Part shown: positions 1-64,000 of the stretch, piece after piece
Position numbering within the stretch: the stretch's first letter is position 1
Layout of the letters: each line of letters starts with the position of its first letter
Source: Candidatus Nitronauta litoralis
GTDB lineage: Bacteria > Nitrospinota > Nitrospinia > Nitrospinales > Nitrospinaceae
Length of the DNA: 64,000 nucleotides
Assembly (NCBI GenBank): GCA_015698285.1
Contig: CP048685.1
Coordinates: 3,286,001 to 3,350,000, forward strand
Direction: 5' to 3'
Notes under the pieces: model-generated
What the model saw: only the letters and a program-made list of their open reading frames with translations
Told to the model about the DNA's origin: nothing
Database searches by the model: none
Translations under genes and position numbers: made by a program

Positions 1-1
1 G

Positions 2-943
2 GAAGACCTGCTCTTGGAAATCGGCTTTGTAATTAACTGCAGGATCGCTCTACGTCTGGTTGAAGCCTTCCGGGTTAAGGTCAGTGTTGAATTGCATCCC
101 ACTATGGCACGTGATATTGAAAGCACTTTGCATTATGCCCGCAGATATCTTCGTGTTTGCCCGGAGTTTTTCATTATTAAAATTCCTCTGACACCCGAAG
201 GATTACTTTCGGTAAGGAAACTTGCAAAAGAGGGCATGCCCATAAACTTCACGCTGGGGTTCTCTGCACGACAAAACTATCTTGCCGCACGTTTGTCAAA
301 TCCTGAGTTTGTTAATGTTTTTCTGGGACGTCTCAATCAGGTAGTCGTGGATAATAAACTGGGCTCAGGACAAATGGTTGGAGAAAAGGTTACCCGGGCT
401 ACTCAGCGGGCCCTTTTGGAGCTGCGTCGGGAGAATCCCGCTATACAATCAAAATTGATTGCAGCCAGTATTCGAAATGGCGATCAGGTAGCGGCCCTTT
501 GTGGAGTCGATGTGCAGACCATTCCGCCTAAAGCCATGCAGGACTTTATCGACTCATCCCGAACACCCGGAGATATTGCGAATCAGGTGGGTAACGACCC
601 TGAGCCCGGTATTGATTTTGATCAGATGTGGGGAGTCAAATGTAACGCTTTGTGGGAGGTCAACGAATCGTTTAAAAATGGAGTGGATCAGCTTTTGGAG
701 GCACCAGGTCTGGATAAAATGACAGGGGAGGAACTTGTGGGATTTTTTGAGGGGAAAAATATTTCCCTGTTTCATCGTTTTTCCCAGCAGGACCTTGATT
801 CGATCCAGGCCCATGGAAAAATTCCGAATGTGGGGAAATGGCCCGAAACAGTGAGCCTGGATGACCTCATGACCCAATCCGCTTTAATGTCATTCACTAA
901 AGATCAGGCGGCACTGGATGATCGCATTGCATCCTTCCTGTAA
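2..943 (+). CDS. transaldolase family protein (5' partial)
   Basis: The reading frame is open to the left edge of the window, so the N-terminus is missing and the TTG at 14 is probably internal. The visible part has the transaldolase barrel pattern: the segment IIKIPLTPEG holds the Lys expected to form the Schiff base, followed by NFTLGFSARQ and a later IAASIRNGDQV stretch. Transaldolases move a three-carbon dihydroxyacetone unit between sugar phosphates in the cytoplasmic pentose phosphate pathway. The C-terminal ~100 residues extend past the usual short transaldolase core. The stop lies 13 bases before the glucokinase start, so the two are probably co-transcribed. Family assignment is good; exact substrate is not settled. 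Confidence 0.75.
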   Translation, partial: EDLLLEIGFVINCRIALRLVEAFRVKVSVELHPTMARDIESTLHYARRYLRVCPEFFIIKIPLTPEGLLSVRKLAKEGMPINFTLGFSARQNYLAARLSNPEFVNVFLGRLNQVVVDNKLGSGQMVGEKVTRATQRALLELRRENPAIQSKLIAASIRNGDQVAALCGVDVQTIPPKAMQDFIDSSRTPGDIANQVGNDPEPGIDFDQMWGVKCNALWEVNESFKNGVDQLLEAPGLDKMTGEELVGFFEGKNISLFHRFSQQDLDSIQAHGKIPNVGKWPETVSLDDLMTQSALMSFTKDQAALDDRIASFL

Positions 944-956
944 ACGCTGACTCCAA

Positions 957-1955
957 ATGATTTTGGCAGGTGACATTGGAGGAACCAAAGTAAACTTTGG
1001 CCTGTTTGATTTTGTTGCCGGTGAATTAAGACTGGAACAATTTGCAGGGTATCTTGTTAAAGAACTGGGTTCCCTTGATGAAGCACTGGAGAAATTTTTA
1101 AAAGATGCCCGAGCACAGCCGGATAGAGCCTGTATTGGGGTCGCTGGGCCTGTTTTAAATGGTCGATGTCAGCTGACAAACGTTGACTTGGAAATAGATT
1201 CGGCTTCTTTGAAGTCACGGTTTGGTTTTTCAAAAGCTTTGCTTGTAAATGATCTTGCCGCAACGGCTGCCAGTCTGCCTCTTTTAAAAGAGGCAGACCT
1301 TTTGGTTTTACAGGCTGGAAAACCTGTGGATTCAGGCCGGAAAGCAGTGGTTTCAGCAGGAACCGGTTTAGGACAGGCTTATTTGATTTCACAGGGTGAT
1401 GGCAAATTTCAGATTCTGGATACTGAGGGTGGGCAATGCGGTTTTGCACCCTCCACTCATGAACAATTGAAACTGTGCTCCAGCTTTATAGACGCAGGGC
1501 TTTCATTAACTATTGAGGATTTATTGTCTGGGCCAGGTTTGGAAAGAATTTACAAATATTTTAATAAGCCCGAAGAGTCTTCAAAAGAGAATGAAGGAAC
1601 TGCAGGCCATAAAATTAAGCTGACAGCCGCTGAAATTCTGGAAGAGAGTTGTCAGGATGATTCAAGCCTGGGGCGTCGGGTTATAAACTTGTTCGCTTCA
1701 ATGCTGGGAGCCGTTTCTGGCGACATGGCTCTTCGATTGCTGGCAACTGGGGGAGTGTACATCGGGGGAGGCATTCCGCCAAAAATCCTGAAGGAACCAC
1801 AGCAAAAGTTGTTTCTTGAAAGTTTTAGAAATAAAAAAAAGTTCAATACTTTTATGGAATCAGTTCCAGTTTATATGATCATTAATGAACGGGCTCCTTT
1901 ATGGGGGGCTGCCGGCCTTTTGGTAAATCCCCATATAATAATTCCGGAAAGTTGA
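957..1955 (+). CDS. glk: glucokinase (Glk family)
   Basis: A 332-residue protein of the bacterial Glk family (PF02685 type), which phosphorylates glucose with ATP. The N-terminus [13 protein letters not shown] is the phosphate-1 loop, VNDLAA carries the catalytic Asp, AGTGLGQA is the phosphate-2 loop and [12 protein letters not shown] is the adenosine region. The usual EGGH glucose-binding motif reads EGGQ here, replacing a His that contacts sugar in E. coli Glk, so substrate preference could differ. It lies 13 bases after the transaldolase gene, consistent with a sugar-metabolism operon; argG follows after 40 bases. Confidence 0.85.
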
Positions 1956-1995
1956 TTCCTTAATTAATAATCAAAAAAGATCAGGTAGTGGATTT

Positions 1996-3213
1996 ATGAA
2001 ACCAACCAAGTTAAATAGGATTGTGCTGGCGTATTCTGGCGGACTTGATACATCTGTAATCATTCAATGGTTAAAAGAGAATTATCAAAGTGAGGTGGTC
2101 GCCTTTTGCGCAGATATCGGCCAAGGAGCGGAACTGGATCCTGTTCGGGAGAAAGCTCTTGCGACGGGAGCATGCAAGGTCTACGTTGAGGACTTGAAAC
2201 TTGAGTTTGCACGCGACTTTTTATTCCCAATGCTCCGGGCCAACGCTTTTTATGAAAATTTTTATTTACTTGGAACATCGATTGCGCGTCCATTGATTGC
2301 AAAGGAGCAAATAAGAATTGCCCACCTTGAAAAAGCAGATGGGGTTTCCCATGGTGCCACGGGAAAAGGAAATGATCAGGTTCGCTTTGAACTGGCCTAC
2401 CTGGCATTGGACCCCGATATTCATATTGTGGCTCCCTGGCGGGAATGGGACCTGGATTCGCGAACTGCCTTGATCGATTTCGCAGAGAAACATGGGATTC
2501 CGGTACCCGTAACCAAAGCGAAGCCTTACAGCACAGATCGTAATTTATTCCACATCAGTTTTGAGGGAGGAGTGCTTGAAGATCCCTGGTTTGAGCCGGA
2601 AGCTGATATGTTTGTTATGAGTGTATCCCCCGAAGATGCGCCAGAAGAGCCAGGCCTTGTTGAGATTGAATACGTTGAAGGAAATCCTGTTGCCTTGAAT
2701 GGCGTGAGGATGGCTCCAGATGCCTTGCTTTCTGAATTAAACGAGCTGGGTGGGCAGCACGGAATAGGTCGGGTGGATATTGTTGAAAACCGCTTCGTTG
2801 GAATGAAATCCCGTGGTGTGTATGAAACCCCGGGAGGAACAATCTTGCATGAGGCTCACAGAGGTGTTGAATCGGTTACACTGGATAGAGAGGTGATGCG
2901 GTTGCGTGACTCGCTCATCACGGAATACGCCCGCTTGGTTTATAATGGTTTTTGGTACTCGCCCGAGCGGGAACTGATTCAAAAAACAATTGATGAATCA
3001 CAAAAAAATGTAACCGGAACGGCAAGGGTTAAGCTTTATAAAGGGCGCTGCTGGATAGTAGGCCGGAAGGCTGAAAAATCTCTTTATCATCAGGAAACCG
3101 CCTCTTTTGAAAAAGACGACGTTTATAGGCAAGACGATGCTGAAGGTTTTATCCGGTTGAATGCTCTCCGATTGAAGCTCTACGCTCAGGCTTTTGGAAA
3201 GTATGAAGTCTGA
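1996..3213 (+). CDS. argG: argininosuccinate synthase
   Basis: A full-length (405 aa) ArgG that joins citrulline and aspartate with ATP to make argininosuccinate, the penultimate step of arginine synthesis. The N-terminal [15 protein letters not shown] is the ATP pyrophosphatase P-loop, and [14 protein letters not shown] and APWREWDL are typical of the family. The ATG at 1996 is preceded by a weak AGGTAGTGG ribosome site. The stop is only 7 bases before the response-regulator start, so argG may share a transcript with it. argH is not in the window. Confidence 0.95.
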
Positions 3214-3220
3214 TGACTAA

Positions 3221-4627
3221 ATGAGGCCCATGAGTTCTATCCTGGTGGTCGACAACGAAAAGAACATTTGTGAAGTTCTCTCCATAATGCTCGAGAAAGA
3301 GGGCTACTCTGTCCGGACAGCTCGAAATGGTATTGAGGCCGTCAAACTCCTCAGAGAAAAAGATTTTGATGCCATTCTTACCGATATCCAAATGCCCAGA
3401 TCGAATGGTCTGGACGTTTTGGATGCCGTCACCCGTGAACGCCCCCAAACTCCTGTAATCATGATGACCGCTTTTGCTTCCGCTGAAACGGCAGTGCATG
3501 CTATGAAACAGGGAGCATTCGACTATGTGTCCAAACCGTTTAAAAATGAAGAATTAAAGCTGATCCTCAAAAATGCTGTTGAGAAAAAACGCCTTGCAGA
3601 CGAAAACATTCAACTGAAACTGGCATTAAAGGAAAAATACGAATTCGCAAACATTATTGGGAAAAGCCAGGGGATGCAGAAGGTTTTCCATTACATCTCC
3701 AAAGTGGCCACGAGCAATGCAACCGTACTTATTCTTGGAGAGAGTGGGACCGGAAAAGAACTGGTCGCCAAAGCTTTGCACTTCAACAGCCCACGCAGAG
3801 AGGGCCCCTTTATATCGATCAATTGTGGGGCCGTTCCGGAAGCGTTGCTGGAAAGTGAGTTGTTCGGGCATGAAAAAGGTGCGTTTACCAGTGCTGATAG
3901 TACCAAAGTTGGTTTGATGGAGGCGGCCAGTGGGGGTACCTTTTTTCTGGATGAGGTTGGAGAAGCTCCCTTATCCATCCAGGTAAAATTATTAAGGGTT
4001 CTCCAGGAAATGGAGATTGTCCGTGTTGGTGGAACTCATCCTATCAAAGTAGATCTCAGAATTGTTGCGGCGACAAACCAGAATCTCGAATCCAATGTAA
4101 AAGACAAAACTTTTCGAGAAGACCTTTATTATCGTTTGAAAGTTGTTCCGATAGAGTTACCACCGCTACGCTCCAGACCTGAAGATATTCCTTTCCTCGC
4201 GAATCATTTTTTTCAAAAATTTATCAGTCAACACAAGGGAGGAGAGAAAATAGAGGGTATTGATTCGGAAGCAATGAAAGTCCTGGAGAATTATTCCTGG
4301 CCAGGAAATGTTAGAGAATTGGAAAATGTAATTGAGCGCGCCGTTGTTTTGGAAACTTCAAACCTGATCACTAAATCAAGCCTGCCTGATGATATTACCG
4401 GAACTCAAACCGTACCAATAGGAGCGGTTCCTCATATAGAAACAGATGGACCTATCGATCTAGAAACAACTATGGATGAAATTGAAAAAAGCATGTTGCT
4501 AAAGGCTCTAAGTAAATCAGACGGTATGATTAACAAGGCAGCTAAAATGCTTAATTTGAGTTTTCGTTCCATGCGGTACCGAGTCAAGAAACACCAGCTA
4601 AAAGGAAAAGTTCAGATTGATGAATAA
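3221..4627 (+). CDS. NtrC-type sigma-54-dependent response regulator
   Basis: A 468-residue regulator with three domains. Residues ~6-120 are a receiver with the phosphoacceptor Asp at about residue 55 (LTDIQMP) and a conserved Lys (VSKPF). Residues ~145-375 are a sigma-54 AAA+ ATPase with Walker A GESGTGKE, Walker B GGTFFLDEVGE and the arginine-finger region. Residues ~425-463 are a Fis-type helix-turn-helix. The sigma-54-contacting loop reads GAFTSA rather than GAFTGA. A second in-frame ATG at 3230 is also possible. No sensor kinase is adjacent. It overlaps the next gene by 8 bases, which suggests coupled translation with the envelope protein downstream. Confidence 0.9.
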   Translation: MRPMSSILVVDNEKNICEVLSIMLEKEGYSVRTARNGIEAVKLLREKDFDAILTDIQMPRSNGLDVLDAVTRERPQTPVIMMTAFASAETAVHAMKQGAFDYVSKPFKNEELKLILKNAVEKKRLADENIQLKLALKEKYEFANIIGKSQGMQKVFHYISKVATSNATVLILGESGTGKELVAKALHFNSPRREGPFISINCGAVPEALLESELFGHEKGAFTSADSTKVGLMEAASGGTFFLDEVGEAPLSIQVKLLRVLQEMEIVRVGGTHPIKVDLRIVAATNQNLESNVKDKTFREDLYYRLKVVPIELPPLRSRPEDIPFLANHFFQKFISQHKGGEKIEGIDSEAMKVLENYSWPGNVRELENVIERAVVLETSNLITKSSLPDDITGTQTVPIGAVPHIETDGPIDLETTMDEIEKSMLLKALSKSDGMINKAAKMLNLSFRSMRYRVKKHQLKGKVQIDE

Positions 4628-6827
4628 ACCCTTTAAAAAACTAAAGCCGGTCATTTTATCTCGGCCTTCATTGTTTCTGGTGATTTGCCTTTTATTATCG
4701 GGATCTGTGAATGCTGATGAAAACACCTCGACAACCGCTTCACCTTCCACGGGCTCAGCTGTTAAATCTGCTAATGACTCTTTAAGCGAATCCAATTTTG
4801 AAACAGGAAAAGTAAAAACTGATATTATTCCGGGATTACCGCCTTTACGAAAATTGAAAAAGGAAAGCTCTCATTTTTCAACTGTGAAATCGGGGGAGAA
4901 TTCCATTGCTGTAAAGAAGCCTGTTTTGAAAGAATTGAGTAATCCGGGCGATCTCTTTTTGCAGGCGGAGAATTATTACCACTCAGGTGATTTGTCTGAT
5001 GCACAATTAAATTACAATGATTTTCTGAAATTTCACCCGAATGATCCTCGGATTCCCCAGGCTATATATCGGCTAGGTACAATAGATTTTGCGCGCCAAT
5101 CCTACGTATCTTCTCTCCGATTAATGGATTTTCTTGTATTTAACCATTCCAGTTCATCCTTTGCGAAAAGAGGACTGTCAGTTAAAGGGAAATGCTTATT
5201 TGAATTGAAGCGATTCAATGAAGCCGAAGCAGTATTTGATCGGGTCTTAAAGGACAATCCGGATGGAGCCTTGCGTTGGGAAGCATTGGTTTTTCTTGGA
5301 AAAATTAACGCAAAAAAAGCCGACTATAAAGAATCTTTGGAAAGGCTTCTGGAAATTGAAGGGAAGGAGCTGGATGAAGATCTAAAAGAGGAGGCGCATC
5401 AGCAGATCGAGGCCCTTATCAAAGAAGGTCTGGACAAAGGCCAACTTGTAGAATTATCTCGCCAGTATTTAAGGCAATACCCAGGGGACCTGGCTCTTCT
5501 CCGATTAATGGATTATTACCGGGCGGAGCGTGATTCTGGAAGTTATCAGATTGTACTTGAGGACTTTATTTCCCGCTTCCCGACCCATCCAAAGATAGAG
5601 TTTTTTCGTAGGGTACAAAAGAGGCAGAAAAAGGATTCCCGGAGGGTAATTCGAATCGGAGCGGTGCTTCCACTTTCCGGCGAACGTGCTCTTGTCGGGC
5701 AAAAGGTTTTACAGGGGATTCAATTGGCATTTAATCAATTATCCCTGGTTGAAAAAGAAAAAATGGAATTAGTGGTTCGAGACTCGGGGATAGGCCGTGA
5801 TGTTAATAAAATGATTGAAGAACTGGCAGAAGACCCCAACGTGGTAGGTATTATCGGCCCTATTTTAAGCGGTGAAGTAAGAGAATCTGCAAAAACCCTG
5901 GAACAATATCAATTGGCGGCATTTACACCAACAGCTTCATCTCCAGGGCTAACCGAGTTAAGCCCAAATATTTTTCGCAATGCGTTGACTCGAGGTATCC
6001 AAGCCCGATTCCTCGCTGAACACGCAATAAATGATATGGGGCTTTATCGATTTGTCATTCTTTATCCCGACGAAAACTTTGGGCATCAACTTCGAGATGA
6101 GTTTACGGAACATGTGAAAGCTCTAGGAGGAACGATTGTTGAAAGCCTTTCTTATGATCGCAGCCAAAGCGATTTTAAGGAGCAGATATTGAAAATTGGT
6201 GGTGTCCCCGATGATAAGCTAAAGAAAATAATTATGCGGCACCTTAAAAATGGGACGAGGCCAAAGGACCTTAATGACAAAGGAGTATTTTCCAGACCGG
6301 TTGTTGAAGGAGGAGTCTTCGATGAGGATGAGATCGAAGGGTTGAAGGTCTCAATGGAACTAAACTATGACGCTATATTCATCCCTGGTTTGTATGACAA
6401 GGTTGGGTTGATTGCCCCGCAATTGGTTTTTTATAATATCGAGCAAGTCCAGTTGTTGGGAACCAATGGATGGAATTCCCGAGAGTTGGTGGATCAGGCC
6501 AGAAAATATCTGGGGTCAGCTTTGTTTGTAGATGGTTATTTTTCGAATTCCCGTTTGCCACATGTGCAAAAATTCAAGAAGGAATTTTTCACCACGTTCG
6601 GGGAAGAGCCGCCAGCGCTTTCAGCCCAGGCTTATGACAGTGCGAGAATCTTCATTAAGCTCATTCGGGAGAATGCTCAAAACCGGATTGAGATTTTGAA
6701 ACGCCTTCCCAAGATTAAAGATTTTCCCGGTGTTGCTGGGACCACTACGATATTGCCATCGGGTGAATCAGAAAAGAAACTGTCACGGTTACGCGTACGC
6801 GGTCACCGAATAGAAGAAGTAGAATGA
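4620..6827 (+). CDS. periplasmic TPR / ligand-binding-fold protein, LpoA-like
   Basis: The ATG at 4620 is preferred over the TTG one codon upstream. It begins an N-terminal signal sequence (hydrophobic LFLVICLLLSGSV, then NADE) with no convincing lipobox. Residues ~110-330 are TPR-like helical repeats (LQAENYYHSGDLSDAQ and similar). From about residue 345 (RIGAVLPLSGERALVGQK) the protein has a type-1 periplasmic-binding fold like Leu/Ile/Val-binding proteins and the LpoA activators of PBP1A. The gene overlaps the sigma-54 regulator and converges, 24 bases apart, on a PBP1A gene. A role as PBP activator is inference; it could also be a branched-chain amino acid-type receptor. Confidence 0.75.
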   Translation: MNKPFKKLKPVILSRPSLFLVICLLLSGSVNADENTSTTASPSTGSAVKSANDSLSESNFETGKVKTDIIPGLPPLRKLKKESSHFSTVKSGENSIAVKKPVLKELSNPGDLFLQAENYYHSGDLSDAQLNYNDFLKFHPNDPRIPQAIYRLGTIDFARQSYVSSLRLMDFLVFNHSSSSFAKRGLSVKGKCLFELKRFNEAEAVFDRVLKDNPDGALRWEALVFLGKINAKKADYKESLERLLEIEGKELDEDLKEEAHQQIEALIKEGLDKGQLVELSRQYLRQYPGDLALLRLMDYYRAERDSGSYQIVLEDFISRFPTHPKIEFFRRVQKRQKKDSRRVIRIGAVLPLSGERALVGQKVLQGIQLAFNQLSLVEKEKMELVVRDSGIGRDVNKMIEELAEDPNVVGIIGPILSGEVRESAKTLEQYQLAAFTPTASSPGLTELSPNIFRNALTRGIQARFLAEHAINDMGLYRFVILYPDENFGHQLRDEFTEHVKALGGTIVESLSYDRSQSDFKEQILKIGGVPDDKLKKIIMRHLKNGTRPKDLNDKGVFSRPVVEGGVFDEDEIEGLKVSMELNYDAIFIPGLYDKVGLIAPQLVFYNIEQVQLLGTNGWNSRELVDQARKYLGSALFVDGYFSNSRLPHVQKFKKEFFTTFGEEPPALSAQAYDSARIFIKLIRENAQNRIEILKRLPKIKDFPGVAGTTTILPSGESEKKLSRLRVRGHRIEEVE

Positions 6828-6851
6828 TTTTATTTTGATAGCGGTATAACT

Positions 6852-9257
6852 CTAGAATGTATTCTGCGACATTGGATCCAATTCGCTTTTTCCCTTTTCA
6901 GGTGGATTGTCTTTAAGGAAAACCTCGAATTTTGATGAAGGTGAATCAAACTCTGCCGAACTTCCTGTTTCAGGATCAATTTTTATATACATCACATCAT
7001 CGGGGACTGGAAAATCCATTATGGGCTTTCCGTTCATAGCTTTCTTCATGTAATCCAGCCAAATAGGAATGGCAGCCCTCGAGCCTGTTTCGTTCTGTCC
7101 CAGCGGCTCGTCTTTATCTTTTCCAACCCAGACTCCTGTTACCATTTCAGGGGTATATCCCATGAACCAGGCGTCTACAAAGTTATTGGTTGTGCCAGTT
7201 TTTCCAGCCACAGGACGGCCCAGGGCTTTTACTTTAGTAGCGGTTCCGTGTTGCACTACACTTTGAAGCAAACTTGTAATCAGATAAGCCATGCCTGGGG
7301 AGATAACCTGAATTTCAGAAGGTGTTGCCCGGTATATGACCTCATCGTCCCGGTTTATGATATGGCGGACGGAAGTGGGCTCCACCTTCTTTCCTCCATT
7401 AGCAAAAATAGAATAAGCAGACACCAGTTCATAAAGGGTTAGACCGGAAGAACCCAGGGCGATAGACAGGTTTTCTGACATAGGGCTTTTAATCCCCATC
7501 TGTCTGGCAAGGTCAATTGCTTTTTGAACTCCTGTGTTTTGCAGGAGTTTAATAGTGACGACATTGCGCGAATGGGTTAAAGCCGTTCTAATGGAAGTAG
7601 GACCATAAAACTTCTCTTCAAAATTTACGGGTTTCCATTTATCAAAGGTATCTTCCTTTTCATTAAAAATGACTGGTGCATCGATGATAATGCTAGCAGG
7701 GGTATACCCCTCCTGGAGTGCTGCGGTATAAATAATGGGTTTAAACGCAGAGCCGGGTTGTCGGATGGCCTGAATTGCCCGGTTAAACTGGCTTTCCTGA
7801 AAATCGTATCCTCCGACCATTGAAAGGATCTGACCCGTTAGTGGGTTTAAGCTGATCAACCCTCCCTGGACTTCCGGTGTTTGTTCCAAGGCAAGAGCCC
7901 AATCACCATCCTGATTCTGGTTAAGCAATCGAACCTGAACGAGGTCTCCGGGTTTTAAAGCCTGATGTGCATTCTTGATGCGCGCCCATCGTCCGTCAAG
8001 ACGGATATTGGGTTTGCGCGCCCAATTCATTTTTTCAAGGGCAATCGAACCCTCAGCGAAACCTAGGTCCACATCCACTTCTTTAGGGAACACCTGAAGA
8101 ACTACCGCGTGAACGAGATCCCCACTTTCAGGAATGTGACCTTCCTTGAATTTGTTGTACTGATCAAGCGAATTCATGATGGCTTCGCGGCCCCCATCCA
8201 GATCCACAGAGCTGATCGGTCCTCGGTAGCCATAACGCTTGTCAGCCTCCAGCAAACCCTTTTGAACAGCGGCAGTTGCTATTTCCTGGTATGGGAGATT
8301 TAAGGTGGTGTAGACATTCAGCCCATCCCGATAAAGTTTATTGGACCCATAATTCTCCTGCAGAAACTGCCGGATATGTTCAACAAAATAGGGGGCCTTG
8401 TTCAGCATGTTGGTGATCTCACCCAATTGAAGCGGCGCTTTTAAAGCTGCCTCTCTTTCTTCAGGGGTGATGTTTTCCATGATCACCATTCTCTTTAAAA
8501 CATGAGTCCGGCGCTTGAGGGATTTCTCAGGATAACGGTACGGAGAATAGTTATTTGGTGCTTTTGGAAGAGCTGCGAGGGCCGCACATTGCACAAGGGT
8601 CAGGTCTTTTACACTTTTTCCAAAATAAGTCCTTGCTGCTGCTTCGACACCATAACTGCCATGTCCGTAGTAAATATTATTGAGGTACATTTCAAGGATT
8701 TCATCTTTGGAAAAAACCAGTTCCATCCGGACCGATAAAATCGCCTCTCTGATTTTTCTTTCGAGACTTCGCTCGCTGGAAAGAAAAAGAGTTTTGGAAA
8801 GCTGCTGGGTGATGGTGCTGCCTCCCTCAACCACATGACCAGCCTGTATATTGGTTAGAAAAGCTCTGAAAATGGCTTTGGGATCTATTCCAAAGTGAGA
8901 GTAAAAATTGGAATCTTCAACGGCGAGTGTAGCCTGCTTTAATAGTTTTGGTATTGTTTTTAAGGGAACGATGATCCGCTTTTCAATATAAAACTCGGCA
9001 ATCAGATCATCCTGATCCGAGTAAACCCGAGTGATTGTACTGGGTTGGTATTCTTTCAGGGATCGCACATCTGGTAAATCCTGGGAGTAATAGAAGAAAA
9101 TGAAACCAGCTCCAACAAAACCAGCAAATAGAACCAGAAGAAAAAGTGAAAGAAAAGAAACCAGCATTAATTTTTTGAAACCGGGTTTTTTCTTTTTTTT
9201 CTTTTTCAGTTTTCTTCGGAAAGTTACGGGAGGTTGATTGTCCAGGATTCGACTCAT
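6852..9257 (-). CDS. mrcA: penicillin-binding protein 1A (class A, bifunctional)
   Basis: An 801-residue bifunctional peptidoglycan synthase. A Lys-rich cytoplasmic N-terminus is followed by one membrane anchor at about residues 29-55. The glycosyltransferase family 51 domain shows EDSNFYSHFGID, GGSTITQQLSK and the RKIREAILSVRMELVFSKDEI helix region. The transpeptidase domain has SAFK (active Ser), SRN and KTGT. It polymerises and cross-links glycan strands in the periplasm. It is the last gene of a likely LRR-DUF5069-PBP1A operon (38-base gap upstream) and faces the LpoA-like gene tail to tail. Confidence 0.95.
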   Translation of the reverse strand: MSRILDNQPPVTFRRKLKKKKKKKPGFKKLMLVSFLSLFLLVLFAGFVGAGFIFFYYSQDLPDVRSLKEYQPSTITRVYSDQDDLIAEFYIEKRIIVPLKTIPKLLKQATLAVEDSNFYSHFGIDPKAIFRAFLTNIQAGHVVEGGSTITQQLSKTLFLSSERSLERKIREAILSVRMELVFSKDEILEMYLNNIYYGHGSYGVEAAARTYFGKSVKDLTLVQCAALAALPKAPNNYSPYRYPEKSLKRRTHVLKRMVIMENITPEEREAALKAPLQLGEITNMLNKAPYFVEHIRQFLQENYGSNKLYRDGLNVYTTLNLPYQEIATAAVQKGLLEADKRYGYRGPISSVDLDGGREAIMNSLDQYNKFKEGHIPESGDLVHAVVLQVFPKEVDVDLGFAEGSIALEKMNWARKPNIRLDGRWARIKNAHQALKPGDLVQVRLLNQNQDGDWALALEQTPEVQGGLISLNPLTGQILSMVGGYDFQESQFNRAIQAIRQPGSAFKPIIYTAALQEGYTPASIIIDAPVIFNEKEDTFDKWKPVNFEEKFYGPTSIRTALTHSRNVVTIKLLQNTGVQKAIDLARQMGIKSPMSENLSIALGSSGLTLYELVSAYSIFANGGKKVEPTSVRHIINRDDEVIYRATPSEIQVISPGMAYLITSLLQSVVQHGTATKVKALGRPVAGKTGTTNNFVDAWFMGYTPEMVTGVWVGKDKDEPLGQNETGSRAAIPIWLDYMKKAMNGKPIMDFPVPDDVMYIKIDPETGSSAEFDSPSSKFEVFLKDNPPEKGKSELDPMSQNTF

Positions 9258-9295
9258 GTAAGAGGGGTTGTAAGGCTGAATTTAACTTTGAGTGG

Positions 9296-9721
9296 TCAAG
9301 CCTGGTTTTCTTCAAGCTCTATCAAAGCTGCCCAGGTGTTTATATCTGTTCGGTCGGGAGCTAATTCATCGCGGATGGCATAAAACTTTTCCCATTTTTC
9401 CGGGGTGTCGGGTTGTTTGGTCAACAAGGCCTGGTTGGCTTTTTCTATTTCATTCTCGGGTGCATTCTTAAGGTGATCTTGAAACCAGGATGAAAGCTCT
9501 TCATCAGAAAGTTTTTCTGCCAGATCCCCAAATTTTCCAGCATCAAGCTTCAGGCAGCCCAGAATAATCTTATCCATCGGGCAGGGATACATAAACTCTC
9601 CAAGGGTACCAACCCTTGCTGCACGTGCTTTATCTGCCATTCTGGGAATCCAGACCATACCTGCCCAAGAATCCCTGGGTTGGCGGGGATTCCTTATATT
9701 TAGATCGAGTACTTCCTGCAT
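9296..9721 (-). CDS. DUF5069 domain protein
   Basis: A 141-residue soluble protein matching the DUF5069 pattern: an N-terminal RNPRQPRDSWAGMVWIPRM, then DKARAA.VGTLGEFMYPCPMD, and an acidic helical C-terminus. The family is widespread in bacteria but its function is not established. The gene sits 5 bases after the leucine-rich-repeat gene and 38 bases before PBP1A, so all three are probably one transcript; nothing in the sequence says how they cooperate. Confidence 0.7.
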   Translation of the reverse strand: MQEVLDLNIRNPRQPRDSWAGMVWIPRMADKARAARVGTLGEFMYPCPMDKIILGCLKLDAGKFGDLAEKLSDEELSSWFQDHLKNAPENEIEKANQALLTKQPDTPEKWEKFYAIRDELAPDRTDINTWAALIELEENQA

Positions 9722-9726
9722 GATGA

Positions 9727-10203
9727 TCAGACTTCTGAAAGGCGAACCCGTGACAAGTTCTTATAAAGGGGTGATCTTTTAATTGCAAGCGTGCCTTCCT
9801 TGCCAATACGTGAGCGGAAAAGGTCGAGGGTAGTCAGGTTTGTCAGCGTTTCTGAATTGGCGATGTGACGAGCACCTTCTTCTCCGATGTCATTAAATTT
9901 GAGGATCAATGAATCCAGATTTCCCAGATGCGGTGAAACTGCAATGGCCCGGGTTCCCACTGAAGTCAGTTTATTGGACTTTAAATTCAGTGATTTTAGG
10001 TTAGACACGTAAGGAGAGTTTACAAGAGCTTCAACTCCAGTATCCGTGATTTCATTGTCGCCAAGTTCGAGGCGTTTGATATCCTTGAGAATTTCCATTT
10101 GAGCAAGCTGATGAACCCCGTCATCACCCAGGTTATTATTCTCAAGATCCAGAACCTCATTTTCATGCAGACCTCTTTGAACCAAGTCTTCAACGTTAGC
10201 CAT
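9727..10203 (-). CDS. leucine-rich repeat protein (ribonuclease-inhibitor type)
   Basis: A 158-residue protein made of about five ~28-residue leucine-rich repeats with the pattern L.LENNNLGDDGV, L.LGDNEITDTGV, LNLKSNKLTSVG, LILKFNDIGEEG and LDLFRSRIGKEG. No signal peptide is visible, so it is likely a cytoplasmic protein-binding scaffold. A GGGAG site lies about 9 bases upstream of the ATG, supporting this start. It leads the apparent operon with the DUF5069 protein and PBP1A. Short bacterial LRR proteins of this kind have no known general role. Confidence 0.75.
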   Translation of the reverse strand: MANVEDLVQRGLHENEVLDLENNNLGDDGVHQLAQMEILKDIKRLELGDNEITDTGVEALVNSPYVSNLKSLNLKSNKLTSVGTRAIAVSPHLGNLDSLILKFNDIGEEGARHIANSETLTNLTTLDLFRSRIGKEGTLAIKRSPLYKNLSRVRLSEV

Positions 10204-10342
10204 TCACGGAACTCCCAAAGGTTTGCCAATACACTAGTAAAAGCTAAGTGTATTGAATTTTAAGCCCTCAATCAACCCTCAAGACCTGATTCTCATTGTT
10301 CCAAGCGGTTATTTCCGGGTTTAAATTGAATTGAACTGACCA

Positions 10343-10372
10343 TTGCATAGGCGGGTTCATTTTAGGCATAAT
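10343..10372 (+). promoter_or_regulatory. putative sigma-70 promoter for the small TPR gene
   Basis: TTGCAT at 10343-10348 and CATAAT at 10367-10372 are separated by 18 bases. The spacing and partial consensus match a housekeeping promoter whose transcript would start near 10379, about 65 bases before the ATG at 10443. Confidence 0.45.
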
Positions 10373-10442
10373 AGAAGAAGGTGGTAATCAGTAAAGGTAT
10401 GAAGCAACCTATTTAACCTTTTCATTTTTGGGGGATTTAATT

Positions 10443-10802
10443 ATGAAACGTTTGACGATTTTATTTCTGGCATTGAGTCTGTGGGTCATTCCGGGTACAG
10501 TTTTGGCGAGTGAAGGGCCCATGAAATTGCCCTCAGGATCCAATTCAGATGCGAATATGCACAATGAAGAAGGGATCAAACATTTTGGCATGGGGCACTT
10601 TGATGTTGCATTGAAGCATTTTGAGGAAGCCGCAGCCGCTGATAAGTCTATTGGTGAAGTTCATTTTAATGAAGCCGTTGCTCTTGATAAAATGGGCCGG
10701 CATGCAGAAGCGACCATGCATTTTAAAGCCGCAAAAAAGAATGCCAATGGCAATGAGAAAATTATCAATTCTCCGATTCTTAATGCCCATATTGGCCACT
10801 GA
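10443..10802 (+). CDS. small secreted TPR-like protein
   Basis: A protein of about 119 residues. The ATG at 10443, preceded by GGGGG at 10429-10433, gives a clear signal peptide (MKRLTILFLALSLWVIPG, cleavage near VLASEG); the TTG 15 bases upstream would only add residues before it. The mature part has about two TPR-like helix pairs (MHNEEGIKHFGMGHFDVALKHF and GEVHFNEAVALDKMGRHAEA). It is His- and Ala-rich and probably periplasmic. It appears monocistronic, with a putative promoter upstream and a strong intrinsic terminator 22 bases after the stop. Function unknown; TPR folds bind proteins. Confidence 0.75.
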   Translation: MKRLTILFLALSLWVIPGTVLASEGPMKLPSGSNSDANMHNEEGIKHFGMGHFDVALKHFEEAAAADKSIGEVHFNEAVALDKMGRHAEATMHFKAAKKNANGNEKIINSPILNAHIGH

Positions 10803-10824
10803 CCTTTTTAAATCAAAAATTTAT

Positions 10825-10861
10825 CCGGCCCCTGCTAGAAAAGCGGGGCCGGATTTTTTTT
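10825..10861 (+). terminator. intrinsic terminator
   Basis: CCGGCCCC at 10825-10832 pairs perfectly with GGGGCCGG at 10845-10852 across a 12-base loop and is followed by a run of T. It ends the small TPR gene's transcript and separates it from tatA. Confidence 0.9.
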
Positions 10862-10888
10862 AGGAAACATGGTTGCCAAGGCAGTTTG

Positions 10889-10897
10889 TGCTATAAT
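10889..10897 (+). promoter_or_regulatory. extended -10 promoter upstream of tatA-like gene
   Basis: TGCTATAAT is a perfect extended -10 element (TG, one base, TATAAT). It sits 43 bases before the tatA-like ATG and just after the previous gene's terminator. No -35 lies at normal spacing, which is acceptable for extended -10 promoters. Confidence 0.5.
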
Positions 10898-10940
10898 TTC
10901 CTTAGTTTAGAAAAAATCTACAACTCTTGGAGAATACGCG

Positions 10941-11519
10941 ATGATGGGGATTGGTTTCCCGGAATTGATGGTAATTCTGGTCATTATCATGATTATATTT
11001 GGCGCAGGTAAACTGCCTCAAATTGGATCGGCTTTTGGGCAGAGTATCCGTAATTTTAAAACCTCTATGAAAGAGGCCGAAGAACTGGATAAAACTGAGT
11101 CCAAGGAAGCTGCTCCTGTAGAAACTGAAAATGCTACCGTGGTTCAAGACAGCTCGGTGTCCGATGGGGCTGCTTTACCACCAAGCGCCGGAATACCCAA
11201 AACACCAACTGCACCCCCTGCACCCCAGCCAGTCGCAAACTCAACTCCTGCCCAGGCTGCTCCAAAAGCTCAACCAGCAAACGCACAGAAAAGCACCAAG
11301 CCATCCTCCAAAAAGAAAAAAGCAGATCCAGGGGAAAAATCGTTTGAAGAAGAATTGATTGAACAGGCGATAAAAGAGATCAAGGACAAGCGCGTGGGCA
11401 CCATCCGCACGCCGCACGACGGACTGGTTCAGCAGGGAGATGTTTTCACCAAATCAGTCGATAAAACCCCTTGGCATATGAAAGGCCGCGATAAAGGGGT
11501 CAATCGGGATGTTATGTAG
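10941..11519 (+). CDS. tatA: TatA/E family twin-arginine translocase subunit with long C-terminal tail
   Basis: A 192-residue protein. Residues 1-50 are typical TatA: a short periplasmic N-terminus, one membrane helix (ELMVILVIIMIIFGAGKLP with the FG..KLP hinge) and an amphipathic helix. Most TatA proteins are 60-90 residues; this one carries an extra ~140 residues that are Ala/Pro/Gln-rich, then Lys-rich (KKKKADPGEKSFEEELIEQA), and a distinct C-terminus around RTPHDGLVQQGDVF. It should form the Tat pore that exports folded proteins. tatC is not adjacent. It has its own extended -10 promoter. Confidence 0.85.
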   Translation: MMGIGFPELMVILVIIMIIFGAGKLPQIGSAFGQSIRNFKTSMKEAEELDKTESKEAAPVETENATVVQDSSVSDGAALPPSAGIPKTPTAPPAPQPVANSTPAQAAPKAQPANAQKSTKPSSKKKKADPGEKSFEEELIEQAIKEIKDKRVGTIRTPHDGLVQQGDVFTKSVDKTPWHMKGRDKGVNRDVM

Positions 11520-11529
11520 CAGGCCTTCT

Positions 11530-12522
11530 TTAATTTGAAGCTGGCCGTGACCTGAATATTGCTCCGCCGCCCAGAGCCAAACCTAATCCCACCCATAAAA
11601 GTTCCTTTATTCTTCTGACAAATGAAACCGCCAGGCCCAGGTCTGCTGTAAACCCAATAGAAGAAAATATCAGAATCAGGCCACCTTCCTGCGCTCCCAG
11701 GCTAAGTGGAATAAAAAAACTGCAAACCCTGATAAGCTGGGACACAGCTTCCATTATCCAGAGATCGAAAAACTGGACGTCGGCCCCTAAAAAATAAAGA
11801 GTGACGTATAGCTCGCCCAGTCCGATGATCCATCCTGCCAGAGCATACAATACAGAGGTGCCGAGTCGATCAGCATGATTCTGATAGTAGGAAGACATCA
11901 GTTCATCCAGATCTTTCATCTGGTTCAGGAAATCGCTGCCTTTTAGAGAAGGGAAGGGCTTGGTGAGCCAACCGGTAACGCGTCCAAGGCTGCCACGGGC
12001 CTGGAACAGAAAGAATAGAAAAATACAGATGGTGAATATAACCAGCAAAACCGAACTTATGATTTTGAATTGACCCGTAGCAGTGTCGGATAAAATCAAA
12101 ATGATGATTCCCGGGATCATGAATCCGATTAGTGCTCCCAGGAAGGTTGTGCGGGCTACGACTTGAGAGGCGATACCCTGTTTGAAAGTTAAACCGTGCT
12201 GGACCTTTATGAGTTGGGCTTTTAAGGGCTCTCCTCCAACCGTTCCGAAAGGCGTGATGATATTAAAGGCCTCTCCGATTTGCCTTATTTTCCAGAGGTT
12301 CCACAAAGAGAGTTTTTCGGCTTCAGCGGGTTTAAACGCGTATTGCCAGGAAATGGTGTCGACCCAGGTTACAATACTATAGATCGCCAGCACCCAGAAA
12401 AGGCCCCAACCCAGTTGAGTTATCAGGCCGAGTACACTTTTTATATCCACCGCGAGAATTGCCCAGACGAAAAGTCCTAACCCAAGGGCCAGAAAAAGAA
12501 ATTTTACGAGTATTTTGGGCAT
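11530..12522 (-). CDS. lysylphosphatidylglycerol synthase-like / flippase-like membrane protein (UPF0104)
   Basis: A 330-residue integral membrane protein with about eight hydrophobic helices, matching the LPG_synthase_TM / UPF0104 family (PF03706 type). Characteristic stretches include the conserved early GGEPLKAQ motif and the late SLGAQEGG segment in the seventh helix region. Members include the membrane half of MprF and many glycolipid-associated putative flippases. The cytoplasmic aminoacyl-transferase domain of MprF is absent. It is convergent with tatA and lies downstream of nuoD, 124 bases away. Substrate cannot be told from sequence. Confidence 0.8.
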   Translation of the reverse strand: MPKILVKFLFLALGLGLFVWAILAVDIKSVLGLITQLGWGLFWVLAIYSIVTWVDTISWQYAFKPAEAEKLSLWNLWKIRQIGEAFNIITPFGTVGGEPLKAQLIKVQHGLTFKQGIASQVVARTTFLGALIGFMIPGIIILILSDTATGQFKIISSVLLVIFTICIFLFFLFQARGSLGRVTGWLTKPFPSLKGSDFLNQMKDLDELMSSYYQNHADRLGTSVLYALAGWIIGLGELYVTLYFLGADVQFFDLWIMEAVSQLIRVCSFFIPLSLGAQEGGLILIFSSIGFTADLGLAVSFVRRIKELLWVGLGLALGGGAIFRSRPASN

Positions 12523-12646
12523 GGGGTTAGGAGTAGAAAACTCCAGGTGGCCCTGCAGGGATTGTTAATCGGGAGATTAAAGGAAAAGAACTGAATTCAC
12601 TTGATTCCAGTTTTATACGGATCAGGGCTTTGTTGCGAGAAGGGTA

Positions 12647-13837
12647 TTATCGATCGCACTCCCCACCGATCATGTTTATCATGTCGAAGGTGGGAATGAT
12701 GTCTGCCAGCATGGAGCCTTTACAGATTTCTTCCATTGCCGCTGTCATTGTGAAACAAGGAGGACGGACACGGCATTTGTAGGGTTTGCCACCGCCATCG
12801 CTGACAAGATAGAAACCGAGCTCACCGTTGGCGGCCTCGGTGGGCATGTAAACTTCACCAACAGGTGGTTTCAAGCCTTCGATCGTCATTTTGAAATGGG
12901 CGATCATCTCTTCCATCCGCGAATACACATCCTGCTTGGAAGGTTGACGCATATATGGATTGTCAACATTGATGGGACCATCGGGCATGTCCTTCATAGC
13001 CTGCTTGATCATTTTAAAGCTCTGTTTAATCTCTTCCATTCTCACCAGATAGCGATCAAAATTGTCTCCTACAGTACCGATTGGTACGTCCCAATCCAGT
13101 TTGTCATAGACAAGATAGGGGTGGGCTTTACGGACATCATAATCAACTCCACCCGCTCTTAGACAGGGACCCGTGAACCCGAAAGACAGCATACTTTCCT
13201 TGGAAAGGATTCCCGTATCGCGCATTCGGTCAAGAAAGATGCGATTTTTGGTGAGCAGTTTGTCTACATCGTCATATAGAGCATCCAGTTTCGGGTAGCG
13301 GGCCTCAAGTTCTTCATTGAAATTGTCCGGAAGGTCGCACATTAAGCCTCCGATCCGAACGTAGTTGGATGTGAGCCGAGCCCCACAAACCATTTCGAGA
13401 AGATCCCACACAATCTCACGGGTTTCCACAAAGTAAATAAAAGCTGTTAACGCCCCAAGTTCCAGAGCAGCTGCAGCGATATTGGTGTAGTGATCGGCGA
13501 TACGGGACAACTCATTCATGACTACACGAATGTAATCGCAGCGCTCAGTCGTTTCAATTCCCAGCAACTTTTCAACAGCTACCGCGTAACCGATATTGTT
13601 CATGATAGCGGAACAGTAGTTCAAACGATCCGTGTAAGGGAACACGTTTGTCCAGGTCACGCTTTCACACATCTTCTCGAACCCGCGATGAAGATAGCCG
13701 ACTTCCACGATCATATCGACCACGGTTTCGCCGTCCAGAGTGAGGAGAAATTTAACTGTTCCATGGGTCGCCGGATGGGACGGACCCATGTTAAGAGTCA
13801 TGTGGTCTGTATGCAGGTTTTCTTTTAAATCGGACAT
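12647..13837 (-). CDS. nuoD: NADH-quinone oxidoreductase subunit D
   Basis: A 396-residue NuoD (49-kDa subunit) of complex I. It has the N-terminal MGPSHPATHGTVKFLL loop that lines the quinone site, GYLHRGFEKMCE, and the C-terminal FDMINMIGGECDR. NuoD sits on the peripheral arm next to cluster N2 and helps form the quinone-binding pocket. It is the last of a three-gene nuoE-nuoG-nuoD run, 47 bases after nuoG. NuoC is separate rather than fused, and nuoB, nuoC, nuoF and the membrane subunits are not in this window. Confidence 0.95.
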   Translation of the reverse strand: MSDLKENLHTDHMTLNMGPSHPATHGTVKFLLTLDGETVVDMIVEVGYLHRGFEKMCESVTWTNVFPYTDRLNYCSAIMNNIGYAVAVEKLLGIETTERCDYIRVVMNELSRIADHYTNIAAAALELGALTAFIYFVETREIVWDLLEMVCGARLTSNYVRIGGLMCDLPDNFNEELEARYPKLDALYDDVDKLLTKNRIFLDRMRDTGILSKESMLSFGFTGPCLRAGGVDYDVRKAHPYLVYDKLDWDVPIGTVGDNFDRYLVRMEEIKQSFKMIKQAMKDMPDGPINVDNPYMRQPSKQDVYSRMEEMIAHFKMTIEGLKPPVGEVYMPTEAANGELGFYLVSDGGGKPYKCRVRPPCFTMTAAMEEICKGSMLADIIPTFDMINMIGGECDR

Positions 13838-13884
13838 TGCAGGCTCTTTGGGGTGACGTTACAGTTTTTGGATTTGGGGAACCT

Positions 13885-16515
13885 TCACCCCACCTTGGAA
13901 ATTTTTACAGCGACCAGACCTTCGTGGCCGTTTCGCATTTTATTGACCGGGACATCGGTCCAGTTTTTTGGGACATAAACAACACCAGGGGTGGAACGGC
14001 TGCTGACCATCACCGCAACTTCCACGGAATCGGTGTCCGATTCTACTTGGATACGGTCTCCGTCATTCAAGTTGAGGTTTTTTGCATCCTCGCGGTTTAT
14101 TTCAGCTATGCACTCGGGCCCAATATCCACTAATGCTTTTGCATAATGGGTGTAGCCCCCAATATGGAACATATGGTTATTAGTGATCAGTTTAAACGGA
14201 AAGCTCTCATTAGCTTCTGGCTCCACCCATTCATTAACAAGTGAAAAGCCTGATTTATTGCCTTGTTTCTCTGGTTGCCACTGTTTGGATTTCCTCCCGG
14301 GGAACATTCCCTGGTAGGCAGGCGCAACTTTTTCAATTTCATCCTGCACTTCCTTGACATCGAAAGTGGGGAAAGGCTTGCCGCAGGCTTCTGCAATGTC
14401 TGAGAATATTTCAAAATCAGGCCGGGACTGTCCTTCAGGTAAAACCGCAGCTTGAACCCTTTGAACGTGCCGCGACATATTCGTGAACGTCCCGTCCTTT
14501 TCTGCAGCTGATGTTGTCGGTAGAACCAAGTCTGCCAATTGACAGGTTTCCGTCCAATAGAGATCCTGGACCACCATGAATGGAACCGTCTTCAATGCAT
14601 CGATAACGGGGGCACTCTTATAAAAAGATCGGACCGGATCCTCACCTGCGATATATAGCAATTTCAGGTGACCGTGCGAACAATTGTTCCATAAGTCGGC
14701 AACCAGGTTTTCCTGATCCGGTTTGAATTCTGTAATATTCCAGGTTTGCTTGATCCGATTTAGGGCTTCGGCATCATTTACCTGGGCAGCACCTGGAAGA
14801 TGATCGGGAGTACACCCCATATCCTGAACACCCTGGCTGTTAGCGTGTTCACGTGGTGGGTAAATACTGACACTGCCTTCAGCTCCGTGGTGTACCAGTA
14901 AGGAGAGGTTTAGCAGAGTGTCGAGTATGGAATCGCCTTGTCCTGTTTCCAGAATATCGTTTCCAATCAGGATGGCCCTGTCTGCAGTCCGCCCAAACCT
15001 TTCTGCTGCCCGGACGAGAACGGAGTCGCTGACTCCAGTGAGGTTTTCTGTCGCTTCTGCTGTATAGGGTGCGAGGGATTTAACGAGATCGTCGTAATTG
15101 GGAACCGCACCTTTTACTTTGTCGGTGTCTATGATGTTGTTGTCAATTAATATCCGGGCAAGACGGGAGGCCACCGCAAGATCGGCTCCGGCTTTGTAGG
15201 TCATCCGGATATCTACTTTTGCCTCGTTATTAAAGACTACGCGACGTGGGTTGGCAATCAGGATATCGGTGCCCGTGTAGATGGCTCCCTTCCTGATGGA
15301 GTTCCCGGCAACCGGGTATTCGGATGGAATGTCTGAATTAAAGATCAGGACAGCGTCGGCATTTTCCAGTTCGGTGATTGGCTTTGACACGATTCCATTT
15401 TCGAAGCATTTATCCTGAAAACGGTTGATGTAGGGTGCCCGAAGGTGTTGCAGGTTGGTCACCTGGTTTGATCCATGAATTCCGCGGAAAAGTTTTTGGA
15501 AAAGATAGGCCTCTTCATTGGTCAGGTTTTCCCCTGCAAGTCCGGCGATACTCGTCGGACCGCTGCGATTGACCTGGGTGTTCATACGTTCGGCAATCAT
15601 TTCTATTGCCTCGGACCAGGATATTTCCTTGAAATCTCCGCCCACATTCATCATTGGGGTTTGAATGCGTTTTTCATTCTGGACAATGCCGTGTCCAAAG
15701 CGGCCCTTGGCGCACAAGTTGCCTTCGTTGATTCCAAGATCAAAAGTTTCATCGCCCTCAATCCGGATCAATTTACCTTTTTTGGTTTCCAGTTTCACCG
15801 TACAACCCCATGAACAGAAACTGCAGGTTGAATGGGTTTCGGTGAACATGGCAGCCAGCCCGCGTGCTTCTGACGTCAGGTCCATCAAAGCACCCGTTGG
15901 GCACACCGTGATGCACTGGCCGCAGAATTCGCAATCAAGCGGTTCTTCATTAGCGGTACCGATCATGATCTGATAACCACGCTTGTGATAGTCCAGTGCC
16001 TGCACGCCTTGAATTTCGTCGCAGATACGAACACACATGCCACACATGATGCAGCGGTTCAGATAAAACTCGATGATCGGGTTGGTCTTGATACTGGGTT
16101 CGTTGCGTCGTTTGATTTCAAACCGGCCGTTATACAGTTTCAATGCATCGGTATTGTCCTGAAGAGGACAAACACCGGACTTGTCACATATGGGACAGTC
16201 CAGGGGATGCTCAACCAACAGCATCTCGAGGCAGGCGCCATTGTAGCGGTTGGTTTCCTCGGTATCGGTGAAGATTTCCATACCCTCAGACACCGGGTGA
16301 GTGCATGAGTAGACCAGCTTTTTCTCGCCTTCCTCGCGAACATCAACCATGCAGGTACGGCAGGCGGCGAAAGGTTTGAGTTTGGGATTGGAGCACAGGT
16401 TGGTGATGAAATGACCCGCCCGCTTGGCCGCATCAAGGATGACGGTGCCTTCAGGTGCGGACATATCCTGTCCGTTATATTTAAAGTTAATCGTTTGTTT
16501 TACGACTGTGCTCAT
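13885..16515 (-). CDS. nuoG: NADH-quinone oxidoreductase subunit G
   Basis: An 876-residue NuoG. In order: an N-terminal [2Fe-2S] ferredoxin domain (Cys in NLCSNP, ACRTCMV and YSCTHP); the His/Cys [4Fe-4S] motif HPLDCPICDKSGVC; two further four-Cys sites (CIMCGMCVRIC and CEFCGQCITVC); then a molybdopterin-oxidoreductase-like domain beginning with the CSFCSWGC...NLCAKG cluster, equivalent to N7. A molydopterin-dinucleotide-binding-like C-terminus closes it. The subunit wires electrons through complex I. It is flanked by nuoE (27-base gap) and nuoD. No nuoF lies between E and G, which is unusual. A dehydrogenase other than complex I cannot be excluded. Confidence 0.9.
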   Translation of the reverse strand: MSTVVKQTINFKYNGQDMSAPEGTVILDAAKRAGHFITNLCSNPKLKPFAACRTCMVDVREEGEKKLVYSCTHPVSEGMEIFTDTEETNRYNGACLEMLLVEHPLDCPICDKSGVCPLQDNTDALKLYNGRFEIKRRNEPSIKTNPIIEFYLNRCIMCGMCVRICDEIQGVQALDYHKRGYQIMIGTANEEPLDCEFCGQCITVCPTGALMDLTSEARGLAAMFTETHSTCSFCSWGCTVKLETKKGKLIRIEGDETFDLGINEGNLCAKGRFGHGIVQNEKRIQTPMMNVGGDFKEISWSEAIEMIAERMNTQVNRSGPTSIAGLAGENLTNEEAYLFQKLFRGIHGSNQVTNLQHLRAPYINRFQDKCFENGIVSKPITELENADAVLIFNSDIPSEYPVAGNSIRKGAIYTGTDILIANPRRVVFNNEAKVDIRMTYKAGADLAVASRLARILIDNNIIDTDKVKGAVPNYDDLVKSLAPYTAEATENLTGVSDSVLVRAAERFGRTADRAILIGNDILETGQGDSILDTLLNLSLLVHHGAEGSVSIYPPREHANSQGVQDMGCTPDHLPGAAQVNDAEALNRIKQTWNITEFKPDQENLVADLWNNCSHGHLKLLYIAGEDPVRSFYKSAPVIDALKTVPFMVVQDLYWTETCQLADLVLPTTSAAEKDGTFTNMSRHVQRVQAAVLPEGQSRPDFEIFSDIAEACGKPFPTFDVKEVQDEIEKVAPAYQGMFPGRKSKQWQPEKQGNKSGFSLVNEWVEPEANESFPFKLITNNHMFHIGGYTHYAKALVDIGPECIAEINREDAKNLNLNDGDRIQVESDTDSVEVAVMVSSRSTPGVVYVPKNWTDVPVNKMRNGHEGLVAVKISKVG

Positions 16516-16542
16516 CTTGGAAGCTCACTCCAGTGCTTGGAT

Positions 16543-17061
16543 TTATAGAGAGTAGTTGTCAGTGACATCCGAGTAGGTTTTTTCGGGGTCAATGTTGCCG
16601 TGGGTATCATCTCCGATGATTGCCATGGGTGCTGCACCGCAGTTACCGAGACATGAGGCGAACTCCAGGGTGAACAGTTTCGATGGGTCGGTTTCGCCCT
16701 TACCCATATTGAATCTTTCTTTCAACTTGTCGGCAATAATAGGAGCCCCTTTTACGAAACAGGCGGTACCGTAACAAAGCTTGAAGATATATTTTCCAGG
16801 CTCTTCTGTTCGGTATTGAGGGTAGAAGGAAATGACACCGTAGAGCTCCGCTTTTGACAGGTTCAATTCTTCTCTGAGAATTTCCATCATTTCAGGCGGG
16901 AGGAAACGGTACTCGTTCTGCAACTTGGTCATTATCGGGATGAGATAGCGCCGCGATTTCTCCGGAAAGCTGTCGAGAATTTCGTAGAACGCAGTCATGC
17001 AAATCTTTTTCTCTTCCGGAGCTTCCTGTGTTGCTTCAGCAGTGTCGGTAGCTTCTGTCAT
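16543..17061 (-). CDS. nuoE: NADH-quinone oxidoreductase subunit E
   Basis: A 172-residue NuoE (24-kDa subunit) with a thioredoxin-like fold binding one [2Fe-2S] cluster. Ligands are the two Cys of LCYGTACFVKG and two in ASCLGNCGAAP. The N-terminal ~20 residues are Thr/Ala/Glu-rich and nonconserved. NuoE normally pairs with NuoF in the NADH module. It is the first gene of the nuoEGD run and is preceded by a 348-base region without genes that must hold the promoter. Confidence 0.92.
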   Translation of the reverse strand: MTEATDTAEATQEAPEEKKICMTAFYEILDSFPEKSRRYLIPIMTKLQNEYRFLPPEMMEILREELNLSKAELYGVISFYPQYRTEEPGKYIFKLCYGTACFVKGAPIIADKLKERFNMGKGETDPSKLFTLEFASCLGNCGAAPMAIIGDDTHGNIDPEKTYSDVTDNYSL

Positions 17062-17409
17062 AATCTTTTTGTCTCGGATTGGATTATTAAGGAGCTGGGG
17101 ACGTTACCCGGCTTCTAAAGACTTCAAATCAGGCCCAATATAGCAGAGGCCTGAGAAAAAACAGAAGTATATCTGCGGGGTTTTAGGTAGTCAACTCAAA
17201 TCTGGACGTCCGGATGGAATAACTGGTTATTTTATAAGGGGTCGGCGGTTTTAAGGGGTACGGAAAGGGCAAAGAACGGCCATTCCCAGAGGGGTATAGT
17301 AGGGCAGTTGGATACGAGATTTAAAATAGAGTCTGAATTACCCGGAATCCTTCAATGGCTTTATTGCTATTGATTGAGTGGAATCAGGAGTTAGACTGAG
17401 TATCGGAGA
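17062..17409. other. intergenic region between divergent nuoE and a membrane-protein gene
   Basis: This 348-base stretch lies between two divergent genes, so it should contain both promoters. I see one clear structure: TCAGGCC at 17129-17135 pairs with GGCCTGA at 17148-17154, with no T-run on either strand, so it may be a leader hairpin of the nuo transcript. I found no convincing tRNA, small gene or consensus promoter. Confidence 0.4.
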
Positions 17410-17796
17410 ATGGATCTTAAGGGTATGGAGACGAATTTGAAACAGGAAGGTCAAAATAAAGACTACATAGCTTATGCAGTTTCGGGTCTTGCCGGCTTCC
17501 TGATTTGCTATCTTATCCTGATCGATTCTGGAAAAAAGGAAGTCTGGGATAATTCTATTTACTACCCGATTGGTATTCCTGTGATGTGCCTGTTAATTGC
17601 AGGCCTCAGTTACTTTGCGCCTGTAAAAGCCTGGCGCTGGTCACTAGCTATGGCTTTGGGGCAGACATCGGCCATGTGGATAGCCGGAGGGTCGATGAAC
17701 CTCTGGCCAATTTCGATAATTATGATGATAGTGATGTCCCTTCCGCAATTTATTACCGGGTTTTTAGTGAGTCAGTTTTTGTCCCAAAAGCAGTAG
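17410..17796 (+). CDS. small hypothetical membrane protein
   Basis: A 128-residue protein with four predicted hydrophobic helices (around VSGLAGFLICYLILI, YYPIGIPVMCLLIAGLSYF, RWSLAMALGQTSAMWIAGG and WPISIIMMIVMSLPQF) and a short charged N-terminus. I do not recognise the family. An internal ATG at 17425 is an alternative start. It is convergent with the 815-residue TPR gene and shows no obvious operon partner. Function unknown. Confidence 0.6.
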   Translation: MDLKGMETNLKQEGQNKDYIAYAVSGLAGFLICYLILIDSGKKEVWDNSIYYPIGIPVMCLLIAGLSYFAPVKAWRWSLAMALGQTSAMWIAGGSMNLWPISIIMMIVMSLPQFITGFLVSQFLSQKQ

Positions 17797-17824
17797 AGGA
17801 GGGGGGCAAGATTTTAACGGTTAA

Positions 17825-20272
17825 TTATTTCCCGGATAAATCCGGTTGCATGGCGGGAATCTGGATTTCCGGCTGAGGTTGTTCCTCAAATTTTGGTTTT
17901 AAGCGTCTCGTTTTTTTTGGTCGTGGAAATGCTTCCCGCGTGGCAGCCACGGTGGGCCTTGATTGCAGGGTTTGAATTTCTTCCAATTGACTGAGAGCAC
18001 CGGTATTACCGGGTTCTAGATTCAAAACATTTTCGTAAGACTGACGCGCCTCTGTATAACGCCCCATCTGCTGGTAAACCCAACCCAACGTAAAATGCCC
18101 GGACGTGTTATCCGGATGCAACAGGACTTCTTCACGTGCCGTTTCCTGTGCTTCCAGAAAGCGTTTCTTTTCACCTAAAGCCCAGGCAAGGCTGACCCGT
18201 GCTTTAGGATGTGTCGGGTCAAGCTGGATTGCTTTTCGATAGGAAAGAATGGCTTCTTCATAGCGTCCAAGCAGGTCAAAGAGCAGTCCTCTCCTGAAAT
18301 AGGCCTTTGCGTTTTTAGGGTCGAGTTTGATTACTTTGTCATAAGTCTTTAGAGCCGGAATAGGGTGGTTCGCCAGGGTATGGGTGCGTGCAAGGTTTAA
18401 CTGGAAATCCAGGTTTCCGGGTTTCAACCAGGCGGCATGCCTCCAGGCTTGTATAGCTTCCGGGTATTGTTTCAAACCTTCATAGGATCTACCTAGCACT
18501 GCCCAGGGGGAAGGATCTTTAAGATAGCCTGGTTGCGACTTTATCAAGGGGCCTATGGCTTGTTCATACCTTTTAAGTTCAGCAAAACTTTTCCCCAGCA
18601 AAAACTGGGCTTCGAAATTTCCCGGTTCAATCCGGACCGCCTCTTCAAGGTATTGAATGGCTTCCTGAGATCTGTTCAGCTTGCCCAATGCAATGCCCAG
18701 GTCTTTTTTTGAATTTGAATGTTCCGGCAGAAGTTCGATAGATTTTTTTAAGGGTTCCAGGGCTTCCGGAAACCTTCCTGATTTAACAAGTGCACTTCCC
18801 AGATAGTAATGGGCCCACCCCAGGCCTGGATCAGCTTTGATCGCTTGTTTAAGGGGATGAATAGCCTTCTTGTATTGCTCAAGGAGTACATAAGACCGCC
18901 CAAGAGTTTCTAGAGAGCGTGCTTTCCCCGGCTGGAGCTTTAAACCCTTTTTAAGTGATTCGATGACACGTTCAAGATCGCCCAGTTCAAGGTAGACATC
19001 TGCCAGAAGAAAATGGCCTTCACCGTCTTTGGGGTCGATGCGAACCATTTCCCTGTATGCTTTGGCGGCAGATTTGAACCGCTTCAAACTGGCATAAAGA
19101 GTCCCCATACGTCGCCAGGCTTCCAGGTGGTCTGGGTTGATTTTGATAACGGCCTTGTAATTCCTCAGGGAGTCCCGGGGACGATTGATCATTTCGTAAA
19201 TATCGCCTAGTGCAAGATAGGCGCGGCTATGTCTGGGATTCAGACGAACGGTGTTTTCAAAGTTGGTGATGGCGTCTTCAAACTTCCTGACTTCCATAAA
19301 CTCGATACCCAGCATATAAAAAGCTTCCGGGTCCTTGAAGCGAAGTAAGGTCAGCTTCCGGAACGGATCAACAGCCTCCTGATGCCGACCCAGGTCACGA
19401 TAGGCTTTTCCAAGATATTCAAGCGCCTGGTCGTCGTTTGGGTAGTAACGCAGTGCCTCTCTTAAGGGACCGATTGCCATTCTCGGGTTACCAATTTTCA
19501 CCTGTACACGTCCTATGCCGCTATAAGAAGGCCCGTAGTTGCGGTTGATATCAAGCGCTTCCCCATAAGCGTCGATGGCCTTTTCAAAATCGAGGATGGT
19601 TTCATAACTTTCGCCCATGGCGAAATAGGCTTCGATATCGAGGGGGTTCAACTGGACTGTGGTTTTAAATTCTTTTAAAGCCTCCTTGGGACGCTTCAAG
19701 ACTTGATAAACCTGTCCCAGAGCGAAATGGGCAACAGCCATTTTGGGATTCAATTCGAGAGCCGTCAGGAGGGGTTCAATGGCTTTTGAATAACGCTTTA
19801 GAAAGAAATAAGAGCGTCCCAAACCATATTGAGCTTCCGGGTATAAGGGATCCAGATGGACCGCATCTAGGTAGTATTTAGCGGCATCTTCAAATCTTTG
19901 TAACTGGAGATAACTTCCTCCAATGCCATGATAGGCTCCCGGAAACAGGGGCTCTGTGTCGAGCGATAACTGGTACTCAGCAATGGCTTTTTCATAGAGG
20001 CCCATCTGCTGGTACAACCGGCCCAACCCAAAGTGTGCCCGGTAATTCCTGGGGTCGTCATGGATCGCCTGGAGATAATCTTCTATGGTGCCGCGGAATT
20101 GGTTCTTGCCCGACTGCAAGTTAAATTTTTCGGATAGCCGGGGTTCAGGAAGCAGGGGAAGTCTATCCAGCACCTGGCCCCGCACCGGAGTATGAAAAAG
20201 AATAATTGTGAGCAGCGGTATGCTTGCAACCCTGCCGAAGTTTTTATAGATCCAAAATTTATAGCAAAACAT
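17825..20272 (-). CDS. large TPR-repeat protein, probably exported
   Basis: An 815-residue protein. The N-terminus has a hydrophobic stretch (RVASIPLLTIILFH, then PVRGQ) consistent with a signal peptide. From about residue 60 to 750 it is a nearly uninterrupted array of about 20 canonical 34-residue TPRs, with the pattern A....LG..Y..L.RY..AI......A..L.P repeated. The C-terminal ~60 residues are Pro/Lys-rich (FPRPKKTRRLKPKFEEQ). Such arrays act as scaffolds for protein complexes in the periplasm or at the membrane. No enzyme domain is visible. It is convergent with the small membrane-protein gene. Confidence 0.85.
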   Translation of the reverse strand: MFCYKFWIYKNFGRVASIPLLTIILFHTPVRGQVLDRLPLLPEPRLSEKFNLQSGKNQFRGTIEDYLQAIHDDPRNYRAHFGLGRLYQQMGLYEKAIAEYQLSLDTEPLFPGAYHGIGGSYLQLQRFEDAAKYYLDAVHLDPLYPEAQYGLGRSYFFLKRYSKAIEPLLTALELNPKMAVAHFALGQVYQVLKRPKEALKEFKTTVQLNPLDIEAYFAMGESYETILDFEKAIDAYGEALDINRNYGPSYSGIGRVQVKIGNPRMAIGPLREALRYYPNDDQALEYLGKAYRDLGRHQEAVDPFRKLTLLRFKDPEAFYMLGIEFMEVRKFEDAITNFENTVRLNPRHSRAYLALGDIYEMINRPRDSLRNYKAVIKINPDHLEAWRRMGTLYASLKRFKSAAKAYREMVRIDPKDGEGHFLLADVYLELGDLERVIESLKKGLKLQPGKARSLETLGRSYVLLEQYKKAIHPLKQAIKADPGLGWAHYYLGSALVKSGRFPEALEPLKKSIELLPEHSNSKKDLGIALGKLNRSQEAIQYLEEAVRIEPGNFEAQFLLGKSFAELKRYEQAIGPLIKSQPGYLKDPSPWAVLGRSYEGLKQYPEAIQAWRHAAWLKPGNLDFQLNLARTHTLANHPIPALKTYDKVIKLDPKNAKAYFRRGLLFDLLGRYEEAILSYRKAIQLDPTHPKARVSLAWALGEKKRFLEAQETAREEVLLHPDNTSGHFTLGWVYQQMGRYTEARQSYENVLNLEPGNTGALSQLEEIQTLQSRPTVAATREAFPRPKKTRRLKPKFEEQPQPEIQIPAMQPDLSGK

Positions 20273-20453
20273 GCTTTGCTTATCGGTTGTAAAGCCTAAA
20301 AAGACAAGGGGCTTAAAAAATGAAATTTGATTGGTTTAGCCCGATTTAGAATGATCTGGCTTTAACTAAAAACCCCAACTAACAGCTTTACTTATGACAT
20401 TAGGGAGTAGAATTTAAGTATTTGAAAAATATAAGTTAGTTTTTAGTTTTTTT

Positions 20454-23321
20454 TTAATTCAATGGTTTTCCACTATGAAAGTTCCAGCCGGAGCCGGGTC
20501 CCAGGTTCAAAATATTGTTGTAAGCCGTGATCGTGGCCCCGTCCTGAATGCCGGCAATCAATTCTCCTGTTGCTGGAACGTGAAAGAGAAAGTCGGCTTT
20601 TCCATCGTTGTTGTAGTGTCCGGAATTTACAAGGTCCCAACCAGCCTGCAACCCCCCCGGAACATAAATTGATTGGAACACCAAACCATCCATTACGAGG
20701 ACTCCTAGCGCACCGGAGGTATGAAGAATAAGAACATCGGTTTTACCATCACCCGTGTAATCTGCAGTGTCTTTATATGTCCAGCCGGTAGCAGGATCCA
20801 GGGAGAGAATAGGGGTGGTGGCAACGGGTGTGGACCCATCCATTTCAATCACCGAAGCTTCCCCGGTTACCGAGTTGGTTATGAAAAGATCGGTTTTTCC
20901 ATCGCCAGTAAAATCGACGGCATCTTTAAGGCTCCAGTTATTGGCTTCGTCAATAATAGTCACTGTTTCAAATGAAGAAAAGACGCCTCCATTCAAATAG
21001 GCCAGCGCTGTAAAACCACTGGATGGTTGGTAAAAAATGATTTCTGCCAGACCATCGTCGTTGAAATCTCCAACTCCCCGAGGTTCCAGTCCATGAACCG
21101 GATCCATAAATAAAACCACCGTATCTGTGATTACGCTGGAGCCATTCATGGTGACAACGCGATAATCTCCGGTCGTGGTATTGGCGAGCAAGATATCAGC
21201 ATTGTTATCGCCGTTAAAATCCGAGGTGGAATGTACAGACCAGCCTTGAGTAGGGTCAGCCTGAAGCAGGAAGTCAAACGTTTGAGGAACAGAATTTTGC
21301 AGGATGCTGCCAACAAGAATTCCTGTGTCATGCACCATGAGCAGATCTGAATCCTGATCGTTGTCAAAGTCGTTGATTGTTTCAGAAGTTGTAACGGGTA
21401 GCACTGTGAGGGTTACATCGCGAGTCGTGTTGCCGTTTCCATTGGTTGTGTTGGTGATCGTGAGGGTATCGTTATACACTCCATCACCAAGTCCGTTTGC
21501 TGTAGCGTTGATCGTCACGGTTACGTTTACGCTGTTGCCGGGGGCAAGGGTGCCCGATGCATTGCTTAAATCAATCCAGGATTCCGTTTTGGTAACTGTG
21601 TAGTCGATCGGAGTTCCACCTGAGTTGCTGATTCCGTAAACCATGGAACCGGGGTTGAAAGGGCCACCGACTTCTCCATTCGAAAAAAAGTCGTCAGTTG
21701 TGGAAAGGGCAATTTCGCCAGGAGCAATTCCGCCGAAATCAACTGTCATGACAGTAGATGATGAGGAAATATTGGTCAAAGCCACATTCGATGTAGCCCC
21801 ATTATTCAGCTTGCTGTTTGGAGTGGAGGTATCGTTAAAGGTTGTTCCATTTCCCTGATACCAGAGGTCCGTTGCTGAACCCCGACTGCTACCCATTTGG
21901 GTTCCATCTCCTTCTTCCAGATCAACAAGCCGGTTTGAATCATTCCTGTTTGTAGATTGAGAATCGTCAATATGCCAGATGGCCACACCACCAAAATTGG
22001 TACCCAGCCAACGTTGGAGCCCAAGGTCATATCCTACAGGTTGACGGTTTTCAGCCAGAAAATACTGAGTGGATACAGAAGTTGAAGCTTTTCGCACAGA
22101 GTTGGCTGAATTGGCAGCGGGGTCTCCGGATGCGGTTAACGCCTCCACGCTGATTCCCTCGGTTTCATCGGCCCAGTCCAGTTTCAATTTTGTCCAGGCG
22201 GTAGGGAGAACAGGGGATTCTCCAGAATGAGATTGACCGTTGGCCCGGCCCCAGCTGCCTCCCCCCATAACACCAAAAGCTCCGATACCGCTGGAGGAGC
22301 CGTCCGTGTCGTACAAGTCTGGCAACCCGAATATCAAGTGGCCCAATTCGTGAACCATGATGCCCATGGTTGCCTGGTGCTGGTTACTGGAGTTGCTTTG
22401 ATGAATTTCCCCGAACTGGGCATAACCCCCAGAAAACCCACCAACGGAAACGCCATCCACAGTGGGTGCGCCACCAGCGAGAAATCCGATTCCCCACTTG
22501 TGCCCCCAGACACTGGGTGTGTAGTTTGCACTGTATGCTCTTTCGAATCCGGCGACCACGATGACTATAGCGAGCTCTTCAGAGCTGAGAACATTATTGC
22601 CATCAGTGTCATATGAAGCATAGTCGATGAAAGGATCGGCTGCGATGATTGCATTCCGTGTGATGACCTGATTGGCCGTACCGGTACTGTTGGCTGTATT
22701 GGGATGAGGGTAACCCAGGTTAACCCATCCAATGACTCCATTATTGTTGACTCCTGAGGTTTCTGTGGCAGGTACAAGGTTTGCCTTTCCATAGGAGGCT
22801 TCGCTGAAATAGTCGGCGATATTATTGGAAACAAAATTTCCCCAGGTGGACTCTCCATAAGTGCCGGCGCGATCGGAAAATTCTGCCAGAATAAAGAGGA
22901 CGGGTCCGGTGAAGTTGCCTGTTGGTGCATGGGGTCCTTCTCCATGAGAGTGCTCTGGTGATCCCAAACGATTATGTGCGTCGCTTGGGATACGTGGCTG
23001 GGTATTGCGAAGTCCCTGGGAAAGGCCCGGTGCCGGAGCCTGATCTGCACGGGTATTTCCCAACACCGCAGTATTTCCCTCGAACCGCAACACATGACGC
23101 CAGGTTCCATCTTGATCCTGATCAATAGTGAACCCCGATTGTGTTTCCGCCCTGTTGTTCCATTCGTCTCCAATAAGGTGACCGGTGAAGACACTTCCAT
23201 CAGGTTGGATAAATTCGATATCATCCGGATTAGCGGGAACAGCAAATGAAAAAGAGGGAATTAGAAGGTTTAAAAAAAGTGCGCTCAGAAGAAAATGAAT
23301 TGAACGATTCATAAAGGGCAT
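20454..23321 (-). CDS. secreted M6-family metalloprotease with VCBS/FG-GAP repeats
   Basis: A 955-residue secreted protein; a second start at 23312 is also possible. Residues ~1-28 are a signal peptide. Residues ~40-530 are an M6 (immune inhibitor A-like) peptidase domain with the zinc motif HELGH at 324-328 followed by IFGLPDLYD. Residues ~535-645 resemble a BACON-type beta-sandwich (ISNSGGTPIDYTVTK, SWIDLS, TLAPGNSVNVTV). Residues ~650-955 are six ~50-residue VCBS/FG-GAP-like repeats with calcium-loop motifs such as DFTGDGKTDLF and DYTGDGKTDVL. The repeats may bind calcium or carbohydrate. No cognate secretion system is adjacent. Confidence 0.88.
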   Translation of the reverse strand: MPFMNRSIHFLLSALFLNLLIPSFSFAVPANPDDIEFIQPDGSVFTGHLIGDEWNNRAETQSGFTIDQDQDGTWRHVLRFEGNTAVLGNTRADQAPAPGLSQGLRNTQPRIPSDAHNRLGSPEHSHGEGPHAPTGNFTGPVLFILAEFSDRAGTYGESTWGNFVSNNIADYFSEASYGKANLVPATETSGVNNNGVIGWVNLGYPHPNTANSTGTANQVITRNAIIAADPFIDYASYDTDGNNVLSSEELAIVIVVAGFERAYSANYTPSVWGHKWGIGFLAGGAPTVDGVSVGGFSGGYAQFGEIHQSNSSNQHQATMGIMVHELGHLIFGLPDLYDTDGSSSGIGAFGVMGGGSWGRANGQSHSGESPVLPTAWTKLKLDWADETEGISVEALTASGDPAANSANSVRKASTSVSTQYFLAENRQPVGYDLGLQRWLGTNFGGVAIWHIDDSQSTNRNDSNRLVDLEEGDGTQMGSSRGSATDLWYQGNGTTFNDTSTPNSKLNNGATSNVALTNISSSSTVMTVDFGGIAPGEIALSTTDDFFSNGEVGGPFNPGSMVYGISNSGGTPIDYTVTKTESWIDLSNASGTLAPGNSVNVTVTINATANGLGDGVYNDTLTITNTTNGNGNTTRDVTLTVLPVTTSETINDFDNDQDSDLLMVHDTGILVGSILQNSVPQTFDFLLQADPTQGWSVHSTSDFNGDNNADILLANTTTGDYRVVTMNGSSVITDTVVLFMDPVHGLEPRGVGDFNDDGLAEIIFYQPSSGFTALAYLNGGVFSSFETVTIIDEANNWSLKDAVDFTGDGKTDLFITNSVTGEASVIEMDGSTPVATTPILSLDPATGWTYKDTADYTGDGKTDVLILHTSGALGVLVMDGLVFQSIYVPGGLQAGWDLVNSGHYNNDGKADFLFHVPATGELIAGIQDGATITAYNNILNLGPGSGWNFHSGKPLN

Positions 23322-23504
23322 CCAGGGAAATTGGGTTCGAAATTATCGGCCACAACTTTGCATTGAAAGTAAGTATACAAGTACTACGACAAAATTTTGC
23401 AACACAATTTTTGATCCAGTTTCAGACGATTAACGGTGGGATAAACTGTGATTACTGTAGTATTTAAAGGTTAAATTTGAAGTTTAAAAACAATTTAAAA
23501 TGTT

Positions 23505-24521
23505 TCATCCCTTTGCAGGTTGGAGTTGGTATTTCACTACCGCTTTGTTGTGATCTGTGAGATTGGTAGAAAACTGATGACTACCATCCTGGCGGGAAAC
23601 AAAAAAGAGGGCCTTGGATATGGCGGGGTTGAGTGCAGCAATTACCGAACTTTCTCCAGGGCTGGCAATGGGGCCGGGTGGAAGGCCTTTATAGACATAG
23701 GTGTTGTAAGGAGAGTCAATGGATAAGTCTTTTTTCCGGATATTGCCGTCGAACCCGGTCAGGGCATAGATGACAGTGGGGTCTGTTTGCAGCAGCATTT
23801 TGCGTTTCAACCGATTATGAAATACTGATGATATTAACGGCCGCTCTTTGGGTAACCCTGTTTCTTTTTCAATCAGGGAAGCCAGGGTAATGACCTCGTG
23901 GAATGTCATGTCTAAGCTTTTTGCCTGCTCAATGTATTTCGATTTAAACAGACGTTTTTCGAAGTTACTGAGCATGGTCCGTACAATTTCTTTTTCTCCT
24001 GATTGACGACGAAATTGGTAAGTGTCTGGGAACAGATAACCCTCAAGGTCTGCAGTGGGAATTTTTAATCGTTTTAAAAGCTCCGGATCCTGGGTGGCTT
24101 CTATAAAACGGTTTCGATTGGCCAGGCCGGCTGCGGCAAACAGATCGGCTATTTCAAGAATTCGGAATCCCTCAGGAATGGTGATCGTATGGGCTACTGT
24201 TTCCCCGGAAGTCAGTTTATTCAGAATGACCTCTGGTTTAAGGGAAGGGGATAATAAGTATTCTCCGGCCTGAATATCCCTCTGCTTGCCTTTGAGGTAG
24301 GTATAAATTCGAAACGTGGTGCTATTAGCGATTATTTTTTTGGTGGTGAGGAGGTTTGCTACCTGGGTCAGGGACATCCCGGGTTCTACATTGATCATCA
24401 CTTCCGCCTTATTATTGCTTGCCGCCTGATTTACGTAAACAAGAAAAACAGATCCAAAGGTAAGACTCACTAAAGTGAGCACGACGGCTGTGAGTGTCAA
24501 GATGGGTTTCAGGTTACGCAT
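23505..24521 (-). CDS. mltG: endolytic murein transglycosylase MltG
   Basis: A 338-residue YceG/MltG-like protein. One N-terminal membrane helix (ILTLTAVVLTLVSLTFGSVF) anchors it; a LysM-like region follows (VEPGMSLTQVANLL, IPEGFRILEIADLF); the catalytic Glu lies in LASLIEKETGLPKERPLI. MltG cuts nascent glycan strands near PBPs to set their length. It is the last gene of the apparent reductase-yicC-gmk-hisC-mltG group, 24 bases after hisC. Confidence 0.93.
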   Translation of the reverse strand: MRNLKPILTLTAVVLTLVSLTFGSVFLVYVNQAASNNKAEVMINVEPGMSLTQVANLLTTKKIIANSTTFRIYTYLKGKQRDIQAGEYLLSPSLKPEVILNKLTSGETVAHTITIPEGFRILEIADLFAAAGLANRNRFIEATQDPELLKRLKIPTADLEGYLFPDTYQFRRQSGEKEIVRTMLSNFEKRLFKSKYIEQAKSLDMTFHEVITLASLIEKETGLPKERPLISSVFHNRLKRKMLLQTDPTVIYALTGFDGNIRKKDLSIDSPYNTYVYKGLPPGPIASPGESSVIAALNPAISKALFFVSRQDGSHQFSTNLTDHNKAVVKYQLQPAKG

Positions 24522-24545
24522 GGAACCTCTTCATCCAAGCCCCGG

Positions 24546-25622
24546 TCAGGCGGTTTGCGAGATTGCCTTCAGTTCTTTTAAAAAAAAGTTGTTTTCGTCC
24601 CGGGTTCCAATCGTGACCCGCAGGCAATTTTTTAACCTTGGATGGGCTCCGAGGTCTCGGATCAATATCCCACGTTTTGCAAGTTCGTTGAACACATCTC
24701 TTGAACTTTTCTCAGTCTGAAATAAAATAAAATTAGCATCCGATTTGTATGAGGTCACCCCCTCGATTTCGGAAAGGCTTTGGCGAATCCGTTCACGCTC
24801 TTCAATAATTTCATTTATTTGTTCCTTCACAAGTTCAAACTGGGAAAGAACGATATCAGAGAATTCCTGTGAAAGCATATTGGAATTATAAGGTAGTCTT
24901 ATTTTGTCAATTTCCTGAATAATCTCCGGGGTAGCAATTCCATATCCTACCCGCAAACCCGCCAGTCCAATTTTGGACAAACTTCTTAGCACAATCAGGT
25001 TGTTGTGGTTCGAAAGCTGTTCAATAAATGATAAACGGGCAAAATCATAATAAGCTTCATCCAATACAACGATTCCATCAAACTCTTCAATTACTTTCTG
25101 GATTTCATTTTTATTGAAACAGTTCCCGGTAGGATTGTTGGGGTAGCTGAAAAATATCAGGCGTACTTTCTGGTCGCGGATAGAATCCAGAAATGGTTTT
25201 GCTTCCAGGTCCCAATGCTCATTTAAAGAATAAGGGATAGGGCGAACTCCCAGTCCTTTCGCGATGATGTTGTACATCGCAAAAGTAGGATCTGGAATGG
25301 CCAGAGCGTCGCCGGGATCGCAAAATATCTGAATAAGAATCTGGATGAGTTCATCGGAACCGTTTCCGATGGTCAACTGGTTGTGGTTGATGTTGAGCTG
25401 TCGTGCCAGAGTCTTTTTTAAATCAGCGCAATCCGGGTCCGGGTAGCGGTTTAAATCAAGTTCTCTCAGCCGGTTGCCAAACTGCTCAACCACTGCAGGA
25501 GGTAAGGAGTGTGAGTTTTCATTGGCGTGCAACTTTATTTCCGCGTCATAGTTGTCCACGTGATAGGCCTTAAGGGCTTTGACGCGTTCACATACTTTTG
25601 TCTGAAGATCAATCCGCGCCAT
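24546..25622 (-). CDS. hisC: histidinol-phosphate aminotransferase
   Basis: A 358-residue fold-type I aminotransferase. Typical HisC features are HANENSHSLPP near the N-terminus, GNGSDELIQ, the substrate-positioning SYPNNPTGN, VVLDEAYYDF, and the PLP-binding Lys in LRSLSKIGLAGLRVGY. It converts imidazole acetol phosphate to histidinol phosphate in histidine synthesis. Its ATG shares one base with the gmk stop (TAATG), implying translational coupling. Other his genes are absent here. A related aromatic aminotransferase role is less likely. Confidence 0.9.
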   Translation of the reverse strand: MARIDLQTKVCERVKALKAYHVDNYDAEIKLHANENSHSLPPAVVEQFGNRLRELDLNRYPDPDCADLKKTLARQLNINHNQLTIGNGSDELIQILIQIFCDPGDALAIPDPTFAMYNIIAKGLGVRPIPYSLNEHWDLEAKPFLDSIRDQKVRLIFFSYPNNPTGNCFNKNEIQKVIEEFDGIVVLDEAYYDFARLSFIEQLSNHNNLIVLRSLSKIGLAGLRVGYGIATPEIIQEIDKIRLPYNSNMLSQEFSDIVLSQFELVKEQINEIIEERERIRQSLSEIEGVTSYKSDANFILFQTEKSSRDVFNELAKRGILIRDLGAHPRLKNCLRVTIGTRDENNFFLKELKAISQTA

Positions 25623-26263
25623 TAGTTGGTTTCCTGGGAGTTGAAAATTGAAAGTATCTCGTCGCTTTTCGGACGGAACCGGGTTGTTTTGAATCTTTCT
25701 GATTGAAGAATATTATTAAGGACCGAAACAGTTTCGTTCACCTCATTATTGGTGACGATGTAATCGAATAGTTTGTATTGGGCAATTTCACTTTTGGCAG
25801 TTTCGAGACGTTTCTGGATTTTTTCCGGTGATTCGGTGCCTCTGCCCACCAGGCGTTTTTCCAGTTCTGAAAGTGAAGGTGGAAGTATCAATACAAATAT
25901 TCCATCGAAATTCTGTTCACGCAAAGACGTCACACCCTGAACATCAAGTTCCATTAACAGGTCGTATCCCTGCTGCAGGTTTTGCTCGATCTGATTCCGC
26001 CGGGTCCCATAGTGATCTGTATGGACTTGTGCCCACTCCAGATAATCTCCATTTTTTATTCCATTTTGAAAAGTGTCTTCTGAAATAAAGTGATAGTGGA
26101 TACCGTCTTTTTCACCTTCACGAGGTTGGCGCGTGGTATCGGAAATCTTGAATCGCAGGTCAGGTATCTGTTCACGCAACTTCCCACAAACCGTGGTTTT
26201 ACCAGTACCGGAGGGAGCGGATACAATGAGTGCCAAACCTTGATTAGGGGAGGGGGAAGACAT
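25622..26263 (-). CDS. gmk: guanylate kinase
   Basis: A 213-residue guanylate kinase, which makes GDP from GMP and ATP. The Walker A loop is SAPSGTGKTT, the GMP-binding segment is SDTTRQPREGEKDGIHYHF, and the lid region contains RGTESPEKIQKRL. The order yicC-gmk is common in bacteria. The rpoZ gene that often follows gmk is replaced here by hisC. It lies 14 bases after yicC. Confidence 0.95.
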   Translation of the reverse strand: MSSPSPNQGLALIVSAPSGTGKTTVCGKLREQIPDLRFKISDTTRQPREGEKDGIHYHFISEDTFQNGIKNGDYLEWAQVHTDHYGTRRNQIEQNLQQGYDLLMELDVQGVTSLREQNFDGIFVLILPPSLSELEKRLVGRGTESPEKIQKRLETAKSEIAQYKLFDYIVTNNEVNETVSVLNNILQSERFKTTRFRPKSDEILSIFNSQETN

Positions 26264-26277
26264 TTGTAAAGCCTGAA

Positions 26278-27156
26278 TTATTCAATATTGGCGAGCTGTT
26301 CCCTGATTTTTTCAAGCAGACTTTTGATTTCGACAACATGCTGGGAAACTTCAAAGTCTATAGATTTTGAGCCAATGGTATTGGTTTCCCGATTGATCTC
26401 CTGTGTCAGGAATTCAAGTTTCCGACCTACCGGTTGATCTTGCTTAATGAGCTCCCGAAATTGGGCGAGATGGCTTTCCAGGCGAGTCAGCTCTTCTGCT
26501 ATATCGGATTTGTCCGCAATGATGGCCGTTTCCTGGGCTAAACGAGCAGGATCAATATCGATTCCATCACTGATTGTTTTGATTTTTTCCTGTAATTTGT
26601 CCCGATAGGCATTGATGATTTCCGGCTGCCGGGACCTGATTTTGTCAATCCAGTCTTCTATTTCATCCAGGCGTCCCGAAAGATCTTTGCTTTGACTCTT
26701 TCCTTCTTCCTCTCGCATCCGGATTAATTCTGTGAGCCCTTTGTTCACCGTATCGAGAATCAGTTTTTGCTTTTCTTCATCAAATTCCATAGGTTCGGAT
26801 TTGATGATATCCCGCATGGAAAGCAGTGATGAAATTTCGATATTTCCATGCAGACCCAGCTGATCCTGAATTTCTTTAAACGCATTGTGGTACTGCGTCG
26901 CCAGGTCAAGGTTGGGTCTGATTTCCATTTCCTGCGAACTGCTGTCTTTCTCGATCGTAATAAACACGTCAAAAGACCCGCGTGCACAGCGGGCTTTGAC
27001 CATGTTCTTCAAAGGTAATTCAATACAGGAAAGGTATTTGGGCAATCTGGCAGAGATTTCTATAAACCGGTTGTTTACAGAGCGAATTTCCGCCTTACAT
27101 GAGAATGAACCGTTTTGTTGCTCGAATCGACCGTAGCCGGTCATACTTTTTAACAT
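26278..27156 (-). CDS. YicC family protein (putative endoribonuclease)
   Basis: A 292-residue YicC/YloC-family protein. It opens with MLKSMTGYGRFEQ and contains EIRSVNNRFIEISARLPK, both hallmarks, and ends with the GRKLEFLTQEINRETNTIGSKS block that defines the C-terminal DUF1732 region. Family members are reported as RNA-cleaving enzymes in E. coli and B. subtilis. It sits 6 bases after the siroheme reductase stop and 14 bases before gmk, so it is likely co-transcribed with both. Confidence 0.92.
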   Translation of the reverse strand: MLKSMTGYGRFEQQNGSFSCKAEIRSVNNRFIEISARLPKYLSCIELPLKNMVKARCARGSFDVFITIEKDSSSQEMEIRPNLDLATQYHNAFKEIQDQLGLHGNIEISSLLSMRDIIKSEPMEFDEEKQKLILDTVNKGLTELIRMREEEGKSQSKDLSGRLDEIEDWIDKIRSRQPEIINAYRDKLQEKIKTISDGIDIDPARLAQETAIIADKSDIAEELTRLESHLAQFRELIKQDQPVGRKLEFLTQEINRETNTIGSKSIDFEVSQHVVEIKSLLEKIREQLANIE

Positions 27157-27162
27157 TCCGGC

Positions 27163-29370
27163 TTATACCTTTTCCTCATGTTTTGCATGCGTGACATCGA
27201 AAAAAGTTTCACGGGTGGGAGTATGACCATCATTATCTTTCTCATCGCTATTCTCAACCCGGATGCGCAAGGTACCCTGAGTTTTCATTTTTTGATAGGC
27301 TTCCTTGCTTTCAGCCACCAGAGACTCGGCTTCGACAAGATATTCCCGGGCCATAGCTTCTTTCATTTCATCTGCAGAAGCTTCATAGCGGTTTGCGATA
27401 CCAGAATGTTTTTCATTAACAATCCCAGTGTCCACAATCAGTGATTCAAATTTTTGAATGGTCAAAAGATTATCCGAAAAGTCGATCCCTTCAGTGTGCA
27501 TCATACCGCGCGCACAACAGATGAATGCTCGTTGTGCCTGCTTCACTGAATCTGCAAAGTCGCCCTTTTCGAGTAGTTTCTTACATTGGAACAGGGCGCG
27601 CTCACCTTCGGAGATATGATCTGAAATTAATTCACTTATCGAACCGGCACATTCACCCTGACCACGGTCATCCAGCGAAAACCGGGTAGATGAGTGGTAG
27701 TCAATATAGGACTCGGGCGAATTTTCAATTGGAGGAACACTTTTTAGATCTTCTAACAGGACTCCAAAATACTTTTTGCCCAATCGATCGTAGTAGTCCT
27801 GAAAGGTTTCTCCATTCTGTTTAGCATTCTTATAGTCATCAATCAGACGACGAACCGCGTTGGGCGCATTTTTGGCTGGAATTTTGGCAACCGTTTCTCC
27901 AAAAGTTGCCTTGTTATCATCAATGCGTCCTCCCAGCATGACTTCATAGTGCGGTGCCAGAACTCCGTTTACCTTGCGGGCTGATCCTGAAAAACCAATG
28001 GCGGCAATATGGTGCTGGCCGCAGGAGTTGGGGCATCCGCTCGCTTTAACGGTGATGTGGTCAAGGTCTGAATCTCCAGTGAACTCGTTGTCGACATCGT
28101 CGCTCAACTGGTCGATCAATCCTCGGGAGTGAGTGATTCCAAGGTTACAGGTTTCTGAACCCGGGCAGCTGGTCATATCTTTAAGTTCTTCAGTGCCCGC
28201 TTTATGCAATCCCAGATCTTTCAGAATTCCATAAACATGCCCCAGTGCTCCTTTTTTAATCCACGGTATCATGATGTTTTGATGCGCGGTGTTTACCAGT
28301 TTACTGCCTGCAAAGTTACTGGCAAGGTCTGCAATGCTTCGTGCCTGTACGGTATTGAGGTCACCCAGAAGTAATTTTATGTGAACGTTGTAAAAACCCT
28401 TCTGACGCTGTTCAAAGGTATTGCGGGCTACCCAGGCTTGAAACTCGGGATCATGATCGAAATCGGTATTGTCTTTAAACTGTGGAATATTTGGAACGAC
28501 TTCATCCGGCGCTTCAATCTGTGGATAGTTTCTGTCCGCGAGTTTCTCATATTCCTCCATAATGAGTTCGCGGGTCTTGTCAAGCCCGAGACGCTCGAGA
28601 ACAAATTTGAAGCGTGCCTTATTCCGATTTTGCTTGTCACCATATTTGTCAAATACCGCCACAATGGCTTCACAAGTCCGCAGTAATTTCGAAACAGGTA
28701 AAAATTCAAATAGAGGTTCTGCGGATTTTGGGTAGGACCCCAGTCCTCCGCCGATCAGCATTCGAAAACCACGTTCCCCATTTTGTTCGCGGGCATTCAG
28801 TCCGATATCGTTAATTGGGCCAAGGCCGCATCCGTTACATCCTCCAAGGGTGATCTTGAACTTGCGGGGCAGGCTCTGAGTCAGGGGATGTCTGATTAGA
28901 TAACTCATCACTGCCTTGGCGTACGGGGTGACATCGAATAGCTCGTCGGGACAGGTTCCCGTCTTGTGACATGCGGTTACATTGCGCACGGTGTTGCCGC
29001 AGGCTTCCCTGGTGGTAAGGCCGCTTTTTGCAAGAAGGGCCAAAGCTTCCGTCACCGTTTTAATTTTGACAAAATGAAACTGGATGTCCTGACGAGTGGT
29101 TACATGCAGAATGCCATTTGAATACTTTTCGCCAAACTCCGCCAGACAGCGCAACTGATCTGCAGAGTACTGCCCAAAAGGAAGTTTGGTTCGAACCATT
29201 TGCTCATCATCCTGACGCTGGCCGTAAATACCCTGTTGGAGACGGAACCGCTTGAAATCCTCGACGTCCAGTTCTCCTGTTGTGAGACGTTCGACTTCCG
29301 TTGCAAAGTCTTCGATCTCTTGTATAACAGCAGGTGGAACATTCAATGATTTAAGTTCGGAACTGTCCAT
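27163..29370 (-). CDS. ferredoxin-type nitrite/sulfite reductase with C-terminal HEPN-like domain
   Basis: A 735-residue siroheme [4Fe-4S] reductase. Two half-domain repeats run over residues ~30-545; the motif TTREACGNTVRNVTAC marks the first half, and the cluster/siroheme ligands are CPGSETC and CPNSC. Residues ~600-705 form an extra helical region (ALFQCKKLLEKGDFADSVKQ...AFICCARG) resembling HEPN domains, and a short charged tail follows. The core reduces nitrite to ammonium or sulfite to sulfide with ferredoxin; sequence alone does not choose, though nitrite assimilation fits a nitrite-using lineage. GAGG precedes the ATG. It heads the yicC-gmk-hisC-mltG group. Confidence 0.87.
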   Translation of the reverse strand: MDSSELKSLNVPPAVIQEIEDFATEVERLTTGELDVEDFKRFRLQQGIYGQRQDDEQMVRTKLPFGQYSADQLRCLAEFGEKYSNGILHVTTRQDIQFHFVKIKTVTEALALLAKSGLTTREACGNTVRNVTACHKTGTCPDELFDVTPYAKAVMSYLIRHPLTQSLPRKFKITLGGCNGCGLGPINDIGLNAREQNGERGFRMLIGGGLGSYPKSAEPLFEFLPVSKLLRTCEAIVAVFDKYGDKQNRNKARFKFVLERLGLDKTRELIMEEYEKLADRNYPQIEAPDEVVPNIPQFKDNTDFDHDPEFQAWVARNTFEQRQKGFYNVHIKLLLGDLNTVQARSIADLASNFAGSKLVNTAHQNIMIPWIKKGALGHVYGILKDLGLHKAGTEELKDMTSCPGSETCNLGITHSRGLIDQLSDDVDNEFTGDSDLDHITVKASGCPNSCGQHHIAAIGFSGSARKVNGVLAPHYEVMLGGRIDDNKATFGETVAKIPAKNAPNAVRRLIDDYKNAKQNGETFQDYYDRLGKKYFGVLLEDLKSVPPIENSPESYIDYHSSTRFSLDDRGQGECAGSISELISDHISEGERALFQCKKLLEKGDFADSVKQAQRAFICCARGMMHTEGIDFSDNLLTIQKFESLIVDTGIVNEKHSGIANRYEASADEMKEAMAREYLVEAESLVAESKEAYQKMKTQGTLRIRVENSDEKDNDGHTPTRETFFDVTHAKHEEKV

Positions 29371-29627
29371 GGGGTCCTCTTGTGTATTAACAACGTTTAA
29401 GCAAACCGTTTTTTTATTGATGTTGAGGGGCTTTAGTTAACTGAAAAGTGCTGAAAACCGGATCGGCTTGGAATCGGCCGAAGTGGCAGAGCCTCCCGTA
29501 CGAATGATCTTGTATAATATAACAAAAATGCCTTGAAAAACAGGGTCAGGTGTTACCCTCTAAAGGATTTAAGCTGTATTTTAATGGCTGACCACCCCCC
29601 GGGTTAGCGTCGAAAAAATGAGAGTTT

Positions 29628-30371
29628 ATGGATATTTCCTCCTTCAGTGCCCATGATTTAGGCCTTTTCTGGGTCTGGTTCAATTTTCTGCTGTATTGTC
29701 TGGTTTTCGCGTTTTCACTATACGCAAATTACAATTTCAACACGGTTGTTGTGGGCCTTATTTATCTGGTTCCTCTAGTTCCTTTTGGTTTTGACCCCGT
29801 TAACCTGACAAGAGTGATTCTGGTTTCAATTCAAAATACAGTATTCGGGGTTATTGAACTTGTTATCTTTGTGTTGACTGTAAAACCCAATGATGCCCGT
29901 TTCGACAGTGCGCATGTGAAACAGTTTCTGGGACATACCTTGCCTATTGCAGCGGCTTTGATTGGGCTTTCGTATTATGCCCGGGGTAACATTGTGGAAG
30001 TGACCTGCTATGAGTGGTGGACGATATTGATTGTTTTCCTATTAGGTTCTTTATTCAGGGTTTTAGCAGTATTTCAGCTAGGAAGATCCGGTTTTAAGTT
30101 TGATATTGTTTTTCGTGAGGAACAAAAGTTGATGACTGGTCAATTATATTCCTGGATGCGCCATCCCTCCTACACAGCGATGATGGTTGTGATTTTTTCT
30201 TATGCCCTGACCACCCATGATTTTTTAGCAGGAAGTTTCGGTTTGATTGTGGCCTGGTGTGGTTTTCAGTATAGAATTTATCATGAAGAGAAGGCTCTCA
30301 AGCAGCAATTTGGCGAGGAATACAGGCTCTATAGAGGCAGGACAGGGATGTGGTTTCCTTGGCGTAATTGA
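29628..30371 (+). CDS. isoprenylcysteine carboxyl methyltransferase-family membrane protein
   Basis: A 247-residue integral membrane protein with about six hydrophobic helices. The C-terminal third has the ICMT/PEMT signature: YSWMRHPSYTAMMV, then YRIYHEEKALKQQFGEEY and LYRGRTGMW. Family enzymes methylate lipids, isoprenoid or small membrane substrates using S-adenosylmethionine. The N-terminal half is less conserved. It appears to stand alone, convergent with a small membrane-protein gene 10 bases away. Substrate unknown. Confidence 0.8.
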   Translation: MDISSFSAHDLGLFWVWFNFLLYCLVFAFSLYANYNFNTVVVGLIYLVPLVPFGFDPVNLTRVILVSIQNTVFGVIELVIFVLTVKPNDARFDSAHVKQFLGHTLPIAAALIGLSYYARGNIVEVTCYEWWTILIVFLLGSLFRVLAVFQLGRSGFKFDIVFREEQKLMTGQLYSWMRHPSYTAMMVVIFSYALTTHDFLAGSFGLIVAWCGFQYRIYHEEKALKQQFGEEYRLYRGRTGMWFPWRN

Positions 30372-30381
30372 TGTTTGCGAA

Positions 30382-30807
30382 TTACTGCGGAGTTTCGGGT
30401 AACCAGGTTTTCCATAAAGGAATTTGGTCCCCTTCAAGACCAACGGGTTGTTGAAACCAGGCAGCGAGTCCGTACAGCGCGACCAGATAAGCAAAACTGG
30501 CAATATAGGATAGAGGCTTGTTGACGGGTGTTTGAGTGCCGCGCAAATGAGTTTGATTTTTAATCCGGAAGTAATTTGACCCAACCATGAGAAAAAACAA
30601 GATCATTGGGTTGTAGTCAAACATCGCAATAAGAAAGGCCAGGGGACCCGACAAAACCAATAAGACTGGGATTTTCAGGGGGTTATTACCAAATTTATCA
30701 TCGGCAATATTGAGCACGGCCATATAAAGAACGAGGTAAAATAGTCCGGTGAATATAAGCCAGATGATAAAGGCACTGCCTGTTATGTCTTCAAAATTAA
30801 GAACCAT
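30382..30807 (-). CDS. small hypothetical membrane protein
   Basis: About 141 residues from the ATG at 30807, which I prefer because the longer start at 30843 would overlap the divergent yraN region. Hydrophobic helices are visible around SAFIIWLIFTGLFYLVLYMAV, IPVLLVLSGPLAFLIAMF and SYIASFAYLVALYGLAAW. I do not recognise the family. No clear ribosome site precedes either start, so the N-terminus is uncertain. Confidence 0.5.
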   Translation of the reverse strand: MVLNFEDITGSAFIIWLIFTGLFYLVLYMAVLNIADDKFGNNPLKIPVLLVLSGPLAFLIAMFDYNPMILFFLMVGSNYFRIKNQTHLRGTQTPVNKPLSYIASFAYLVALYGLAAWFQQPVGLEGDQIPLWKTWLPETPQ

Positions 30808-30855
30808 GCTGCAAAGAATAGCAGTATGTCGGAGTGTCTGCAATCGGTTCGAATC

Positions 30856-31233
30856 ATGACTTTTAAAAGGCTTAGTTTTGGTCAGGATGGCGAAAAAAGG
30901 GCAGTCAAGTTTTTAAAGAAAAACAAATACCGTATTCTGGAGACTAATTTCACCACCAAAGCAGGCGAAATTGATATTGTGGCAGAGCAGGGTGGGGTAC
31001 TGGTATTTGTTGAAGTCAAAAGCAGGGCTGACAATGAACATGGTCATCCTTTGGATGCAGTTACTTCAGCCAAGCAGAGGAAATTGATACAGGTTGCAGA
31101 GAGATTTCGGATCAGTAATGGACTATTAGGTCGGGATTGTCGCTTCGACGTGGTTGCCATTACAGGAGCTCCTGAGGATCCCAAGTCCTGGAAACTGGAA
31201 CTTTTTCAGGATGCCTTCAGGTTTCATGTATGA
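30856..31233 (+). CDS. YraN family protein (UPF0102, nuclease-like)
   Basis: About 125 residues from the ATG at 30856, where similarity to the family begins; an upstream in-frame start at 30826 would add ten residues. It has the restriction-endonuclease-like core of UPF0102: FGQDGEKRAVKFL, ILETNFTTKAGEIDIVA (catalytic Asp) and VFVEVKSRA (Glu and Lys of the E-x-K). Function in cells is not established; a role in DNA processing or Holliday junction handling has been proposed for relatives. Usual neighbours such as rnhB are absent. Confidence 0.88.
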   Translation: MTFKRLSFGQDGEKRAVKFLKKNKYRILETNFTTKAGEIDIVAEQGGVLVFVEVKSRADNEHGHPLDAVTSAKQRKLIQVAERFRISNGLLGRDCRFDVVAITGAPEDPKSWKLELFQDAFRFHV

Positions 31234-31348
31234 GTTCTGAAAAATCACAATTTACAGGAATTGCTCGATAAGTATTTGAATCCCTTTGATAATAATTGAA
31301 TCTTAATTTTGTGCCAGTGTTTCCATTTTAATCCAGGAGATATCAGGG

Positions 31349-32221
31349 ATGACACCCATGCTAAAAAAACTGTCGAATTTATTCGGCGGCAGCAAAAATA
31401 AAGATAAAGCTCCAACCGAAAATAATAAGCAGAAAGCAGCGAGGATTGCGGAAGAGATCCGTGCTAAAGAGGCGGAGAAGGCAACAGTCGAAGAGGTTCA
31501 ACCGGCTGGAAGCCCGCCGGCATCCATGACGCCACCCAGAGAGGAAAGTGCAGAAGACCAACGTCCTTTACAGCGGACAATAATTCAGGCCCCGGTGATT
31601 ATTACCAAAAAGGAAGAGGCCTCGGCAGATGATGGTGAAATCAGAATTAAAGCCGAGCCTTCACGTGAAGGAGACTCCTGTAAATTCATGGTCAATCGTA
31701 GTTTGTTTCCCGGGCACTCGTGGTATTTTCCCTCCTTTGAAAGTGCCGAGGGATCGGCTCTTGCGGAAAAATTGTTCAGTCTTGATGAACTGGAGTCCCT
31801 TTTGATCCACGATTCTACAGCCACCGTAACAAAAAAGGAAAAAGGACATTCTGATTGGAAGCCGCTTGCTACCGAAATTGGAAAAATGATCCGAGAGACC
31901 TTGAAGGATGGAGAACAGGTTCTTGCAAAAAAGATAATGGATGAAATGCCACCTGAGGAAAAAATAAAAGAGGAAATCCAGAAAGTAATTGATACCGAAG
32001 TTAACCCTGGCGTTGCAGGGCATGGAGGGAAAATTACCCTCAGGCAGGTTGAAGGCAATTCTGTGACCATTGAAATGGGAGGGGGATGCCAGGGCTGCAG
32101 TGCTGCTGACCTGACCCTTAAGCAGGGGATTCACGGAGCATTTCGAAAATCGGTTCCATTTGTTGGGGCGATATATGATGAAACCGATCACGCTGCTGGT
32201 CAAAACCCTTACTTCAGTTGA
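31349..32221 (+). CDS. Nfu-type Fe-S cluster carrier
   Basis: A 290-residue protein. Residues ~10-90 form a Lys/Glu/Ala-rich variable N-terminus. Residues ~95-190 match the Nfu_N scaffold domain (CKFMVNRSLFPGHSWYFPS). Residues ~205-280 are a NifU C-terminal domain with the cluster-binding GGGCQGCSAADLTLK. Nfu proteins receive [4Fe-4S] clusters and deliver them to enzymes. AGGAG about 8 bases upstream supports this ATG. A 114-residue unknown follows after 6 bases. The many Fe-S proteins in this window (NuoG, NuoE, siroheme reductase) are plausible clients, by inference only. Confidence 0.88.
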   Translation: MTPMLKKLSNLFGGSKNKDKAPTENNKQKAARIAEEIRAKEAEKATVEEVQPAGSPPASMTPPREESAEDQRPLQRTIIQAPVIITKKEEASADDGEIRIKAEPSREGDSCKFMVNRSLFPGHSWYFPSFESAEGSALAEKLFSLDELESLLIHDSTATVTKKEKGHSDWKPLATEIGKMIRETLKDGEQVLAKKIMDEMPPEEKIKEEIQKVIDTEVNPGVAGHGGKITLRQVEGNSVTIEMGGGCQGCSAADLTLKQGIHGAFRKSVPFVGAIYDETDHAAGQNPYFS

Positions 32222-32227
32222 TAACCT

Positions 32228-32572
32228 ATGCCTAGACTTTTAGATTTTAAAATGACCATTGAAACCGGGGAAAAGGGCACGGAGGGACCCGTGATGTTTT
32301 CCATCAATAACCATCAGGTACCATTGGAAAATGTTGAAGGTGGTTGTGGACCCGGGGAAACCATTTCAGGTGGTTTCCAGGTGAACAGTTTTGCTCATAG
32401 CATGACCCTGATAGGTCCGGTAAAGGGCGATTGGGAAGTTAAAACGATAAAGGTCGATTTTAATTGTGAAAATACAGAGCCCTATTCAGTAACTTTTGGT
32501 CCCGTAACCCTCGATGATAAAACAGAAGTGAATGTCTGGAGCGACCCACCTTTGCCTACTTTTGATGTTTAA
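32228..32572 (+). CDS. hypothetical protein downstream of nfu
   Basis: A 114-residue protein, mostly polar and beta-rich by pattern, with GGCGPGETISGGFQVNSF in the middle and a Pro-rich end (WSDPPLPTFDV). It has two Cys and no signal peptide or membrane helix. I do not recognise the family. The 6-base gap to the Nfu gene makes co-transcription very likely and hints at a link to Fe-S handling, which is inference only. Confidence 0.6.
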   Translation: MPRLLDFKMTIETGEKGTEGPVMFSINNHQVPLENVEGGCGPGETISGGFQVNSFAHSMTLIGPVKGDWEVKTIKVDFNCENTEPYSVTFGPVTLDDKTEVNVWSDPPLPTFDV

Positions 32573-32586
32573 GGGAAGGAAGAAAA

Positions 32587-33576
32587 TTAATTCTGGACGC
32601 GTTTGCTGAGTTTGACGTGCAAATCCCCAAGTAAAACGTAATTCAGGACTTTAGTTTCTAGCGGAACAAAATGGCGGGATCCCCAGAACAGCAGTTCCCC
32701 GGTATCGGTTTTAAATATTTCCTTCGGGATCACCACATTCAAAAGATATTCATCACCTTTAGGACGATCCTGTTCTTCACGAATTTTTTTTTCCTCTGCC
32801 TCAGGGAGGATATAGACAGAAATATCTTTCATACTCTTATCAGGGATAGTGTCAATTTTATATCGGCGCCCTTTGATCAGTGGGCCGTAAACCCCATTTC
32901 TAAAATTATAAAATGAGGCGAGAATATCGTCGTAAAATTTCCCCTCAGGAATAACTTCTGTCTCCTGTTCGGTCAACTTATCGTTATTGTATTTAAACCA
33001 GAAATGTTTTCTATTGGTGTAATCCAGATAATGTGTGGTTTTCTCGACATCATCTCCAATTTTGACTTCCCGTTCAAATTTCCGGGTCAATACCCGGCGA
33101 CCGTCCTTTGAAACATCAAATGTGGCTTTGTAAAAATGTTTTCTTTGGCTGGTGACAAAACCCACGAACCCTTTCGTCTCGGCCTTCAAAGTTGAAAAAT
33201 AACGGCCATCTTTTTCATAAAACCGGACGTGGGCTGTGGCAGCATTATCAAAAAACATAAAACTTATATCGAAGAGGAGTTGTTCCCCCTCAAAACGGCG
33301 AATATCTCCTTCTGCTTTAAATCCTTTATATAGTCCCTTTTTCTGAGTAGTTTCAGTTTCCGCAATTCCCGTTACCGGGGCGAACGTCCCTATCCAGACC
33401 AGTCCAATTAAAAGAACCCGTAAAAAAGCATCGGAAATCCTGAAACCTGTGGGGTTTCTTGTGGAGAACACAGAAGGGGATTTGAAAATTGGGACAAAGG
33501 GATTGAATACATGGGTTGTATCTATTAAAATGCGGATTGGTTCCATAATAAATTTTTGGATTAAAATCATAATCAT
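32587..33576 (-). CDS. DUF3108 envelope protein
   Basis: A 329-residue protein. About 50 residues precede a hydrophobic signal or anchor segment (LRVLLIGLVWIGTFAPVTGIA); the start is unsure, but GGAAAG lies about 8 bases upstream of the ATG used here. The mature part matches DUF3108: RFEGEQLLFDISFMFFDNAA, TKGFVGFVTSQRKHFYKATF, FYDDILASFYNFRNG and LETKVLNYVLLGDLHVKLS. Family members are periplasmic beta-rich proteins of unknown function. Divergent from clpS. Confidence 0.75.
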   Translation of the reverse strand: MIMILIQKFIMEPIRILIDTTHVFNPFVPIFKSPSVFSTRNPTGFRISDAFLRVLLIGLVWIGTFAPVTGIAETETTQKKGLYKGFKAEGDIRRFEGEQLLFDISFMFFDNAATAHVRFYEKDGRYFSTLKAETKGFVGFVTSQRKHFYKATFDVSKDGRRVLTRKFEREVKIGDDVEKTTHYLDYTNRKHFWFKYNNDKLTEQETEVIPEGKFYDDILASFYNFRNGVYGPLIKGRRYKIDTIPDKSMKDISVYILPEAEEKKIREEQDRPKGDEYLLNVVIPKEIFKTDTGELLFWGSRHFVPLETKVLNYVLLGDLHVKLSKRVQN

Positions 33577-33600
33577 CTAACTTTCCAAACCGTTTAATTT

Positions 33601-33942
33601 ATGAAAAGTGCACTGACTCCGATAACTTCCGGTGTTGTGGAAGAATTGCCTGAGGTTGTTCAGGATGAAGAAACTGGCCTTAAAACCGGCTATATGCCAT
33701 TGTACCGCGTCATCATGTGGGATGATGATGTGACGACTATGGAGTTTGTAATCCGTATTCTGGTCAAGGTTTTTGTAAAAGATATTAAAACTGCTGAAAG
33801 CCTTACGTACGAGGTTCATTACAGTGGGTCTGCTCACGTTGATACCCTTCCTCTCGAACGGGCTGAATTTAAAGTAGAACAGGTCCATACTGCGGCAAAA
33901 ATGGAAGGCTTCCCATTCCGCTGTACCATAGAACCCGTTTAA
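33601..33942 (+). CDS. clpS: ClpS adaptor for Clp protease
   Basis: A 113-residue ClpS. After a ~30-residue flexible N-terminus, YRVIMWDDDVTTMEFVIRIL carries the acidic residues that bind N-end-rule substrates; later VHYSGSAHVDTLPLERAEFKVEQV matches the conserved C-terminal half. It hands N-degron substrates to ClpAP/ClpCP. clpA, its common neighbour, is not here. It converges on the citrate synthase gene, 23 bases apart. No clear ribosome site precedes the ATG. Confidence 0.9.
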   Translation: MKSALTPITSGVVEELPEVVQDEETGLKTGYMPLYRVIMWDDDVTTMEFVIRILVKVFVKDIKTAESLTYEVHYSGSAHVDTLPLERAEFKVEQVHTAAKMEGFPFRCTIEPV

Positions 33943-33965
33943 TTAGCCTCCCCGGTCTCTCTGGT

Positions 33966-35261
33966 CTACCCGGATCTTTTTTCCAATGAAACATAATCCG
34001 TCTTTGCCGGCCCAGTATAAACCTGGCGGGGTCGGCTGATCCTGAAATCAGAATCTTCCTGTAGTTCCTTCCACTGGGCAATCCAACCTGGCAGTCTTCC
34101 TATTGCAAACATAACCGGGAACATATTGACGGGTATCCCGAGAGCTTTGTAAATTAGCCCAGAATAAAAGTCCACATTGGGATAGAGTTTTCGTTCAATG
34201 AAAAACTCATCTTTCAATGCAATTTCTTCAAGCTTGAGAGCGATTTCAAGCAGGGGCTCATGTACGCCAGACTTTTCAAAAACTTTATGAGCCAGGTCCT
34301 TGATTATTCGGGAACGGGGGTCAAAATTTTTGTATACCCGATGACCAAAACCCATCAAGCGAAAATTGCTGTCAGGTGTTTTAGTCATATCAACAAACTT
34401 CTCAACCTCACGACCGTCATCGTGAATACGTTGCAGCATTTCGATTACCGCCTGGTTGGCTCCTCCATGTAGGGGGCCCCAAAGTGCGTAAATTCCTGCT
34501 GAAATAGAAGCGAATAAATTGCACATCGAACTGCCTACCAGCCTTACGGTACTGGTCGAACAGTTTTGCTCATGATCGGCATGAAGCATTAACAAAACAT
34601 CGAGAGCTTTGGCGGCAATTGGATCCAATTCGAAATCCTCGCAGGGATTAGAAAACATCATGTGGAGAAAATTTTCTGTGTAATTAAGCGAGTTTTTGGG
34701 ATAGGGTAAAGGTTGCCCAATGGACTTCTTGTAGCTGTAAGCGGCAATGGTTGGCAACTTTGCAAGTAGACGATGAATGGAAATTTCGATTTCCCGTTCA
34801 TCCCGGACGTTGACCTGATGTTCTGGATAGAAAGTGGCTAATGATCCGACAATAGTGCTGCAAACTGCCATTGGATGAGGGTTCTGGGGAAACCCATCAT
34901 AAAGGTTTTTGATTGACTCATGCACCATGGAATGGTGGGTGATATTGTAGTTGAAATAATCGAGTTGGTCCTTATTGGGTAAATTTCCATAAATGAGCAG
35001 GTAACACACTTCGAGAAAATTACTTTTCTCGGCAAGTTGTTCAATCGGGATTCCGCGATAAAGCAGGATGCCTTTTTCACCATCTAAAAAAGTGATATCG
35101 CTTTTGCAACTTCCTGTACTCATAAACCCAGGATCAAAAGTAATCAGTCCTGATTCGTTGCGTAATTTTGTGATGTCGAATGCTTTTTCACCGCAAGTTC
35201 CTTCAAGGACAGGGAAGGTGTACGTTTTGCCTTCATAACTGACCTGAACTGAATCACCCAT
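33966..35261 (-). CDS. gltA: citrate synthase (type II, GltA-like)
   Basis: A 431-residue citrate synthase from the ATG at 35261, chosen because GGGGG lies about 9 bases upstream and the protein then begins MGDSVQVSYEGKTYTF as in the family; an earlier in-frame start would add 22 nonconserved residues. Catalytic segments are LMLHADHEQNCSTSTVR, GPLHGGANQAVIEML (His) and MGFGHRVYKNFDPR (His), with the catalytic Asp in YPNVDFYSGL. It condenses acetyl-CoA and oxaloacetate. The lineage could also run a reductive TCA cycle, which this gene alone cannot show. Confidence 0.95.
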   Translation of the reverse strand: MGDSVQVSYEGKTYTFPVLEGTCGEKAFDITKLRNESGLITFDPGFMSTGSCKSDITFLDGEKGILLYRGIPIEQLAEKSNFLEVCYLLIYGNLPNKDQLDYFNYNITHHSMVHESIKNLYDGFPQNPHPMAVCSTIVGSLATFYPEHQVNVRDEREIEISIHRLLAKLPTIAAYSYKKSIGQPLPYPKNSLNYTENFLHMMFSNPCEDFELDPIAAKALDVLLMLHADHEQNCSTSTVRLVGSSMCNLFASISAGIYALWGPLHGGANQAVIEMLQRIHDDGREVEKFVDMTKTPDSNFRLMGFGHRVYKNFDPRSRIIKDLAHKVFEKSGVHEPLLEIALKLEEIALKDEFFIERKLYPNVDFYSGLIYKALGIPVNMFPVMFAIGRLPGWIAQWKELQEDSDFRISRPRQVYTGPAKTDYVSLEKRSG

Positions 35262-35378
35262 TAATGGCCCCCAAGATATCAAAATGAAGTTATAAATTAA
35301 CAGTTCTTTCCTTTTAATTATAACCATTATAAATAGGGATAGAAGAAGAATACGTTTTATTTTCTAAATGTCTGGACT

Positions 35379-36602
35379 ATGAAATCTTCAAATAAATTAC
35401 TTTATTTTATTTTGTTTGGTGTGAGCCTGGGGCTGGTTTGTGGCTGGTTTTTTGGAACTGCTATGAGCTCAGTAGCCTGGATGGGAGAGTTGTTTCTAAA
35501 TGCGCTGAAAATGATGGTGATTCCACTTATCATTTCTTCTCTGATTGTGGGAGTTGCGGGTCTGGGTGATGTCACCAAAATGGGAAAAACGGGGGGGATC
35601 ACTATTGGCTATTACATGATTACGACTGCCATTTCTGTATTCCTGGGCCTGATTTTTGTAAACCTTTTGCAGCCAGGAGTAGGGGTTGTTCTTGATGCTG
35701 AAGTTCCGGAATCGGCACACGCGAAAAAGGACACCAGCTTTGTCGACATCCTGCTTAGCGTTGTATCCCCCAATTTGATCCACTCGATGGCGGAGATGGA
35801 TATCTTGCCTTTAATCGTCTTTTCTCTGATTTTTGGCGGTGTTCTGACAACCCTTGGCGAAAAGGGGCGACAAGTAATCGGATTTTTTGAAACCGTAAAT
35901 GAAGCTGTTATGAAAATGGTGCATCTGGTTTTGTATCTTGCACCCATTGGGATTTTTGGCCTTGTAGCATCGAAACTGGGTTCCGCTGGTGGGGGAGACG
36001 CGTTTTTTGCAGAGCTGTTAAAAATAGGAAAATTTGTCCTGACCGTTCTCCTGGCCCTAGGTGTCCATGCGTTTGTTGTTTTACCTCTAATACTTTGGAA
36101 GTTCACTGGTCGACACCCTGTGAAGTATATGAAAAATGTCGTGGAGGCCTTGACGACTGCTTTTTCCACAGCAAGCAGCTCTGCTACTTTGCCGGTTACT
36201 ATGGAATGCGCAGAGGAAAAAAACGGGGTTTCCCGTCGTATGGTTCAGTTTGTCCTGCCTATTGGCGCAACGGTAAATATGGATGGAACGGCTCTTTATG
36301 AAGCGGTGGCGGCAATGTTTATCGCCCAGATGATTGGAGTTGAGCTGGGTGTTATGCAGCAGTTCATCATTTTTTTGACAGCGACATTGGCAGCTATTGG
36401 AGCAGCGGGAATTCCGGAGGCAGGTCTGGTGACCATGGTTATAGTTTTGCAGTCTGTCGGTCTTCCTCTCGAAGGGATAGGGATGGTATTGGCGATCGAC
36501 TGGTTTCTGGACCGATGTCGAACTACCGTAAACGTATGGGGAGATTCGGTAGGAGTTGCGGTTGTAGATGAACTGGAAAAAAAATATGTGGAAGGAGGGT
36601 GA
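35379..36602 (+). CDS. dicarboxylate/amino acid:cation symporter (DAACS)
   Basis: A 407-residue membrane transporter of the glutamate/C4-dicarboxylate symporter family. Many hydrophobic helices are followed by the hairpin-loop motif STASSSATLPVTMECAEE, then PIGATVNMDGTALYEAVAA with the conserved NMDGT, and GAAGIPEAGLV. It imports acidic amino acids or dicarboxylates with Na+ or H+. Divergent from gltA by 117 bases. Substrate is not resolvable by eye. Confidence 0.92.
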   Translation: MKSSNKLLYFILFGVSLGLVCGWFFGTAMSSVAWMGELFLNALKMMVIPLIISSLIVGVAGLGDVTKMGKTGGITIGYYMITTAISVFLGLIFVNLLQPGVGVVLDAEVPESAHAKKDTSFVDILLSVVSPNLIHSMAEMDILPLIVFSLIFGGVLTTLGEKGRQVIGFFETVNEAVMKMVHLVLYLAPIGIFGLVASKLGSAGGGDAFFAELLKIGKFVLTVLLALGVHAFVVLPLILWKFTGRHPVKYMKNVVEALTTAFSTASSSATLPVTMECAEEKNGVSRRMVQFVLPIGATVNMDGTALYEAVAAMFIAQMIGVELGVMQQFIIFLTATLAAIGAAGIPEAGLVTMVIVLQSVGLPLEGIGMVLAIDWFLDRCRTTVNVWGDSVGVAVVDELEKKYVEGG

Positions 36603-36606
36603 AGAA

Positions 36607-36966
36607 TTGTTAATCCTGATACTATTTGGAGTGTTAATAGGAGTATTGTCTTCCCTTTCAGGCTTGGGGGGTGGGTTTCTAGTGGTCCCATTTTTAATTT
36701 ACATGGGAAAAAAAGCCCAATTGGCCGTTGGAACTTCCTTTCTGGTTATTTTTCTAATTGCTATTTCTTCTTTAGCAGCCCATGGTCGATTTGGAAATAT
36801 AGAATGGAAGACGGGGCTATTACTGGCTGTAGGCGGGGTTGTCGGGGCGCAAATAGGACCTGTTCTATTGCAGCAGGTTCCAGAAATCATGTTTAAACGG
36901 GGATTTGCCTGTTTGATAATTGGAATTGGTTGTTGGTTATTCTGGACGACTCGCAGTGCTGCCTGA
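36607..36966 (+). CDS. half-size TSUP (TauE/SafE-like) permease
   Basis: About 119 residues. I choose the TTG at 36607 because AGGAGGG sits 7 bases upstream and this start removes an overlap with the symporter gene. The sequence has a TSUP repeat: GVLIGVLSSLSGLGGGFLVVPFL, then AVGTSFLVIFLIAISSLAAH and VGGVVGAQIGPVLL. Full TSUP permeases have two such repeats (~250 aa); here there is one with four helices. It may dimerise. Relatives export or import sulfite, sulfonates or organic acids. The stop of the symporter is 4 bases upstream, so they are likely co-translated. Confidence 0.8.
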   Translation: MLILILFGVLIGVLSSLSGLGGGFLVVPFLIYMGKKAQLAVGTSFLVIFLIAISSLAAHGRFGNIEWKTGLLLAVGGVVGAQIGPVLLQQVPEIMFKRGFACLIIGIGCWLFWTTRSAA

Positions 36967-36970
36967 AGGA

Positions 36971-37396
36971 TCAGGTTTTTCGTTCACCACTTACAAGGCG
37001 GGCGGCGAAGGGGCCTTCTCCCAGTTTATTGATCCAGTTTGAGCGGCCTTTTATGAGATTAAACATCATTGCGCGATCTCCGTTCACTGTATCAGTCCAG
37101 GTTACATCAGCACATTCTGGTTCGAATATTGGAGGGAGGTGAATCATATCTCCTCCTTTTGCTTTCATTTGGCAATTTTTATCAAATATTGATTTAATAT
37201 CTTCAAGGGAACAGACTCTCCAATCCGTTTTTCCACCAAATTGTTGTTGGTTCAAGTCTTCGGCATAAGCCTTACACTGTTCCAGGTTTCGCCATTTACC
37301 GAGCAACTGCCGGGTGTCCTTTTTGAGCCAGGTTAGCCCGGTCTGGGTATCGGTGATTGTGTCATCCCCATTATCTGTGAACCTTGAATCTGCCAT
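36971..37396 (-). CDS. DUF1566 (Lcl-type) domain protein
   Basis: About 141 residues from the ATG at 37396, which has GGAGG about 7 bases upstream. It matches DUF1566: RFTDNGDDTITDTQTGLTWLKK, CKAYAEDLN, GKTDWRVCSLEDIKSIFD and a C-terminal FAARLVSGE. Related domains occur in surface adhesins, but this protein has no signal peptide and is a single domain. Function unknown. It is tail to tail with the TSUP permease gene. Confidence 0.75.
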   Translation of the reverse strand: MADSRFTDNGDDTITDTQTGLTWLKKDTRQLLGKWRNLEQCKAYAEDLNQQQFGGKTDWRVCSLEDIKSIFDKNCQMKAKGGDMIHLPPIFEPECADVTWTDTVNGDRAMMFNLIKGRSNWINKLGEGPFAARLVSGERKT

Positions 37397-37504
37397 TAAC
37401 GTCCTCCGCAACAGACTAGAAATTTTTGAAATATATTTTCGCGGGCTTTAATTTAAAACTTATATAGTAAAGCCTCTTTGTGTTTGTTTTGCATTATAAC
37501 AAAT

Positions 37505-37987
37505 TTAGTCTAGAAAAAATGGTGGAGGCCCATTTGTAAAATGTAGTCCGTGAAACCTATAGGAAAACCGGGCTGGCAAGCGGACTTGAAATGAGTCTTC
37601 ATTAAAAGGCTTCTGGTATGCCTGGGCTAATACCGATTTGTAGTCGTATACGCTTTGTTCACAGCTTCGAAAAAAACACCAGCGGATATGAATTGGAAAA
37701 CGCTTATCTCGCTTTAGCACAATTCCAATAATGCTTTTTCCATTCAGAAAAAACTGGATAATAAAACCAGGTGTATTGACCTGGAAGACAGCTCCGCGTT
37801 GCAATTGGGTAATGTCTAGCGGGTTATCAACTGCGATGGCTTTTGTTTTGTATTGGTTTAATGAAATTAATTCTTTTCCGAAAGAACTGTTGAAAGCAAA
37901 AAACAACATAAAAAAAACAAAAAAGCCGGTGGAGAGGAGAACTTTTGCTTCAATTTTTTTACACTTATTATTTCTCAAAATAATCAA
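37505..37987 (-). CDS. hypothetical exported protein
   Basis: A 160-residue protein with a basic N-terminus and a hydrophobic segment (VLLSTGFFVFFMLFFAFNSSFG) that should be a signal peptide or anchor. The mature part contains two Cys in RWCFFRSCEQ, which could form a disulfide, and a Phe-rich C-terminus. I do not recognise the family. The gene seems to stand alone. Confidence 0.55.
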   Translation of the reverse strand: MIILRNNKCKKIEAKVLLSTGFFVFFMLFFAFNSSFGKELISLNQYKTKAIAVDNPLDITQLQRGAVFQVNTPGFIIQFFLNGKSIIGIVLKRDKRFPIHIRWCFFRSCEQSVYDYKSVLAQAYQKPFNEDSFQVRLPARFSYRFHGLHFTNGPPPFFLD

Positions 37988-38051
37988 AGTAATAAATAAT
38001 TTAAACTGAATTAAGAAGGCTGACTTTTTGAAGATTGATTGGGGAATAAAA

Positions 38052-38082
38052 AAAAGCCGGTAGACATTGTCTACCGGCTTTT
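38052..38082 (-). terminator. strong intrinsic terminator
   Basis: AAAAGCCGGTAGAC at 38052-38065 pairs perfectly with GTCTACCGGCTTTT at 38069-38082 across a 3-base loop. Read on the minus strand it ends in a run of eight T, so it terminates the secreted-protein gene starting at 38589. Confidence 0.92.
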
Positions 38083-38133
38083 CTATGAATTACTCTCCGG
38101 ATGTTTTGCACCCTGAGGAACTTTTCCTTTAGC

Positions 38134-38589
38134 TTACTTCAATGTGGGATGGTTATCAGCACACATGCTGTTTGGAACCAGCGTTTCTTTCATGAAACCA
38201 TCACGACTCTGATTCATCGCGTTGCGATATGCGTCGTCTGAGTTGTCTCCCTGACAGTCACCGGGAACGAGGCCACGTACTGAAGCTTCTTCAACGGTCC
38301 GCTGGGCTTTCCAAGACTGATCGGTCTGAGAAGAACCAAACTGGAAATAAGTATTAACACCGGACAAACCGCCCTGGTTTGCAAGCAAAGCACCAGATTT
38401 GGCAATCAGAGACCTTGAATAAGCACGGTCAGCACTTCCCATTTCCATAATTGTTTTGCCAACCCCCATTACACTCTGATCAACACCAATTACTGTGCCA
38501 GGAACAACACTGTCAGCGATGGCGGAGCTGGAACCCATAAAACCAGCAACCATGAAGCTTGCAACAAACAACAAAGCTTTCTTTTTCAT
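38134..38589 (-). CDS. hypothetical secreted protein
   Basis: A 151-residue protein with a textbook signal peptide (MKKKALLFVASFMVAGFMGS, cleavage near AIADS). The mature part is ~125 residues, Gly/Ser/Ala-rich, with repeated small motifs (VIGVDQSVMGVGKTIMEMG) and two Cys (VPGDCQGD, NSMCADN). GGGGAG precedes the ATG. It has its own likely promoter and a very strong terminator, so it is probably a well-expressed single gene. I do not recognise the family. Confidence 0.7.
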   Translation of the reverse strand: MKKKALLFVASFMVAGFMGSSSAIADSVVPGTVIGVDQSVMGVGKTIMEMGSADRAYSRSLIAKSGALLANQGGLSGVNTYFQFGSSQTDQSWKAQRTVEEASVRGLVPGDCQGDNSDDAYRNAMNQSRDGFMKETLVPNSMCADNHPTLK

Positions 38590-39340
38590 TGTAATCTCCC
38601 CTGTTAATGTTAACTCTATTAATTTAATAATTCACAAAGTGAATGAATTACGTGAAAGCAGGAAAGTTATCAAAGTAGTAAGTCAACCTACCTTAAGAGC
38701 TAAAATATACTCTTCTATAAGTTTACAGGCGCAATTTATAATTTTGTAGATGATTTGTCAACACAAAACTCCCTAAAACAAAGCAAAACCGGGTTTTCGA
38801 ATGTAGTTTTCCGATAAAACAGGGGTTTTAAACCATTGTGAGTTTAACTATTTGAAAATAATAAGGAAATCAGCTTTTTTTTAAATTTTCGTGGTAATTC
38901 TGATTTCAAAGGACGTCGTTTAATTGGAAAGCTTTGCATAATCGGGATAATTTGATACAACGTTAATCATCCCAAGGAACTTAAGCAACAAAGCGATCAA
39001 GACCTCTGACCGTTTTCGCAGACCGGTTTTAAGGCGCAGTTGTTATCAGACTAACCCTCCTTTGGTTTTGGTGCTCGTATGCAGAGGTTTTTTAAGTCGG
39101 CATCCCGGATAAGAAATACTTAAAGATAATAGCTTCAGTTCATGTGTTATTTTTATCCATGACAACCTGTGAAATTTGAACCCACATTGAGTTTATGATA
39201 TTGCTGTTTTGTTTTTCATAAATTTCTTGTATTGGCGCGAGCCCAAATCATATCTGAATTAACATTAAGATATGCAAAGAAGTGCTTGAATTATTTGAAA
39301 ATAATTGAAAATCTTGAATCAAAACTGGCAGAGGTATTGC
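38590..39340. other. 750-base intergenic region, possible small RNA
   Basis: No credible protein gene lies here. The left part holds the promoter of the secreted-protein gene. In the right half a possible plus-strand promoter (TTGGAA at 38924-38929, 16-base spacer, GATAAT at 38946-38951) precedes a stretch in which ACCTCTG (39002-39008) can pair with CAGAGGT (39082-39088), directly followed by T residues. This could be a ~135-base structured RNA, but it matches no RNA class I know. Confidence 0.35.
38735..38761 (-). promoter_or_regulatory. putative sigma-70 promoter for the secreted-protein gene
   Basis: On the minus strand TTGACA (38756-38761, full consensus -35) is followed by candidate -10 elements: TATAAA at 15-base spacing or TAAATT at 17. 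The transcript would carry a leader of about 135 bases before the ATG at 38589. Confidence 0.45.
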
Positions 39341-39721
39341 GTGAACGAAAAAAAATATTACACATTGGAAGAGGCCAATCAGTTTGTTCCTAAACTTTTG
39401 GAAATTCTACCTTGCATGCAGCGATTACATGCCGCTATGAGTCAGGATTATCCGGATGTGAGAAATGCATGGAGACAGTCCAAGTTTAATGGGGGGAGTA
39501 TGCAAGGGGCTGATTACCTGGAGCACGTCCTCAGATACCAGCGTCTTAAAAAGGAATTGGATGAGATGGGTGCCGACCTGAAAGGTGTAGAACAGGGTTT
39601 GGTCGATTTTTTATCAATTCGGGAGGGGAAAGAAGTCTATCTTTGTTGGAAATACCCTGAAACCAAAATTGAATATTGGCACGATCTGGATACAGGTTTC
39701 AGTGGTAGACAGCCTGTATAA
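39341..39721 (+). CDS. DUF2203 family protein
   Basis: About 126 residues from the GTG at 39341; GAGG lies 6 bases upstream and the family match starts immediately (YYTLEEANQFVPKLLEIL). An upstream TTG at 39305 would add 12 residues. The C-terminal block GLVDFLSIREGKEVYLCWKYPE, then EYWHDLDTGFSGRQPV, is the DUF2203 hallmark. The family is conserved in diverse bacteria but uncharacterised. No operon partner is evident. Confidence 0.8.
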   Translation: MNEKKYYTLEEANQFVPKLLEILPCMQRLHAAMSQDYPDVRNAWRQSKFNGGSMQGADYLEHVLRYQRLKKELDEMGADLKGVEQGLVDFLSIREGKEVYLCWKYPETKIEYWHDLDTGFSGRQPV

Positions 39722-39758
39722 ACTGGGTGACAAACGCTTCATCCCTGTTTTCGGTAAC

Positions 39759-40529
39759 TTAAATAAGTTGATTTAACTTTTTTACCAGTGTTTTATTCCC
39801 AACCAAAGCAGACCCCTGTCTTAAATTAACGTCATTCCCGGTACCTCCCATATTTATGAAAGTTCCACCAGCTTCCTCGGCCATCACCTTGCAGGGAGCA
39901 AAATCCCAGATATAGGCCCAGGGGTCTACCATGGCGTCTACAATACCCCGGATGGCCATTAGATGCCCAAATGCATCTGGGTAGGTTCTGACTAACCCCG
40001 CCTCTCTATGTAGTTGATTTAAAAGCCGCATCCGCTTTTTTTCACGGAAACAATAAACATCCCCTGTTGCCAGGGCCGCTCCCTGTATTTTTGAATGTTT
40101 TGAAACATGAAGCCTCTCCTCCTTAAGCCAGGCCCCCTGGTTTTTGATTGCCCAGGCGGTTTCACCAAGGGCGGGTAAAGAAATAATGCCTAAAACCGGT
40201 TTACCGTGGTGCAACAAAGAGACGAGGGTGGAGAAAAGTGGAAGCCCCCGAATAAAAGATCTAGTGCCATCAATAGGGTCGATTGTCCATACCCACTCTC
40301 GATGATCTTCTTCAGAACCAAACTCTTCACCTATAATTCCATGATCAGGAAACGACCGCATAATCCGTTTGCGCAACATTTCCTCAACCTTTTTGTCGGC
40401 TATGGTGACAGGGCTTTGATCGGATTTGGTTTCAACTTTTACCGAGGTTCTGAAATAATTCATTACCTGCCGGTTCGCGGGTTTAAGCCAGGAGATTACA
40501 GAATCTTTCGTTTCAAGAAGGAATTTCAA
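39759..40529 (-). CDS. inositol monophosphatase-family phosphatase (HisN/SuhB/CysQ-like)
   Basis: A 256-residue Mg2+-dependent phosphatase. Metal ligands are in GEEFGSEED, the WTIDPIDGTRSF motif, and the C-terminal WDFAPCKVMAEEAGGTF. The family includes inositol-phosphatase, histidinol-phosphatase HisN and 3'-phosphoadenosine phosphatase. The RSFIRGLPLF after the DPIDGT motif is like HisN-type proteins. hisC lies 15 kb away, so a histidine role is possible but unproven. It is convergent with the DUF2203 gene. Confidence 0.85.
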   Translation of the reverse strand: MKFLLETKDSVISWLKPANRQVMNYFRTSVKVETKSDQSPVTIADKKVEEMLRKRIMRSFPDHGIIGEEFGSEEDHREWVWTIDPIDGTRSFIRGLPLFSTLVSLLHHGKPVLGIISLPALGETAWAIKNQGAWLKEERLHVSKHSKIQGAALATGDVYCFREKKRMRLLNQLHREAGLVRTYPDAFGHLMAIRGIVDAMVDPWAYIWDFAPCKVMAEEAGGTFINMGGTGNDVNLRQGSALVGNKTLVKKLNQLI

Positions 40530-40675
40530 AATATTGATGCCTGAAAGGGAGTGGTACTGTTAGTGAGGCTCTTTTATTTATCGTCACTCAATATAAAAAC
40601 AGGTTGCGCTCAAGACCCTGTAAATTATAAACTCAAAATCTTTGGGCACCAAATTGAAAAGGTCTTTCTAAAATT

Positions 40676-41584
40676 ATGAATAATAAACAGTTAACGTTTG
40701 GGATAATTTTTGTGTTTTTCATCGCCATTCTATTTTTTATGGTGATTGTCTGGGAAATCAAGAAGTCTATCGATTTTCAGGAAAAAATGGCTGACTCCCG
40801 GCCTGACAACAAACAAATGAAAATAGAAGATAACAGGGATTTCAGCATTTATGAAACCATGGTGGGTGATGACGGAAGAGAGATGATCCTGATCCCTGAA
40901 GGGGTGTTCACCCGGGGTTCCAGAATGGGAGATATTGATGAAAAACCAGAACAGGAAGTTTATTTAGACGCATTTTATGCGGATAAGTTTGAAGTGACAG
41001 TTGAAGCGTACAACAAATTTCGTAAAGCTGCTGATTATGTCGAGGCTTCTGTTCCATTTTTCCAGGGAAATCATGAGATTCTGGACACTCCTAATTTTCC
41101 TCAGGTTGGTGTTTCCTGGTACGACGCAGTTAATTATTGTGCCTGGGCGGGGAAACGACTTTTGACTGAAGCAGAATGGGAAAAAGCGGCGCGTGGGACC
41201 CATGGCCTGGTTTATCCCTGGGGAAATGATATGTTGCCAAAACGGGCTAATATTAAAGGCACCGCAGACGATTTCCCTTATATGGCTCCGGTAGGCAGTT
41301 ATCCGATGGGCCGCAGCGTATATGGCATTTACGATATGGCAGGAAATGTCTCGGAATGGGTGGAAGATTATTACGATCAGTTTGCATTTGAACGGCTGGA
41401 GATGATCAATCCTGTTTACGACAAGGAAACCAAAACCCGTGTTTATCGGGGCGGATCCTGGGATGCTACCAAGGTGAATGTACGCGCTTCCAAGCGCTTT
41501 GCCGCTACACCTGGTAGAAAAGATGCGATTGTAGGTTTTCGTTGTGGGAAATCATCCGAAAAGGAAAAATCCGTTGCAAAATAG
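40676..41584 (+). CDS. membrane-anchored SUMF1/FGE-like domain protein
   Basis: A 302-residue protein with one N-terminal membrane helix (LTFGIIFVFFIAILFFMVIVW), then a formylglycine-generating-enzyme-sulfatase fold: MILIPEGVFTRGS, EVYLDAFYADKFEVT, VSWYDAVNYCAWAGKRLLTEAEWEKAARG, GNVSEWVEDYY and RVYRGGSWDATKVNV. The active-site Cys pair of true FGE is not present near the RGGSW block, so it probably is not a sulfatase activator; such domains often bind ligands. It precedes the giant SpeE-like/TPR gene by 114 bases. Confidence 0.85.
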   Translation: MNNKQLTFGIIFVFFIAILFFMVIVWEIKKSIDFQEKMADSRPDNKQMKIEDNRDFSIYETMVGDDGREMILIPEGVFTRGSRMGDIDEKPEQEVYLDAFYADKFEVTVEAYNKFRKAADYVEASVPFFQGNHEILDTPNFPQVGVSWYDAVNYCAWAGKRLLTEAEWEKAARGTHGLVYPWGNDMLPKRANIKGTADDFPYMAPVGSYPMGRSVYGIYDMAGNVSEWVEDYYDQFAFERLEMINPVYDKETKTRVYRGGSWDATKVNVRASKRFAATPGRKDAIVGFRCGKSSEKEKSVAK

Positions 41585-41698
41585 TTTTAATCATTTGCAA
41601 GGCCAATTAAACCGGTTTCCTGACTTTATCTCGCCTGATTTAATTCTTTGTAATGGCACCAAGGGTTTGAAAAATTACCACACTGAGCTATCTGAGCT

Positions 41699-44600
41699 TT
41701 GACTGAGACGCCTTCCAATCGATTCCGCTACGCTGTATTTTTCCTGTTTTTTATTTCAGGGGCGACGGGTCTTATTTATGAAGTGGTCTGGACCCGTCAA
41801 CTCACCCTGGTTCTTGGAAACACCCACTATTCAGTGGCCACCGTTCTTACCACTTTCATGGCCGGGTTGGCACTGGGTAGTTTTTTTGGAGGAAAATGGA
41901 TAGATAGGCATGGCAATCCTTTACTGGTTTATGCCATGCTCGAAGCGGCGATCGGTCTTTATTGTCTTGCCATCCCCTGGTTGATTGATCTTGCCTTACC
42001 GCTGTTTAAAATGATTTATGCTGGCTTCCAGAGTTCATACCTGGAATCCAGCTTTTTACGCTTCCTGGTTTGTGCATCCATCCTGATAATCCCGACAACT
42101 TTGATGGGAGCTACCTTGCCCGTCCTTGGCAAGTTTGTTTCCCGAAACCCTGAAGGAATTGGGCGTGATGTCGGAACTTTATATGGTTTGAATACATTTG
42201 GGGCTGTTGTGGGGGCCTATGTCAGTGCCTACTGGTTAATGCGGTTGTTGGGGATCAGTATGACTGTTTATCTGGCGGCCTCCATAAACATCGGGATTGC
42301 CATCATCATTTTTTATTTTTTAAAAAAATTTCCTTCTTCATTTGTATTAATTACAGATTCTACACGGAACCTCGAAAAAAAAGCTTCCCTGCAATCAGAA
42401 CCAGAATTGACACGAAAGGAATGGGGGGTGTTATTGGCTTTTGGAGTTTCCGGGGTAGCCGCTTTGATCTATCAAGTTGCGTGGAACCGAATTTTTTCAC
42501 TTGTCCTTGGTTCTTCAGTTTACGCTTTCAGCTTGATCCTGACTACGTTCATATTAGGCCTGGCTCTGGGGACGATTGCATTTTCCCGATTGTGTCATCG
42601 TTTTAAAGACCTGAATGAAGTGTTTTCTTACCTGCAGCTGGCAATTGGGTTTTCCGCTCTGCTTACACTCCCATATTTCGGTTCTATCCCGTATGTCAAC
42701 CGCTGGGTTTATCTTAATTGGGGCCAGGATTTTCAAACTATCCAATGGGCCAATTTTCTAACCATTCTGGTTTTAATATTTCTTCCAACCTTTTTAATGG
42801 GAGGACAATTCCCGGTTGTAATTAAGCTCGTTGCTAAACGGCTTGATTCCCTTGGGAAACGTGTAGGACAGGTCTATGCTTGTAATACTATTGGGACAAT
42901 TATTGGAGCGTTTCTTGCCGGATTTATTTTAATTCCTGCTGTTGGAATCCAGGACACCCTCTGGATATCCACTTTAATTAACATCACCACTGGAATTGTT
43001 TTACTCACTTTTGCAAGTCAGTTAAATCGCCAATCAAAATTTGTGACTCTTACAATGGTTTTGCTTTTATGCCTGATGGGTTCCCAGCTTGTCCCGCGTT
43101 GGGATCGGGCAATTATATCAAGTGGGTCTTTCATGCCTTATCGCCTGGCTGATCTTGAACAGGCTATTGAGAAAAAAAATAAAATTTTATTTTATAAAGA
43201 GGGTATTCATACAACGGTCACCACAGAACTTTCTTACTCAGGAAATATTTTCTTGAGAGTAAATGGGAAAACAGATGCATCACTTGCCGGAGATATGAGG
43301 ACTCAACTTTTATCCGGCTACATTCCAATGTTGGTGCATCCTGATCCAAAAAATGCATTGGTTGTGGGGCAGGGTAGTGGAGTGACCCTTGGAGCTGTAT
43401 TGAGTTTTCCTGTTGAAAGCGCAGATCTGGTTGAAATTTCTCCTGCTGTTATTGAAGGTTCCCGCTATTTTGGTCCGTTCAACAACCACTCACTTGATGA
43501 CAGCAGAGTCACAACCATTCTTCAGGATGGACGCAATCATCTCACTTTGACAGACAAAAGTTATGACGTGGTTATCTCCGAACCGTCTAACCCCTGGATT
43601 TCTGGAGTTGGTGCTTTATTCACCAAAGATTTCTACCAGTTGCTGGTCAAAAAGCTAAATCCAGGCGGAATCGCCTGTGTCTGGGTTCATACCAATATGT
43701 CGCCTGACAATTTCAAATCTATAGTCAAAGCCTTCACTTCCGTTTTTGGGCATGTGACTATGTGGGAATCAATTGTTGGAGAAGATTATCTGCTGGTGGG
43801 CTCGATGCAGCCCTATCAGTTACCCTTCGAAAAGACACAAGCCCTTTTTAATGACCCAAAGCGTGGACGGGCTTTAAGAAGGCTGGGGCTGGCCGAAATT
43901 AAAGATTTAATGGGACTTTTTATTATGGACCAGGAGGGACTGAAAAATTTTAGTGCAGAAGCCCCAATGCATACTGATGACAACTCACTGCTTGAATTTA
44001 ATGCTCCGGAATATATTTATAAAGATGAACGACATATTATTGTCCGTCAGTTGACTCCGTTTTTTGGGGGAAAACCGGATTTACTGAAATTTACAACGAC
44101 AGATGTTGATACCAGTCTAAAGGTTAAAAAAGAGGTTGCGGCACTTGAAAGAACTGAAACGCAGGTAAAAGAAATAAAAAGAAAAGCTCAGGTGGAACAA
44201 CACTTGGGACGAGCCCTGGAGGCGGTAAATGCTCAGCAGATGGAAAAAGCTCTACAAAACTATTTTGAAGTATTAAAGCTCGATCCAGATCATGTGCTGA
44301 CATTTTTCAATATGGGAAACGTCTATCGAGGGATGAGGAAATATGAAAAAGCAGAGATTTCCTACAGAAAAGCGCTTGAAATCAATCCATACTATGTTTT
44401 TGCCTCCATGGGACTGGCGCAGGTTTATCTTGTGACCAAGCAACCGGGTAAGGCTCATAAGGTGTTGAATCGGGCTCTGCAGATTTTGCCGGAGGATGCT
44501 GAAATTAGGACCTGGCTCGGATTGTCGTATATTAAGAGTAATAGGTTGGAAGAGGGCCTTGAGGAAATCATGCAAGCAGTTCAATCTGACCCCTATTATC

Positions 44601-44752
44601 TTCCAGCCTATTTCTATCTGGGGTTGTATCTATCAGAATCAGATAGTAGCAAGGCCCGTAAGTATCTTGATTATTTCCTCAATCGGGTTGCCGGGGATAG
44701 CCGGTTTAAGAATATGGAGCAAAAAGCTCGGGAGCTTTTAAACAAACTTTAA
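41699..44752 (+). CDS. giant membrane / spermidine synthase-like / TPR fusion protein
   Basis: A 1017-residue protein from a TTG one codon after an in-frame stop. Residues ~1-460 contain about a dozen hydrophobic helices in two similar halves (GATGLIYEVVWTRQLTLVLG and GVAALIYQVAWNRIFSLVLG), a known fused-synthase membrane architecture. Residues ~490-760 are a spermidine synthase-like Rossmann domain with VVGQGSGVTLGAV and DVVISEPSNPWISG. Residues ~855-1010 are four or five TPRs. The enzyme fold uses S-adenosylmethionine or its decarboxylated form; polyamine synthesis is unproven. It likely acts in the inner membrane. The next TPR gene lies 123 bases on. Confidence 0.85.
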   Translation: MTETPSNRFRYAVFFLFFISGATGLIYEVVWTRQLTLVLGNTHYSVATVLTTFMAGLALGSFFGGKWIDRHGNPLLVYAMLEAAIGLYCLAIPWLIDLALPLFKMIYAGFQSSYLESSFLRFLVCASILIIPTTLMGATLPVLGKFVSRNPEGIGRDVGTLYGLNTFGAVVGAYVSAYWLMRLLGISMTVYLAASINIGIAIIIFYFLKKFPSSFVLITDSTRNLEKKASLQSEPELTRKEWGVLLAFGVSGVAALIYQVAWNRIFSLVLGSSVYAFSLILTTFILGLALGTIAFSRLCHRFKDLNEVFSYLQLAIGFSALLTLPYFGSIPYVNRWVYLNWGQDFQTIQWANFLTILVLIFLPTFLMGGQFPVVIKLVAKRLDSLGKRVGQVYACNTIGTIIGAFLAGFILIPAVGIQDTLWISTLINITTGIVLLTFASQLNRQSKFVTLTMVLLLCLMGSQLVPRWDRAIISSGSFMPYRLADLEQAIEKKNKILFYKEGIHTTVTTELSYSGNIFLRVNGKTDASLAGDMRTQLLSGYIPMLVHPDPKNALVVGQGSGVTLGAVLSFPVESADLVEISPAVIEGSRYFGPFNNHSLDDSRVTTILQDGRNHLTLTDKSYDVVISEPSNPWISGVGALFTKDFYQLLVKKLNPGGIACVWVHTNMSPDNFKSIVKAFTSVFGHVTMWESIVGEDYLLVGSMQPYQLPFEKTQALFNDPKRGRALRRLGLAEIKDLMGLFIMDQEGLKNFSAEAPMHTDDNSLLEFNAPEYIYKDERHIIVRQLTPFFGGKPDLLKFTTTDVDTSLKVKKEVAALERTETQVKEIKRKAQVEQHLGRALEAVNAQQMEKALQNYFEVLKLDPDHVLTFFNMGNVYRGMRKYEKAEISYRKALEINPYYVFASMGLAQVYLVTKQPGKAHKVLNRALQILPEDAEIRTWLGLSYIKSNRLEEGLEEIMQAVQSDPYYLPAYFYLGLYLSESDSSKARKYLDYFLNRVAGDSRFKNMEQKARELLNKL

Positions 44753-44875
44753 TCATTGTTGGGTAGTCTGTATACTCGCAGAACTTTCTCATACTGTTGA
44801 AAAGTTTATAATTAACGGAAATAAACAGAAACATCCTTGATCTTCAATATCGGATGAGATGAGTGATTTTTAAAT

Positions 44876-45613
44876 ATGCCTAAAAAAATCAAAGTTTTAT
44901 GGGTTCTAACCAGCATTGTCATTGTACTTGGGTTTTTCTTTACCTCTATTAAATTTCAAGTGCAACAATCTCGTGAGGACCACAAGCGCCGAGCTGAAGA
45001 ATCACGGATAGCTTATGAGGAGAAACTGGCAAAACGCAAGGCGGCCATGGCCCTTTCTAAAAAGGTCGAAAATATCCGGGAAATGGTAGCTTCGGGAAAA
45101 AATAAAAAAGCGATTATACTTGCGAAAGAAGTGGTTGAGAAAGATCCTGAAAATGCCCTTGCACGCACCTGGTGGGCAGTGGCATTGGTAAACTTGAAGA
45201 AAATGGATGAGGCGATTGAAATGTTTAAAGCATCCTCATCTAAGGACCCGAACCAGGCTAAGACCTATCAATTTTGGGGGCTCACCCTGGTAAAAATGGG
45301 ACGCTATCAGGAAGCCATAGATAAATATGAAAACGCTCTGCTTCTGGAACCGGAAAACAGCAACGGGTTTACTTACTGGGGAGCAGCGCTGGGACAGATG
45401 GGGCGCCATAAGGAAGCTGTTGAAAAGTTGATTAAAGCTCTGGATTTGAATCCTTTTAACAAACTGGCTTACGGAGTTCTGGTTGATTCTTACTTCCATC
45501 TTGGAGATTATCCCAAAGCATGGGAGACTGTTAAAAATGCAAAAAAACAAAAACTGACAATTCCGGAAGGAACTTTGTCAAGATTGAGGAAAGTAAGCCC
45601 CGAAAAGGGGTAG
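44876..45613 (+). CDS. membrane-anchored TPR protein
   Basis: A 245-residue protein. A single N-terminal helix (VLWVLTSIVIVLGFFFTSI) anchors it, a charged likely coiled-coil follows at about residues 30-65 (QQSREDHKRRAEESR), and residues ~75-230 are four or five TPRs (NALARTWWAVALVNLKKMDEA, TYQFWGLTLVKMGRYQEAI). It follows the SpeE-like/TPR gene in the same direction and may act with it. No enzyme domain. Confidence 0.8.
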   Translation: MPKKIKVLWVLTSIVIVLGFFFTSIKFQVQQSREDHKRRAEESRIAYEEKLAKRKAAMALSKKVENIREMVASGKNKKAIILAKEVVEKDPENALARTWWAVALVNLKKMDEAIEMFKASSSKDPNQAKTYQFWGLTLVKMGRYQEAIDKYENALLLEPENSNGFTYWGAALGQMGRHKEAVEKLIKALDLNPFNKLAYGVLVDSYFHLGDYPKAWETVKNAKKQKLTIPEGTLSRLRKVSPEKG

Positions 45614-45703
45614 TTCAATTAAAACTTTAAAATGGAAACATTTTAAGAGAATTGGGTTAAAAAATTGGTTTTAAAGGGCTGAATTTCAAGTTATTTCAAT
45701 ATT

Positions 45704-45734
45704 TTGTGGTATTTTCCCAGTTTTTTGCTATATT
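45704..45734 (+). promoter_or_regulatory. putative promoter for the mlaA-like gene
   Basis: TGCTATATT (extended -10, TATATT at 45729-45734) lies about 90 bases before the GTG start of the MlaA-like gene. A weak TTGTGG (45704-45709) sits 19 bases upstream. Confidence 0.4.
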
Positions 45735-45824
45735 ATTCCAGTTTTATTTGCCCTATTCAGGTGACCTTCATTGGTAGTTCCCACCTGGTCAGTCCCTGTC
45801 ATACAGCTTGGGAGGAAAATCTTA

Positions 45825-46805
45825 GTGTTGTCCTACAAAACAGGTAGTTCTAAACGTTTATTTGCCGTAATTGCGTTTGCCTTGATCGGCTTTGCTCCGG
45901 TTTCCGTATTTGCGGCTGACTTTGAAGGGAATCTTGATTTTTTTAAGGGTTTTGATTGGGAGTCCGTTCATGAAGAAGTAAATAAAAATAATAATGAATC
46001 CAAAGGCCAATCCAATAAGCCCGGGGCGCAAACCAATAAAGGGCCATTTGAAGTTACGCAGACAACTGAAGTAACAATTCAGTTGGAAAAAAAGATGCCC
46101 GCAATGCAAGGGTCTAGTGACAAGCCATTCCTTGGGCCGGACCCAATGGAATCAGATTTTGAAGATGACCCCTTTGCAACTGAAGAGCAGGAAATCCCGG
46201 AGCTTAGTGATCCTCTTGAGGGTCTAAACCGGACTGTTTATAATTTTAACGATACCGTTTACGACAATCTGCTCAAGCCAGTGGCAGAGACTTACCGCGA
46301 TCTGCTTCACGAAGAAGTGCGCATAGCAGTTCGTAACTTGTTTAACAATGCATTGGCTCCTGTAAAGTTTGTCAGTAGTGTCGTCCAATTGAATCCCGGA
46401 AAAGCGGGCCGAGTTGTTGGGCGCACCCTCCTCAACACGGTTTTTGGTTGGGGTGGTATGCTGGACGTTGCGGGCCAGGAGTACGGTATCAAAGATGTGA
46501 ATGAGGATTTTAACCAGGCACTTGGGTATCACGGTGTCGGTTCGGGACCTTATATTGTCCTTCCCTTTTTAGGGCCCACGACTGCAAGAGGTGTTGCTGG
46601 CCGTGTGGTTGACTCCTTTCTGAGCCCGACTATCGTGGCGGCTCCCGGATTTGCAGTTGGGGCTGCATTGTCAGGTGGAAGGATTGTTAACGACACCTCC
46701 TTCAGAGTGGAAGACATAGAAACGCTGAAGAAGGAAGCCATCGACCCCTATATCAGCATGCGCGACTTCTATCATCAGTACACTGAAGGACAGGTTTTAA
46801 AATAA
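45825..46805 (+). CDS. MlaA/VacJ family protein without lipobox
   Basis: About 326 residues from the GTG at 45825, preceded by GGAGG at 45811-45815 (9-base spacing). This start gives a clean signal peptide (SKRLFAVIAFALIGFAPVSVFA, then ADFEG). The first ~125 mature residues are a variable acidic/Asn-rich linker; the VacJ domain follows (DPLEGLNRTVYNFNDTVYDNLLKP, RNLFNNALAPVKFVSSVVQ, FNQALGYHGVGSGPYIVLPF, and a C-terminal DPYISMRDFY). MlaA is the outer-membrane part of the Mla lipid transport system. Canonical MlaA is a lipoprotein; no lipobox Cys is visible here. mlaBCDEF are absent nearby. Confidence 0.85.
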   Translation: MLSYKTGSSKRLFAVIAFALIGFAPVSVFAADFEGNLDFFKGFDWESVHEEVNKNNNESKGQSNKPGAQTNKGPFEVTQTTEVTIQLEKKMPAMQGSSDKPFLGPDPMESDFEDDPFATEEQEIPELSDPLEGLNRTVYNFNDTVYDNLLKPVAETYRDLLHEEVRIAVRNLFNNALAPVKFVSSVVQLNPGKAGRVVGRTLLNTVFGWGGMLDVAGQEYGIKDVNEDFNQALGYHGVGSGPYIVLPFLGPTTARGVAGRVVDSFLSPTIVAAPGFAVGAALSGGRIVNDTSFRVEDIETLKKEAIDPYISMRDFYHQYTEGQVLK

Positions 46806-46857
46806 ATTAAAAATTGATTTATTCCCAACTTGTCTCTTTCTACTGATCTTTCTTTTA

Positions 46858-46900
46858 GGTATCCTGCCAATGTTTTTAACAAACATACAGGCAGGATACC
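46858..46900 (+). promoter_or_regulatory. hairpin enclosing the ribosome site of the YyaL-like gene
   Basis: GGTATCCTGCC (46858-46868) is the exact inverse of GGCAGGATACC (46890-46900), and inside it ATGTTT (46870-46875) pairs with AAACAT (46881-46886). The 3' arm contains the only Shine-Dalgarno-like GCAGGA and ends at the base before the TTG start at 46901. There is no T-run after it, so it does not look like a plain terminator. It could block translation or be an attenuator. Confidence 0.6.
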
Positions 46901-49087
46901 TTGAACAACTCCCCTGAAAATTCCAATCGGCTGGCAAATGAGACCAGTCTCTATCTTCTCCAGCACGCTCACCAACCAGTAAACTGGTACCCCTGGGGCC
47001 AGGAAGCCCTTGAAAAAGCCAAGCAAGAGAATAAACCCATCTTCCTCAGCATTGGGTATTCGGCTTGTCACTGGTGTCATGTCATGGCACATGAATCATT
47101 CGATAATGAAGAAATTGCCCGGTTGATGAACGATTGGTTTATCAATATAAAGGTCGATCGTGAGGAACGGCCCGACATTGATGCTGTCTATATGAAATCA
47201 ATTGTAGCCATGAATGGGCACGGTGGTTGGCCCATGAGTGTGTTTTTGACTCCTGCCCAGAAACCTTACCTAGGTGGAACCTACTATCCTCCTGAGGCAA
47301 GACACAATCGTCCTGGCTTTCCCCAGGTTCTTAAACAGGCCCATGATCTTTTTCATAACAAAACGCAACAGATCGAATCACAGGCGGCAAAAGTGATAAA
47401 GAAAATTGAAGAGCCCATACCTTTGCCAGATCCAAAAGGTCACTCAGCGGATACAGTGATCCAGGCTGCAGTGGATCTCCTGATGGAACGGTTTGATGAA
47501 AAGTTTGGAGGTTTTGGGAACGGAATGAAATTCCCGGAACCTATGGTTTACAGCCTGCTCCTCCGGCATTGGGTGAAATCGGGGCAAAACAGTTCGATTG
47601 AAATGATAGACCGAAGTCTGACGCAAATGGCAGGTGGTGGCATTTATGACCAGATTGGTGGTGGCTTTCATCGCTATTCAACCGACAGGGAATGGCGCGT
47701 GCCGCATTTTGAAAAGATGCTTTATGACAATGCTTTGATGGCACGCCTCTATCTGGAAACCTGTCAGGCTACCCGTCAAGATCTATATCGTGAAATCCCA
47801 TTAGAAATTTTTGAATATATCGACCGTGAAATGACTTCTTCAGCCGGCGGGTTTTATGCCAGCCAGGATGCGGACACGGAAGCAGGGGAGGGACACTTTT
47901 TTACCTGGGAATTAAAAGAAGTTCTTGATTTGCTCGGACCACGACATGCAAAAGTGTTTGCACGTGCTTATGGCATGACACCCGGAGGAAATTTTGAGAA
48001 GCGGAATGTCCTGTTCCGTGCGGTTGACCCTGAAACCATTTCCAAAGAAGAAGGGATGGCTATTTTTGAAGTTGACCATTCCCTTAAAAAAGCAAAAGAA
48101 ACCCTGTTCGAGGCAAGGAGTAAAAGACAGAGGCCAACCCGCGATAACAAAATAATCGCGTCCTGGAATGGCATGATGATTTCGGCTCTTGCATTTGGTT
48201 CCCGGGTTTTGAATAACCCCGAATTAAAGAACCGGAGCATTAAATGTGCTGATTATCTTTGGGACACCCTTTGGGATGGAAAGTGCCTGAAGAGAGTAAT
48301 AATGGAAGGTGAAGCTAAATACGATGCCTGCCTGGAAGATTGTGCTCATTTGCTCGATGGATTTTTGAACTTGTATGAAGCAACCTTTGACCTGAAGTGG
48401 ATCGATCGCTGTGAGTCTTTGGCCCAATATACAATTGAAGAATTTTCTGACCAGAAAGAGGGCGGTTTTTTTATGACGGGTAATCATCACGAAGGATTGA
48501 TCACCCGACTCAAACCTGGGGCCGACGAGGCAATCCCATCAGCAAATGCTGTTGCGGCCCTGGCCTTTTTAAAACTTGGCGTTGTTACGGGAAATTCGAA
48601 TTTTACAAAGCAGGGGCGTGGGGTTCTGGATTCGTTTCGGGCAGAAATGGAGAACCGGCCAGCAGCTCATCTTGGCTTGTTGGCGGCCCAGGATTTCGAT
48701 TCCGGTTCCCTCACCGAAATTGTTGTGAGCGGCCCAACTTCGGGGACGGACCATGAAGAGCTCATGGACCGTATATACCAGGACTTTCGACCCTCGAAAG
48801 TTGTTGTCGGATATCCCGGTGCTGATGAGGAGAAGCGTGTACCCCTTTCACAGGATCGGGGACCCATTATGGGTAAATCTACTGTGTACTTATGTCAAAA
48901 ACAAACCTGTCATCCCCCAGTTACATCAGCCGAAGATCTGGATTCCCAATTAACCAGACCGCCAATTATCCAACTGAATATTTATGATCAGGAAGGTGCG
49001 ACTAAAGACATGGAGAAGAAAGAGCAGGAACAATTCCTGAATGCCATGTCGCAAATCTTCAAATTTTCAGGGTTGGATAAAAAATAG
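46901..49087 (+). CDS. thioredoxin-domain protein of the YyaL/DUF255 (SPATA20-like) family
   Basis: A 728-residue protein. Residues ~8-160 are a DUF255 thioredoxin-like domain ([21 protein letters not shown], then [18 protein letters not shown] with a C-x-x-C). The rest resembles six-hairpin (alpha/alpha)6 sugar-processing folds ([48 protein letters not shown]). The family is widespread and uncharacterised in bacteria. It starts at a TTG right after a long hairpin. Cytoplasmic by lack of signal peptide. Confidence 0.92.
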
Positions 49088-49090
49088 CTT

Positions 49091-49558
49091 TTAGAACTCC
49101 ACCTCGTACACGTGGTACCCCGCATGTTTCATACCAAGATGTGAATATACTTTTCGTCCCGGACTGTTTTCCTCTTCAACATATAGCCGCAAACCCCTGA
49201 CGGATTCGTTTTTTCTTGCAAGGCTCTCTATATATCTGTATATGCCGGTGAAGACCCCCTGCCTTCTATAATCTCTTTGGACATAAACACTTTGTAACCA
49301 CCAGAGTTCACCATTCCTCCAGTCGCTCCATTCATAGGTAATCATTGCCTGACCAATTACCTGGCCTCTGGATTCCGCAACAAAATATTGGCAACGCTCT
49401 GGTCTCTCCAGACCGCCAACAACTCCGGCCATAATGGTGCTGTTGTCCAGTTCTTTTCCTTCGGTTTCCTTTGCCAGAAGTTGATTAAACTCTGCCAATA
49501 CCGCTGCATCATTCTTGCAGCCAATTCTAATTTTAATTTCTGGATGAGCTTGAGTCAT
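49091..49558 (-). CDS. GNAT-family N-acetyltransferase
   Basis: A 155-residue GNAT protein. The acetyl-CoA binding segment is VYVQRDYRRQGVFTGIYRYIE, and the C-terminal strand carries GLRLYVEEENSPGRKVYSHLGMKHAGYHVYEVEF. It transfers an acetyl group to an unknown amine. Its ATG overlaps the FMN reductase stop by 4 bases (ATGA), so they are translated from one message. Confidence 0.88.
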   Translation of the reverse strand: MTQAHPEIKIRIGCKNDAAVLAEFNQLLAKETEGKELDNSTIMAGVVGGLERPERCQYFVAESRGQVIGQAMITYEWSDWRNGELWWLQSVYVQRDYRRQGVFTGIYRYIESLARKNESVRGLRLYVEEENSPGRKVYSHLGMKHAGYHVYEVEF

Positions 49559-50082
49559 AACCGATTGGATGTGTGAATTAGCAGTGCGTCAATCATTTCA
49601 TTGATACGCTCATTAATTGTTTCGTTTATAAGCGCACCGTCCTTAAAGTCTTCATAAGTGGTGTAGACAGCAGGCTGAACCGTAACCACCCGGGCTTCAA
49701 AAGCAAGTATACGACTCAAATCTCCCAGAGCCATATAGGAACGGTTGCCTCCAGCATTACAAATTGTGGCAGATACCTTGTTTTCCATGGCACCAGCTGT
49801 CAGGTCAATAAAGTTCTTTAAAGGGCCCGAAACTGAAAAACAGTAAACAGGCATTCCCCATATATAGCCCTGGGCATCTTCCATCTTTTTATAGGCTTTT
49901 TGTGTGTCCTCGTTGTATTGCGCAAGGGAACGGCCATCGCAAAAAGGTAAGTCTAAATGACGCAGATCGAGGATCTCATGGCCTTTACCACGTTTCTGAA
50001 GTTCATCAGCAGCATGTTGGATAACCACTGATGTTTTTGAATTTGGATTCAGGCTTCCCTGGATTAATAGTATTGAATTCAT
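49555..50082 (-). CDS. NADPH-dependent FMN reductase-family flavoprotein
   Basis: A 175-residue flavodoxin-like protein. It opens ILLIQGSLNPNSKTSVVIQ (phosphate loop), then RHLDLPFCDGR and WGMPVYCFSVSGPLKNFIDL, typical of the NADPH-dependent FMN reductase / azoreductase family. It would reduce flavins, quinones or chromate-like substrates. It lies between rocD (31-base gap) and the GNAT gene (4-base overlap). Substrate unknown. Confidence 0.87.
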   Translation of the reverse strand: MNSILLIQGSLNPNSKTSVVIQHAADELQKRGKGHEILDLRHLDLPFCDGRSLAQYNEDTQKAYKKMEDAQGYIWGMPVYCFSVSGPLKNFIDLTAGAMENKVSATICNAGGNRSYMALGDLSRILAFEARVVTVQPAVYTTYEDFKDGALINETINERINEMIDALLIHTSNRL

Positions 50083-50113
50083 AGGGCCTCAATTATTTAA
50101 TTTGAAAAGTTTA

Positions 50114-51316
50114 TCACGGCCCGGTCAGTACCTTTGACAACCTTTCAAGTACCCAGTCGATTTCCTGACTTTCAATGACCAGGGGAGGGGCCACGCGCAG
50201 TACATGAGTGTGAGTTTCCTTACAGAGAAGGCCCTGTTCCATGAGGGTTTCACAAAATCTCCTGGCTCCACCGGCTTCAGGATGCAGTTCAATGCCTATT
50301 AATAAACCGCGCCCTCTCACTTCCTTGATATGGGGAGAGGAAATATTCTTCAATTCATTTAAAAAGTAATTTCCCATCTTTTCAGAGTTTTCGATTAGCC
50401 CTTCTTCAACCAATACCTTGAGGGCCTCCCGGGCAACTGCGCAGGCAAGCGGATTACCACCAAAGGTACTTCCATGGTCACCCGGATTAAAAACCCCAAG
50501 TGCCTCCTGGTTGGACAATACAGCCGACACTGGATAGAAACCACCGGATAAGGCTTTCCCGATCACGGTCAGGTCGGCTTCAATCCCTTCGTGTTCTTCT
50601 GCAAACAACTTTCCTGTCCTGCCCAGGCCAGTCTGGATTTCATCCAGTACCATGAGAACCTTGTTTTCATCGCAGAGTTTTCTTGCCTCTTTTAAATACC
50701 CATCGGGGGGAAGGATCACTCCACCTTCGCCCTGAATGGGTTCTGCCAGAAAGGCCACAGTATTTGGAGTTATCGCATTTCGTAGTGCCTGTGCATCTCC
50801 GAATGGGACTGTGATAAAGCCGGGTGTAAATGGTGCGAACCCTGTTTTGTACTGTTCCTCAGTACTGAAGCTGATTACAGTAAGGGTTCGTCCGTGGAAA
50901 TTATTATGACAAACGATGATCTCGGCTTTTCCATATGGAATATTTTTATACTGATAGCCCCATTTTCGAGCTGCTTTTATGGCAGTTTCAACCGCTTCTG
51001 CTCCACTGTTCATGGGAAGAATCCGGTGCGACCCGGTTAATTCACAAATTTCTTCGTAAAATTTACCCAGTTGGTCATGTCTAAAAGCCCTTGAAACCAA
51101 AGTCAGTTTTTCTGTCTGCCGAATAAGGGCGTTTTTAATCCGGGGATGGCAATGTCCTTGATTGACCGCTGAATAGGCTGCCAGGCAGTCCAGATATTTT
51201 CGCCCATCTGTATCCCAAACCCAGACTCCTTTGCCACGTGTCAAAACCACATCCAGAGGGCGATAATTGTTTGCGCCCCAATTTTCCTCAAGCTCGATAT
51301 AATCTGTTGTGTTCAT
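50114..51316 (-). CDS. rocD: ornithine aminotransferase (acetylornithine aminotransferase-like)
   Basis: A 400-residue class III aminotransferase. RocD-like signals include the N-terminal [71 protein letters not shown] and the PLP Lys in [14 protein letters not shown]. It swaps ornithine's delta-amino group with 2-oxoglutarate to give glutamate semialdehyde. Acetylornithine aminotransferases are close relatives, so ArgD cannot be wholly excluded, though the N-terminal block favours RocD. It heads a group with the flavoprotein and GNAT genes. Confidence 0.9.
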
Positions 51317-51416
51317 ATTAACCTCTTGTTTTTGGTGTGGATTTGGAAAAATATTCTACTTTCAGTTTATCATTCAGGAAGGGGATGAAAACACCCTGCA
51401 GAAACATAAATTAGCG

Positions 51417-51446
51417 TTGATAATTCAAGGTTTTGTTAGGTATAAT
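51417..51446 (+). promoter_or_regulatory. strong sigma-70 promoter
   Basis: TTGATA (51417-51422), an 18-base spacer, then a perfect TATAAT (51441-51446). It is the best promoter in the window. A transcript from about 51453 would have a ~145-base leader before the PCP_red-Cld gene at 51598. Confidence 0.7.
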
Positions 51447-51597
51447 CGGATAATCCGAAAACCCACGTCTAATAAAGACTTGGGCCGCTTGCATACAATT
51501 TTGTAAAAGGGAAGGCTGGCCACTTGCTCGCTGGTACCTTTTGAAAAGCCAGGATAAATCTTAAATGTTTAAAAACCTATTTTCCTAAGGGATAGTT

Positions 51598-52548
51598 ATG
51601 GCCATTGATGACAAAGAGCTAGAAACTCTGATGCCGGCTCTCACCGTAGATTGGACCGAAGACGCCAAAGCCCGTATGTTGAATGTTCCTTTTTTCGTTC
51701 GCAAGAGTGTGGTGCGAGGCATCGAAACCTTTGCCAAGGAAAAGGGGTTGGACCTTATAGATGATGCGGTGGTCTCCAGAGCAAGACAGGAAAGAGAAGG
51801 TGCCGCCATTGAAGCACGACAGGCGGAACGAACAGCACAAGTTGAGGAGGGAAAAGAAGTTAAACGGCAATATGTCAATTTCAGTTTTTATAAACTGGAC
51901 CCAGCGTTCCGTCGTCAGCCCAAAGAAGTACGTGAACGTGCGAGGCAGGAGTTCATTGACTTGCTGACTGATATTGACAGCGAAGGTAACATGATCATGA
52001 TCTGCTATACGCTTATTGGTGTTAGAGCCGATGCGGATTTGATGCTCTGGAGGATTTCATACGAGATGGAAGACTTCCAGAAAATGAGCACCCGGATGTA
52101 TCAAACGGAACTTGGCAAGTGGCTTATCACAACCGATTCCTATCTATCCCAGACAAAGCGGTCCATGTATATGGACACATTGAATCCTGAACATGAGGAA
52201 GATAGAACTCATATCATTCCCGGAAAGGCTAAATACCTGTTCATTTATCCTTTCGTAAAGAAACGTGAGTGGTACCTGTTGACCAAGCACACCCGGCAGG
52301 GAATCATGGATGAGCATATTTTTGTCGGCAATAAATACCCATCAGTAAAGTTGAACACCACCTACTGCTTTGGATTAGACGACTATGAGTTCGTCGTGGC
52401 GTTTGAAAGTGATGAACCAGGTGATTTTGTTGACCTTGTCATGGACTTGCGTGAAACTGAAGGTAGTCGGTTTACTGAAAAGGACACCCCAATTTATACT
52501 TGTACTGCAATGGCTCCGGAAGATGCCGTAAACGCACTTGGAATTTAA
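51598..52548 (+). CDS. chlorite dismutase-family (HemQ-like) protein with N-terminal PCP_red domain
   Basis: A 316-residue protein. Residues ~14-62 (LTVDWTEDAKARMLNVPFFVR...) resemble the PCP_red helical domain of light-independent protochlorophyllide reductase subunit B. Residues ~70-85 are a charged linker. Residues ~88-312 are a chlorite dismutase / coproheme decarboxylase fold with KREWYLLTKHTRQGIMDEH (likely haem-binding His) and TTYCFGLDDYEFVVAFE. I cannot align an Arg to the distal-Arg position of true chlorite dismutases, so chlorite breakdown is doubtful. AAGGG lies 7 bases before the ATG. It has its own promoter and terminator and looks monocistronic. Confidence 0.85.
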   Translation: MAIDDKELETLMPALTVDWTEDAKARMLNVPFFVRKSVVRGIETFAKEKGLDLIDDAVVSRARQEREGAAIEARQAERTAQVEEGKEVKRQYVNFSFYKLDPAFRRQPKEVRERARQEFIDLLTDIDSEGNMIMICYTLIGVRADADLMLWRISYEMEDFQKMSTRMYQTELGKWLITTDSYLSQTKRSMYMDTLNPEHEEDRTHIIPGKAKYLFIYPFVKKREWYLLTKHTRQGIMDEHIFVGNKYPSVKLNTTYCFGLDDYEFVVAFESDEPGDFVDLVMDLRETEGSRFTEKDTPIYTCTAMAPEDAVNALGI

Positions 52549-52611
52549 TTTCAGGGGCCAAAGGGTAGCAGTAACAAAAAAGTTTTAAGTAAGAAACAAA
52601 TGGTAAACTTT

Positions 52612-52645
52612 AAAAAGCCGCTCTGTTTTCAGGGTGGCTTTTTTA
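52612..52645 (+). terminator. intrinsic terminator
   Basis: AAAAAGCC (52612-52619) pairs with GGCTTTTT (52636-52643); the stem continues inward with G-T and G-C pairs to a TTTT loop, and a T-run follows. It ends the chlorite-dismutase-family transcript. Confidence 0.88.
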
Positions 52646-52683
52646 TTAATTGGCGATAGTTTTTAGATTAATATTTGGAAACC

Positions 52684-52923
52684 ATGCAGGATAAACGTTA
52701 TATAGTGGTAGGAGACCATTTGACAGATGAAGACGGGTCTCCCCATTTTGTTGAGCCTTTGGAATTGTGCAGGCTTTATAAAATTGACCCAAGCCAGGCG
52801 GTTCTGGTTGACCGGCGTCATCATACTTATCGAATTATCATGCGCAAATATCCTGAGCTTCCTGTTTTATTGCCGAGGCAGGATGGAGATTATAGTCTCC
52901 AGAAAAATAATAGATTAAAGTGA
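52684..52923 (+). CDS. small hypothetical protein
   Basis: About 79 residues from the ATG at 52684, with GGAA about 5 bases upstream; a TTG at 52675 would add three residues. The sequence is polar (YIVVGDHLTDEDGSPHFVEP, VLVDRRHHTYRIIMRKYPEL) without signal peptide or membrane helix. I do not recognise it. It follows a terminator and converges with the J-MORN gene 2 bases away. Confidence 0.5.
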   Translation: MQDKRYIVVGDHLTDEDGSPHFVEPLELCRLYKIDPSQAVLVDRRHHTYRIIMRKYPELPVLLPRQDGDYSLQKNNRLK

Positions 52924-52925
52924 AA

Positions 52926-53621
52926 TCAGCGTTGGTCGATGAGATAGCCGCCTTCCCAAAGCCCGGCATAAACTTTTCCAGACGCCAATATGTGAGCACC
53001 TTCTCCATGGGGCAGATCATTTTCGAACTGGCCTATATAGCGGTCACCGTTAGCATATTTATAGGTTCCCTGCCCACACATCCGGTCTTCGCGAAATTCG
53101 CCATTAAAAGTATCACCGTTAGAAAAGGATAATTTGCCCTGACCGTGTGGTTTCCCGCAATCGAATTGTCCGGTATAAATTGTACCGTCGCTTGAGGTGT
53201 ACACCCCCATACCCTGAGGGATCTCACCGCGCATCTGGCCCTCGTATCGATCACCATTAGGCCATTCCCTGTAAAAATAACCCGGGACATGGTCGTGTTC
53301 GCGGACTGTCGACGTTTGTCCTTCAGGATTTCCTTTATCAAATGAAGAAGTTGAAGCGGTTTCCGTTGTTGCGCTCTGAAAACTGGTATCAGGCTGGTCA
53401 GCCGCATATCGGCCTTTCTCATGATTTTTAAAATGCTCTTCCAGTTTTTTGAAAGCGTCTGTGATTTTTTGAAATTGCTCGTGCGCCTTCTTTTGAAGGT
53501 GATGAGCATCTTCGGGGAAACGGTCCGGATGCCATTTCTTTGCCTGAAATTTATATGCCCGTTTTATATCCTCGAATGAGCTTTCGGGAGGCAGACCTAA
53601 TATTTCGAATGAACGGCGCAA
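52926..53621 (-). CDS. J-domain protein with C-terminal MORN repeats
   Basis: A 231-residue protein from a TTG with GAGGAAA about 8 bases upstream. Residues ~2-66 are a DnaJ J-domain including the HPD tripeptide (KKWHPDRFP). A polar linker follows to ~110. Residues ~115-228 are about five MORN repeats (NGDRYEGQMRGEIPQGMGVY, GTIYTGQFDCGKPHGQGKL, GDRYIGQFENDLPHGEG). J-domains recruit and stimulate DnaK; MORN repeats commonly bind lipid or protein surfaces. The fusion suggests bringing DnaK to a membrane or a partner, which is inference. It lies 71 bases beyond accD's stop side, same strand. Confidence 0.88.
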   Translation of the reverse strand: MRRSFEILGLPPESSFEDIKRAYKFQAKKWHPDRFPEDAHHLQKKAHEQFQKITDAFKKLEEHFKNHEKGRYAADQPDTSFQSATTETASTSSFDKGNPEGQTSTVREHDHVPGYFYREWPNGDRYEGQMRGEIPQGMGVYTSSDGTIYTGQFDCGKPHGQGKLSFSNGDTFNGEFREDRMCGQGTYKYANGDRYIGQFENDLPHGEGAHILASGKVYAGLWEGGYLIDQR

Positions 53622-53692
53622 GAATCTTTCCTCAAAAGTTTAAGAATAATGCTATCAGATAAACCGTTTTTTAAGAAGAAAAAGGGCGAGAA

Positions 53693-54556
53693 TCAAGACC
53701 TTAGAGATTCGATAGGAGTGTTTTTAAGGAGGGAAAGAAGCCGGTTTAATGTAGAGCGGAGCTCGCGCCGGTGCACGACCTGATCGATTAATCCGTGTTC
53801 CAGAAGGAATTCTGCCGTTTGGAATCCTTCCGGCAGCTTTTGCTTGATCGTTTGTTCAATGACCCGTTTGCCCGCAAAACCTACCGTCGCACCTGGTTCG
53901 GCCAGGATTATATCTCCAAGAAAAGCAAAGCTGGCTGAAACGCCTCCTGTCGTGGGATCTGTCAGTATAGAAATGTAGGGAAGGCCGTTTTCGGAAAGTC
54001 GGTTGAGGGCAGTGGAGGTCTTGGCCATTTGCATAAGAGAAAAAATACCCTCCTGCATACGAGCCCCTCCTGAACAGTTCACAATGATCATGGCGTGTTT
54101 TTCCTGAATGGCTCGTTCGATAGCACGGGTGATTTTTTCACCTACCACCGAGCCCATACTGCCACCCATGAACTTAAACTGGAACACGCAAATTTCGACG
54201 TGATGATCCCCGATCATTCCTGTGCCTGACAATACAGAATCCTTGCCGGGGTTATCCCGTAGTGCAGATTTAAGACGATCTTTATATTTTTTTACGTCTT
54301 TAAATTTAAGTGGATCACCGGAAACAAGATTCCCGTCATGCTCAATAAATGAACCCGGGTTCAATAATTGCTCAACCCGTTCACCCGCACTGATCCTGAA
54401 ATGATAATCGCATTTTGGGCAAACGCTGGAGTTCTCTTCCAGGTCAATTTGGTAAAGCTGTTCCTTACAGCGCTTACATTCAACCCAGTTTTGAGTGGGT
54501 TTCGGGATTTTTTTCCCGATTCCCGCTTTGGATTTAAATTTATCAATCCAGGACAT
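53693..54556 (-). CDS. accD: acetyl-CoA carboxylase carboxyltransferase beta subunit
   Basis: A 287-residue AccD. The N-terminal C4 zinc finger (WVECKRCKEQLY...VCPKCDYH) is followed by the carboxyltransferase fold with VNCSGGARMQEGIFSLMQM and DPTTGGVSASFAFLGDII. With AccA it carboxylates acetyl-CoA using carboxybiotin in fatty-acid synthesis. It follows pssA with a 55-base gap, so phospholipid-related genes sit together. accA is elsewhere. Confidence 0.95.
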   Translation of the reverse strand: MSWIDKFKSKAGIGKKIPKPTQNWVECKRCKEQLYQIDLEENSSVCPKCDYHFRISAGERVEQLLNPGSFIEHDGNLVSGDPLKFKDVKKYKDRLKSALRDNPGKDSVLSGTGMIGDHHVEICVFQFKFMGGSMGSVVGEKITRAIERAIQEKHAMIIVNCSGGARMQEGIFSLMQMAKTSTALNRLSENGLPYISILTDPTTGGVSASFAFLGDIILAEPGATVGFAGKRVIEQTIKQKLPEGFQTAEFLLEHGLIDQVVHRRELRSTLNRLLSLLKNTPIESLRS

Positions 54557-54611
54557 TTTTAATTCCAGTTATAAAGAATCCCCTTATTACCAGGGACAAA
54601 ATTAAGATTAA

Positions 54612-55364
54612 TTATTTGGGATCGACACCCTGTTGCTGTGGAGCATTTGAGCTTTGGGCAACAGATTTCAGAAAAAGGAATGGTCCGCTTAAAAGATAGA
54701 GCCCGGTAATAATGAACAGGGCGATCTTGGGGACAGTGGCAAAGGCGTAAAGAACGAGCACAATAAAAAGGAAACGGGTAAAAGGGACTCTCTTTTTAAA
54801 CTCAAGTTGTTTGAATGCCGGGTATTTAAGATTGCTCACCATTAAAAAAGCGAGGCAGTAAACAACGCCAACCATTATTATAGGATCGAGTTTTGTAAAG
54901 AAAAGGTCTTCAAACGCGATAATGATTGATGAGATAACCGCTGCGGCTGCTGGAATTGGCAGACCCAGAAAGTTATTCCCCAGAAGATCGGGCTTTGTGA
55001 CATTAAAACGCGCCAGACGTAAAGCTCCGCATAGAAGAAAAAGAAAAGCCGCCATCCAGCCCAGGTGACCAAAGGGCTTTAAAACCCAGGCGTATGTCAG
55101 AAATGCCGGTGCCATGCCAAAGGAAATTACATCTGCAAGAGAATCGTATTGGACTCCAAAGGCGCTTGATGTTTTGGTCAGACGGGCTACCCGACCATCG
55201 AGACCATCAAAGACCATGGCAATCAGGATGGCGACTGCTGCCACATCAAATTTGTCTTCCATCGTGGCAATAAAGGCGTAAAACCCGCAGAACACCCCAC
55301 AAGTTGTTAAAAGACTGGGTAGGATATAGATGCCTTTTTTTAACTGTACCCGATTAACCTTCAT
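54612..55364 (-). CDS. pssA: CDP-diacylglycerol--serine O-phosphatidyltransferase
   Basis: A 250-residue membrane enzyme that makes phosphatidylserine from CDP-diacylglycerol and serine. The CDP-alcohol phosphotransferase signature DGLDGRVARLTKTSSAFGVQ..D..AD is intact, and several hydrophobic helices follow. It starts 2 bases after psd ends, so the two are one operon; together they make phosphatidylethanolamine. The C-terminus is short and Gln-rich. Confidence 0.95.
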   Translation of the reverse strand: MKVNRVQLKKGIYILPSLLTTCGVFCGFYAFIATMEDKFDVAAVAILIAMVFDGLDGRVARLTKTSSAFGVQYDSLADVISFGMAPAFLTYAWVLKPFGHLGWMAAFLFLLCGALRLARFNVTKPDLLGNNFLGLPIPAAAAVISSIIIAFEDLFFTKLDPIIMVGVVYCLAFLMVSNLKYPAFKQLEFKKRVPFTRFLFIVLVLYAFATVPKIALFIITGLYLLSGPFLFLKSVAQSSNAPQQQGVDPK

Positions 55365-55366
55365 CC

Positions 55367-56005
55367 TCAGGAACCTTCAGGAAGTTTTCCCAGAATACTG
55401 CTACCACCTTTTACGTGATCGCCAATTTTTACATCAATTTTAGAATCGGCAGGTAAGAAAATGTCGGTTCGCGACCCAAATCTGATGAGGCCAAAGCGTT
55501 CCCCCGTTTCCATCGTTTGGCCTTCCCGAACCCAACAGACTATACGCCTTGCAATTAACCCAGCTATTTGTTTCACAAGTACAGAGTGGGGGCCGGTTTC
55601 AATTAACAGAGCGTTTTGCTCGTTATCCAGAGATGCCTTATGACTGGCGGCATTCAGGAACTTCCCTTTATTATACCGTATTGCCAGAATTCTGCCTGGA
55701 ACCGGGACTCGATTAACATGAACATTAAACACATTGAGAAAAACGCTGATTCTGACCGAAGGCTGGGTTAATAGAGGGTCAGTATCGTCCTGGATTTCGA
55801 CCACCTTGCCGTCTGCCGGAGAAACAACCAGACCTGGCTCAGTGGGGATCTGCCGCTCCGGATCACGAAAAAAGTTCACCACGAACAGCAGAGCCAGGAA
55901 ACTTAAACCTGCAGGGATGATCCAGTTCAACCAAAAGAACAGAACTGTGACTGCAAGAAGTGGCAGAATAAAACGGTAGCCATCACCGGCGATAGGAATA
56001 CGCAT
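55367..56005 (-). CDS. psd: phosphatidylserine decarboxylase (short, archaetidylserine-type)
   Basis: A 212-residue Psd of the short form. Two hydrophobic helices near the N-terminus are followed by VSPADGKVVEI, FLNVFNVHVNRVPVPG, and the processing site FGLIRFGSRTDIFLP, where the Gly-Ser bond is cut to make the pyruvoyl cofactor. It converts phosphatidylserine to phosphatidylethanolamine in the inner membrane. It lies between ilvC (10-base gap) and pssA (2-base gap). Confidence 0.94.
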   Translation of the reverse strand: MRIPIAGDGYRFILPLLAVTVLFFWLNWIIPAGLSFLALLFVVNFFRDPERQIPTEPGLVVSPADGKVVEIQDDTDPLLTQPSVRISVFLNVFNVHVNRVPVPGRILAIRYNKGKFLNAASHKASLDNEQNALLIETGPHSVLVKQIAGLIARRIVCWVREGQTMETGERFGLIRFGSRTDIFLPADSKIDVKIGDHVKGGSSILGKLPEGS

Positions 56006-56015
56006 GCTTTATAGA

Positions 56016-57017
56016 TTACTGAAGTTTTTTGCCGACGAACGGCATCATTTTGCGTAATTTTTCTCCGACCACTTCGATGGTATGCTCTGAATCCCGTTTC
56101 ATCTTGGCGTTCATAACGGGCTGGTTGGCCTGATTTTCCAGAATGAACTCGCGGGCGAATTCACCGCTCTGAATTTCACCCAGGATTTTCTTCATCTCCT
56201 TGCGGGTTTCTTCAGTGATAATCCTCGGTCCCCTGGTCACATCTCCATATGCTGCGGTGGTACTGATCGAATAACGCATATTGCCAATACCTCCTTCATA
56301 AATCAGGTCGACAATAAGTTTGAGTTCATGCAGGCATTCAAAGTATGCCAGTTCGGGATTATACCCGGCGTCTACAAGGGTGTCGAATCCAGCGCGGATA
56401 AGTTCAGTAACACCTCCGCAAAGAACAGCCTGTTCTCCGAAAAGATCGGTTTCGGTCTCTTCACGGAAAGTTGTTTCAAGAACTCCGGCACGCGTTCCGC
56501 CGATTCCCTTGGCATAGGCGAGGGCGATTTTCTTGGCATTTTTGGTCGCATCCTGGTGAATGGCCATAAGGCATGGAACACCGGCTCCTTGCTCGTACGT
56601 TCTTCTAACCAGATGTCCGGGACCCTTGGGAGCTACCATGAATACATCAACATTTTCGGGTGGGACAACTTGACCAAAATGAATATTGAAACCATGTCCA
56701 AAGGCGATAGCATTTCCCTTTTTAAGATACGGTTCAATCTCGGAAACATAAAGTGCGCGTTGTTTGTCGTCCGGCACAAGAATCATCATGATATCGGCCG
56801 CTTTAGCTGCTTCTGCGACGGTTTTAACAGTCAGGCCGTCATTCTGCGCGCGTTTCCAATACTTACTTTCCTTACGTAGGCCAACGATGACTTTCAGTCC
56901 ACTGTCATGAAGGTTACGTGCGTGGGCATGCCCCTGGCTACCATAACCGATGATGGCGATAGTTTTCTTTTTAAGAATTTTGATGTCCGCATCTTTGTTG
57001 TAATATGCTTTGCCCAA
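56016..57017 (-). CDS. ilvC: ketol-acid reductoisomerase
   Basis: A 333-residue class I IlvC that isomerises and reduces acetolactate in valine, leucine and isoleucine synthesis. The NADPH-binding motif [48 protein letters not shown] and [17 protein letters not shown] are family hallmarks. It follows ilvN by 21 bases in the usual ilvN-ilvC order. No other ilv gene is in the window. Confidence 0.97.
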
Positions 57018-57038
57018 GGGAGTTCTCCTTCAGTTAGG

Positions 57039-57527
57039 CTAGTTGATTGATTTCACACCGCGGCTCATGGCTATACGCCCAGACCGCACAAGTTCCTTGA
57101 TTCCAAGTGGACGCAGTAATTCAAGGAAGCCTTGAATTTTTCCCTGGTCACCGGTGATTTCGATTGTGTAGGTTGCAGAACTGACGTCAACCACCTTGGC
57201 CCGAAATATCTCAACGATACGCAGAATTTCTTCACGGACCCTGGGCTCAGCATTCATTTTGACCAGAATCATTTCCCGGTCAATGAAGCTTTCCTCAGTG
57301 AGATCGATAACCTTAATAATATCGATCAGCTTATTGAGTTGTTTTGTGATCTGTTCAATTTTTTTATCGTCTCCACGGGTGACGATGGTCATCCGGGAAA
57401 TATTAGGGTCTGTGGTTTCTGCCACATTGAGGCTTTCTATGTTGAACCCCCGACCGCTGAACAGCCCTGATATCCGGGACAGAACCCCGAATTTATTGGA
57501 AACAAGAATGGATATGGTATGTTGCAT
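57039..57527 (-). CDS. ilvN: acetolactate synthase small (regulatory) subunit
   Basis: A 162-residue regulatory subunit with an N-terminal ACT domain (HTISILVSNKFGVLSRISGLF, RGFNIESLNV) that senses valine, and the C-terminal ALS_ss_C half (REILRIVEIFRAKVVDVS). It activates and feedback-regulates the catalytic IlvB. ilvB is not adjacent, unlike in many bacteria; the gene upstream is the divergent nth. Downstream run is ilvC-psd-pssA-accD. Confidence 0.94.
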   Translation of the reverse strand: MQHTISILVSNKFGVLSRISGLFSGRGFNIESLNVAETTDPNISRMTIVTRGDDKKIEQITKQLNKLIDIIKVIDLTEESFIDREMILVKMNAEPRVREEILRIVEIFRAKVVDVSSATYTIEITGDQGKIQGFLELLRPLGIKELVRSGRIAMSRGVKSIN

Positions 57528-57640
57528 GAGTTAAAAACTTAAGAGTTAAATAGACCGCTATTCATCAGAAATTATTTTAAGGATGAGTACTCTTTTCAGG
57601 ACTGAAACAGCCCCTCCCTGTTATTGGGGGAGAGGCTCTA

Positions 57641-58393
57641 ATGGGCACCCTGTATTTGAGTTGTCCTCAAGCTGGTTATACTAGCAAAATCAAAGACTTT
57701 TTTCTAGAAATTCCGCCAAGATTCCACTGTTTATCTTCCATGGACTCCAATTCACTTCCCATAACCTTGAAACGACTCCGCGCGGCAGCCAAAAAGTGGC
57801 GGATTCCATCGGTAACTCAAATAGCGAGGGAAGGGGACCCGTTTCGTGTTCTGGTAAGCACTTTACTCAGTTTGCGGACCCGGGATGAAGTGATGGAAGA
57901 GGCGGCAGAACGCGTCTTTGCTCTTGCCAACAACCCCAGAAGCATGCTGCGGATACCACCCGAAAAACTACAAAAAGCAATCTATCCCGTAGCATTTTTC
58001 AGAAATAAGCGGCGGAGCCTCTCGGCTTTGTGTCAAAAACTGGTTGCGGAATATGGTGGGGAGGTGCCGGATACACTTGAAGAATTGCTCGCCCTACCGG
58101 GAGTGGGACGAAAAACGGCGAATCTGACGCTTATACTGGGATTCGATAAACCGGGTATTTGTGTGGACACCCACGTTCACAGGATAGTGAACCGGTGGGA
58201 TTATGTCAGGACGCGCAACCCGGATGAAACCGAAATGGCTCTTCGTGAGTCACTCCCAAAAAGATACTGGAAAGAGTTCAATGAATTGCTGGTTGCGTTT
58301 GGTCAGAATTGCTGCAAACCGACATCCCCAATCTGCAGCGAATGCCCGGTCGAAGAGTTTTGTCGTAACCGAGGTGTTAAAAAGAAGCGTTAA
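57641..58393 (+). CDS. nth: endonuclease III
   Basis: A DNA glycosylase/AP lyase for oxidised pyrimidines. The helix-hairpin-helix is LLALPGVGRKTANLTLIL with the catalytic Lys, the catalytic Asp is in CVDTHVHRI, and the C-terminal [4Fe-4S] ligands have the C-x6-C-x2-C-x5-C spacing (CKPTSPICSECPVEEFC). The ATG at 57641 has AGAGG 5 bases upstream and gives 250 residues; the ATG at 57740 gives 217, nearer the family's usual 211, but has no ribosome site. The first 33 residues are nonconserved. Confidence 0.9.
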   Translation: MGTLYLSCPQAGYTSKIKDFFLEIPPRFHCLSSMDSNSLPITLKRLRAAAKKWRIPSVTQIAREGDPFRVLVSTLLSLRTRDEVMEEAAERVFALANNPRSMLRIPPEKLQKAIYPVAFFRNKRRSLSALCQKLVAEYGGEVPDTLEELLALPGVGRKTANLTLILGFDKPGICVDTHVHRIVNRWDYVRTRNPDETEMALRESLPKRYWKEFNELLVAFGQNCCKPTSPICSECPVEEFCRNRGVKKKR

Positions 58394-58474
58394 TTGATTT
58401 TTTAAGAGTGGGTATAGACATTGAGAATATTAAGAGTTTAGTTTCGACTTTGTATTGTGAATTGAAATTAGTAA

Positions 58475-58834
58475 TTGAGGAGTTATGAAGAGCTGACCGA
58501 CACAATGGATCGAGAAATGCTCCATGAAACCTTAAATTACTTTTTTATATGGGGCAAAGATGTAGATAAATTGCCAATAAACTATGGGATGTTTTCCTTG
58601 AAAGGTGACAAAGCAGTGGCAAATGTAATTAATAAATTTCTTTCTACTGCCGTTCCAAGCGTTGCTATTGGAGGAATCCCTGTAGGTCAGGCCCGTTTTG
58701 ACATCCTTCAGGATGAGAGTTTTAAAACTCCCGGAGGGAATTATTATGATCTGTTTATCGGGCATATTGAAAAACCGTTACCATCAAATCCTTTACCTGA
58801 TTATTTTTTTGAGCCGGGAAATTATGATTCGTAA
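58475..58834 (+). CDS. hypothetical protein
   Basis: About 119 residues from a TTG at 58475, or 109 from the ATG at 58505; neither has a strong ribosome site. The sequence has an amphipathic N-terminus (MLHETLNYFFIWGKDVDKLP), then a Gly-rich middle (AVPSVAIGGIPVGQARFDIL) and a Pro/Asn-rich end. No signal peptide or membrane helix. I do not recognise the family. It lies 81 bases after nth and is convergent with rph. Confidence 0.5.
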   Translation: MRSYEELTDTMDREMLHETLNYFFIWGKDVDKLPINYGMFSLKGDKAVANVINKFLSTAVPSVAIGGIPVGQARFDILQDESFKTPGGNYYDLFIGHIEKPLPSNPLPDYFFEPGNYDS

Positions 58835-58877
58835 ATTAGTTCGAAATTAGAAGTACATGATTTTAAACGAGTTTCGC

Positions 58878-59600
58878 CTAGAGAGCCCCAATCGCTTTTT
58901 TCTGCATTTCGATCAATTCCTTGATTCCCTGGTCGGCAAGTTTCAGCATAGCGTTAAGATCCTTGGTGCTGAATGGGTCGCGCTCTGCTGTTCCCTGCAC
59001 TTCAATGAATTTTCCCGCTCCTGTACGGACCACATTGAAATCAACACTGGCGGTCGAGTCTTCATCATAATTGAGATCCAGAATGTGTTTGCCTTCGTAA
59101 ATCCCGACACTGGTAGCGGCGACGAAATCCCGAATCGGGATCGAGGTCAGGACTTTTTTCTTCTTGAGTTCTTTCAAGGCGAGGCAAAGGGCAACAAATG
59201 ATCCGGTGATTGATGCCGTCCGCGTACCACCATCTGCCTGTAATACGTCACAATCGATCCATACAGTTCTCTCGCCTAATGCTTCCATATCCACAACGGT
59301 TCGTAGTGAACGACCGATCAACCGTTGGATTTCCTGGGTACGTCCGCTCACTTTTCCTTTACTGGATTCTCTTGTCATGCGGGTGTGAGTTGACCTCGGC
59401 AGCATGGAATATTCAGCCGTGACCCAGCCTTGGCCTTTTCCTCTAAGAAATGGGGGTACTTTATCTTCAACACTTGCAGTGCATTGAACGTGAGTGTTCC
59501 CCACTTGAATTAGTACGGAACCTTCGGCGTACCGGTTGACGTTTTTCTTAATATTGACCGGTCGCATTTGATCCGAAGCCCGCTTATCTGGACGTTCCAT
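58878..59600 (-). CDS. rph: ribonuclease PH
   Basis: A 240-residue phosphorolytic 3'-to-5' exoribonuclease that trims tRNA 3' ends. Hallmarks are the N-terminal [53 protein letters not shown] and [12 protein letters not shown]. Its frequent neighbour, an XTP/dITP pyrophosphatase gene, is not next to it. It is convergent with the hypothetical gene. Confidence 0.95.
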
Positions 59601-59791
59601 TTTTCACTCTCCAAAAGGCTGATATTTGCAGATAAATTGAGAATCAGGGGCGTACCTTAGCAGGTTGAAACAGTCGAATCAATTAATCGTAGCAATTGCA
59701 GGCTATTTTTTTTAACACACTCAATTATTTGCCTTTATAATAATTCAGGTAACTGTACGCGGAATTCCCCTGAAATTTTAATGGATAACTT

Positions 59792-61816
59792 GTGGACTCC
59801 TATTTTCAAAGTGACGTTAAATTAGTCGGTACTCTCAAGGTAAAGGGAACGGTTCATTTCGAAGGTGAAATTGATGGCGAGATCATTGCCACGGACCATC
59901 TGATTATCGGAGAGAAGGGAAGGGTCAAGGGAGATATTCAGACTTACGATATTACCAATCTGGGTCTGATCTCCGGAAATATTGTGGCCGAGCACAAGGT
60001 AGCTCTCGCCAGTGGCAGTCGGCTGGAAGGAGATATCCTGACCCATCACCTTGTGGTTGAAGAAGGGTGCCGTTTTGAAGGCAGCTGCCAAATGCGGGAA
60101 GTGGCTGGCACCCCTGAGAAATCAATTACCCCCTCAGCTTTGGTTGAAACTTTGACCTCACATGAAGTTATTGAAGATCAGGCTTCAGAGGCTCTATCTC
60201 CGGTTTCTCCTCCAGAAAAGGCTACCCGAAAAAAGAAGCGAAAATTAGCCCGTCCCATTGCAGCGGCTGGAATTTTGGCAATGATTGGTATGGGTTGGTA
60301 CAACTATCCGCGTTACTTTGGCGAATCGATTGACCTTCACATTACCCGTGGACAAACGCTCATTGCCCAGAAAAGGTACTCGGACGCGGAATCTGAGTTT
60401 CGTAAGGCGCTTAAAATTTCACGAAATAATTCAAAGGTTTATGCTGGTTTAGGTGATGTATATCTTCAAAAGAAAGAATACAACGAAGCTCTCACACAGT
60501 TTCAACGCTCCATAGAGCTCGAGCCTTCAACAACCTCCAACCACATAAAACTGGCCAAGGCTTATACAGCAAAAGGCAAATTCAATGAGGCCGTTAAGGT
60601 TTATCGCGCAGCGTTGGATATCGACCCACAAAATCACTTGGCGTTTTATGATATGGGGCAATTGAGACTAAAAGAGGGAAAAACGGAAGAAGCGATACAG
60701 CATTTGAAAATGGCGGCAAAACTGAAGCCCGGTTTTTTCCGGGTATTTCAGTCTTTGGCAAAAATTTACTCGGAGCAGGGAAAACTCGACCTTGCCCTGG
60801 ATCAGGTGGCAAATGCAATTAAAGCCAAGGATGATGACCCGGATCTTTTTTTGTTAAAGGGAGAGTTGTTAATTAAAGCCGGAAAAGAAAAAGAAGCCGT
60901 AAAAGCCTTCAAGCGAGTCACCGAATTATATCCGCAGAATTTCAAAGCGCAGTTAAAGCTGGCAGACTGGTATTTTGAAACGGGAGCGCTCGATCAATCT
61001 CTGGTGTCTTATCAGTTAGCAGAAAAACTGAAACCACAGGACCCGCGAGTCCAAGCCCGTCTTGGTAAAATTTACCTGGATCAAAACGATTCGAAACGAG
61101 CTGAGACAGCTTTCTTAAAAGCGGTCAAGCTGGATCCCAAATTTTCGGACGGACATTTTCATTTGGGGAAATTACAATCGGCTGCTAAAAAATGGGATGA
61201 AGCCAGGCTTTCCCTGGAAACAGCCCTGTCACTCAATGATCTTCTGGCTCCCGCTCATTATGAATTGAGTAAGGTCCTCTTTCAACTTGAGAAGTATGAA
61301 GAAGCATTAAAGCACATTAATCAAGCGGCAAAACTGGATTCGAAATCTACAGATTATAAGTTTCAAAAAGCAAAGACGCTGGTAGAAGTAAAACAATACG
61401 ATAGTGCTGTAAAAATGTTATCGACTCTCATTCAAAATGATCCTGAAAATGGCCAGGCCCAGTTTGAACTATGTAATGCTTACAGGAAAAAAGGGTATTA
61501 CACGGTAGCGATCCGCTATTGCGAGAAAAGTATCAATCTGGTTGATAATTTTTACGAGGCAATGAATCGCCTGGCCTGGTTGTATGCAAAAAAGAGAATT
61601 AACCTGGAAAAGGGATTATCGCTTTCACAAAAAACGGTAAAAGCGTTTCCAAAGAAACCAGAATACATGGATACATTGTCAGAAATCTATTTTGCTTCTG
61701 GTGAAAAAGATCAGGCCGTGGAAATGATATCCAAAGCCTTAGAGATTGCCCCGAATTCAAAATATTTCAAGCAACAATTGTGGAAATTCAAAAATGAGAA
61801 AGTTCCCGCAGGTTAG
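59792..61816 (+). CDS. bactofilin-domain / TPR membrane fusion protein
   Basis: A 674-residue protein from a GTG. Residues ~1-105 form a bactofilin-like right-handed beta-helix (VGTLKVKGTVHFEGEIDGEI, HLIIGEKGRVKGDI, SGNIVAEHKVALASG). Residues ~110-150 are a Thr/Glu-rich then Lys-rich linker (KKKRKLARP). A membrane helix follows at ~154-172 (IAAAGILAMIGMGWYNY). Residues ~180-665 are about 14 TPRs. Bactofilins polymerise on the inner membrane; here the polymer domain would be cytoplasmic and the TPR array periplasmic. The topology is inferred from the positive-inside rule. It is convergent with the exchanger gene, 2 bases apart. Confidence 0.85.
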   Translation: MDSYFQSDVKLVGTLKVKGTVHFEGEIDGEIIATDHLIIGEKGRVKGDIQTYDITNLGLISGNIVAEHKVALASGSRLEGDILTHHLVVEEGCRFEGSCQMREVAGTPEKSITPSALVETLTSHEVIEDQASEALSPVSPPEKATRKKKRKLARPIAAAGILAMIGMGWYNYPRYFGESIDLHITRGQTLIAQKRYSDAESEFRKALKISRNNSKVYAGLGDVYLQKKEYNEALTQFQRSIELEPSTTSNHIKLAKAYTAKGKFNEAVKVYRAALDIDPQNHLAFYDMGQLRLKEGKTEEAIQHLKMAAKLKPGFFRVFQSLAKIYSEQGKLDLALDQVANAIKAKDDDPDLFLLKGELLIKAGKEKEAVKAFKRVTELYPQNFKAQLKLADWYFETGALDQSLVSYQLAEKLKPQDPRVQARLGKIYLDQNDSKRAETAFLKAVKLDPKFSDGHFHLGKLQSAAKKWDEARLSLETALSLNDLLAPAHYELSKVLFQLEKYEEALKHINQAAKLDSKSTDYKFQKAKTLVEVKQYDSAVKMLSTLIQNDPENGQAQFELCNAYRKKGYYTVAIRYCEKSINLVDNFYEAMNRLAWLYAKKRINLEKGLSLSQKTVKAFPKKPEYMDTLSEIYFASGEKDQAVEMISKALEIAPNSKYFKQQLWKFKNEKVPAG

Positions 61817-61818
61817 CA

Positions 61819-62760
61819 TCAGGCCTGGCCTACCGATTTTATAACGATATAAACTGCGTACGCAGTGAGTAAAAACAAACCATCAATTTTTTTAAGATTG
61901 TGTCCAAACCGTATAAGTGCGATGAGTCCAAGGGTCAGGCCTGCACAATAGACAAGGTCCATTTGAATTGGAGAAACAATATTTAGAGGCTGGATGAGAG
62001 ACGCGGTCCCCAGTACCATTGTGATATTAAAAATATTGCTGCCAAACACATTTCCAAGGGCCATTTCCCCGTGACCTTTTAGGGCTGAGAGCGTGGCTGA
62101 AACAATCTCGGGAAGGCTGGTTCCAACCGCAACAATAGTGATCCCGATGAGCCATTCACTGATCCCGTAGGATCGGGCAATATTGACCGCGCCCTGTACC
62201 ATCCAATGCGCTCCAAGAACAAGCCCAACCAAACCCACAATGATGAGTCCAACCTGAATGAGAAGTCCTGCGCTTGGGAAATAGCTGGATTCCTCTTCGA
62301 GCTCCAGATCCCCCCCATCTTTTGCGGTCAATGCCAACAAGACATACCCCACAATGCAGGCGAATAAAATGCCTCCTTCTATCCGGCTTAAAAATTGATT
62401 CCAGGTAAAAAACAGAAGCATTCCGGTTGCAAACAATAATGGAGGAGTTTCTTTTTTCAGACGTCCCGGCTCAATAGTAACAGGGGCAATAAGTGCTGTT
62501 ATTCCTAAAACCAACCCGATATTTGCAATGTTGCTACCCACTACATTGCCTAGCGAAACCTCTGGGGCTCCCTGTAGGGTTGCTAACAAACTGACACATA
62601 GTTCGGGAGCCGATGTGCCAAAACCTATCACAACGGCGCCAATGGTAAAGGGGGATAATTTGAAAAACTTGGCAACTTGAATGCTACCCGAAATCAAAAA
62701 CTCCCCACCGAAATAAAGAAAGCCGAGTCCTAAAAGGATGAGGAGAAGGTCAAACCACAT
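61819..62760 (-). CDS. Na+/Ca2+ exchanger-family antiporter (CaxA/YrbG-like)
   Basis: A 313-residue membrane protein with ten hydrophobic helices and the two alpha-repeats of the CaCA superfamily: GFGTSAPELCVSLLATL...GNVVGSNIANIGLVLG and AVGTSLPEIVSATLSAL...GNVFGSNIFNITMVLG. It exchanges Ca2+ or K+ for Na+ or H+ across the inner membrane. The nearest characterised type is E. coli YrbG. It has no obvious operon partner. Confidence 0.93.
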   Translation of the reverse strand: MWFDLLLILLGLGFLYFGGEFLISGSIQVAKFFKLSPFTIGAVVIGFGTSAPELCVSLLATLQGAPEVSLGNVVGSNIANIGLVLGITALIAPVTIEPGRLKKETPPLLFATGMLLFFTWNQFLSRIEGGILFACIVGYVLLALTAKDGGDLELEEESSYFPSAGLLIQVGLIIVGLVGLVLGAHWMVQGAVNIARSYGISEWLIGITIVAVGTSLPEIVSATLSALKGHGEMALGNVFGSNIFNITMVLGTASLIQPLNIVSPIQMDLVYCAGLTLGLIALIRFGHNLKKIDGLFLLTAYAVYIVIKSVGQA

Positions 62761-62923
62761 AGGCAGTCATAATAATAACGCAACAGATAATAAAAGAGCG
62801 TTGCGGCTGGTTGATGGTGTGTTGATTGACGAGAAACTCTATCAGGTTATATGGAAAATTGAAAGAGACTCCTATCTAATTTAGCGGGTGATACAACTAA
62901 TTACCACTGGTTATCTAAAGCAA

Positions 62924-62960
62924 ATAAAAAAACCCTGGAACTCTTGTGAGCTCCAGGGTT
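62924..62960 (-). terminator. intrinsic terminator
   Basis: AACCCTGGA (62931-62939) pairs with TCCAGGGTT (62952-62960); the stem continues inward past one mismatch. Read on the minus strand it is followed by a T-run (complement of the A-run at 62924-62932). It ends the small His/Lys-rich gene. Confidence 0.85.
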
Positions 62961-62991
62961 AATTCATAACTAAAAAATCTGAAATATGATT

Positions 62992-63294
62992 CTAATGGGC
63001 GTTGGCAATATGGCCTTCTTTCATGTTGCCTGCGCCTTTCTTATCATGTCCCATTTTCTTGCCTTTATGGTCACCATTTTTTTCACCACTGCTGCCTTCA
63101 CCTTTATGACCGTCTTTATATTCCGAACCACCGGCATGTTTGTCCGTTTTAGAAGAACCGCTTCCTTCTTCCATGTGAGCCTTATCTTTTCCGTGCCCCT
63201 TGCCGGGATGTTTACCATCGTCTGCCACGGCTGTCCCAATAAAGAAAAAGATAGCCATGAGTGCTGTTACAATTGCAATACCTGATTTTTGCAT
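62992..63294 (-). CDS. small secreted His/Lys/Gly-rich protein
   Basis: A 100-residue protein with a clear signal peptide (GIAIVTALMAIFFFIGTAVA) and a highly biased mature part, rich in Lys, His, Gly and Asp (KHPGKGHGKDKAHME, GHKGEGSSGEKNGDHKG). It may bind metal or anions in the periplasm or just be disordered; that is inference. AAGGAG lies about 7 bases before the ATG and a good terminator follows. I do not recognise the family. Confidence 0.65.
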   Translation of the reverse strand: MQKSGIAIVTALMAIFFFIGTAVADDGKHPGKGHGKDKAHMEEGSGSSKTDKHAGGSEYKDGHKGEGSSGEKNGDHKGKKMGHDKKGAGNMKEGHIANAH

Positions 63295-63413
63295 TTTAAT
63301 CTCCTTTTAAAATTAATTTGTGCGCAGCCATGCTGGGTTGAAGCCGACATAGCCAAAGCATGTTTCCTGAAGTCGCTTCACCCAGAGTATCTTAGATGTG
63401 GAACGAAAGAATA

Positions 63414-63449
63414 TAAAAAAATCAGGCAAAATCGTTTTAAACTTTTGCC
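63414..63449 (-). terminator. intrinsic terminator of the SPOR-domain gene
   Basis: GGCAAAA (63425-63431) pairs with TTTTGCC (63443-63449) across an 11-base loop; on the minus strand a T-run follows. It ends the gene whose stop is at 63477. Confidence 0.78.
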
Positions 63450-63476
63450 ACCAAAACCGTTAATTGGGGTAGGGCA

Positions 63477-64000
63477 TTAACCCTTTTTAACGAAAAAAAT
63501 GAACGAGTTTTTATACCCCGCTTTCGCCAGACCAGACCGGGCCGTTTGTGCCTGCGAAGAGGTATTAAACCCGCCAAGCTTTACTACATTGATGGATTTG
63601 TTGTTTACCGTTTTGGTGCCTATGGAGGGATTAAAGCCGGCTTTTTTTAACTTTCCTGCCAGACGATCAGCATTGGCTTTTCTGGAAAATGCTCCTATCT
63701 GAATAAAATAGCCGGAGGAAGCAGATACTTTTGATGTTGAAGACAGGTTTGAACCTGGGGCTTTAAGATCTCGCGCTGGTGGCAAGTTCATGGCTTTCAA
63801 AGTTGTGCCCACAACCTTCTTTTTAGTTTTTACTTTTGCGCCCGTTTCAGAAAAACTGATTTGTGGGTTTTTGACCGATGGGTTGGCTTGCGAGGATTTC
63901 ACCGCTTTGGTAGTTTTTGCAGGATTTTTTACTGTCGGTTTGGTTTCCGGTTTTTTTGGGGCCGGTGGAGGCGTCTTGGCAACAGGTTTAATTTCTGGAA
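63477..64000 (-). CDS. SPOR-domain protein (5' partial)
   Basis: The frame is open to the right window edge, so the N-terminus is missing; the GTG at 63902 is probably internal. Visible residues begin with a Pro/Lys-rich linker (KTPPPAPKKPETKP) and end in a C-terminal SPOR domain of about 75 residues (SGYFIQIGAFSRKANADRLA, INVVKLGGFNTSSQA). SPOR domains bind denuded peptidoglycan at the division septum. A membrane anchor would be expected upstream, outside the window. Confidence 0.85.
   Translation of the reverse strand, partial: PEIKPVAKTPPPAPKKPETKPTVKNPAKTTKAVKSSQANPSVKNPQISFSETGAKVKTKKKVVGTTLKAMNLPPARDLKAPGSNLSSTSKVSASSGYFIQIGAFSRKANADRLAGKLKKAGFNPSIGTKTVNNKSINVVKLGGFNTSSQAQTARSGLAKAGYKNSFIFFVKKG

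Follow-up and report, generated by a model that had tools for sequence, protein, structure and literature searches.

Coproheme is converted to haem b by two enzymes, ChdC (HemQ) and the oxygen-independent AhbD, which catalyse the same step (PMC7242693, PMC10548856); in some genomes, ahbD is colocalised with hemY/hemH/hemQ sets (PMC10548856, a review). ChdC is peroxide-dependent and belongs to the coproporphyrin-dependent haem pathway, which has been described as almost exclusively Gram-positive (PMC10427985). The same fold serves the chlorite dismutases (Clds). A distal Arg marks functional Clds, proteins without it have turned out to be ChdCs, and the position of the ChdC Tyr is occupied by Ile in Clds (PMC7611857, a review); in Cld-like proteins, moreover, the proximal Glu is replaced by Ala or Val (PMC4793301). 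The PCP_red domain, found at the C-terminus of BchB/ChlB (2KRU, 2L09), has served as one of a set of Pfam markers for phototrophs (PF08369; PMC12815261). Among the papers searched, none names PCP_red together with chlorite dismutase, or links coproheme decarboxylase to Nitrospina.

Here we describe a 316-residue protein in which an N-terminal PCP_red domain is fused to a ChdC-type barrel. It is encoded in a 64,000-nucleotide stretch (the window) of the 3.92 Mb, single-contig genome of Candidatus Nitronauta litoralis, a marine bacterium of nitrite-oxidising type from the phylum Nitrospinota. Judged from its sequence, the fusion protein is very probably the coproheme decarboxylase of a coproporphyrin-dependent pathway, that is, a known enzyme in a new architecture, for which the case for function is good and that for the added domain weaker.

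Architecture and gene layout

The first-pass annotation had read the protein as a fusion of PCP_red with a HemQ/chlorite-dismutase-type domain, and profile searches recover both parts far beyond chance. PCP_red (PF08369) matches residues 19-63 over profile positions 1-45 of 45 (47.6 bits against a cut-off of 32.5, E 1.7e-12), and Chlor_dismutase (PF06778) matches residues 112-304 (196.3 bits against a cut-off of 25, E 4.9e-58). The fusion forms one open frame in 43 of the 45 named Nitrospinota loci, and contig ends presumably cut the frame in the other two. Because a single frame is thus kept in relatives across the order, the fusion is real, and a frameshift, gene-caller, start-site or assembly artefact is rejected.

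A structure model built on a wider alignment reaches a pLDDT of 83 (about 90 in the PCP_red core) and replaces an earlier one, made with close homologues only, of pLDDT 60. Its top Foldseek match is 9miq (E 4.5e-18); however, its fold agrees with Cld structures as well as with those of ChdC, so that residues rather than fold have to decide the function.

The gene stands alone, with a divergent aminotransferase gene upstream, a promoter-like site of its own and a terminator on its 3' side, which suggests high, separate expression. The strong promoter reported in the first pass, TTGATA-18-TATAAT, matches the sigma-70 consensus at 11 of 12 positions, is the top-scoring candidate in the region, and is kept together with its surroundings (TTAGCGTTG..AA.CAAG.TTTTGTTAGGTATAATCGG) upstream of the orthologues in two relatives; the terminator reported with it also stands (Table 1). 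The leader of about 145 bases, the third such element, is present here, but its length is not kept, being about 85 and 50 bases, as read by eye, in two relatives. As no Rfam family matches the leader and its length differs in this way, a riboswitch-like element is rejected. Between the fusion gene and a DnaJ-MORN gene lies a small TTG-start frame of 82 aa (52675-52923, + strand), with tblastn matches in three close relatives only. Elsewhere in the window (27163-29370, - strand), a 735-aa nitrite/sulfite reductase-type protein has a long C-terminal extension without Pfam coverage.

Table 1. Features of the fusion gene and of related genes in the genome. Positions are those of the window unless preceded by a locus name; where the cited papers do not supply the numbering of a known enzyme, it has been checked against the alignments.
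Feature	Position	Strand	Basis or remark
PCP_red-ChdC fusion gene, probable coproheme decarboxylase	51598..52548	+	ATG start, 316 aa; ORF and Pfam
Sigma-70-type promoter	51417..51446	+	11/12 consensus matches
5' leader, ~145 bases	51453..51597	+	inferred start site; length varies among relatives
PCP_red domain, residues 19-63	51652..51786	+	Pfam, alignment
Linker, helical, of variable length, residues 64-89	51787..51864	+	alignment, structure model
Chlorite-dismutase/ChdC double ferredoxin-like domain, residues 90-314	51865..52539	+	Pfam, alignments, model, Foldseek
His199, actinobacterial distal His (C. diphtheriae H118)	52192..52194	+	alignment
Tyr217, ChdC catalytic Tyr (C. diphtheriae Y135)	52246..52248	+	alignment
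His240, proximal haem ligand	52315..52317	+	alignment
Leu252-Asn253, at the Cld distal Arg site (NdCld R173)	52351..52356	+	alignment; 13 from the proximal His, as NdCld H160-R173
Gly289, at the proximal Glu site of functional Clds (NdCld E210)	52462..52464	+	alignment; PMC4793301
Intrinsic terminator, 14-bp stem and T-tract	52612..52643	+	fold -20.1 kcal/mol, z -5.9
Second Cld-family protein, 277 aa	L015:3183-4016	-	G000:C1 about 1079182-1080015 + 1000 region; 1080233-1080631
Zinc-ribbon PCP_red protein beside Mrp-type ATPase	L011:2707-3144		
Tandem universal-stress PCP_red protein	L012:2396-4465		
NirJ2/AhbD-like radical-SAM/SPASM protein with PCP_red	L013:3016-4362	-	3.08 Mb in genome; also L146, L154
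Protein of three PCP_red copies	L014:2758-3600		

Active site and haem pathway

By sequence, the solved structures closest to the fusion protein are those of coproheme decarboxylases (9mhq, E 6.9e-26; 6xub, E 2.9e-22), true chlorite dismutases scoring lower (3nn1, E 4.6e-13). With the actinobacterial enzymes of C. diphtheriae (6XUB/6XUC) and S. coelicolor (9MIQ) the protein shares the double ferredoxin-like fold, the proximal His, the catalytic Tyr that lies near propionate 2 in ChdCs, the distal His, the absence of both distal Arg and proximal Glu, and the presence of coproporphyrin-dependent pathway genes. The differences are the N-terminal PCP_red with its linker, Phe265 in place of the Trp that aligns at C. 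diphtheriae position 183, a non-actinobacterial phylum, and a score of 148 bits with the HemQ_actino equivalog (NF042928), below its cut-off of 235; by sequence, the protein would accordingly belong to the same wider family but outside that actinobacterial subgroup. His199, Tyr217, His240 and the Leu-Asn pair at the Arg site agree in all 45 named Nitrospinota loci. His240 and Tyr217 are invariant in a separate 35-row alignment as well, and His199 is absent from the Chloroflexi homologues.

The genome encodes HemE and HemH, from adjacent genes, and a HemY/CgoX-type oxidase, HemH and HemY both scoring above their cut-offs. Family searches, on which these absences rest, found neither HemF nor AhbA/B nor a true HemN in it, its only full-length HemN-like match being HemW; across the phylum, HemN exceeds its cut-off in a single genome out of 77. 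The coproporphyrin-dependent route is the haem route encoded here, no alternative having been found, and this complement makes the fusion protein the best candidate for the step from coproheme to haem b. HemE would then yield coproporphyrinogen III, from which the HemY/CgoX-type oxidase would form coproporphyrin III and CpfC, by inserting iron, coproheme. We infer that the C-terminal barrel binds this coproheme through His240 and, using H2O2 and Tyr217 with His199 as the distal base, would remove two propionates to give haem b. A coproheme- or tetrapyrrole-linked role, raised as a possibility in the first pass, thus gains support from the residues as well as from the encoded pathway, which would extend to Nitrospinota a route hitherto assigned almost wholly to Gram-positive bacteria.

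Distribution and the chlorite dismutase of Nitrospina

Surveying the architecture, as had been suggested with the first annotation, places the fusion protein throughout the order Nitrospinales: it is found in 51 of 64 genomes, and in 27 of the 28 that are at least 90% complete (counted from the tables). No copy without PCP_red was seen in the order wherever the N-terminus lies on the contig, and the protein is missing from all 13 genomes of the class that lie outside the order. Named orthologues, up to 90% identical, come from Nitrospina and other Nitrospinota MAGs, a few of which carry older labels such as 'Nitrospirae'; one fusion lies outside the phylum, in a MAG labelled 'delta proteobacterium' (L091). 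A further one, suggested by a tblastn row for a Fimbriimonadaceae MAG, is rejected, as the ORF there begins just before the ChdC domain.

The barrel without PCP_red occurs in Planctomycetota, Chloroflexi, Armatimonadetes and others at 48-57% identity. In the Chloroflexi and Armatimonadetes loci L113, L117-L119 and L121-L125, a ferrochelatase gene directly follows that of the ChdC homologue, and in L122-L125 an AhbD-like enzyme comes next (L122 also has a frame that begins like HemA), a context expected from the colocalisation reported before (PMC10548856). Most of the ChdC homologues of L113, L115-L119 and L121-L125 are extended C-terminally to about 380-400 aa, and their distal His is absent.

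The genome also encodes a second Cld-family protein, of 277 aa, with a signal-peptide-like N-terminus. It keeps the distal Arg (...FRKLYHS) in alignment with clade-2 Clds, is probably a true Cld, and is sporadic in the order; chlorite handling, if any, would belong to it. Nitrospina gracilis has been counted among the holders of a lineage 2b Cld (PMC9751292), which presumably corresponds to this Arg-bearing protein. Sun et al. described Cld-like genes in Nitrospina-like MAGs from oxygen-minimum zones in which Arg173 is replaced by Leu, and left their function open, in a paper that carries a correction on annotation (PMC8114937); later papers have continued to call chlorite dismutase a core or widespread gene of Nitrospina (PMC11373643, PMC8639706). 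Considering its conservation, the order-wide protein, in which Leu252 adjoins the Arg site, most likely represents the gene of Sun et al., and the published 'core chlorite dismutase' is probably the PCP_red-ChdC fusion. The order-wide gene would thereby gain a concrete function, haem synthesis, and would no longer support the idea that chlorite serves as an internal source of O2 in oxygen-minimum zones.

Two other functions for the fusion protein have to be weighed against this assignment. As the Nitrospina 'Cld' annotations suggest, it could be a genuine chlorite dismutase, detoxifying chlorite with release of O2: the fold is the same, Foldseek places NdCld structures among the best matches, and the proximal His and a conserved Lys near it are common to the protein and the enzymes NdCld (3NN1) and NwCld (3QPI). 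This is highly improbable, however, and we reject it, considering that the distal Arg, which the first-pass annotation could not place, proves absent in the haem-site alignment (Leu-Asn stands there), that Gly takes the place of the proximal Glu and Tyr that of the Cld Ile (PMC7611857, PMC4793301), that an Arg-bearing Cld is encoded elsewhere in the genome, and that the Nitrospina-like proteins of Sun et al. show the same loss of Arg173 to Leu (PMC8114937); the doubt voiced in the first pass about simple chlorite detoxification was well placed. Alternatively, the protein could be a ChdC-derived chaperone or sensor that binds coproheme or haem, the reaction itself being carried out by the NirJ2/AhbD-like radical-SAM protein with PCP_red. 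The latter is encoded in most genomes of the order, adjoins a c-type cytochrome gene at two of its loci (L013, L154), and reaches 323 and 305 bits with the NirJ2 and AhbD models, below their cut-offs; three genomes of the order, in addition, keep an AhbD-like protein without PCP_red. This alternative is improbable, given that the known ChdC catalytic residues are invariant and that the gene is present in all but one of the near-complete genomes of the order. Related radical-SAM proteins, furthermore, also occur in relatives with a full AhbD, so that this family probably has another job.

The PCP_red domain

Within PCP_red, the residues W19, R26, P31-F-F-V-R35-K36, R40, G41, I42 and E43 are invariant in the order. 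Residues 1-66 contain neither His nor Cys, which makes it unlikely that the domain ligates iron, and such a role is rejected. Like the C-terminal domain of BchB/ChlB, the module has 45 residues; unlike in those proteins, it is N-terminal and unaccompanied by the nitrogenase-like catalytic part, BchB models matching the fusion protein over their last 50-70 positions only. The genome carries eight PCP_red copies in five proteins (Table 1), none of them BchB-like. A part in chlorophyll biosynthesis is therefore rejected, and the earlier remark that chlorophyll genes are missing holds genome-wide as far as BchB is concerned. Judged by frame length, the five types of PCP_red protein recur through the order.

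The closest parallel comes from f9, a sister family in the class, where neither ChdC nor HemN was found and ferrochelatase is present in four of six genomes, adjoining hemE in both of those checked. In three of its genomes (L130-L132), an AhbD-like radical-SAM enzyme bears a C-terminal PCP_red, and its gene lies directly downstream of one for a universal-stress protein with PCP_red. At 456-459 bits, these enzymes fall short of the cut-off of 500 of the AhbD model (TIGR04545), which is still the best of all models for them. They share with the fusion protein the proposed step and the PCP_red subtype, and differ from it in a non-homologous catalytic part (radical SAM/SPASM) and in carrying the module at the opposite end. 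Ferrochelatase-oxidase operons occur in families f5 and f8, whose AhbD-like enzymes score close to the cut-off. In trees of PCP_red only, the domains of ChdC and f9 AhbD group apart from those of other proteins, with a support of 88/98 when L091 and all subtypes are included and 100/100 for a trimmed set, and both carry the motif MPx(5)W...PFF[VI]RK. These trees comprise 50 columns only and drew a long-branch warning from the program, and placements of the AhbD domains with other subtypes survive AU tests (p 0.09-0.15); the kinship is therefore a lead only.

Related PCP_red domains on the unrelated AhbD and ChdC point to a shared step or shared partners, namely coproheme or ferrochelatase. In the fusion protein, PCP_red may thus help in substrate handling, either by holding or guiding coproheme through R26, R35, K36 and R40, whose invariant basic side chains would suit its four propionates, or by docking to ferrochelatase; taken on its own, this role has close to an even chance. 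If true, a domain hitherto known chiefly from BchB would gain a role, and two non-homologous enzymes that catalyse the same reaction would be seen to share an accessory module. Alternatively, PCP_red could be a passenger that makes no contact with coproheme, serving oligomerisation, stability or localisation or acting as a hook to other PCP_red proteins such as the universal-stress fusion, while the barrel alone decarboxylates. We regard this as a serious possibility, if somewhat short of even: most homologues outside Nitrospinota lack the domain and, judged from their operons with ferrochelatase, work without it, so that the reaction as such does not require it; its occurrence on universal-stress, zinc-ribbon and multi-PCP_red proteins, with five types of protein carrying it here and in most relatives, rules out coproheme as its general purpose; and in f9 the universal-stress and AhbD fusions are neighbours. 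It sits less well with the subtype of the ChdC module, specifically common to the other enzyme of the same step, or with the invariance of the basic and PFFVRK residues across the order.

Returning to substrate handling, it is plausible that the oxygen-independent AhbD was replaced by the peroxide-dependent ChdC in the Nitrospinales line, with the module kept. More tentatively, and on balance doubtful, one PCP_red subtype might be a dedicated coproheme-handling module passed between the AhbD-PCP_red of one family and the PCP_red-ChdC of Nitrospinales when the terminal enzyme was exchanged; the domain would then hold tetrapyrroles or dock to chelatases more generally, including on BchB. Separately, a deep-branching member of the class encodes a 777-aa frame in which PCP_red is repeated at least five times.

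Follow-up and report, generated by a model that had tools for sequence, protein, structure and literature searches.

The locus described here raises the question of whether a bacterial cytoskeletal polymer can carry a scaffold of its own across the inner membrane. In a 64,000-nucleotide stretch of the "Candidatus Nitronauta litoralis" genome (GenBank assembly GCA_015698285.1, contig CP048685.1, positions 3,286,001 to 3,350,000; here called the window), the initial annotation had read a single open reading frame as a bactofilin domain followed by one membrane helix and about 14 tetratricopeptide repeats (TPRs), and had proposed that the polymer thereby displays a periplasmic scaffold. "Ca. Nitronauta litoralis" EB is a nitrite oxidizer growing as short, slightly curved rods, according to PMC8026999. 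It belongs to the phylum Nitrospinota, and its genome is a single contig of 3,921,641 bases.

Domain order and identity of the bactofilin domain

The domain order read in the initial annotation was borne out by Pfam searches, an AlphaFold2 model, and hydrophobicity scoring (Table 1). An in-frame stop lies just 5' of the GTG start. The AlphaFold2 model of the window protein, built on 29 order-level sequences (mean pLDDT, 86.9), consisted of a beta-helix (residues 3 to 101), a low-confidence stretch (110 to 177), 14 helix pairs (180 to 652), and a capping helix (657 to 668); a class-level relative (L061) was likewise modeled with 14 TPRs and a cap. The Pfam search suggested with the initial annotation gave a strong match of residues 5 to 100 to PF04519 (E = 2.7e-22; 79.3 bits versus a curated cut-off of 27.9), and the lack of any bactofilin match, named there as fatal to the claim, did not occur. 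Strands were modeled throughout residues 3 to 101 (pLDDT, ~95), and the whole core aligned with BacA of Caulobacter crescentus (2n3d; E = 8.6e-11 for profile A2) and with a Thermus bactofilin (6ria; E = 1e-9 for the same profile), with which the window protein shares both the beta-helix domain and the polymerization phenylalanine. All 29 Nitrospinales rows have this residue, Phe95; its counterpart in BacA is the one at which the F130R substitution stops polymerization (PMC12448750). By profile, fold, and polymerization residue, the window domain is a real bactofilin, and we infer that the fused bactofilin polymerizes.

BacA and the Thermus bactofilin are short proteins whose flanks are disordered and which attach to the membrane through an N-terminal peptide (PMC12448750), whereas in the window protein a membrane segment and a TPR array come after the domain. 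At 674 amino acids (aa), with a structured TPR flank and an N terminus (MDSYF) without a canonical MFSKKKK-like membrane peptide, the protein does not have the canonical form. Nor is it one of the bactofilins with N-terminal transmembrane helices, which make up ~3.2% according to PMC12448750, as its domain begins at residue 3 and the segment lies at residues 152 to 170. CcmA of Proteus mirabilis, which has such helices, is an integral membrane bactofilin, as is proposed for the window protein, but CcmA-type helices precede the domain, whereas the window helix follows it and is joined to a large, probably extracytoplasmic part. Bactofilin architecture, including the disordered flanks, is thought to be highly conserved (PMC12364344), and no bactofilin-TPR fusion was found in searches of open-licence papers, including the available parts of PMC12448750, PMC10945521, and PMC12364344.

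Table 1. Coordinates of the fusion gene, its parts, its neighbors, and variant loci (window positions unless a locus is given)
Feature	Position	Strand	Basis or remark
Fusion gene, from bactofilin domain through linker and membrane segment to 14 TPRs and cap	59792..61816	+	674 aa, GTG start
Bactofilin beta-helix, residues 3-101	59798..60094	+	PF04519; AlphaFold2 strands; aligned to 6ria and 2n3d
Phe95, equivalent to chain position 130 of 2n3d (BacA) and 105 of 6ria	60074..60076	+	Alignment, chain numbering
Disordered linker ending in basic cluster KKKRK	60095..60244	+	pLDDT <50 at 110-177; charge counts; column entropy 2.51
Residues 152-170, the one hydrophobic segment and a probable transmembrane helix	60245..60301	+	Hydrophobicity; after KKKRK
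14 TPRs, residues 180-652	60329..61747	+	Pfam TPR models, AlphaFold2 helix pairs, structure match
Cys561, TPR12 position 8	61472..61474	+	Invariant in 29/29 rows
Cys577, TPR12 position 24	61520..61522	+	Invariant in 29/29 rows
TPR13-14 plus capping helix, likely end for client binding, with the best-conserved concave face	61553..61795	+	Entropy; block alignment A4
Divergent neighbor, presumably RNase PH-like	58878..59600	-	Same neighbor in 20/21 loci
Convergent neighbor, presumably Ca/cation antiporter-like	61819..62760	-	Same neighbor in 21/21 loci
Array-less g14 genes	L075 460-950; L076 2060-2583		
Half-array g8 genes	L053 9130-10353; L071 7642-8865		
g13 frame-change genes	L074 (G059) 150-2269; L054 (G031) 8553-10400		
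f6 neighbors	L064 2536-3666, 5906-6781; L063 3704-4516		

Distribution and single origin of the fusion

The distribution was surveyed in Nitrospinota genomes. In 58 of 77 genomes, the best match to the fused-type (type 3) bactofilin fell within an open frame of 400 aa or more, as counted from match rows, with TPRs read in part of them and some frames cut by contig ends. Eight of nine families (f1 to f4 and f6 to f9) had the fused type; the one genome of f5 (G041) had no qualifying frame, and three of the 77 genomes had no bactofilin match. In a 41-genome set that included the window genome, 38 had a match at E <= 1e-20, with a full-length fusion in most and other TPR proteins only in some (e.g., G034). 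A close relative of the window genome is a Nitrospinaceae MAG. The same domain order, for which the initial annotation had suggested a search, is thus present in related genomes. A frame error or chimeric fusion was rejected because the same open frame recurs in so many genomes and families. Among 14 bactofilin records from plasmids, none covered 80% of the N-terminal query.

In a tree of 52 bactofilin-domain rows (106 columns), 24 type-3 rows fell on one side of a branch with support of 100/99, and several independent fusions are therefore not supported. Two unlabeled short bactofilins of G043 fell inside the type-3 clade. Type 2 likewise formed one clade (96/97), to which the long branches of the tree belong rather than to the fusion, and type 1 was not resolved as one. 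The domains and their order, their conservation across the phylum, and their single origin are established by computation.

The TPR array, its cysteines, and its distal end

TPR families dominate the remainder of the protein (TPR_2 in Pfam; E = 3.1e-65), which has the tandem 34-residue helix pairs and the consensus of a TPR protein. The estimate of about 14 repeats proved exact, since AlphaFold2 resolves fourteen helix pairs, followed by the capping helix. The TPR domain of O-GlcNAc transferase (1w3b) shares the solenoid fold (E = 9.6e-28; TMt, 0.58), but the repeat fold alone is common and the window protein has no transferase domain; a viral fold library gave repeat-fold matches only. Named TPR families were rejected at scores below their NCBIfam cut-offs (PrsT, 192 versus 312.2 bits; MamA, 162.1 versus 200; PilW, 103.4 versus 154; LapB, 87.2 versus 363). 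A few short TPR models exceeded theirs (e.g., LcrH_SycD; 117.7 versus 104.8 bits), which we read as repeat content, not membership.

In each of the 29 Nitrospinales rows, the array of ~500 aa held exactly two cysteines, both invariant and separated by 16 residues within a single TPR, versus ~7.3 expected at the rate of 13 other open reading frames of the window. Positions 8 and 24 of a TPR presumably face each other on opposing helices (usual TPR register), and to judge from the sequence, a C561-C577 disulfide within repeat 12 is therefore plausible. Outside the order, two cysteines were present in f6 (L063 and L064), where the pair is kept, and in L060; one was present in L061, L058, L059, L057, and L056, and none in L055.

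Conservation of the two faces was computed on 20 sequences of <80% identity, with the repeat register and the concave and convex sides assigned on the assumption of the consensus TPR scheme. Over the whole array, concave and convex entropies (1.73 versus 1.88 bits) did not differ significantly (permutation P = 0.08). Concave positions had lower entropy than convex ones in TPR13 (0.59 versus 1.65) and TPR14 (1.12 versus 1.90), and the capping helix was the most conserved part (0.47). This pattern of conservation points to TPR13-14 and the cap as the likely client-binding end. The end-of-array motif is partly generic, a TPR protein of the same genome matching it at E = 4.5e-20. That protein (L092, 2970-5249), to which the C-terminal TPR block is most closely related within the genome, has a lipobox-like stretch, and its gene adjoins genes that, to judge by sequence, are lolB-like and ispE-like.

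Natural variants

In genus g14, the TPR array has been lost and the bactofilin kept in G060 and G066, whose proteins stop just past the membrane segment; the G060 stretch has masked or ambiguous bases, and G066 alone is clean, with a readable hydrophobic segment. In genus g8, about half of the array remains in G021 and G052 (frames of 431 and 422 aa), and G017 is full length (671). G059 and G031 of genus g13 share a +1 frame change where the membrane segment ends; it falls at the same place in both, with CTC TGA as its context and a T-rich run nearby. In G059 the array reads open in the shifted frame; in G031 the array frame has further breaks, and the assembly may contain errors. The g13 change may represent a split gene, a programmed frameshift, or a shared error. 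The bactofilin is retained in all of these variants and the hydrophobic segment in those that can be read, which supports a view of bactofilin and anchor as the core and of the array as an add-on. The array, lost or shortened in several lineages, is therefore dispensable there.

Gene surroundings and a possible role in envelope assembly

In 21 Nitrospinales loci (the window and 20 others), the fusion gene has a divergent neighbor on one side, a convergent one on the other, and no operon partner; no shape or cell-wall genes are linked to it in these loci, and its neighbors are housekeeping genes only. The cell-shape role that the initial annotation had considered possible thus finds no support in these surroundings. 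The names of both flanking genes are presumed from sequence, and the one locus without the presumed RNase PH-like gene lies near a contig end. Outside Nitrospinales, neighbors vary between families. A heptosyltransferase (I-like) adjoins the fusion gene in f9 (L056, 8001-9242, above the NCBIfam cut-off; L059, by like sequence), a beta-N-acetylhexosaminidase does so in f7 (L061, above the cut-off), and f6 has a heptosyltransferase-like gene in L064 and LpxI-like genes in L063 and L064, all below curated cut-offs. These neighbors hint at lipopolysaccharide assembly, in two families, which are too few to decide.

They also lend some weight to an explanation other than polymer-based display, which we consider unlikely, namely, that the protein is an inner-membrane TPR assembly factor for envelope biogenesis (e.g., of lipopolysaccharide) whose bactofilin domain is merely an oligomerization or clustering module without a real cytoskeleton. 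The array is indeed the larger, well-conserved part of the protein. However, the neighbors differ across families and are housekeeping genes in Nitrospinales, the f6 matches fall short of their cut-offs, and it is the bactofilin that is retained in lineages in which the array has been lost.

Membrane topology

Each of the 42 array-bearing rows scored had its best hydrophobic segment, within the first 260 residues, in the stretch that separates the bactofilin domain from the array. In the 20-residue flanks of these rows, which are related and hence not independent, lysine plus arginine numbered 222 before the segment versus 99 after it, and aspartate plus glutamate 77 before versus 132 after; with the array-less G060 and G066, removed for n = 42, totals in all 44 rows were 230/99 and 79/132, respectively. 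The window segment itself is weakly hydrophobic and among the weakest of the set (Kyte-Doolittle maximum, 1.28; dG, +0.44); maxima in the other 29 Nitrospinales rows were 1.43 to 2.31. The dG values here and below are approximate.

An N-in/C-out topology with a periplasmic array is favored because of the charge bias, the conserved hydrophobicity, the two-cysteine signature, and the array-less variants that keep the membrane segment; since the window's own segment is weakly hydrophobic, we go no further than to infer it. The alternative, that both domains are cytoplasmic, with the hydrophobic stretch interfacial or buried and the array an ordinary adaptor held by a membrane-attached bactofilin, is in our judgment distinctly unlikely. 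It draws on the weak hydrophobicity of the window protein and of L006 (weaker still by approximate dG, +0.71) and on the AlphaFold2 model of the window protein, which has no helix at residues 152 to 170; in the model of L061 the segment is one helix (139 to 160; pLDDT, ~50). It does not readily explain why hydrophobicity of the segment is kept while its sequence is not (column entropy, 2.08 versus 0.86 in the TPR core), why class-level relatives have a strongly hydrophobic segment (approximate dG, -2.4 to -4.5), or why the charge asymmetry and the two-cysteine pattern occur. Placement of both domains on one side, which the initial annotation had named as contrary to its claim, was thus not found. 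Its idea of periplasmic display by a polymer stands insofar as indirect evidence favors opposite sides and is weakened by the window's own segment.

Proposed mechanism

Given the strong bactofilin match and the topology evidence for opposite sides, the best reading, which we regard as probable rather than secure, is a cytoplasmic bactofilin polymer that tethers periplasmic TPR superhelices. Polymerization of the N-terminal beta-helix would take place along the cytoplasmic side of the inner membrane, with or without the cell's two ordinary bactofilins, and the built-in transmembrane helix after the domain would stand in for the usual N-terminal membrane-targeting peptide. Each subunit would carry a 14-TPR superhelix into the periplasm, where the conserved membrane-distal end (TPR13-14 and the cap helix) would bind a candidate envelope client, and the polymer would thereby line up these arms at a chosen site. 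Counting against this reading are the weak hydrophobicity of the window segment and its lack of a modeled helix, the array-wide comparison of concave and convex faces, the partly generic end-of-array motif, the loss of the cysteine pair in some families outside Nitrospinales, the lack of an operon partner, and the missing or shortened arrays of several lineages.

Known bactofilins influence the envelope through separate membrane enzymes that they recruit. LmdC and PbpC, like the proposed fusion, combine a cytoplasmic bactofilin contact, one membrane helix, and a periplasmic functional part (PMC10945521 and PMC12448750), but both are enzymes in their own right that the polymer recruits, whereas in the fusion the subunit itself would span the membrane and bear a scaffold instead of an enzyme. 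Such a subunit, if real, would form a direct, stoichiometric link from a cytoplasmic filament to the periplasm, and confirmation would mean that an inner filament directly positions envelope proteins in a phylum of major marine nitrite oxidizers. The natural variants (full, halved, array-less, and split) make the modular idea directly testable.

Other bactofilins of the genome

The source genome encodes two further bactofilins, without TPRs and unlinked to the fusion gene. One (L079, 6532-8665) adjoins genes that we take to be parA/parB-like, and the other (L080, 9850-11751) adjoins a gene presumably encoding a ParA/MinD-like ATPase, both names being presumed from sequence; the same pairing occurs in L067. 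A trans-envelope cytoskeleton in Nitrospinota could be imagined on this basis, improbable enough that we offer it as speculation, in which one mixed filament of the fused and the two ParAB-/MinD-linked bactofilins would let the chromosome-placing machinery also position periplasmic TPR arms, some species tuning the arm-bearing share by losing or halving the arm or by setting it behind a +1 frame change. It is very unlikely, despite these parA/parB-like and ParA/MinD-like neighbors, that the fused protein anchors a mixed bactofilin polymer to the membrane and so couples chromosome segregation to the envelope, as nothing indicates copolymerization of the three types, type 3 forms a clade of its own, and the fusion gene is not linked to those of the other bactofilins.

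Two further observations concern the loci of the ordinary bactofilins. The L080 bactofilin has an N-terminal DPxGxYDRxTRE-like stretch in common with the adjoining 404-aa protein. Downstream of the parAB-bactofilin genes of L079 (11820-17968), large secreted-looking proteins with curlin-like N/Q-rich repeats are clustered.
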